This document shows, piece by piece, positions 1-24,353 of a stretch of DNA of 24,353 bases (the first letter of the stretch is position 1; every line of letters starts with the position of its first letter). The notes under the pieces are model-generated. The model was not told the origin of the DNA. It ran no database searches and saw nothing but the letters and a program-made list of their open reading frames with translations. A program made the translations under genes and the position numbers. The stretch comes from a virus, in the IMG/VR virus record IMGVR_UViG_3300037847_000384, positions 1 through 24,353 of that record; one strand, given 5' to 3'.

Positions 1-227
1 TCATCTATTTGTTCCCACCATTTAGGAATCATCAATTTTTTCTGATCCTTAACTTCGAAGTGAAATTGATATGCAGCAGAATCAGGATTTATATCTATAA
101 TGTCCCCTTTAATTGACATTCCACCTGATTGGGGTGTTCGTCTTACATTCGTTCCTAAGTATTTATTTATTAGTTTAGCAACTTCTCGTTCTGCTCTTTT
201 GCCTTTGGCTTGTGAATTTATTGGCAT
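1..227 (-). CDS. PDDEXK nuclease, Holliday-junction-resolvase-like (partial, C-terminus outside window)
   Basis: Seventy-five residues are visible before the frame leaves the window. They read MPINSQAKGKRAEREVAKLI, then RRTPQSGG, GDIIDI and FHFEVKDQKK. The glutamate in the first helix, the aspartate of GDI and the E-x-K of EVK are the spacing expected of the PDDEXK nuclease fold, and the RTP-SGG loop is typical of phage Holliday-junction resolvase or VRR-NUC-like enzymes. Such enzymes cleave branched DNA during recombination, replication or before packaging. The ATG is preceded by AAAGGA about six bases upstream. It lies in the same leftward block as the SSB-like protein, which fits a recombination/replication role. 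The fold is well supported; the exact substrate is inferred, and the missing C-terminus could hold further domains. Confidence 0.75.
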   Translation of the reverse strand, partial: MPINSQAKGKRAEREVAKLINKYLGTNVRRTPQSGGMSIKGDIIDINPDSAAYQFHFEVKDQKKLMIPKWWEQID

Positions 228-313
228 ATTGATCCTTTTAGGAGAAAGGGACAACTACTATTCGATTGTGATATGTTAATTAAACAAAAGAGTATAAGAA
301 GTAGTTGCCCCAT
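218..313 (-). CDS. Possible 31-residue hydrophobic peptide
   Basis: A short frame starts with ATG eight bases after the stop of the preceding 33-residue frame and is preceded by AAAGGAAAAA, a credible ribosome site. It begins MGQLLLILFCLINISQ, which looks like a signal or membrane segment, and ends CPFLLKGSICQ, overlapping the nuclease start by ten bases in another frame. A leader-peptide role (coupling translation into the nuclease) or a small membrane protein are both possible. It could also be chance, because its first codons form one arm of an inverted repeat. Confidence 0.35.
   Translation of the reverse strand: MGQLLLILFCLINISQSNSSCPFLLKGSICQ
248..311. repeat. Imperfect inverted repeat upstream of nuclease gene
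   Basis: Arms at 248-259 (GGGACAACTACT) and 300-311 (AGTAGTTGCCCC) are complementary at 11 of 12 positions, with a 40-base loop. On leftward mRNA it would form just before the nuclease ribosome site (about 234-239) and would include the ATG of the 31-residue frame. It could be an RNA hairpin modulating translation, a protein-binding site, or chance. Confidence 0.4.
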
Positions 314-321
314 TTTTTCCT

Positions 322-423
322 TTAAAGTAATATTAGCCCCACAAACATAATTCCAAATAATGAAACTGACAAGAAAACAACTAACAATAAAAGCATTATT
401 ATTATGTGTTCGTTAGTCATCAT
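322..423 (-). CDS. 33-residue single-pass membrane peptide
   Basis: The ATG overlaps the stop of the SSB-like gene as TAATG, the same coupling used throughout the window, so the frame is probably translated. The product begins MMTNEHIIIMLLLLVVFLSV and continues with a further hydrophobic stretch to LILL-stop. It is therefore almost entirely one transmembrane helix after a short polar N-terminus. I do not recognise a family. Small membrane peptides are common in phage early regions, and no function can be assigned. Confidence 0.55.
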   Translation of the reverse strand: MMTNEHIIIMLLLLVVFLSVSLFGIMFVGLILL

Positions 424-1088
424 TAGAATGGTAGTTCGTCATCATCAATTTGTACTGGTTCTGTAGTGTTGTCAATCACACTTTGCTTATAATCATCTAC
501 TCTTTGCTTTTGTTCTAAATAATCAACATCTTGTGGTGTTCCAGTTTTTCCTTCACATGCTTCCACCCAAGATTCCACTCGCTTAAAGTTTTGAACAAAC
601 TCAGGAGTAGTCCAAGATTGACCATTTTCAATAAACAATCGTACACAATTATTGAAAATCATTCCAAATCTTGCACCATTAGTAAAGGTACTATTGGTAG
701 TATTAACTTGTTGTTTTAATGCTTTGTCTTTTTGAAGTTGTTGTTCAAACTCGTTTACACTTTTCTTTACATTTTCAAATTGAGGATTAGCAGATTCTTT
801 GCTTACCTTTTCAACTTTCCAATAATTACGAAGTTGTCCTTCATTAGTAGTAAATTGTTCCCAACTTAACAAGAAGTCATCTCCAGTTGATATAAGATCA
901 AGTTTCCTTTTAAGTGAATCAGTAGCATCTAATGTTAATTGTTTACCATCTTCTAATACTTCATACTTGAAGGTATTAAACTTCTTACCTTGCCATTCTT
1001 TTTCTTCGTAGACACCACTTGAATTTAAAGTCAATCTAAGTTGTCCACCTATGTTTGCTTTTAAGTCTTTTAAGTTTACAAAAGCCAT
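423..1088 (-). CDS. Single-stranded DNA-binding protein (SSB-like)
   Basis: This 221-residue protein would coat single-stranded DNA during phage replication and recombination. The evidence is architecture: an N-terminal half (about 1-100) with alternating strands compatible with an OB fold (LTLNSSGVYEEKEWQGKKF, then FKYEVLEDGKQLTLDATDS), a linker, a helical section (about 105-185), and an acidic tip ending DDDELPF. That tip is the hallmark SSB C-terminus used to recruit partners such as helicases and nucleases. It is longer than bacterial SSB-family average, like several phage versions. It starts after AGGAG nine bases downstream of the 74-residue gene, and a PDDEXK nuclease lies in the same leftward block. 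A recombination mediator with an SSB-like tail is the main alternative. Confidence 0.72.
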   Translation of the reverse strand: MAFVNLKDLKANIGGQLRLTLNSSGVYEEKEWQGKKFNTFKYEVLEDGKQLTLDATDSLKRKLDLISTGDDFLLSWEQFTTNEGQLRNYWKVEKVSKESANPQFENVKKSVNEFEQQLQKDKALKQQVNTTNSTFTNGARFGMIFNNCVRLFIENGQSWTTPEFVQNFKRVESWVEACEGKTGTPQDVDYLEQKQRVDDYKQSVIDNTTEPVQIDDDELPF

Positions 1089-1097
1089 TATTTTCTC

Positions 1098-1322
1098 CTA
1101 TTTAATGTGTTCGGCAGAAGTTGGATTGGGTAGTTTCCTAATGTTCTCATCAGGTCTTTTAGCCATTTCTTCTGCCAAACGATTTTTCTCATTTTCCACT
1201 TGTTCACGAATGGATCGTAAATCGTGTCTAAGTGTATTTTCATTATCATTGTCGATTCTATTTCGTTCCATTACTTCAATCAACAATTCTAATTCTTCTA
1301 AGGTAAATTTTATGAGTACCAT
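1098..1322 (-). CDS. Hypothetical 74-residue helical protein
   Basis: This protein is charged and mostly helical: KFTLEELELLIEVMERNR followed by heptad-like acidic and basic residues up to about residue 58, then a Pro/Asn-rich tail. A short coiled coil is likely. The ATG follows AAGGTGG about eight bases upstream and overlaps the end of the 28-residue frame by 13 bases; the SSB-like gene begins nine bases after its stop. I do not recognise the family. Its place at the head of the SSB operon suggests a role in early DNA metabolism or its control, which is inference from position only. Confidence 0.7.
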   Translation of the reverse strand: MVLIKFTLEELELLIEVMERNRIDNDNENTLRHDLRSIREQVENEKNRLAEEMAKRPDENIRKLPNPTSAEHIK

Positions 1323-1396
1323 TCTCTAACCACCTTTTTTAAAAATTCCCACATAACTATCATGTAGATAGTGTAAGCTATAATTTCTATGATCAT
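1310..1396 (-). CDS. 28-residue membrane/amphipathic peptide, first gene of leftward early operon
   Basis: A strong ribosome site (AAAGGAG, six bases before the ATG) precedes a frame reading MIIEIIAYTIYMIVMWEFL then a basic end, KKVVREWYS. It is a probable single membrane helix with a positively charged flank. It overlaps the next gene by 13 bases and lies about 30 bases downstream of the proposed leftward promoter start. It may be a real small protein or a leader that couples ribosomes into the 74-residue gene. No family is recognised. Confidence 0.5.
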   Translation of the reverse strand: MIIEIIAYTIYMIVMWEFLKKVVREWYS

Positions 1397-1431
1397 GATT
1401 TTTCTCCTTTGTCATTAACATATTTGAAAAC

Positions 1432-1461
1432 AACCTAAGTCTTTTTTTTTATTTAAGTCAA
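1432..1461 (-). promoter_or_regulatory. Candidate leftward sigma70-type promoter for SSB operon
   Basis: On the minus strand TTGACT (1456-1461) and TAGGTT (1432-1437) are separated by 18 bases containing an A-tract. Reading the -10 as TTAGGT instead gives a 17-base spacer. Transcription would start near 1425, about 30 bases before the first small gene. The -35 is good; the -10 keeps the important second A and last T but is otherwise weak. Confidence 0.5.
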
Positions 1462-1481
1462 GAATTATTTTGCTAATTCTT
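1460..1481. repeat. Perfect 8-bp inverted repeat beside the leftward promoter
   Basis: AAGAATTA (1460-1467) and TAATTCTT (1474-1481) flank a six-base spacer and abut the -35 box of the leftward promoter. It could be an operator for a dimeric regulator. On the plus strand it is followed by a T-run (to 1488), so a weak terminator for rightward transcripts is an alternative, although the stem has almost no G or C. Confidence 0.45.
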
Positions 1482-1546
1482 TTTTTTTCTTATAATTCTT
1501 CTTATGCTTTAACTTTTTATTTATCTTTGTCTTTGTCTTTTTCTTG

Positions 1547-1635
1547 CACCCTTAGGGTAACCCTTTGATAAGACTTGATATCCACACACTTATCCACAAT
1601 TTGTGTATGATCCTACAACCCTTTATATAACCCTT
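1547..1635 (+). repeat. Paired ACCCTT direct repeats (iteron-like)
   Basis: CACCCTT at 1547 and AACCCTT at 1559, 1617 and 1629 form two pairs, each with exactly 12 bp between starts. The DnaA boxes lie between the two pairs. The first pair also brackets an inverted copy, giving ACCCT-T-AGGGT-A-ACCCT at 1548-1564. AAGACTTGA is also repeated at 1570-1578 and 1651-1659. Spacing near one helical turn suggests binding sites for a protein on one face of the DNA. Confidence 0.45.
1578..1598 (+). promoter_or_regulatory. Two DnaA-box-like sites
   Basis: TTATCCACA at 1590-1598 is a perfect match to the consensus DnaA box, and ATATCCACA at 1578-1586 differs at one base, 12 bp upstream in the same orientation. 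I noticed no other perfect copy in the window. Use by host DnaA is inferred. Confidence 0.5.
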
Positions 1636-1655
1636 AAAAATATTTTGGAAAAGAC

Positions 1656-1684
1656 TTGACTCTAATTGTATTAAGTGATATTTT
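1656..1684 (+). promoter_or_regulatory. Candidate rightward sigma70-type promoter
   Basis: TTGACT (1656-1661) and TATTTT (1679-1684) are separated by 17 bases, with transcription expected to start near 1691. That leaves a leader of about 26 bases before the ATG at 1717 of the only rightward gene. It is the best-spaced promoter seen in the window. Confidence 0.6.
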
Positions 1685-1716
1685 ATCTAATATGTTAAGT
1701 AAACATGGAGAAACAA

Positions 1717-2139
1717 ATGAATAAAGAAAATGTAAAAATAATGAATGAAATGTTTGAAGAAGCTTGTGGTGTTTTGTATTTATTTGGAAATGCTAACAGC
1801 GAACTTGTTCAATTTGAAGATGGTTCTTGGGGTGAAAACCCAAAGTGGCATGATAATCCTGAGGTGTATTTTAGAACACCTGAAGATATATTTAGAGAAT
1901 TAGAATACTTTATATATCGTAGCGATGAAATGTTTGATCCTAAAGAACACGAATCAGATGCTGTTGAATTAAAATTCTATAAACAGTTTCTAAAAAAATA
2001 TAAACATCTAAGAATCAAGGATAATAACTATTCACCCCTAACTGGTGTAAATACAAAACGATTTGATACTGGTCCTGATTCTACACCTTTGGACAAAAAA
2101 ATGAAAGTAATTTCATCGGTAAAAACTATGGTGGGTTAA
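1717..2139 (+). CDS. Hypothetical protein, lone rightward gene
   Basis: This is the only gene on the plus strand. The open frame allows an ATG at 1705, but GGAG at 1707-1710 lies six bases before the ATG at 1717, so the 140-residue form starting MNKENVKIMNEMFEEACGVL is preferred. It is acidic in the first two thirds, with aromatic-rich segments such as VYFRTPEDIFRELEYF, and ends in a basic tail. There is no signal peptide, membrane helix or recognisable DNA-binding motif, and I do not recognise the family. It has its own promoter, faces away from the replication operon, and is followed by a strong hairpin terminator. It therefore makes a single-gene transcript. An early host-takeover or regulatory role is only a guess from position. 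Confidence 0.75.
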   Translation: MNKENVKIMNEMFEEACGVLYLFGNANSELVQFEDGSWGENPKWHDNPEVYFRTPEDIFRELEYFIYRSDEMFDPKEHESDAVELKFYKQFLKKYKHLRIKDNNYSPLTGVNTKRFDTGPDSTPLDKKMKVISSVKTMVG

Positions 2140-2178
2140 AAGAATATACAAATATTTTTTTACCTCTTAGTTACAAAG

Positions 2179-2202
2179 AAGCCCTCAAATGAGGGCTTTT
2201 TT
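2179..2202 (+). terminator. Rho-independent terminator, possibly bidirectional
   Basis: AAGCCCTC, a four-base loop AAAT, GAGGGCTT and then T's give a GC-rich stem followed by a six-base T-run, 40 bases after the stop of the rightward gene. On the leftward strand the stem is followed by TTCTTTG, so it could also stop the late operon, which ends at 2247. Confidence 0.85.
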
Positions 2203-2246
2203 GTTTATGGGGTGATTATATACCTTTCAGTATAAAAGTCTTGTAT

Positions 2247-3020
2247 TTACTGGATTTGTTGCCTTAAAACTAATTGTGTGCTAAATCTTCCATCTGCTAT
2301 TTCAGTAAATGTCATTGGTTTGTCCAATCGTACCCAATGAGTAGTTGTACCATCATTCCAAACAAACTTCTTTGATTCACCACGAAGAAAATCTTGCATA
2401 GTAATTAGATTTGTTTTGAATGTACTTGAAATATTTTGAAATGATATAGTGTGAATTTCTTGCCCTTCATTTACATTTAGTGCATATTCAACTCCACCTA
2501 ATGATCTTTGGATTGAGTTTTCGTAATCAATAGATGATTGAATATTGACATCAGGTTCTACTTCAAAATCTAATTTTTTACCAATTAGGATTTCAGATAT
2601 GTTATTTTGTGCATCATTAAATTCAACACAGAATTTGGTTTTGCTTGTTACTTCTGTAAATGTTTTGATTCTCCAAGATGCTACTGTGCTACCACTTCCA
2701 AAGTTTACTGCACCACTTAATCCATCTAATGCTGTACCAAATCTTATAGTGTTTTCAGATCCATCTTGTACACCAATTCCACAATCTCCTGAAAATCGCA
2801 TAGCAAGTGCATCTGCACTTACTGCACTTCCAACTTGATAACATATTGCATCATTTGCTGTTACACCTGACATAGCAGTTCCAATGTTTTGGTCTGCCAC
2901 TCTTTCGTGATTCGTCAAACTATCTGATGCTGTAAAAGTTGTACCACTAAATGTTCCTTCACTTACTGTGTTATCACTTCTGTACATATTAATACTATCA
3001 TATATAAAATAACTTGCCAT
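2247..3020 (-). CDS. Probable tail protein (last gene of late operon)
   Basis: This 257-residue protein is rich in Ser, Thr, Gly and Asn, with predicted beta strands, no signal peptide and no membrane helix, as for a phage structural protein. It begins MASYFIYDSINMYRSDNT. Its C-terminal third (HTISFQNISSTFKTNLITMQDFLRG then WVRLDKPMTF and STQLVLRQQIQ) resembles the beta-sandwich ends of tail-tip or distal-tail proteins. The start overlaps the stop of the upstream 807-residue tail protein as TAATG, so the two are likely co-translated and may work in one assembly. A hub-associated or receptor-side protein is the best guess. Nothing follows but the terminator. Confidence 0.6.
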   Translation of the reverse strand: MASYFIYDSINMYRSDNTVSEGTFSGTTFTASDSLTNHERVADQNIGTAMSGVTANDAICYQVGSAVSADALAMRFSGDCGIGVQDGSENTIRFGTALDGLSGAVNFGSGSTVASWRIKTFTEVTSKTKFCVEFNDAQNNISEILIGKKLDFEVEPDVNIQSSIDYENSIQRSLGGVEYALNVNEGQEIHTISFQNISSTFKTNLITMQDFLRGESKKFVWNDGTTTHWVRLDKPMTFTEIADGRFSTQLVLRQQIQ

Positions 3021-5443
3021 TATACTTCCCTTGTTTGTATTGTAATTTTACCAACTTGTCTTTTTAAATTTGTTATGATGAACTTTTTACCACTCCAAGC
3101 ATCTTTAAATAATCTTGTAGGCATAGCAATAAAACTATCAAAGGTATCTGATATTTCATCAAATGGTGTTCCAAGTTCTGAAAATGTAATTTCACCAAAG
3201 TCTATGAAATCGCCTACTTGCAACATTGCATACTTTTCAGGATTTACTATAGTTGCACTTACAGTAGTTTTATATTCACCAAATAAACTTTTTCTAAAAT
3301 TAATCCAACTGGAATTTCTTGAACCTACTACATCATCTACTGCATCATAAAGTAAATCAAGATTGATTTCTTGTTTTTGAACATCGTTACTTCCAAAGAT
3401 AGTAGTATGAGTAGATGCTATAAAAGTATCTTTATCTTCATATTTATTTTCAGCAGGGTGTGGATTATAGTTTACTACCAAATTCGTTTCTAAATCTTGT
3501 GCAGGTGTAATACCAATCTCATAATCAGATATATCATTTTGTGATAAATCTACATCTGCAGTAACACTATCTTCAATAGTAAAATATCGTAAAGTTGAAG
3601 CACCTGATATTGTAGATGCTTGTTGTGCTTGTGGACTATATTGAAAAAAGAAACATCCTTCATATTGTAATTGTTCCATCACATCTTCTAATGAAGTTGG
3701 TTCATATAATGCTAATCGTGTTTTCCAATGAGTTGATGTTGGACTGGTTGTGGTAGAATCTCTTAATTCTGCTACACCCTTATATCCATTATTTAAATTA
3801 TCAGTATCTCCTGAATCTGAATTTATACCTACAAAATCTTTAATGACTTGTCTGTGAATTGATACAGGATTATTTAAATCATTATTTACTCCTGTGTGTC
3901 CATTGAAGTCTTTAGTAGTAATATCTTGTCCAATATATAGTTCACTAATATTAGCATTTGATTCTTGTTTAGCAATCGGTTCATCGTCAGTTGTTAATGC
4001 AGTAGTATAGGTTGCAAAGATACTATAAATTTTTAATGTTCCAACAAAGTTATCAAACTCAACTTCTCCACCTCCACCAGTACTATCTGCAAACAATCTA
4101 AAAGTTAATCTAAATCTATCTTGTATTTGTCCATTTTTAAATATATCTGCAAATTCAGTTGCATCGATACTTGTTGTTTGTGTGTTGATTGCTACATTTG
4201 AAGTATGGGCATTGTTAATTCCACTTCCTGCACTACCTTTAAAAAATTCTGCATTGGTTTCATCTGCTAAATTTGCACTTCCTGATAAATCGTCTGAATG
4301 TAAATATAATTTAAAACCTGAACCACTAAAACTACCTGAATTAGCATTACCTAAATCTACTGAGTATCGCATAGTAATATTAAATCCAGTAAGTTTGTGC
4401 ATTGGTTTTGGAAACTTTAAAAATATAGAAGCACCTGCATCTACATTAGAATCGCCTTGATCAGGATTGATTTCACCACTAATAGTAGCAAATGTAGAAT
4501 CGTCTACTGTTCCATCAGATTCTAAATCAAAAGCATTAGCCCCATTACTAAAAGTAGCAGATTCAAATTCTGTTTCACTAAACATAGATAATTCATTAAA
4601 GTTTTCATCAGTTAAATCATTAGGTAATACATTGAAATCTTTTACTATTTGACTATTGACTTCTACTGTTGTTCCACCACTTGTATCAGAAGGATTCAAA
4701 AGTTTTGATGTAGTTGTTGATGCAAATCCTGATTTAGTAAGTGGAATAAATCGTTGTACATTTTTATCATAAAATTCCATATTAACAATACTTGAAGTAT
4801 TATTAGCAATTTTATTAGGAAGTAAGAATACTAAATTATCATTGTCATTTCTAATAAAAGGAACTTTATAAAGATTATGTAGTTGCTTTGACAATACACT
4901 TCCTGACGAAGCACCATAATCTCCTAATACATAAGGAATATTAAACCCTGCAAAATCTCCTGTTGTTTTTGCTTGTGGTAATGATACATTTTGAAATGGT
5001 CTATTAGATATTAGATTCATAACGATTGTATTATTTCTATAACCAAAACTGGATACTTTACCACTAAAGATTTGTAAAGCATTGTTTGCAGTATTATCTC
5101 CATCTATTTGAGATAAAATATTAACTTGTCCATTAATATATTCGTTTCCTAATAATTCTAATAAAGTTGTTCCATCTAAATTTATATTAGCAAGATTTAA
5201 ATTTACTCCACCAGTTTTTGTTGTAAATCCTTTTAAATCCAATGAATAAGATATACTTGGTTTGTTAAGGATAGCAGGGTAATAATTTATGCTATTGTAA
5301 GTAGTGGCAGAAAAACTAAATGCTAAATCAGGAGTATTAGTTGTTAAGATACTTGAATTATTATTTTTAAATATCTGCACTAACCAGTTTTCAGTCATGG
5401 TTGGTGATAACTTTGATGAATAATTAGAGTTAGTAAAACTCAT
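3020..5443 (-). CDS. Large tail protein, probable tail hub / tip protein
   Basis: This 807-residue protein opens with MTENWLVQIFKNN and an IFSGKVSSFGYRNN region, continues with a long Ser/Thr/Asn-rich middle (about 230-500), and ends with a beta-rich section. The end includes VSATIVNPEKYAMLQVGDFIDF, a Trp-containing WSGKKFIITNLKRQVG and TIQTREV. A C-terminus describing surface strands and a final ITNLKR...ITIQTRE strand is typical of central tail hub or tail-tip proteins such as lambda gpJ-like and marine phage hub proteins. Its place downstream of the tape measure is also where tip proteins lie. The start overlaps the DUF5872-like gene by ATGA. It may contact the host surface, but the fibre with the S74 domain lies elsewhere in the operon. 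Structural role fairly sure; hub assignment tentative. Confidence 0.62.
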   Translation of the reverse strand: MSFTNSNYSSKLSPTMTENWLVQIFKNNNSSILTTNTPDLAFSFSATTYNSINYYPAILNKPSISYSLDLKGFTTKTGGVNLNLANINLDGTTLLELLGNEYINGQVNILSQIDGDNTANNALQIFSGKVSSFGYRNNTIVMNLISNRPFQNVSLPQAKTTGDFAGFNIPYVLGDYGASSGSVLSKQLHNLYKVPFIRNDNDNLVFLLPNKIANNTSSIVNMEFYDKNVQRFIPLTKSGFASTTTSKLLNPSDTSGGTTVEVNSQIVKDFNVLPNDLTDENFNELSMFSETEFESATFSNGANAFDLESDGTVDDSTFATISGEINPDQGDSNVDAGASIFLKFPKPMHKLTGFNITMRYSVDLGNANSGSFSGSGFKLYLHSDDLSGSANLADETNAEFFKGSAGSGINNAHTSNVAINTQTTSIDATEFADIFKNGQIQDRFRLTFRLFADSTGGGGEVEFDNFVGTLKIYSIFATYTTALTTDDEPIAKQESNANISELYIGQDITTKDFNGHTGVNNDLNNPVSIHRQVIKDFVGINSDSGDTDNLNNGYKGVAELRDSTTTSPTSTHWKTRLALYEPTSLEDVMEQLQYEGCFFFQYSPQAQQASTISGASTLRYFTIEDSVTADVDLSQNDISDYEIGITPAQDLETNLVVNYNPHPAENKYEDKDTFIASTHTTIFGSNDVQKQEINLDLLYDAVDDVVGSRNSSWINFRKSLFGEYKTTVSATIVNPEKYAMLQVGDFIDFGEITFSELGTPFDEISDTFDSFIAMPTRLFKDAWSGKKFIITNLKRQVGKITIQTREV

Positions 5444-5829
5444 GTATATCTCCTAATTCGTTTGGTTGTTCGTTTTGAATATTTAGCAGATTGCTTTCCT
5501 TTTTTAGTTGCTGCTCGTTTTTTTCTTGTTTCATAAGCATATTGTGATGAACTCATAGACTTAATTAATCTTTCAGGTAGATATCTTTCACCAGTCTTCG
5601 ATGATTTCTTTCCTGACTTAGTAGTCCATTTTTGTTTAGTCCATCTGCTAAGGGCTTTAGCTGCTTTGGTTTTTCTACCACGATAACCACCACCTGCTTT
5701 TTCGTATGCCTTTACAAGAAGTTGTGATTTTCTTGCAGACCATTGTCCAGGCCTACCACCTTTAGAACCTCGCATAATGCGATTTTTAATTCGTTCTCTT
5801 AATTTAGGTTTGGTAAAATGTTTTGACAT
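5440..5829 (-). CDS. DUF5872-like small basic protein
   Basis: This 129-residue, very basic protein contains the blocks RERIKNRIMRGSKGGRPGQW, SARKSQLLVKAYEKAGGGY, LSRWTKQKWTTKSGK and RYLPERLIKSM. From memory these match the domain called DUF5872, found in phages and in large DNA viruses and algae. Its biochemical function is unknown. The C-terminal 35 residues are mostly Lys/Arg (KKRAATKKGKQSAKYSKRTT), suggesting binding to nucleic acid or acidic surfaces. It sits between the thioredoxin-like protein (TAATG) and the tail hub (ATGA). A role in packing DNA inside the head or entering the host with DNA would be inference. Confidence 0.72.
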   Translation of the reverse strand: MSKHFTKPKLRERIKNRIMRGSKGGRPGQWSARKSQLLVKAYEKAGGGYRGRKTKAAKALSRWTKQKWTTKSGKKSSKTGERYLPERLIKSMSSSQYAYETRKKRAATKKGKQSAKYSKRTTKRIRRYT

Positions 5830-6209
5830 TATTGTCCAATCTCCCTTCTTATGCTATTTAGGATTTCATCTTCTCTAAATTTCATAGAAAGGTCTGCTTC
5901 AAATCGTTTTACCTCTACACCATATTCAAATATGATAATGGTAGGTACTACTTTGATGTCCCATTCTTTTTGAATGACTGCACCTATGTTTTTGTTGGCA
6001 AGATCAACATATCCAGTATAGCATTTGTCTATCTTTTCTAATGGTATTTTATTAGCCCAATTCCATGATGCATTGACTTCTATTACAGCACAAAATTCGT
6101 TTTTCATTAACTGAATATCTTGGAAATTATCCAAATTGACTGATTGCGAGTACAGCCAAGAAGTAGATAGTCCAAGCCATATACACAATGATAGTATCCA
6201 TTTTTTCAT
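5829..6209 (-). CDS. Secreted thioredoxin-fold protein lacking the CxxC motif
   Basis: This 126-residue protein has a clear signal peptide (MKKWILSLCIWLGLSTSWLYSQ, cleavage near residue 22). It then carries a thioredoxin-like core: AVIEVNASWNW at the position of the active-site strand, and VVPTIIIFEYGVEVKRF, where the Pro at about 89 is the usual cis-proline before the beta hairpin. The expected WCxxC is replaced by SWNWANK, so redox chemistry by the classical mechanism is unlikely; cysteines remain at about 40 and 63. A periplasmic binding or chaperone role is plausible. It lies between a membrane/coiled-coil gene and the DUF5872-like gene inside the tail cluster, coupled to the latter by TAATG. 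It could act on tail proteins or on the host envelope. Confidence 0.72.
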   Translation of the reverse strand: MKKWILSLCIWLGLSTSWLYSQSVNLDNFQDIQLMKNEFCAVIEVNASWNWANKIPLEKIDKCYTGYVDLANKNIGAVIQKEWDIKVVPTIIIFEYGVEVKRFEADLSMKFREDEILNSIRREIGQ

Positions 6210-6221
6210 AATCTATCCTCA

Positions 6222-6518
6222 TTAGTTATTATTCATTTTCAGTAAAGTATCATTAATGCTTCTTGTATCATCTTTAATGTCATCTACTTTTTCTTCTAAT
6301 TTTTCTACTTTTTCTTCAGTATTAAGAATAGAATTACGAATCATCTGATCTTTCAAATCGTATTCTGTTCTGCTAATTGGTGGTTCAGGTAATTTCTTAG
6401 CTTCCTCAATATCTGCTTGTAGATTAAACCATAAACCGACTATCATAAATATTGTTACACCAATACTGACAAGTGTTTCAATATTCAATGTGAATTTAGT
6501 TCCTTTTCCAAGTTCCAC
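6222..6518 (-). CDS. Membrane-anchored coiled-coil protein
   Basis: This 98-residue protein has a short N-terminus, one membrane helix (about 15-33, ETLVSIGVTIFMIVGLWFNL), a Pro-rich hinge (LPEPPISRTEY) and a long coiled coil from about 55 to the end (EEKVEKLEEKVDDIKDDTRS). The start is GTG, chosen because AAGGAG lies nine bases upstream, inside the end of the 40-residue gene. The shape, a membrane anchor plus periplasmic or cytoplasmic coiled coil, resembles inner-membrane spanin subunits, but it is far from the lysis genes and I see no matching lipoprotein. It lies twelve bases before the signal-peptide-bearing thioredoxin-like protein, so both may work at the envelope. Function unassigned. 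Confidence 0.7.
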   Translation of the reverse strand: MELGKGTKFTLNIETLVSIGVTIFMIVGLWFNLQADIEEAKKLPEPPISRTEYDLKDQMIRNSILNTEEKVEKLEEKVDDIKDDTRSINDTLLKMNNN

Positions 6519-6519
6519 T

Positions 6520-6642
6520 TTAGTATCTCCTTAATTTAAGTTTAGGTATTCGTTTTAGTTTTTGTTTTATGCTTTTCTTTTTCATTCCAAATAGTTTCTT
6601 TGGTATAAAATTTCTTGCACTACTTTTTGTTACATTACTCAT
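6520..6642 (-). CDS. 40-residue basic protein
   Basis: This frame starts by ATGA overlap with the tape measure stop and runs to one base before the GTG region of the next gene. The product (MSNVTKSSARNFIPKKLFGM, then mostly basic residues) has 15 Lys/Arg in 40 residues and no Asp or Glu. Coupling and composition match the other tiny basic genes near 10925-11832. No family is recognised. Its last codons contain the AAGGAG ribosome site for the next gene, so part of its sequence is constrained for that reason. Confidence 0.6.
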   Translation of the reverse strand: MSNVTKSSARNFIPKKLFGMKKKSIKQKLKRIPKLKLRRY

Positions 6643-8483
6643 AAGTTTAATTTTTCTGCTCTCCTTATAGCTGGTATAATTGTATCTACTACTGTTTCAT
6701 CTACCAATGGGGCAGATATATTTATTGTGATGTTATTTCCATTACTTGTAGGACTTGGTAATGGTGTTACATCAATTCGTTCCATTCCACTTGCATTATC
6801 TCCTACCATAGCAGGTGGATTTGTAGGTAATATGGTTCTACGATTTACATTAAAACTTCCACCACCTTGAAATCTATTTATATAACTTCCACCAGTTTGA
6901 AATAAACCACCTATAAATCCCAAAATTCCACCACCAACTGCACCTGCAGCAGCAGTTGCTTGTGTTAATTGCAATTCTTTTTGTTTTTTAGCATTTATCT
7001 TAGATTGTATCAAATTTTTCAATTTTAACATAACTAATTCTGCTGCTAAACTTTGTGCTAATTTTAATGTATTTTCAGCAGAAACTTTACCTTGCTGTAT
7101 CTGTGTTTTTAATTGATTTTGTGCAGATTTAGTAAGTTCTGCTTGAACATTAAGTATGCCTTCTGTATCTTTGTTTTCCTCTTTACTACCTTCGCCAATA
7201 ATTTTTTGTATTTTATTTTGTCTTTCTAAAAGTTGATTATATATAACCTGTTTTGTTTCTCTGTCAGTAGCTAATTTTAAATCTTCTTTTAGTTGTTCAA
7301 TTTTTTCTAATTCTTCTTCAACTGCTTGTCTTGCTAATACAACACCTTCTTTAGTAAGTTTATTTTTTCTAAACAATCTTATATTGTCAAAAAAATTAAC
7401 TTCTCCTGCTTCTTTTCTTAAATCAATCATTTCTGCAATAAGATGTATATTTTCCAATGTTAATGCAGTTGAGCTTGTACCTGCTTCATGCAATTTTTCT
7501 TCTTCTTTAAATAATGTATGATATAATTTTTCAAGACCTGGCAGTCTATTTTCAATATCCTGTGCAATTTCTTTTGCATCTCTTAATCCAAATGCTGCTC
7601 CTTCTGCACCTATTTTATTTATTCTTGCAAGTGTAACTTCAAAACTAAGAGTGTTCATTTCCAATTCGCCCATTTCACGAACAATGGCTTCTAAATCTGT
7701 TTCAGTTAATCTTTTGAAAAAATTACTTGCAGCATTGGCAGCAGTTACAAGTCCTTCTGCTACTGATATAATAACAGGTGCTAATGCTGTTCCAAGTGCT
7801 TCTCCTGCATCTCCTACAGCATTTTTCATTTTATCCAACTGCCCTGCCATTGTATCTCCTGCTGCTTTAGCAACACCACCAAATTGGGTTTCTAATTCTT
7901 CTAAAATAATTTTCTGTGCAGATGCTACATCATTTACTTCAACAAAATCTCTTACTTGTTGTTCTTGTTGTTCAGATAATTGAACACCAACTCGTCTAAG
8001 TGCTGTTACCCCTAAGATAGGATCGTTTAATGCTTTACCAACCTGAATAACACCTTGTTGTAGGTCTTGTCCCATAGCTTCAGACATATTTAATACTGTT
8101 TCAATAGCATCAGGAAATACATCTTTTCCTACTTTGGTAAATGTAAGCATTAATGATTGTGCTTTGATAATTGCTTCATCGCCAAATCGTGTTTGCTTTT
8201 GTAAAGCAGAAGCCATATTTGTTAATTCTCTTGCAGTTAATCCTGCTACACTTGCAGTAGATTTTAATACTGCATTTAATTGCTTTTCTGCTAATTCTTG
8301 TTCTCTTGTTACATTTATAACTGCTTGGAATCCAGCTAATAAACCTCTTGCAGCAAAGAATCCCCCTGCTACCTTAGCAGCAGATTTGGCTAATCCACCT
8401 AACCCTTTATCTACTTTTCCTAAATCTTTTGATGCTTTACCAGCACCTGTTGTTTTAATATCTACTTGGACTTTTTTAGCCAT
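6639..8483 (-). CDS. Tape measure protein
   Basis: This 614-residue protein sets tail length and later leaves the tail with the DNA. The N-terminus (VQVDIKTTGAGKASKDLGKV and a Gly/Ala-rich membrane-like stretch at about 31-58) and the following LNAVLKSTASVAGLTARELT, QTRFGDEAII and AKALNDPILGVTAL-type segments are characteristic of phage tail tape measure proteins (TP901 or lambda gpH class). The middle (about 270-500) is helical and probably coiled coil. A Gly-rich hydrophobic segment (AGAVGGGILGFIGGLFQTGG) lies near residue 510. At about 1.5 angstrom per residue it predicts a tail near 90 nm. It starts at ATG after AGGAG and overlaps the chaperone frame by eight bases. Confidence 0.92.
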   Translation of the reverse strand: MAKKVQVDIKTTGAGKASKDLGKVDKGLGGLAKSAAKVAGGFFAARGLLAGFQAVINVTREQELAEKQLNAVLKSTASVAGLTARELTNMASALQKQTRFGDEAIIKAQSLMLTFTKVGKDVFPDAIETVLNMSEAMGQDLQQGVIQVGKALNDPILGVTALRRVGVQLSEQQEQQVRDFVEVNDVASAQKIILEELETQFGGVAKAAGDTMAGQLDKMKNAVGDAGEALGTALAPVIISVAEGLVTAANAASNFFKRLTETDLEAIVREMGELEMNTLSFEVTLARINKIGAEGAAFGLRDAKEIAQDIENRLPGLEKLYHTLFKEEEKLHEAGTSSTALTLENIHLIAEMIDLRKEAGEVNFFDNIRLFRKNKLTKEGVVLARQAVEEELEKIEQLKEDLKLATDRETKQVIYNQLLERQNKIQKIIGEGSKEENKDTEGILNVQAELTKSAQNQLKTQIQQGKVSAENTLKLAQSLAAELVMLKLKNLIQSKINAKKQKELQLTQATAAAGAVGGGILGFIGGLFQTGGSYINRFQGGGSFNVNRRTILPTNPPAMVGDNASGMERIDVTPLPSPTSNGNNITINISAPLVDETVVDTIIPAIRRAEKLNL

Positions 8484-8877
8484 TCTTTTCTCCTAAATAT
8501 TGTTTTATTGCATTTAGTTCATTATTAATAATATCAAACATATCTAATTTATAGCTATCGGCTTGATCTAAACTTGAAGCCAAAGGTAAGTTGTAATTCT
8601 TCATATAGTTATATTCTTTCATTATCTCGCTATGTTCTTCTGTTATAAACCATTCAGGTTTTGCAAATAATGGAATATGAAAATATAAATTTCTGCCTAA
8701 AGTAAACTTGCTGTCTGCAAAAGTTTCTACCAAAGCATATAACTCATCGGTTACATCTTCTATACTTTCATACTCCTTATTTTTCTTAGTTGAAGGGGAT
8801 TGTCTTTTATAAGGAAACTCTAATGTGTTGTGTGGAAATCCCAGTTGAGAAAACCACACATACATTGACAAGCCCAC
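8476..8877 (-). CDS. Tail assembly chaperone, frameshift extension (gpT-like)
   Basis: This frame lies in the -1 frame relative to the chaperone gene upstream. It can be read from GTG at 8877, directly at that gene's TAG, but in phages of this layout it is mainly made as a fusion by -1 frameshifting. The open frame extends back through ATC-ATA-GTG to the slippery run at 8883-8889, giving a junction reading SEDSKK-IIVGLSMYV. The 133-residue part has WFSQLGFPHNTLEFPY near the start and a helical end, and is directly followed by the tape measure. The fusion would coat the tape measure and recruit tail tube subunits, as lambda gpGT does. The GTG has no clear ribosome site, supporting frameshift expression. 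Confidence 0.75.
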   Translation of the reverse strand: MGLSMYVWFSQLGFPHNTLEFPYKRQSPSTKKNKEYESIEDVTDELYALVETFADSKFTLGRNLYFHIPLFAKPEWFITEEHSEIMKEYNYMKNYNLPLASSLDQADSYKLDMFDIINNELNAIKQYLGEKNG

Positions 8878-8889
8878 TATGATTTTTTT
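8829..8889 (-). promoter_or_regulatory. -1 ribosomal frameshift signal
   Basis: The minus strand reads TCA AAA AAA TCA TAG at the end of the chaperone gene. The heptamer A AAA AAA (8889-8883) is a classical X XXY YYZ slippery site in the right frame, and slipping back one base enters the downstream frame before the stop. A seven-pair stem TGTGTGG/CCACACA (8860-8854 with 8835-8829, 18-base loop) lies 22 bases downstream. That spacing is longer than is usual for a stimulatory element, so the stem is the weaker part of the case. Confidence 0.75.
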
Positions 8890-9158
8890 GAATCTTCAGA
8901 TAATCCCATGTAAGCCAAAAAGATTTGTTGTAATAATGAATCAATATTAGCCATACCCAACTTCTCATCATTTTTGTTTACATAATCTTCAGGTTTCAAT
9001 CCTGATATTTCTTCTACCTTTTCAAGTAGTTCAAAATATTTATCTTGATTGAGTTTATCTTCTTCAAAAGTCATAGTATTCAATTTCCATAACTCTCGTT
9101 TTTCTTTATAAGTAGGATTATTTACTTCCCACTCTTTATCGAACATTTTAACCTTCAT
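8877..9158 (-). CDS. Tail assembly chaperone (gpG-like)
   Basis: This 93-residue acidic protein begins MKVKMFDKEWEVNNPTYKEK, has a helical middle (YFELLEKVEEISGLKPEDY) and ends LAYMGLSEDSKKS. Small acidic helical proteins between the tail tube and tape measure genes are chaperones that hold the tape measure protein during tail assembly and are absent from the finished particle. The last codons form the A-run used for frameshifting into the next frame. Sequence similarity among such chaperones is poor, so the call rests on position, size and the slippery site together, which is strong evidence. The gene begins ten bases after the tail tube stop, with a TAAGGAG-type ribosome site. Confidence 0.85.
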   Translation of the reverse strand: MKVKMFDKEWEVNNPTYKEKRELWKLNTMTFEEDKLNQDKYFELLEKVEEISGLKPEDYVNKNDEKLGMANIDSLLQQIFLAYMGLSEDSKKS

Positions 9159-9168
9159 GTTTTACTCC

Positions 9169-10284
9169 TTACCAACCACTTGCTTGGGTTGAATCTGCAT
9201 ACTCAAACTTAAATGCTGTACCTGATGCTGCACCACTTGAAGTAGGTTGTACTACTTTAAATGGAATTGTAATTACTGCACCTGTGTCTGCATTCGGATC
9301 TAAGTTTACTGCTGTTGAATAGATTTCGCATTCTATGTTCATCTCACCTACTGTTGAAACTGTACCATCACCTTGCTGAAGTTTTAGTGTTGCAGTATTG
9401 CCACTTAAAAAGTCTTGTAATACATTACCACCACTTGCAAAGTCAAAGTTTGCATCATACATTAATGAAATTTCTCCAGTAATGTTTACTGATGGGATAC
9501 CAAAAGCATAACTTTCTGCATCACCATTAGAATCTCTACCTACTCTTGCTACATTGTTTTCAAATGTAAATGATACTCCAGTAATTACCATATCTGCTAA
9601 CGAAGTTCCATCAACATCAAGTTTCTTAACATCAAAGTAAGATTCTATTTGTGTTGGTGATGAACTCATTAGAGTTGGTGCTGCTGAATTAGCACTCAAA
9701 GTTTGCTCTACTAAGAACTTGCTTGAACTTGTCATACCTGAATAAAATGTTCCACTTAGTAGACATCTACCATCAGTCATATCAAAATTCATTGTTAAAC
9801 TTTGTAATACAGCACTTGTAATCAGTTTATCTTGTGCAGATTCAGGGTAATATAAACCAATGTCAAATAGACTTGGTATTCCTGAACTTGAACTTCCTGT
9901 AAAATCAGGTCTTGATAAAGCTGCACCTGAAGTAGCTTGAATCGTGTGAACATAAGGGTCTGAACCACTTTCACCATGATCTTGTAATACATTTGCCAAC
10001 ATACGAACAATCATTTCTCGTTCTGCTGGAACTTCAAAATCCATAGTGATAAATCCACCTTTTTGAGTTCTAAATTGATCTGTATCAAGTTCAATCATTC
10101 CTGCATTATTGCTTCGTATCTCACCACTTTCAACAAGATTGAGGACTGGTGCAGATACATTAATTACAGGAAGTAACTCGTATGCAGTATCATTAGCTGC
10201 TGCTGTTTCAAATGCAGTTGCATTTTTGTTTTTTATACCTACACTAAAATCACTTTTAGAATAGACTTTTCCACTAACTGCCAT
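9169..10284 (-). CDS. Major tail tube protein
   Basis: This 371-residue, beta-rich, Ser/Gly/Ala-rich protein has no membrane segments. It begins MAVSGKVYSKSDFSVGIKNK and contains GGFITMDFEVPAER, LTMNFDMTDGRCLLSGTFYS, VSFTFENNVARVGRDSNGD and VNITGEISLMYDA. Alternating strand patterns with 'SFTFENNV' and 'ITGEISLMY' are typical of tail tube proteins in phages whose major tail protein carries an inserted domain. A strong GGAG site precedes the ATG. It lies upstream of the chaperone/tape measure set in the order expected for siphoviruses. It polymerises into the tube through which DNA passes. Longer than the common 200-250 residues, suggesting an extra surface domain. Confidence 0.82.
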   Translation of the reverse strand: MAVSGKVYSKSDFSVGIKNKNATAFETAAANDTAYELLPVINVSAPVLNLVESGEIRSNNAGMIELDTDQFRTQKGGFITMDFEVPAEREMIVRMLANVLQDHGESGSDPYVHTIQATSGAALSRPDFTGSSSSGIPSLFDIGLYYPESAQDKLITSAVLQSLTMNFDMTDGRCLLSGTFYSGMTSSSKFLVEQTLSANSAAPTLMSSSPTQIESYFDVKKLDVDGTSLADMVITGVSFTFENNVARVGRDSNGDAESYAFGIPSVNITGEISLMYDANFDFASGGNVLQDFLSGNTATLKLQQGDGTVSTVGEMNIECEIYSTAVNLDPNADTGAVITIPFKVVQPTSSGAASGTAFKFEYADSTQASGW

Positions 10285-10287
10285 GTG

Positions 10288-10491
10288 TTATTTCTCCTCT
10301 TTTTTTACTTTCTTTTTAGGTTGTTCTTTTTTTACTGGTTGAACTTGAACACCTAAAGATTCAAATTCTTCCAAGTTTTCTTTTTCTAACTCAACTTCTT
10401 CACCAGCTAATAATTGTCTAATCTTTTGATTAGGTGTATTTAAGTATGATGGTTTTTGTAGTTGTAGTCCTTTTATGTGTTTATACTTCAT
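10288..10491 (-). CDS. 67-residue protein with Lys/Glu tail
   Basis: A short protein starts by ATGA overlap with the upstream tail gene and ends three bases before the tail tube start. The first part (MKYKHIKGLQLQKPSYLNTP, then IRQLLAGEEVELEKENLEEF) resembles small head-tail or tail-associated proteins that carry a short beta segment. The end is a charged run, PVKKEQPKKKVKKEEK. I do not recognise a named family. Proteins of this size beside the tube gene are often conserved but undescribed. Confidence 0.65.
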   Translation of the reverse strand: MKYKHIKGLQLQKPSYLNTPNQKIRQLLAGEEVELEKENLEEFESLGVQVQPVKKEQPKKKVKKEEK

Positions 10492-10925
10492 GAAATCACC
10501 TCGTTTGTGTTACATTGGAAAGTGATGATAACATTGGATATAGTTTCATCTTCTTCATCTCGTGTATATTCTACACTTGATACAATACCACCATACCAAA
10601 ATGTAATATTACCACTTTCATAGTTTCTATTATCGAATAAAAGTCTTTTGACAACTTCTGCTATCATTGTCAATCTGTTTAATTGATTCTCTTTAGTGTA
10701 TTCTCCACCTTTTCGTAATTGATAGTTGATAGTTGTTGTAAATTCTCTTATATGTACATTACTTGCATAATCAACAAAAGCATCTGCTTCAGGTACAATT
10801 AAAAAACTTTCTTGTCCTCTATGTTCATCAAACATGATAGGGATAGAAGAAAGGTTTTGTTTTAACAACTTTTGGATCGTATCAATTACTCTATCTTTAT
10901 AAATATTTTCAAATTCTATTGCCAT
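10488..10925 (-). CDS. Probable tail terminator / tail completion protein
   Basis: This 145-residue protein starts MAIEFENIYKDRVIDTIQKL, with middle segments IREFTTTINYQLRKGGEY, then a helix (NRLTMIAEVVKRLLFDNRNY) and a final strand SNVIITFQCNTNEV. The alpha/beta pattern, length and place just upstream of the tail tube gene match tail terminator proteins such as lambda gpU-like or HK97 gp10-neighbour proteins. These cap the growing tube and join it to the head. Position is the main evidence, and a head-closure protein is the alternative. Its start overlaps the 45-residue basic gene by TAATG and its end overlaps the next gene by ATGA. Confidence 0.6.
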   Translation of the reverse strand: MAIEFENIYKDRVIDTIQKLLKQNLSSIPIMFDEHRGQESFLIVPEADAFVDYASNVHIREFTTTINYQLRKGGEYTKENQLNRLTMIAEVVKRLLFDNRNYESGNITFWYGGIVSSVEYTRDEEDETISNVIITFQCNTNEVIS

Positions 10926-11062
10926 TATCCTTGCCCTCTATATCTTTTCTTGTAATATTTTTTACTAATTTTTGTACCATACTTTGTTCTCTTGCTTTGC
11001 CCTTGCCTTGTTTTCTTTTTACCATTTCTTCTTACAAAGGTTACTGTGTTTTTTTTTGGCAT
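10925..11062 (-). CDS. 45-residue highly basic protein
   Basis: The frame is fixed at both ends by TAATG overlaps, which strongly supports translation despite its size. The product starts MPKKNTVTFVRRNGKKKTRQ and ends KKYYKKRYRGQG, with 18 Lys/Arg in 45 residues and no Asp or Glu. It probably binds nucleic acid or an acidic protein surface. Small basic proteins can be packaged with DNA or occupy capsid or connector interiors, but there is no direct evidence here. It is part of a run of tiny basic genes between the head-tail adaptor and the tail terminator. Confidence 0.7.
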   Translation of the reverse strand: MPKKNTVTFVRRNGKKKTRQGQSKRTKYGTKISKKYYKKRYRGQG

Positions 11063-11277
11063 TATTTCTTATATACCTTTTCTGCTCCTGCAATTCCAAA
11101 TGAACCAAGTGTAACCCAAACAAATGAATTGTAAATGTAATCATTGACTAATAATTCAATTCCAATAATACCCATTACAAGATCAACTATTCCAAATACA
11201 CACATTAAAGCAAACGAAAGAAATCCTATAATATTCTTTTCGTTGTAATCATTGTCGTCTTTAAATATTGATAACAT
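11062..11277 (-). CDS. Two-helix membrane protein, holin-like
   Basis: This 71-residue protein has an acidic N-terminus (MLSIFKDDNDYNEKN) and two membrane helices, about 16-41 (IIGFLSFALMCVFGIVDLVMGI) and 48-65 (IYNSFVWVTLGSFGIAG), ending EKVYKK. Both neighbours overlap by TAATG. The length, two helices and short charged end fit a class II holin, but a 3TM holin sits beside the lysozyme at 14212, and this gene is among basic structural genes. It may be a second holin, an antiholin or an unrelated membrane protein. Confidence 0.65.
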   Translation of the reverse strand: MLSIFKDDNDYNEKNIIGFLSFALMCVFGIVDLVMGIIGIELLVNDYIYNSFVWVTLGSFGIAGAEKVYKK

Positions 11278-11609
11278 TATTTTTTTCTCCCAAATACTTG
11301 TTTCTGCGATTTAGGTGGATTCTTTTTTCTGCCACCTGCACTCCATAAAAATTTATCTGCCCAATATGCAGCAGACATTTTTCCTCTTGCTATATTTCTT
11401 CTATGTCTTGCTTTAAATGCTCGTCTTGCACCAGCACTATAATTATGACCCATGCCTTTAGCACCAAATCTAATCAACTTTAATTGATGTCCTGATTCTG
11501 CTAATACCATAGCTTTTTTGCTTTTATGGCCTGGTGTCATCTTAGGTCGATTGACTGCTTTTAAGCCATATCGTTTTAACAACTTTTTCTTTCGTTCTAT
11601 GTGTGCCAT
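11277..11609 (-). CDS. DUF6321-like basic protein
   Basis: This 110-residue protein contains MTPGHKSKKAMVLAESG, LKLIRFGAKGMGHN, ARRAFKARHRRNIARGKMSA, AYWADKFLWSAGG and NPPKSQKQVFG. From memory this series (lysine-rich start, KLIRFG, FKARH..NIA.GKMSAAYWAD) is the domain named DUF6321, found in many marine phages and of unknown function. Only three acidic residues are present. It is coupled by TAATG on both sides in the basic micro-gene chain. The family is fairly secure; function is not. A virion or DNA-associated role is suggested only by charge and its location within late genes. Confidence 0.78.
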   Translation of the reverse strand: MAHIERKKKLLKRYGLKAVNRPKMTPGHKSKKAMVLAESGHQLKLIRFGAKGMGHNYSAGARRAFKARHRRNIARGKMSAAYWADKFLWSAGGRKKNPPKSQKQVFGRKK

Positions 11610-11788
11610 TATTTACCAACTTTTCTCATTGCAATACTATGAGATTGTTTAAAAGTTTTACCTGCTCTCATAGCTGCTGCCATGCTTCTTAGATGTGCTT
11701 TTGTATGATGTATTTTATGAGTGTTCATCTGTCTTTTTTGTGTAGCAGTAAGTCCTTTAAGACTTACACCTTTTAAATTTTTAGCCAT
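11609..11788 (-). CDS. 59-residue basic helical protein
   Basis: The frame is bounded by TAATG at both ends. The product starts MAKNLKGVSLKGLTATQKRQ, has a His-rich segment (NTHKIHHTKAHLRSM) and ends AMRAGKTFKQSHSIAMRKVG. It has 14 Lys/Arg, five His and no acidic residues. The pattern 'LT..Q...M..H..HHT..H...M...M..G.TF..SH..A...VG' recurs in small phage proteins as I recall, without a known role. Two amphipathic helices are likely. It could bind DNA, a divalent metal (histidines) or a structural partner. Confidence 0.72.
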   Translation of the reverse strand: MAKNLKGVSLKGLTATQKRQMNTHKIHHTKAHLRSMAAAMRAGKTFKQSHSIAMRKVGK

Positions 11789-11832
11789 TATTTTCTACGA
11801 CCTTTTTTCTTTTTCCCTTTATGATATGGCAT
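11788..11832 (-). CDS. 14-residue basic micro-peptide
   Basis: The reading frame MPYHKGKKKKGRRK starts six bases after AGGAG (which lies in the last codons of the adaptor gene) and ends with TAATG into the next gene. Eight of 14 residues are Lys or Arg. The strong ribosome site and exact overlap argue for translation, and the composition matches its neighbours. It may act as a peptide, or simply as a leader to load ribosomes for the chain that follows. Confidence 0.6.
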   Translation of the reverse strand: MPYHKGKKKKGRRK

Positions 11833-11834
11833 CT

Positions 11835-12821
11835 TTATCTCCTTTTCATTTGTATTGTTTCAATACCACCACCTGAAGTGTGGTTTAATCCTGATACTTC
11901 TACTTCCCATTCATCGTCAAGTGTATATACACCAGTTGAGAATCGTACATATACTCCATGTCCTATGTGTTGTAATCCACCATCAATTACTCTTGCTTCT
12001 TCTACAAGATTTACTTTCAATCCAGTATCATCTCCAACAAAAGATTTAAACTTTACTGTTGATGCACTACCTGCTGCAAAAGTTCCTGCTGTGCTTATAA
12101 TTACTTTTATTCTATCAAATGACACTTGTGGGTGTCCAAAAGTATCAACTATTGCACCAGTTGTACTTGCATTGATAGAAACTTCTTTTACGATTTTATC
12201 TCTACCATCTTCATCTTGATCCAATGAAATAACACCTTTTCTAATCAAATCTAATAGTCCATTTGATTCAATAGGATTGTAAGCGATGTCTTGCAACTCC
12301 TCACCTCGTTCTCTATCATAAGGCATAATTGCTAAACTTGCTGATAGCAATGCAGTTGATCTGACAATGACTTCAGGAAAGTCCCTACCTAAACTATCCC
12401 CAGTTCCTACACCTTTGTTCTTGTATATTGGTTTGTTAATATACGACCTCACAAAGTCGGAACTTCTTGCAATAAACTCATCAAAGAGTGTTTTATTGTC
12501 CCTACCAGCAGTAACTGCTTCATCAAAGTTGGGATTATTTGTGCTTGTTGGTCTGTAATACACTACATCGGCATCTTCATCAAAGTAATATTTGCCATCT
12601 GCATCGATACTTGCTACATCACTTACTGATGTCAGTTCAATGTCGTTTGCATATAATTGAGTGAATTTCCCAACACTACCTGCTTTGTAGATAGTTGCAT
12701 TCCCACTTCCAGTATGTTCTACCCAGTTAGAGATAGTTCTTTTCCTGTCAAAGTCAAATACAAAAGGTGCTACCAGTTGTATATCTTCTATTGTGCAATA
12801 TTTTTCAAGATATGTACTCAT
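11835..12821 (-). CDS. Probable head-tail adaptor (connector) protein
   Basis: This 328-residue protein begins MSTYLEKYCTIEDIQLVAPF, an adaptor-type opening followed by helices. A central segment DEFIARSSDFVRSYINKPIY and SLAIMPYDRERGEELQDIAY, then NGLLDLIRKGVISLDQDEDG, resembles the four-helix core of HK97 gp6-type adaptors (DUF1320 class), which sit under the portal ring. N-terminal insertion (about 35-100) and C-terminal beta-rich tail (about 205-328, with FGHPQVSFDRIKVIISTAGT) are extra and may interact with tail completion factors. The start overlaps the 56-residue gene by 17 bases. Distance from the portal gene is unusual: fibre and lysis genes lie between. Adaptor assignment is moderately secure. 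Confidence 0.62.
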   Translation of the reverse strand: MSTYLEKYCTIEDIQLVAPFVFDFDRKRTISNWVEHTGSGNATIYKAGSVGKFTQLYANDIELTSVSDVASIDADGKYYFDEDADVVYYRPTSTNNPNFDEAVTAGRDNKTLFDEFIARSSDFVRSYINKPIYKNKGVGTGDSLGRDFPEVIVRSTALLSASLAIMPYDRERGEELQDIAYNPIESNGLLDLIRKGVISLDQDEDGRDKIVKEVSINASTTGAIVDTFGHPQVSFDRIKVIISTAGTFAAGSASTVKFKSFVGDDTGLKVNLVEEARVIDGGLQHIGHGVYVRFSTGVYTLDDEWEVEVSGLNHTSGGGIETIQMKRR

Positions 12822-12975
12822 TCTTAAATTCTCCTATTAGTTGAGGAACTTCTAAATCATCAATCAAACGATGTAATTCAGGTAGGTAAAACTCTTTCTC
12901 TCTATCCGATATTGTTTTTGCTTGTAGCATAGCAGATAGTTCTTTCATTCGTTTAATTGTTTCGGCTAAATCCAT
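12805..12975 (-). CDS. Hypothetical 56-residue helical protein
   Basis: It starts with TAATG overlap after the metallophosphoesterase and ends inside the adaptor gene. The product reads MDLAETIKRMKELSAMLQAK through a charged helix, then HRLIDDLEVPQLIGEF. It is probably one or two helices, and an N-terminal coiled coil is possible. No family is recognised; small helical proteins beside adaptors are often head-tail factors, but that is a guess. Confidence 0.6.
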   Translation of the reverse strand: MDLAETIKRMKELSAMLQAKTISDREKEFYLPELHRLIDDLEVPQLIGEFKNEYIS

Positions 12976-13742
12976 TAGTCCCCCTTAATTATTTTATTGT
13001 TCCAAGTTGTCATTCCATTATGTATGTCTAAGGTAATTAAGTTAAACCACCCATCATTAAAGAAATCTACGATCCCTACATTATGTGTCCAGTTTACCTT
13101 TCTACCTTTTAAAAAATCTTTTTTCAACTTACATAAGCACCCCATACTTTGTGCTATATGTACACCTGATATATGTTGCATTACACTTCGTTGGCAATCG
13201 TGAGTATGTCCATAGATCACATTACAACCTAAATTCTGTACTGTTGTTCTTGCATGATTGACACTTGAATAATGCCCACCATGATAAGCATAAAGTTTAG
13301 AACCTTCTACTTTAAACAACTCACCATAAGGATACCATTTGTATCCCCTTTCTTCTACCTTAAATAGATGTTCAGGTTTATATCCATCTAAGTATGGGTT
13401 TTCATCTACAAAGGCATTATACCAATTATCGTGATTACCCATTGCCAAATACTTCTTTTTACACCCTACTTTTTTGAGTGCATTGTCAATTCTGTCTAAA
13501 TGATAATTGACTTCATCTGCTTCTTTATCAATCAAGGGGAGTTGATATTCTAATGGTGGTCTTTTTCTTCTTGACCATCTCCAATGAGATACATACTCCC
13601 CTTCTGCAAAATCACCTAAGTTGATAAATACATCAGGTTTTACTTTTTCAATTACCTTTAATGCACAGCTAAAAGCCTTTTCATCATGTAGTGGGAAGTG
13701 CATATCCCCAAAGATGATGCCTGTACTTTTGATTTGTTTCAT
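12975..13742 (-). CDS. Calcineurin-like metallophosphoesterase
   Basis: This 255-residue enzyme has all blocks of the family: GDMHFP (D13, H15), NLGDF (D44), GNHD (N103, H104), HGGH (about 154-157) and GHTH (178-181). These ligands hold two metal ions and hydrolyse phosphoester bonds. The ATG at 13742 is preferred to a GTG at 13766 because it overlaps the lysozyme stop as ATGA. The WRWSRRKRPP segment after the GD block is a likely substrate-facing loop. Phage metallophosphoesterases include nucleases, nucleotidases and 2',3'-cyclic phosphodiesterases; the sequence alone does not decide. Its position between lysozyme and head-tail genes in the late operon is unusual for a nucleotide-metabolism enzyme. 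Confidence 0.88.
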   Translation of the reverse strand: MKQIKSTGIIFGDMHFPLHDEKAFSCALKVIEKVKPDVFINLGDFAEGEYVSHWRWSRRKRPPLEYQLPLIDKEADEVNYHLDRIDNALKKVGCKKKYLAMGNHDNWYNAFVDENPYLDGYKPEHLFKVEERGYKWYPYGELFKVEGSKLYAYHGGHYSSVNHARTTVQNLGCNVIYGHTHDCQRSVMQHISGVHIAQSMGCLCKLKKDFLKGRKVNWTHNVGIVDFFNDGWFNLITLDIHNGMTTWNNKIIKGD

Positions 13743-14215
13743 GTAGTAGTTGCCCTTCTGTACCACCCATAATAGAATCGTTCTTGTTCAGGTTCTTCGG
13801 ATACCAATCTACCATAGAATAAGCAACGATAGGCTTGTAATCGTCTTTTAGAGATTCTACCTGCATTTTCTATGGTTATTTCTCCGATGACTCCATCTTC
13901 TTCGATTTTATTCATCTTTCTACTATTGATGGCTTGTTGTAGTATTTTGACAGCTTGTCTTTGTCCCATATTGACACACATATCGAAATAGGTGGCTTTT
14001 AAGTCATTTGGTAAATGATCTGCTTTACTTGGTTTCCAATAGTTGTTGTAATAGATATTAATTGCATCACTTTTTGTGAGATTCTTAATATCTACATCAG
14101 GATACCATCGTTTAGCAATACCAAAGTTGGTTTCACCACCTTTATCGTAGGGATCATTTACATAACCCCCTTCATGCTCTAACACCTTGTCAATAATTTG
14201 TTCAAAGGTAATCAT
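13739..14215 (-). CDS. GH108-type endolysin (N-acetylmuramidase)
   Basis: This 158-residue lysozyme cuts the glycan strands of peptidoglycan at lysis. It begins MITFEQIIDKVLEHEGGYVN and continues DPYDKGGETNFGIAKRWYPD; the Glu in EGGY (residue 15) is the catalytic acid of family GH108, and the GGET.FGI block completes it. The segment IYYNNYWKPSKADHLP and the C-terminal EDGVIGEITIENAG block fit the peptidoglycan-binding domain that accompanies this family. The longest open frame begins at 14416, but its first 67 codons overlap the holin frame and have no family match, whereas the ATG at 14215 overlaps the holin stop as ATGA. There is no signal peptide, so export through the holin is expected. 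Confidence 0.9.
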   Translation of the reverse strand: MITFEQIIDKVLEHEGGYVNDPYDKGGETNFGIAKRWYPDVDIKNLTKSDAINIYYNNYWKPSKADHLPNDLKATYFDMCVNMGQRQAVKILQQAINSRKMNKIEEDGVIGEITIENAGRISKRRLQAYRCLFYGRLVSEEPEQERFYYGWYRRATTT

Positions 14216-14583
14216 GCTGACTTCTTCACCTTCTCGTAACTCCTTAGTCCCCCAAGACCAAGGAGTCCTGCCAATATAGTCATTAAAGAACTCATATCGA
14301 ATATTGGTAAATCCACTTGATAACCAAATGAATGTAACATAAAAAGTAAGAATGGTTGCAGTACGAAATGATAACATAAAGCTACCCCACAAGTCCATCC
14401 CACAAAAGGTCGCCAACCTGAAACAAATAAGCTATTGCTATTAGCTTCAACTTTATTGACTTCAATCTGTGCTTTGTTAATCTCTTGTATGAGCTGTGCT
14501 TTTTCTGCTTTGTCAAGTGTAAAGTCATCAATTTTATCTGCTACTTTATCAATGATTCCTGCTACTACATTTAATTTAGGCAT
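14212..14583 (-). CDS. Holin, 3TM (GTA holin) family
   Basis: This 123-residue protein begins MPKLNVVAGIIDKVADKIDD, has a charged helix to about 48, then the signature SGWRPFVGWTCGVALCYHFV (about 55-74) followed by two more hydrophobic segments (PFLLFMLHSFG and SSLMTILAGLLGLGGL). This arrangement is the 3TM holin family first described from gene transfer agents. It makes the membrane pore that releases the lysozyme encoded next, coupled by ATGA. The ATG at 14583 is chosen over one at 14616 because it begins the family N-terminus; the earlier frame adds only a basic run that overlaps the preceding gene. Confidence 0.87.
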   Translation of the reverse strand: MPKLNVVAGIIDKVADKIDDFTLDKAEKAQLIQEINKAQIEVNKVEANSNSLFVSGWRPFVGWTCGVALCYHFVLQPFLLFMLHSFGYQVDLPIFDMSSLMTILAGLLGLGGLRSYEKVKKSA

Positions 14584-14800
14584 CTTTTTCTTCTTTCTTA
14601 TCATCTTTTTTATCAAAAGATTCTGTTAGCATTTTTGCAAAAGCACCTTCTGCTACATTTTCTCTATCGATCTGAAACGCTAATTGTGCTTTTTGCCTTC
14701 TACAATTTTCAATATGTTCTACCAACATTTGTTGTTCTTGTGATAGTTCTTCAAAATTGTAGTCTTGTTCGTTTATTGTTACTTTTCGTTCTTTACTCAT
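14576..14800 (-). CDS. Small helical protein, DUF6447-like
   Basis: This 74-residue protein begins MSKERKVTINEQDYNFEELS, then a long helix (EQQMLVEHIENCRRQKAQLA) and an acidic/basic tail. The short beta element followed by 'Y..EELS..Q..LV..I' and two helices matches what I recall as DUF6447, a small family frequent in cyanophage and other marine phage genomes beside tail fibre genes. Its function is unknown. GAGGG precedes the start, and it overlaps the holin start by eight bases. A small accessory tail or lysis-timing role is possible but not shown. Confidence 0.65.
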   Translation of the reverse strand: MSKERKVTINEQDYNFEELSQEQQMLVEHIENCRRQKAQLAFQIDRENVAEGAFAKMLTESFDKKDDKKEEKDA

Positions 14801-14827
14801 TTTATAACCCTCGTTTGTTAATAAATT

Positions 14828-15169
14828 TTATCTTCCAGGTCCACCACCACCACTTAGGTCAGCGTGTTGCCCACCAAAAGTATGACTCATGTGATAAGGT
14901 GCTGTTCCTATATTATTTAATAAGGTAGCATCAGGATTGTCAATTGATGTGCTTTGTATAGGATTGTTTGTACCACCTAATCTATTAAAAGTATCTGCAG
15001 GTCCACTATCATCATTACTTGGAAATGTGTTTGTAATACTTCCATCTGTACCACCACATAAACTCGCCAAACTAATATTAGAAGTTTCATTTACATTTGT
15101 GGCTTCACCTAATGCGCTACCTATTGCAAATAATCCTACATTACTTGTTCCTACTGCTGGTCCTGCCAT
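14828..15169 (-). CDS. Hypothetical virion-type protein, 113 residues
   Basis: The start overlaps the fibre stop as TAATG. The product is Gly/Ser/Asn/Thr-rich with few charged residues: MAGPAVGTSNVGLFAIGSAL, a Cys at about 38, and a C-terminal DATLLNNIGTAPYHMSHTFGG ending in GGGGPGR. The 'APYHMSHTFGG' type of ending recurs, as I recall, in short proteins coded next to fibres in marine phages. Low charge, Gly richness and coupling to the fibre suggest a partner or cap of the fibre, not an enzyme. No named family can be given. Confidence 0.65.
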   Translation of the reverse strand: MAGPAVGTSNVGLFAIGSALGEATNVNETSNISLASLCGGTDGSITNTFPSNDDSGPADTFNRLGGTNNPIQSTSIDNPDATLLNNIGTAPYHMSHTFGGQHADLSGGGGPGR

Positions 15170-18100
15170 TATTTTAACTCCTCTATTTCTTGTTTTAAAT
15201 CTTGAATTGCTTGTACTAATATTGAAGTAAGTTTAGCATAATCCATTGTTTTATGTGTTCCACCTACTTCTAATGTTTCTGTTTCTTTAATAACTTCAGG
15301 TACAATCTTTTCCATTTCTTGTGCAATAAATCCTATATCGTGTGTACCATCTCTTTTTTCTATCCAGTCAAATTCTACAGGATTCATTTGTAATACTTCT
15401 TTCAATCCATAAGGTATAGACTTTACATTTTCTTTAAATTTTATATCTGATGCTGTTGTAGTAGAAAAAGCAATAACATCTGCATCTGCGTGGAAGTTTC
15501 CTGAAGTATCCATTCTAAATTCTTCAGTACCACCTAAACCAAATCTAAAATTTCTTGCAGTTCCTGGATTATAAATCAATACATCACTACTTCTTGCAGA
15601 TATTTCAAATGCTGTGCTTCCATCTCTTTCAAGTCTTAATGATGTATCTCCTGTGCTTTGTATTTCTAAACCTAATGAACCATAACTAAACGAAGGTGAT
15701 GAAGTGCCTATTCCGACATCTCCATCTTCACTAATTCTCATTGCTTCTGCTGCACCACCTGAAGCATTATAGTCTGCTACTCCAAATGTTAAAGCACCAC
15801 TTGATAATGTTCCATTGCCTGTTTCATTTACACTTTTAATAAATGATGTTACATAAGGTGCATTACCACTTGCATCTTCTATATAAAACTCTAAAGTTCC
15901 TACAACATCTCCTGTATCCCAATCTGTGCTTTGAGTAGTGTTATTAAGTCTAATAGTTGGTGAGTCTAATGCTGCATCTCCACCACTATTTCCTGATGCC
16001 ACTTCTAACTTTGTACTTGGCGATGAAGTTCCTATGCCGACAGATCCTGAATTATTCATAAATAAATTAACATCGCCATTGGTGTCTTTAAATTTATAAT
16101 TATCTGCAGTAAACAATAATGTATTTGCTTCTGTACCGATTTTTTCATTACCACCTCTATACATTACAATCTTATCTGCAGTATGACTTGCAGGAAAAGT
16201 CATTTTTTTGTCAATATTTATTCTTGTATCACTACCATCTAATGTAATGTATGCTGTAGTTCCACCTGATCCATTGTCTGATTTAAGTATTATGTCGTGG
16301 TCATCTGCATTATTTACAATAACTAAATGATCTGTTCCATTAATAAGTTGTCCTTGTCCAGTTCCACTATCGTGAACCATATAAAAATCACCTGAACTTC
16401 CTACTTGTATCTTTACATCATCATCTGCTCTTAAATCTTTTTGTAGTGTTGTTTTAGTTGCACTACCATCTAATGTTAGGTAAGTAGCAAGTCCTCCACT
16501 ACCATCATCGCATCTAAAAATAACATCTCCATCATCAGTTGATGTTTGTATAGTTAGATTACCAGTAGCATTAGAAAAGGTTGCATTATTTCCATCGTGT
16601 GACATACTCATATTGCCACCACCACCAAGCGATAAATTAACACTATTATCTAATCTTAAATCTTTGTGAACATTAGTTCTTGTAGCACTTCCATCTATTG
16701 TTAAATAAGCAGTTACACCTCCACTACCATCATCACATCTAAATATAATGTCTTCATTGTCGCCGTGATTAGTGATGTAGTAATCACCAGTTAGGTTTTC
16801 AAAATGACTATTTGTTCCATCGTGAAACATTTGAAAATCATCTCCTGCACCAAATACAAATCTTTGATTATCATTTGGTAATTTAACTCTACCTATTTCA
16901 CTTCCATCAATTAAAATAGCAGTAGTAGTTGAACCACCATCACTTACTTGTATAGATATATCTTCATCAGATGCAGCATTTTTAATAATTAAATCTCCAT
17001 TAGAATTTAAAATATGTGAATTAGTAGTATCGTGATACATAACTAAATCAGGACTATTACCTACACCTAATCTTACATTATCAGGTGCAAATACACTATC
17101 TGTGCTACCTTCAAACAATCCTAACATTTGTTGTCCACCAACAAATATTTTCATAAAATCATCAGATGATTCCTCTATATAAGTATGAGAACCACCATCT
17201 AAGTAAAGTTTTTGAGTTGCATCTATTGCTATATCTCCACCTGCAACATCTAATTTTACACTTGGTGTGGAAGTTCCTATACCGACATTTTGAGAAGCAT
17301 CAATTCTCATACTTTCAGCAGCAGATGTTCCTGTATGAAAAGCCAATGCCATACTATCATCAAAAGCAGTTTCAGTTAAAATCTTTATAACTGCTGCACC
17401 ACTGTAAGATCCTGTTTTATATCCTATTTCTGCTTGTGTTCTTGCACCATTAGTTGTATTTACACCTGTATTTGAAAATGTTAATCTTTGTCCTGATGTA
17501 CCACCACCTAAGTCTAATTTACTTTCAGGTGATGAAGTTCCTATGCCGATTTTATCATTACCACTATCTACAAATAACATATGAGTATTATTATTAGACT
17601 CTACTCTAAAATCAAAAGAACCATAAGAACCATCATTAACAATAACACCTGCACTATTATCTATTTTTAATTGTGGATTATTGTCAGTTCTAAATTCTAT
17701 AACATTGTCAGATAGTTCGTGTACATAAGTTCCACTTCCACCATCTAAATGAATCTTACCTGTCGCTGATATCGCTAAATCTGTACCATCAAAAGTAAGA
17801 TTAGATTCTGCGTCTAATTCTGTTGTAGTTGATCCAACAGTTACAAGTTCATTTGCAGTAGCATTGTTTAGTGCTGTGATTGGTAAATCATCTGTATATG
17901 CTAATACTTTTGCAGTACCGAATGTTGAAGCACTTTGGTCTGCTAAATAATGTCTAATTTTTTGTTCTGATTTATCAAATGCTAAAGCATTTAAATCTCC
18001 ACCAGTACCATCTGAATATGTATCTAATACTAATAAATCTTGATAATCACTATCAGCACTACCAGTTAATCCACCCAATGTAGCAAAGTATGCTCTTACT

Positions 18101-19323
18101 TGTTTTACACCAGAAGTAGTTATTGCATTTGGTTTTACATCTCTATCATCTGTTGCTGGTAAATAGTCTACAACTAAAGATGCTGTACCACTTGTTGTAC
18201 CACCAGTTAAACCTGAAGTTGTTGCAGTAGTAATACCAGTTATATCACCTGTATTAGTTGTAAAACCTGAATCATTATTAAATGAACTTAGTCCTATTTC
18301 ATCAAATTGTTTTCTTTTGAGTGTTCCATTGTCTAAAACTGCTAATTCATCAGTACCACCAACAACTGATTCTGTCATATCTGCTAAATATCCACCAAAC
18401 TCGGAAGCAACTAAACTTATTGTTGCAGAATAACTACCACTTGTAGTATTGCTTTGTGATATGTCCAATGGATTACTTGCAGTAATACTTACACCAGTCA
18501 TATCTCCTGTATTTGTTGTATAACCAAAACTTTCTATTTTGTCTTGTATAGCAGCAGAAGTCATTAGTGAAGTATCATTATCTGCAAAAGATTCTGATGA
18601 TGTTTGAAGTGCTGCATCATTGAAATTGCTTACTGAAATGTTGTTTGCAGTCGCCAAACTTCCTAATCCTAAGTTTGATCTTGCAGTTGTAGTATTAGTC
18701 AAATCAGATAAGTTAGATGCTTTTACTAATTTTTCCCCTAATGATGTAGCAGTTGTAGTAGCAAAGTTTGCATCATCTCCCAATGCTGCTGCTAATTCAT
18801 CTAAGGTATCCAAAGCAGTTGGTGCAGAACTTACTAATGATGATACTTCTGCATCTACATAGGCTTTGATTGATTGTTGTGTTGCAAGTTTGGAATCACT
18901 ATTAGATGACATATCATCTTCATCTAAAATAGCAGTACCACTTACACTTGTATTGATTATTGGGCTGGTAAGTGTTTTGTTTGTAAGAGTTTGTGATCCA
19001 GTAAGAGTTACTTCACCAGTTGCATTCAAATCTATATTATTGTTTGCATCATCATAAGTTACACTTACATTGGTCAATGAGTTGCCAGTAGTAAACATTG
19101 TACCTACTGTGTCTTGAATAAATTCTGTTAAAGTTTTAGCCCCAATAAATAATTCAGTAGATACTTTTACTTTATCACTTGCAATCAATAAGTCTGCAGC
19201 AGTTCCATCTCCATCATATAATGTACGAAGTGTACCATCTATACCACCAGTTTCTCCAGTATGAATTAACTGAACATAGCCCTGATTTACAGGTGTATTT
19301 CCTATATTGGTATTACTACTCAT
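15169..19323 (-). CDS. Long tail fibre with C-terminal S74 intramolecular chaperone
   Basis: This 1384-residue protein is the probable host-recognition fibre. An N-terminal attachment part (1-110) is followed by Asn/Thr/Ser-rich beta repeats with marine-phage fibre motifs (TLTNKTLTSPIIN, SDSKLATQQSIKAYVDA, LDTLDELAAALGDDANFATT). Four VGIGT-S/T-P motifs occur near 590, 678, 1094 and 1201, and about four tandem units of some 75 residues lie at 760-1045. The C-terminus from about 1292 (SDIKFKENV, then HDIGFIAQEMEKIVPEV, MDYAKLTSILVQAIQDLKQE) is the peptidase S74 chaperone of endosialidase type. The Ser-Lys pair (S1292, K1297) expected for self-cleavage after trimer folding is present. It begins by ATGA overlap with the zinc-ribbon gene and is the largest gene in the window. 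Confidence 0.9.
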   Translation of the reverse strand: MSSNTNIGNTPVNQGYVQLIHTGETGGIDGTLRTLYDGDGTAADLLIASDKVKVSTELFIGAKTLTEFIQDTVGTMFTTGNSLTNVSVTYDDANNNIDLNATGEVTLTGSQTLTNKTLTSPIINTSVSGTAILDEDDMSSNSDSKLATQQSIKAYVDAEVSSLVSSAPTALDTLDELAAALGDDANFATTTATSLGEKLVKASNLSDLTNTTTARSNLGLGSLATANNISVSNFNDAALQTSSESFADNDTSLMTSAAIQDKIESFGYTTNTGDMTGVSITASNPLDISQSNTTSGSYSATISLVASEFGGYLADMTESVVGGTDELAVLDNGTLKRKQFDEIGLSSFNNDSGFTTNTGDITGITTATTSGLTGGTTSGTASLVVDYLPATDDRDVKPNAITTSGVKQVRAYFATLGGLTGSADSDYQDLLVLDTYSDGTGGDLNALAFDKSEQKIRHYLADQSASTFGTAKVLAYTDDLPITALNNATANELVTVGSTTTELDAESNLTFDGTDLAISATGKIHLDGGSGTYVHELSDNVIEFRTDNNPQLKIDNSAGVIVNDGSYGSFDFRVESNNNTHMLFVDSGNDKIGIGTSSPESKLDLGGGTSGQRLTFSNTGVNTTNGARTQAEIGYKTGSYSGAAVIKILTETAFDDSMALAFHTGTSAAESMRIDASQNVGIGTSTPSVKLDVAGGDIAIDATQKLYLDGGSHTYIEESSDDFMKIFVGGQQMLGLFEGSTDSVFAPDNVRLGVGNSPDLVMYHDTTNSHILNSNGDLIIKNAASDEDISIQVSDGGSTTTAILIDGSEIGRVKLPNDNQRFVFGAGDDFQMFHDGTNSHFENLTGDYYITNHGDNEDIIFRCDDGSGGVTAYLTIDGSATRTNVHKDLRLDNSVNLSLGGGGNMSMSHDGNNATFSNATGNLTIQTSTDDGDVIFRCDDGSGGLATYLTLDGSATKTTLQKDLRADDDVKIQVGSSGDFYMVHDSGTGQGQLINGTDHLVIVNNADDHDIILKSDNGSGGTTAYITLDGSDTRINIDKKMTFPASHTADKIVMYRGGNEKIGTEANTLLFTADNYKFKDTNGDVNLFMNNSGSVGIGTSSPSTKLEVASGNSGGDAALDSPTIRLNNTTQSTDWDTGDVVGTLEFYIEDASGNAPYVTSFIKSVNETGNGTLSSGALTFGVADYNASGGAAEAMRISEDGDVGIGTSSPSFSYGSLGLEIQSTGDTSLRLERDGSTAFEISARSSDVLIYNPGTARNFRFGLGGTEEFRMDTSGNFHADADVIAFSTTTASDIKFKENVKSIPYGLKEVLQMNPVEFDWIEKRDGTHDIGFIAQEMEKIVPEVIKETETLEVGGTHKTMDYAKLTSILVQAIQDLKQEIEELK
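16200..17035 (-). repeat. Tandem approximately 225-bp repeats within the fibre gene
   Basis: About four imperfect units encode the pattern HDG..., strand, D-D/E-D-I, R/S-D-D/N-GSGG, AYLTLDGS. Two adjacent units measure 75 and 77 residues. Recognisable DNA landmarks are the GGATCC/CCATC-rich 'DGSGG' codons near 16265, 16495, 16725 and 16935. The repeat similarity is highest at the GSGG..YLTLDGSAT segment. Such units can expand, contract or recombine and change fibre length. A further four DNA-level repeats (GAAGTTCCTATGCCGA-like) sit at about 15695, 16020, 17265 and 17530. Confidence 0.7.
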
Positions 19324-19535
19324 GAATCAATATTATCTCCAAGTTCCTCTCTTAGTTTTTTATCAGACAAATGTCCTAACTTTAAAAGAGTGGGTTTACT
19401 GATCAATCTTGTAAGTTCACCTTCTTCACTACATTCGTGAATGTCTTTATTGCATTTTTTAAGTTTTGGCTCATCAAAACCTTGTAATGTTTCAAATGTT
19501 GCACCACAAGTGCATTTATATTCGTATATTGGCAT
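19320..19535 (-). CDS. FmdB-type zinc-ribbon protein
   Basis: This 71-residue protein begins MPIYEYKCTCGATFETLQGF, the typical start of the FmdB/'CxxC' zinc-ribbon family, with C8 and C10 as the first metal pair and C28 and C35 as a second. The spacings C-x-C and C-x6-C differ from the standard CxxC, so metal binding is likely but not certain. The ATG at 19535 with GGGG seven bases upstream is preferred to a longer frame starting at 19595 whose first 20 residues have no family match. It is placed between the capsid gene (after a hairpin) and the fibre (ATGA). Related small zinc ribbons occur in many phages; the function is not known. Confidence 0.78.
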   Translation of the reverse strand: MPIYEYKCTCGATFETLQGFDEPKLKKCNKDIHECSEEGELTRLISKPTLLKLGHLSDKKLREELGDNIDS

Positions 19536-19567
19536 GTATATCCCCTTCAAATTAGTTTCTAATGGCA

Positions 19568-19597
19568 ATATAGGGCTAACCGAAATTAGCCCCATAT
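19568..19597 (-). terminator. Hairpin between capsid and zinc-ribbon genes (attenuator or RNA stabiliser)
   Basis: Arms ATATAGGGCTAA (19568-19579) and TTAGCCCCATAT (19586-19597) pair at 11 of 12 positions around a six-base loop. On the leftward transcript the loop reads UUUCGG, so a UUCG tetraloop closed by a U-G pair is possible. There is no U-run after it, so it is more likely a partial attenuator or an RNA end-stabiliser/processing site that keeps capsid mRNA abundant than a full terminator. Confidence 0.6.
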
Positions 19598-19618
19598 TTA
19601 ATCGATTTTCAATTATGC

Positions 19619-20476
19619 TTATGAAGCATTCTTGAAATTGACAATTCCACCTAAAGCATTTTCTTCAGGGTGTGATAGTGTTGCACCAAACAACATATCA
19701 ACCACAACTGAAGTTGCTAAGTGGTCAATGTCATAAGCACTTTGACTTCTTACGCCAAATTGCTCAGCATAGTAAACTGATTCTCTTTTAAATACAGAAC
19801 CTGAGATATTTACTCCACCTTCAGACCAGTCGGTTGAAGGATATACTGGCATACCATAGATTTCAATTACTGAACCTGAAGCGATAGGATTTATTGTATC
19901 TCCTCTTTTTTGTGCTTCAGTAAAATCACCTTGTCCTAATAAGCCCATATATGCTTTTGGATTAGCATAGAAGAAAGTATCTCCATCTGTGTAATCGTAG
20001 TTTTGATCTAATAGTAGTTCAAGTCCACTTCTTAGTTCTGCTGGTAAGATGATGTCATCTGTAGCCAAAGTTACTAAGTTTTGTGTGTGTCCTTGGATTT
20101 TACCTGCTAAGTATGCTTCTACACCTTTAGCCAAAGAATAACCCATTGAACTTGCATATACTTCAAATAAGGATTGATTTGATTGCACATTTGCAATATC
20201 TTCAATTCTTTTTGCTTCGTAGATATGTTGGTCAAGAGGGATTGTTCTTGATGTATCTGTGTTAGCATCATAAGTTACAGCAGAATCTGCTGACTTATCT
20301 CTTTTTGTATCTTCCTTGACTTGTGGAATATTGATTCTGTCAACACCAGTTGCAAGTGCAGAAAAATCAGTAATCTGATTTCTTAATTGCATTCTTTTTT
20401 GTGCAAATTCTAAGACAGCATCTGACCACATTTCACCAAGAAAAACATCTGTTGTTGTTTTTGTTACATTAGCCAT
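19619..20476 (-). CDS. Major capsid protein (HK97 fold)
   Basis: This 285-residue protein builds the head. It begins MANVTKTTTDVFLGEMWSDA, continues QLRNQITDFSALATGVDRIN, and has DQHIYEAKRIEDIANVQSNQ, followed by a long spine-type helix (FEVYASSMGYSLAKGVEAYL). It ends with FKRESVYYAEQFGVRSQSAY and VVVDMLFGATLSHPEENALG. The pattern, with the VG/ID element and the late Arg/Phe-containing strand, matches HK97-fold coat proteins of marine phages. It follows the scaffold gene with an AAAGGGG ribosome site 26 bases downstream, and a hairpin follows its stop. No separate prohead protease is visible in the head block, consistent with scaffold-assisted assembly without HK97-type cleavage. Confidence 0.88.
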   Translation of the reverse strand: MANVTKTTTDVFLGEMWSDAVLEFAQKRMQLRNQITDFSALATGVDRINIPQVKEDTKRDKSADSAVTYDANTDTSRTIPLDQHIYEAKRIEDIANVQSNQSLFEVYASSMGYSLAKGVEAYLAGKIQGHTQNLVTLATDDIILPAELRSGLELLLDQNYDYTDGDTFFYANPKAYMGLLGQGDFTEAQKRGDTINPIASGSVIEIYGMPVYPSTDWSEGGVNISGSVFKRESVYYAEQFGVRSQSAYDIDHLATSVVVDMLFGATLSHPEENALGGIVNFKNAS

Positions 20477-20502
20477 GTTAAGCCCCTTTTAAATGTGTTT
20501 AA

Positions 20503-21051
20503 TTAGTCTTTACTATAGCCCTCTAATATCTGATTCCAAAGTTTAGGATCGCGTTTCATTTTCTTTCTATCTTCATCTGTGATGTCAGCAAACTTTGTAT
20601 TGGTTGCAAACTTACCACTTGATGTAACTTCTTTGGCATCTGATACTTGCACTTTGTTTTTTCCCAATCTTTCAATGTGCTTTTCCAACTTAATTGTTGG
20701 CAGGTCTATATAGATTTCTTGATCTTCATCTGAAAGTTGGGACAGCAGATGTTCTCGTCTTTGTTTTTCTTGAATCTCAAATTGCTCAACTACTGGTTTT
20801 AACTTTTCGTTTTCTGCCTTGACATTCTCGTACAAAGATTTAAACTCCTCTTTTTCTTCAAGTCGTTTTTGTTCTTGAAGTTTGAGGTTATCTTTGAGTT
20901 CCTTCAACTCGGCTTCTGCTGCTTGGCTTCTTTGTCTGTATTTCTTGCTTTCTGCAATTAAACTACCGACTTCTGATTTTGCATCAGTATTTTCCTGTGT
21001 AGGAGTTTCTGCTACTGCTTGTTCTTCTACTTTTACATTTTCTTCGGACAT
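20503..21051 (-). CDS. Scaffolding protein
   Basis: This 182-residue, highly charged, helical protein has an acidic, Glu-rich start (MSEENVKVEEQAVAETPTQE), a long coiled coil from about 28 to 115 (KYRQRSQAAEAELKELKDNL, EKEEFKSLYENVKAENEKLK), a short turn, and a basic C-terminal region (DRKKMKRDPKLWNQILEGY). Internal scaffolds have exactly this arrangement: a coiled-coil core and a basic C-terminal helix that contacts the coat protein. It lies immediately upstream of the major capsid gene, as expected. It is not retained in the mature head. No protease motif is seen. Confidence 0.85.
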   Translation of the reverse strand: MSEENVKVEEQAVAETPTQENTDAKSEVGSLIAESKKYRQRSQAAEAELKELKDNLKLQEQKRLEEKEEFKSLYENVKAENEKLKPVVEQFEIQEKQRREHLLSQLSDEDQEIYIDLPTIKLEKHIERLGKNKVQVSDAKEVTSSGKFATNTKFADITDEDRKKMKRDPKLWNQILEGYSKD

Positions 21052-21061
21052 TCTGCCCTCC

Positions 21062-21529
21062 TTATTTTATTATTATGTCTTTAGATACATATTTCTTTAT
21101 TCTTTTGGAATAAAGATTCTCTAAATCTTTTAAAATAACTTCCTTATTTTCATTGGACAAATCGTAAATGTCATATCCTCTTTTACGATTTCCTAAAACT
21201 ATTTCACCTCTATCATAAGTTATTATCGCTGTTCCTTTACTTGAACTTGCCCTCATACCCCTTAATGTTCTTCCAGTCAATTTCATATTGACAAAAGAAG
21301 TTTCTGTGTCAGTTGATTGGTTTCTAAATGCTTTTAATTTTTTACCAGTTCTAAAACCAGTCATACTATTTCTTTTATATCTTTTGTAAGTATCACTTTT
21401 ATATCTTTTATTTCTTGCACCATTTTGAAACTTACCTTTACTTGCATCATGCTGAATTTCATCTATAGCAAGTTGTGCTAAAGTTTTCATAAAAGCGTTT
21501 GTTACTTTAGGTATGTCAGATGCTTTCAC
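21062..21529 (-). CDS. Head-tail joining / virion morphogenesis protein (HK97 gp10 or Mu gpG-like)
   Basis: This 155-residue basic protein starts (V/M)KASDIPKVTNAFMKTLAQL and includes KRYKRNSMTGFRTGKKLKAF, a LTGRTLRGMRASSSKGTAII motif and VLGNRKRGYDIYDLS. The 'LTG.TLR.' plus 'strand, YDRGEIVLGN' arrangement resembles proteins of the HK97 gp10 or Mu gpG type that complete the neck or tail. GTG at 21529 is chosen because it overlaps the MuF stop as GTGA and follows GGTGAG; a TTG at 21544 is possible but overlaps more. Its place between MuF and scaffold is unusual for a tail-completion protein. Confidence 0.55.
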   Translation of the reverse strand: MKASDIPKVTNAFMKTLAQLAIDEIQHDASKGKFQNGARNKRYKSDTYKRYKRNSMTGFRTGKKLKAFRNQSTDTETSFVNMKLTGRTLRGMRASSSKGTAIITYDRGEIVLGNRKRGYDIYDLSNENKEVILKDLENLYSKRIKKYVSKDIIIK

Positions 21530-22230
21530 TTTGCTCTCACCCAATCATGTCTGCAATTATATCCACCTCTATCTATAAAACTTACATACCCTAAAGCATC
21601 TATCTCTTTTCTTGTAAGTGGTGGAAGTTTCAATGCCCTTTTACATACTTCTCTTGTTTTGTCATCATTTGTTCCAATGTATGTAAATTTAATTTCAGGA
21701 AACTCCTCGTATGCTTTTGCCCTTGAAGCATTACTAAATCTTGAAAAAGCATCATTAATTAAGAAAGAAGTTTCACTTGAACTGATAAAAGTTCCTACAC
21801 CAAAAGTGTTATTAATGTTATTCATTATCTGAATATTACTTTCTCCAGTTATGATCCCTCTTAGCATAGCAGTCTTTAGTTGATCTGAATACTGCCTTAC
21901 TCCATTTGTCAAATAAGTCATTTCAAAGTTCTTTAGTTCTCTTAAAGCATCAATACTTGCTGCAGATACTTTTCCCAAATCTTTCCTTGATAGTTCTGCA
22001 AATACTCTTGCTATCTCATCATCATAAGTTTTTCCTACTTTATTCATCAGTTTACCAAACCCTAATGTTTCCATTTCTGCAAAAAAATCTATCTGCTTTG
22101 CAATCTGCATTAGTTCAGTATCAGATATTGTACCTAAGCCCACTACAAGTTTATCCAATTTATCCAATAACTGTTTTTGAATATTCTCTATTTCTTTATT
22201 GTAGAAATCTAACTTAGCCAACTTGTTCAC
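21526..22230 (-). CDS. MuF-like head morphogenesis protein
   Basis: This 234-residue protein carries the C-terminal MuF signature: FTYIGTNDDKTREVCKRALK and then ALGYVSFIDRGGYNCRHDW. The 'NDDKTR..C' and 'GGYNCRHDW' blocks are the family's conserved, possibly metal-binding, ends. The rest is helical, with FGVGTFISSSETSFLINDAF in the middle. MuF proteins are minor head components placed next to the portal and sometimes ejected into the host. It starts at GTG 22230, overlapping the portal end by 17 bases; I see no toxin extension. Confidence 0.82.
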   Translation of the reverse strand: MNKLAKLDFYNKEIENIQKQLLDKLDKLVVGLGTISDTELMQIAKQIDFFAEMETLGFGKLMNKVGKTYDDEIARVFAELSRKDLGKVSAASIDALRELKNFEMTYLTNGVRQYSDQLKTAMLRGIITGESNIQIMNNINNTFGVGTFISSSETSFLINDAFSRFSNASRAKAYEEFPEIKFTYIGTNDDKTREVCKRALKLPPLTRKEIDALGYVSFIDRGGYNCRHDWVRAK

Positions 22231-23545
22231 CTATTCTATCTATAATAGATTGTGTTTCATCTGCTTGTTGAGGTTGTTCTTGATCTATTTGATCTACGAT
22301 ACCTTGTATTTCTTCCTCTTGCAAGTCAGGGTTTTTCTTTCTTAAATAAGATTGTCTTGTTTCTAAATCATTTGCAAATGCCCAAGTGTAATATGCTATT
22401 TCTTCATCTTGACTCATTGGTACTTCTCTTTCAGCAAAGTCAATACTAAATTGATCCCCAAGATTGATGTTCGCAGATACTTCTAATATTCTTGATGCAA
22501 TTCTAAATTGTTCTCTTTCAAATGGTCTGTATATTTGTTCTACATCACTTCGTAATGCGTCCATTAAATCTAATTGTGCCATTTTCTTTGATAGCCCACT
22601 TTCTCCTTGATTCTGTGTCCAGTTGATTCTGACATTGTTGGATTGTGCAATACTATCTACCATATATCTTGTTGATTCAATCATGGCTTGTACATTTGCA
22701 TTTGGTGTTCTATACTGAAAGTCTGCACCTTCAGGTAATACTAATGCTTTGTCTTGTCCCATGTCAATTCGTTGGTCTGTATCAAGCCCAGTAAAAACTG
22801 GTTGTCCTAATTGGAATCGTCCATGTAATGCAAGTTCAGTAAGCATAATATTAATACTTCTCATACCATCAACAAGATCACTTGCCCCTTCTCTAAAGAA
22901 ATCTCTTGTAAATGGGTGTCTATGTGCTATGTTAAATGGAAGTATATCACCATAAGGATTTCTATCATCAGGTACAATAGAAGTAATCTTACCCTTAGAT
23001 GAAATCATAAAGTGTTTGCCTTCCATATCTTCTGTATCTTTACTCCAAAACATATATTGTGCATCATCAGTTCTTGCTTGAAGTTGTGATTCTGCTTGAT
23101 ACATAATAGCAAAAGGTTCATCTTCATTTGGTCTAAAGAAAGGTGTAAAGAAATGAATTGGTCTATACTTTAGTTTCTTTTGGTTATCGTCCCAATGGGT
23201 GTATAATGCTTCAGTACCTAATAAAAAAGTAAGTTGCTCAAATTGTTTCATAAAGGAGTCAAATTCTCCAATGACTTCATTGTAAGTATCGTTGTATCGT
23301 ATTGGTGCTTGTTGATATACCAATGCTCTACGACTGATAATGTTTCGTACAAGATTGATGTACATAGGTGGGATTTGTGAAAGCGATTCACTATCAAAGT
23401 ATCTTTTAATATCGTGTTCTAAGTTAATCCCCTCAAAGTAATCAAGAAGTCGTTCTCTTTCCTCCATTTCTTTGTCATATCCTTCTTCTATCGTTTCCAT
23501 AAGAAGTCTATGCAACATTCTCTCAGTTAAATTATAAATTATCAT
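22214..23545 (-). CDS. Portal protein
   Basis: This 443-residue protein forms the dodecameric ring at one head vertex through which DNA enters and leaves. Typical features are a helical start (TERMLHRLLMETIEEGYDKE), IPPMYINLVRNIISRRALVY, a beta-rich core (KYRPIHFFTPFFRPNEDEPF), VDGMRSINIMLTELALHGRF, NNVRINWTQNQGESGLSKKM, and a Gln-rich C-terminus (QEEEIQGIVDQIDQEQPQQ). The SGLSKKMAQ...DALRSDVEQ...RPFEREQ helix is the stem helix seen in portals of this class. ATGA overlap with the upstream membrane gene; the MuF gene overlaps its end. Length is normal for the family. Confidence 0.88.
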   Translation of the reverse strand: MIIYNLTERMLHRLLMETIEEGYDKEMEERERLLDYFEGINLEHDIKRYFDSESLSQIPPMYINLVRNIISRRALVYQQAPIRYNDTYNEVIGEFDSFMKQFEQLTFLLGTEALYTHWDDNQKKLKYRPIHFFTPFFRPNEDEPFAIMYQAESQLQARTDDAQYMFWSKDTEDMEGKHFMISSKGKITSIVPDDRNPYGDILPFNIAHRHPFTRDFFREGASDLVDGMRSINIMLTELALHGRFQLGQPVFTGLDTDQRIDMGQDKALVLPEGADFQYRTPNANVQAMIESTRYMVDSIAQSNNVRINWTQNQGESGLSKKMAQLDLMDALRSDVEQIYRPFEREQFRIASRILEVSANINLGDQFSIDFAEREVPMSQDEEIAYYTWAFANDLETRQSYLRKKNPDLQEEEIQGIVDQIDQEQPQQADETQSIIDRIGEQVG

Positions 23546-23730
23546 GATTTATACCTTTTATAAAATTTTATCTCATCAGACTGCATATTGTCAATGTATC
23601 TGTCTGTAAACTCTTTGATGAGTTCTTTGTTTTGTTCATCTTCTTTTACACTTAATCGGTATCCCCATACCATAGCACAGATCATGCTAACTATAACCCC
23701 AATACAAAACCCCAATCCGAACTCTACCAT
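23542..23730 (-). CDS. Hypothetical 62-residue single-pass membrane protein
   Basis: One membrane helix at the N-terminus (VEFGLGFCIGVIVSMICAMV, about 2-22) is followed by a charged, probably helical tail (SVKEDEQNKELIKEFTDRYI) ending in basic residues. It lies between terminase (seven-base overlap) and portal (ATGA), an uncommon place for a membrane protein. The compact overlaps argue it is real. No family is recognised. Confidence 0.7.
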   Translation of the reverse strand: MVEFGLGFCIGVIVSMICAMVWGYRLSVKEDEQNKELIKEFTDRYIDNMQSDEIKFYKRYKS

Positions 23731-24353
23731 TCTATTGACATACCTTTACCTTTAAATCCATATCGGTAGTCTATTGGATAACACAACGCATCTAAAAAGT
23801 GTGATAAGGTTTCTGTTTTTAATATTTGTCCATTCTCCAATGTACATAACTCTAAATCCCTTATGGTGTTCTTGCACTTAGGATTGATAAATAATCTGTG
23901 CTTTCCAGTAGCATCTTCTAACATCTTATTCAAAGCATTGAGTCTATCTTTTTGTGTTGGGTTTGCTTTCTTGCTAATGACTGTAAACCCTGCTTCTTGT
24001 AATATCATGTGGTCTGACTTTGTACTATTACTTGTTCTTGCTTTACCTGCTGGATCAGGAAAGCATGGAGTATTTGGTGCAATCTTTTTCATTAATTTTG
24101 CCAGTTCAAATGTGTTAGAGTTTTGTAAACCAATCTCATCAAACACATAAACTTCACCAGCAGTATTTTCACACATAAGTATTGCAGTCATATATGATGC
24201 TACTCCAAAGTCAATACCCCAAAACATTCTTGGAGATTTGTCCATGACTTTACAATGTATATCTCTACTAAAGTTGTATGCTGCTCTATTTGCAGCAGTA
24301 AGAAAACTTGCAAGATATTCTTGCTCAAAAGTTCTCTTATCTAAATTCTTTTT
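23724..24353 (-). CDS. Terminase large subunit, nuclease domain (partial, N-terminus outside window)
   Basis: The frame is open to the window edge, so the gene continues beyond it; an internal ATG at 24245 is not the start. The visible 209 residues begin KKNLDKRTFEQEYLASFLTA, the strand-helix that links the ATPase domain to the nuclease. Then come MFWGIDFGVASYMTAILMCE (first catalytic Asp), VYVFDEIGLQ (second acidic block) and HFLDALCYPIDYRYG (third Asp). This RNase H-like domain cuts concatemeric DNA to start and end packaging into the portal. The end overlaps the small membrane gene by seven bases. The ATPase motifs are not in the window. Confidence 0.92.
   Translation of the reverse strand, partial: KKNLDKRTFEQEYLASFLTAANRAAYNFSRDIHCKVMDKSPRMFWGIDFGVASYMTAILMCENTAGEVYVFDEIGLQNSNTFELAKLMKKIAPNTPCFPDPAGKARTSNSTKSDHMILQEAGFTVISKKANPTQKDRLNALNKMLEDATGKHRLFINPKCKNTIRDLELCTLENGQILKTETLSHFLDALCYPIDYRYGFKGKGMSIEW

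Follow-up and report, generated by a model that had tools for sequence, protein, structure and literature searches.

The locus and its phage

The window, that is the whole 24,353-base stretch of DNA analysed here, is the virus record of an uncultivated phage in which nearly all genes run leftward. Starting at the right edge, these are the terminase, a portal-sized gene, the capsid, tape measure and tail genes and the endolysin. After the endolysin gene the order is broken at 2246–1323 and then continues with the 28-aa gene (g28), the gene of a conserved 74-aa protein (g74), an SSB-like gene and a RusA-like resolvase. The features of this region are listed in Table 1. Relatives from IMG/VR supply the part missing from the window, which comprises methyltransferases, a Cas4-like exonuclease, a winged-helix protein of 119–121 aa, a sigma-region-4-like regulator and the terminase. 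The ends of a 30,424-base relative overlap each other with 121 of 123 bases identical, which indicates a complete genome of ~30.2 kb. The window is a member of an uncultivated phage family with genomes of ~30 kb and without an isolate relative: the SSB-like and portal proteins have no match in 50,697 phage records, the putative origin interval as DNA has none in these or among 72,556 records of plasmids, and the terminase shares no more than ~37% identity with named phages. Scans of genome contigs with TerL and with the SSB-like protein gave no relative and hence no pointer to the host. Identities of ~25% between the capsid protein (19619–20476, minus strand) and cyanobacterial podophages, and of 26% between the winged-helix protein (L004, 8871–9227) and the N-terminus of Pan5_50 from the Pseudanabaena phage Pan5, are too low to assign a host. 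Among the tail genes, 5829–6209 on the minus strand encodes a protein that has a signal peptide and weakly matches thioredoxin. An Rfam search of the window returned no match, so that no known structured RNA accounts for the region under study.

The preliminary description had taken the immediate leftward neighbours of the interval for SSB-like and resolvase-like genes, and both the OB-fold and the RusA-like assignments are confirmed. The N-terminal OB-like barrel of the SSB-like protein matches RPA/SSB structures (Foldseek probability 0.97–1.0, E about 1e-3) and its acidic D-x-LPF end is invariant, while profile searches gave no sequence-family match for this protein. No polymerase, helicase or primase was recognised among the ORF translations listed for three relatives of 29–30 kb, as judged by reading the translations, with a profile scan covering some of the ORFs.

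Table 1. Features of the putative origin region and its neighbours (window coordinates)
Feature	Position	Strand	Remarks
RusA-like / PDDEXK_15 Holliday-junction resolvase	3..254	-	cut by the left end of the record
SSB-like OB-fold protein	423..1088	-	invariant acidic D-x-LPF tip
74-aa conserved protein (g74)	1098..1322	-	
28-aa ORF, predicted membrane peptide	1310..1396	-	first gene of the leftward operon; Shine–Dalgarno site
Leftward promoter	-35 TTGACT 1461-1456; -10 TTAGGT 1438-1433	-	17 bp spacing; read by eye
A-rich triplet (NAN)n tract, candidate unwinding element	1477..1546	-	phased runs 1514-1546 and 1477-1509
Repeat pair ACCCTT..ACCCTT, type A	1548..1565	+	starts 1548 and 1560, 12 bp apart; AAGGGTTA on minus strand; candidate initiator sites
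AAGACTTGA copies	1570 and 1651		-35 of the rightward promoter contained in one copy; the other adjoins a DnaA box
Box 2, one-mismatch DnaA box ATATCCACA	1578..1586	+	adjoins the repeats; start distance to box 1 = 12
Box 1, perfect DnaA box TTATCCACA	1590..1598	+	distal to the repeats
Second ACCCTT pair	1618..1635	+	starts 1618 and 1630, 12 bp apart; other side of the boxes
Rightward promoter TTGACT-17-TATTTT	1656..1684	+	consensus scan
Accessory 144-aa ORF	1705..2139	+	on the rightward promoter; other genes there in most relatives

Layout and conservation of the interval

The elements from which an origin had been proposed, a perfect DnaA box with a one-mismatch copy 12 away, two ACCCTT pairs and a repeated AAGACTTGA, are all present as described. 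The interval had also been called non-coding, which holds for most of it; the 28-aa ORF on the minus strand had been missed, and the gap starts near 1410. Homologues of this small gene lie directly downstream of the interval across the relatives. A promoter had been claimed on each side. The rightward one was recovered by a consensus scan, and the leftward one was read by eye and missed by the scan; a TTGACA occurs at the same place in many relatives. The accessory gene behind the rightward promoter probably starts at 1717 rather than 1705; its ribosome-binding site would be the GGAG at 1707. At 1705–2246 and at the matching place in the relatives, the interval is bordered on either side by accessory genes that differ in nearly all cases, and many of them share similar leaders (GTTAGTTAAACAAAGGAG), as if this were an insertion hotspot.

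Approximately 190 bp around 1435–1640 form a conserved island in about 30 relatives, set between unlike flanks. In 13 diverse representatives, the boxes, repeats and tract have a pairwise identity of 69–74%, compared to 51–53% for random pieces, whereas the flanks (~300 bases on each side) are 57–59% identical and random pieces 56%. That the flanks are no more alike than random DNA is explained by the different accessory genes which occupy these positions. Read leftward, the order in the relatives is an optional AAGGGTTA pair, TGTGGATAA, a gap of 3 bp or about 11–13 bp, a second TGTGGATAA, the repeats, the A-rich tract and the TTGACA promoter. The box pair is conserved in nearly all relatives with data, down to ~50% SSB identity. 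In L245 (about 4480–4700) the orientation of the whole module, including the 28-aa gene, is reversed with respect to the ssb operon.

One might ask whether the tandem TTATCCACA boxes are simply a coincidence in an AT-rich region without special function, since lone boxes with one mismatch show no enrichment across the window (5 found, 10 expected). However, when the window was shuffled 300 times with its dinucleotide content preserved, neither the box pair nor four ACCCTT within 100 bp ever arose, and the pair is kept between flanks that are not homologous. This conservation refutes a chance origin of the boxes, to which we give practically no weight.

The same comparison bears on two findings that would have spoken against an origin. 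Boxes lost from close relatives that keep the flanking genes were not found; it is the boxes that are kept and the flanks that are replaced. Nor did we find a clear origin elsewhere, as the box pair was present in 20 of 32 relatives, each time at a single place in the record. With all core genes in one direction, the GC skew carries no origin signal; it keeps the same sign all round the complete relative, with only a local dip at the reverse accessory genes.

The DnaA boxes

In the relatives box 1 is mostly TTATCCACA or TTATACACA, with some forms carrying one or two mismatches; four lineages have TTATACACA, which also fits the DnaA consensus, in place of TTATCCACA, and in the distant relatives L237 and L241 the box is inverted. 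Box 2 is a perfect TTATCCACA in all relatives of the box-bearing clades that were examined, except the window itself and L004, an invariance slightly favoured by construction because box 2 itself helped in finding the places. Start-to-start spacing of the boxes is 12 or 20–22 bp. The full records searched for TTATNCACA-N(3–12)-TTATNCACA, which gave the single places mentioned above, contained no instance of the reversed control pattern (0 of 32). The boxes conserved in this way conform to an E. coli-type consensus that may not be that of the phage host.

A single clade departs from this pattern. L246, L248 and L250 contain no TTATNCACA anywhere in their three records, one of which is 33 kb long, so that DnaA binding is not universal in the family. 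At the corresponding position (L246 1941–2240, L248 6547–6850, L250 around 2600–2900) they have a CAGTATTAATACTG-like palindrome and TGTACACA, and the triplet tract is kept. The box-less clade suggests that DnaA can be dispensed with, and it raises the question of whether the origin, although real, could be independent of DnaA in practice, the initiator and the tract being sufficient and the boxes serving to tune initiation or to titrate or sense host DnaA. Such an arrangement would fit the persistence of the tract in these three relatives and of a winged-helix homologue in L246 and L248, and several iteron plasmids need DnaA in some hosts only (PMC4980987). On the other hand, all other lineages with data retain the box pair and box 2 is almost invariant, and we regard independence from DnaA as possible but rather improbable.

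Tandem TTATCCACA-N3-TTATCCACA pairs are also common in unrelated viral contigs, with at least 125 cases (loci L044–L163); among the matches listed, 82 of 125 lie outside ORFs of ≥80 aa. Many of these pairs may represent DnaA-dependent origins or DnaA-sensing promoters.

Repeats change in step with a winged-helix protein

The repeats next to box 2 exist in three types. Type A consists of AAGGGTTA or its complement at a spacing of ~12 bp, type B of GTAGGGGGTAC or its complement with likewise 12 bp, and type C, found in L246 and L248, is the CAGTATTAATACTG-like element without boxes. The second ACCCTT pair is present in many relatives and absent or reduced in L003, L007, L015, L018 and L020–L026. 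In L020, L021 and L031 a 26-bp block of type-B repeats beside the boxes is precisely inverted with respect to the close relatives L022–L024.

Several genes recombine freely among the relatives. The repeat type was compared with individual gene trees. On the tree of the winged-helix protein the repeat type changes twice, which is the minimum for three types. On seven other gene trees (the right-end tail gene, g74, ssb, the exonuclease, the sigma-like gene and two neighbouring small genes, one of which sits just downstream of the winged-helix gene) it requires 4–6 changes, close to the values for shuffled labels. The covariation is drawn from small numbers of B-type and C-type genomes, five and two respectively. 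Individual recombinants follow the same rule. L027 carries a B-clade exonuclease (100%), sigma-like gene and g74, yet has an A-type winged helix together with A-type repeats. L022 and L023 have an A-like exonuclease but a B-type winged helix and B-type repeats. The winged helix of the distant L204 groups with B (support 0.994) and its repeats are B-like. The joint change of the repeats with a single small protein indicates that the latter, the winged-helix protein, is probably the phage origin-recognition factor, and the tree covariation together with the recombinants is the strongest evidence for its recognising the repeats.

In the relatives the winged-helix gene lies 3–4.5 kb downstream of the putative origin, which places it outside the fragment covered by the window; from the type-A repeats of the window, a type-A protein is predicted for its phage. 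An AlphaFold2 model (pLDDT 90) has the H-E-H-H-E-E-H-H arrangement of a winged helix. Pfam profiles gave no match above the cut-off. Of 19 members, 9 weakly match phrog_3926, annotated as replication initiation protein (best E 0.0034), and 3 weakly match phrog_186, which is DnaD-like (best E 0.14). A structure search returned generic winged-helix matches only (Z up to 5.3, the best being CRP-like); plasmid initiators are found at this generic level, including RepA_N-type structures with Z 4.2–4.6, and DnaD is not listed, which does not argue against a relationship. The protein has no obvious helicase-binding domain. It is the best candidate for the initiator that the comparison of these genomes offers.

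The A-rich triplet tract

The pyrimidine-rich AT tract noted in the preliminary description is indeed there, but it is better read on the minus strand, as an array of A-rich triplets (for example CAA GAA AAA GAC AAA GAC AAA GAT AAA TAA AAA). NAN runs of 9 to 22 triplets occur in most relatives, and their excess over dinucleotide shuffles is clearest in the divergent L203, L204 and L208 (0 of 2000); for the run of 11 in the window p is about 0.10, and the excess is absent in some close relatives too. The triplets vary between lineages (GAC AAA, CAT AAA, GAA AAA) while the middle A is constant. An in-frame TAA sits at different places among the relatives, and these shifting stops led us to reject a coding function. 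With triplets that vary, a middle A that stays and stops that shift, neither coding nor a frozen microsatellite fully explains the tract. Of all 70-mers in the window it ranks within the least stable 2% and is thus predicted to melt easily. Among the 125 box pairs listed, a triplet run on that side of the boxes was seen only in this family.

It has to be considered that the interval could be nothing but a divergent regulatory region, in which boxes and repeats act as operators, DnaA or the winged-helix protein as a transcription factor, and replication starts elsewhere. Two divergent promoters do flank the boxes and repeats, winged-helix proteins are mostly transcription factors (the top structural matches being CRP-like), and DnaA is known as a gene regulator. 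However, the elements lie ~100 bp from the leftward -35 with the conserved triplet tract in between, which a simple operator does not need, and they stay in place while the genes on both promoters are freely replaced. The inversion in L245 also uncouples the module from the ssb operon, although it retains its own promoter and the 28-aa gene, and no other candidate origin was seen. We therefore consider a purely regulatory role unlikely.

A model for initiation

The proposal of a candidate replication origin at this locus is supported by the conservation and covariation seen in the relatives. Our preferred reading is that of an origin of this phage family, of the iteron-plasmid or lambda type and served by a phage initiator together with host DnaA, for which we estimate a probability of roughly 0.78. 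It builds on genome comparison, which reveals a conserved module with DnaA-consensus boxes, repeats covarying with a winged-helix protein, an SSB-like OB fold with an acidic tip, and no recognisable replisome genes. From this we infer that DnaA and the initiator would bind, the tract melt, the helicase be loaded and replication start at the interval. Host DnaA would bind the box pair and the small winged-helix initiator the adjoining repeats spaced 12 bp. Together they could open the adjacent A-rich triplet tract, where the host helicase and replisome would be loaded, and the phage SSB-like protein may coat the exposed strand. Early proteins would be made from the leftward promoter beside the tract, and its transcription may help opening.

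Few phage origins are known beyond the model phages, and no phage of the present family is in culture. Lineages that have naturally exchanged repeats along with the winged-helix protein could pinpoint an origin-recognition protein from sequence alone and would supply matched pairs of differing specificity. The contribution of DnaA to origin opening could in turn be compared directly between lineages that have DnaA boxes and those that lack them. The triplet tract would test whether trinucleotide recognition of single strands is a general feature of origins, beyond chromosomes.

Comparison with known origins

Our search of the literature for phage origins combining DnaA boxes with a winged-helix initiator yielded reviews on plasmids and lambda and no report of this family. 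Among the closest parallels are plasmid RK2 oriV and P1 oriR, where an initiator of winged-helix type, specific to the replicon, works with host DnaA as a helper (PMC4980987, PMC5043065), as is proposed here. In RK2 oriV, DnaA boxes are followed by the initiator repeats and an A+T-rich unwinding element (PMC4980987), and the phage interval has the same order. It differs in that its repeats measure 6–11 bp, in two to four copies at ~12 bp, compared to iterons of 17–22 bp in RK2 and P1, and that it has two DnaA boxes where RK2 has four. The candidate initiator is a single winged helix of 119–121 aa encoded 3–4.5 kb away, in contrast to the two-winged-helix Rep proteins encoded beside the RK2 and P1 origins.

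With lambda ori the interval would share a phage initiator, a repeat array, an adjoining easily melted tract, a nearby promoter and the use of the host replisome (PMC5043065). In lambda, however, the origin forms part of gene O, with inverted repeats of 19 bp as iterons (PMC5043065), unlike the repeats described here. Also unlike lambda, no P-like helicase loader was recognised and the interval has a DnaA box pair of its own. Staphylococcal RepA_N initiators resemble the phage protein in having a winged-helix origin-binding domain of ~120 aa, DnaD-like in the plasmids, that varies modularly with the origin (PMC5703833). These plasmids differ by a C-terminal DnaG-binding domain, an origin inside the gene and the lack of reported DnaA boxes (PMC5703833).

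The basal unwinding system of bacterial chromosomes combines DnaA boxes with DnaA-trios, and the strand opposite bears a DnaD recognition element (PMC8287927, PMC10201434). It requires a box followed, on the correct side and within 0–16 bp, by at least three DnaA-trios (PMC8287927, PMC10201434, PMC6669920). Membership of the phage interval was rejected, as its NAN run is on the opposite side of the boxes, ~38 nt away and with the repeats in between; on the canonical side, some A-type origins have three weak triplets, read by eye, and B-type origins none. The phage triplet run also persists in the box-less clade, unlike that of the basal unwinding system. Common to both are a 3-bp gap between tandem DnaA boxes and an extended array of triplets whose central base is A, reading TnnT on the complement (PMC8287927, PMC10201434). 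We tentatively suggest, with more doubt than confidence, that the triplet array might be a single-strand recognition element, a mirror-orientation phage counterpart of the DnaA-trio/DnaD recognition element, which would be read by a one-domain winged-helix initiator that cooperates with host DnaA and, in one clade, replaces it.
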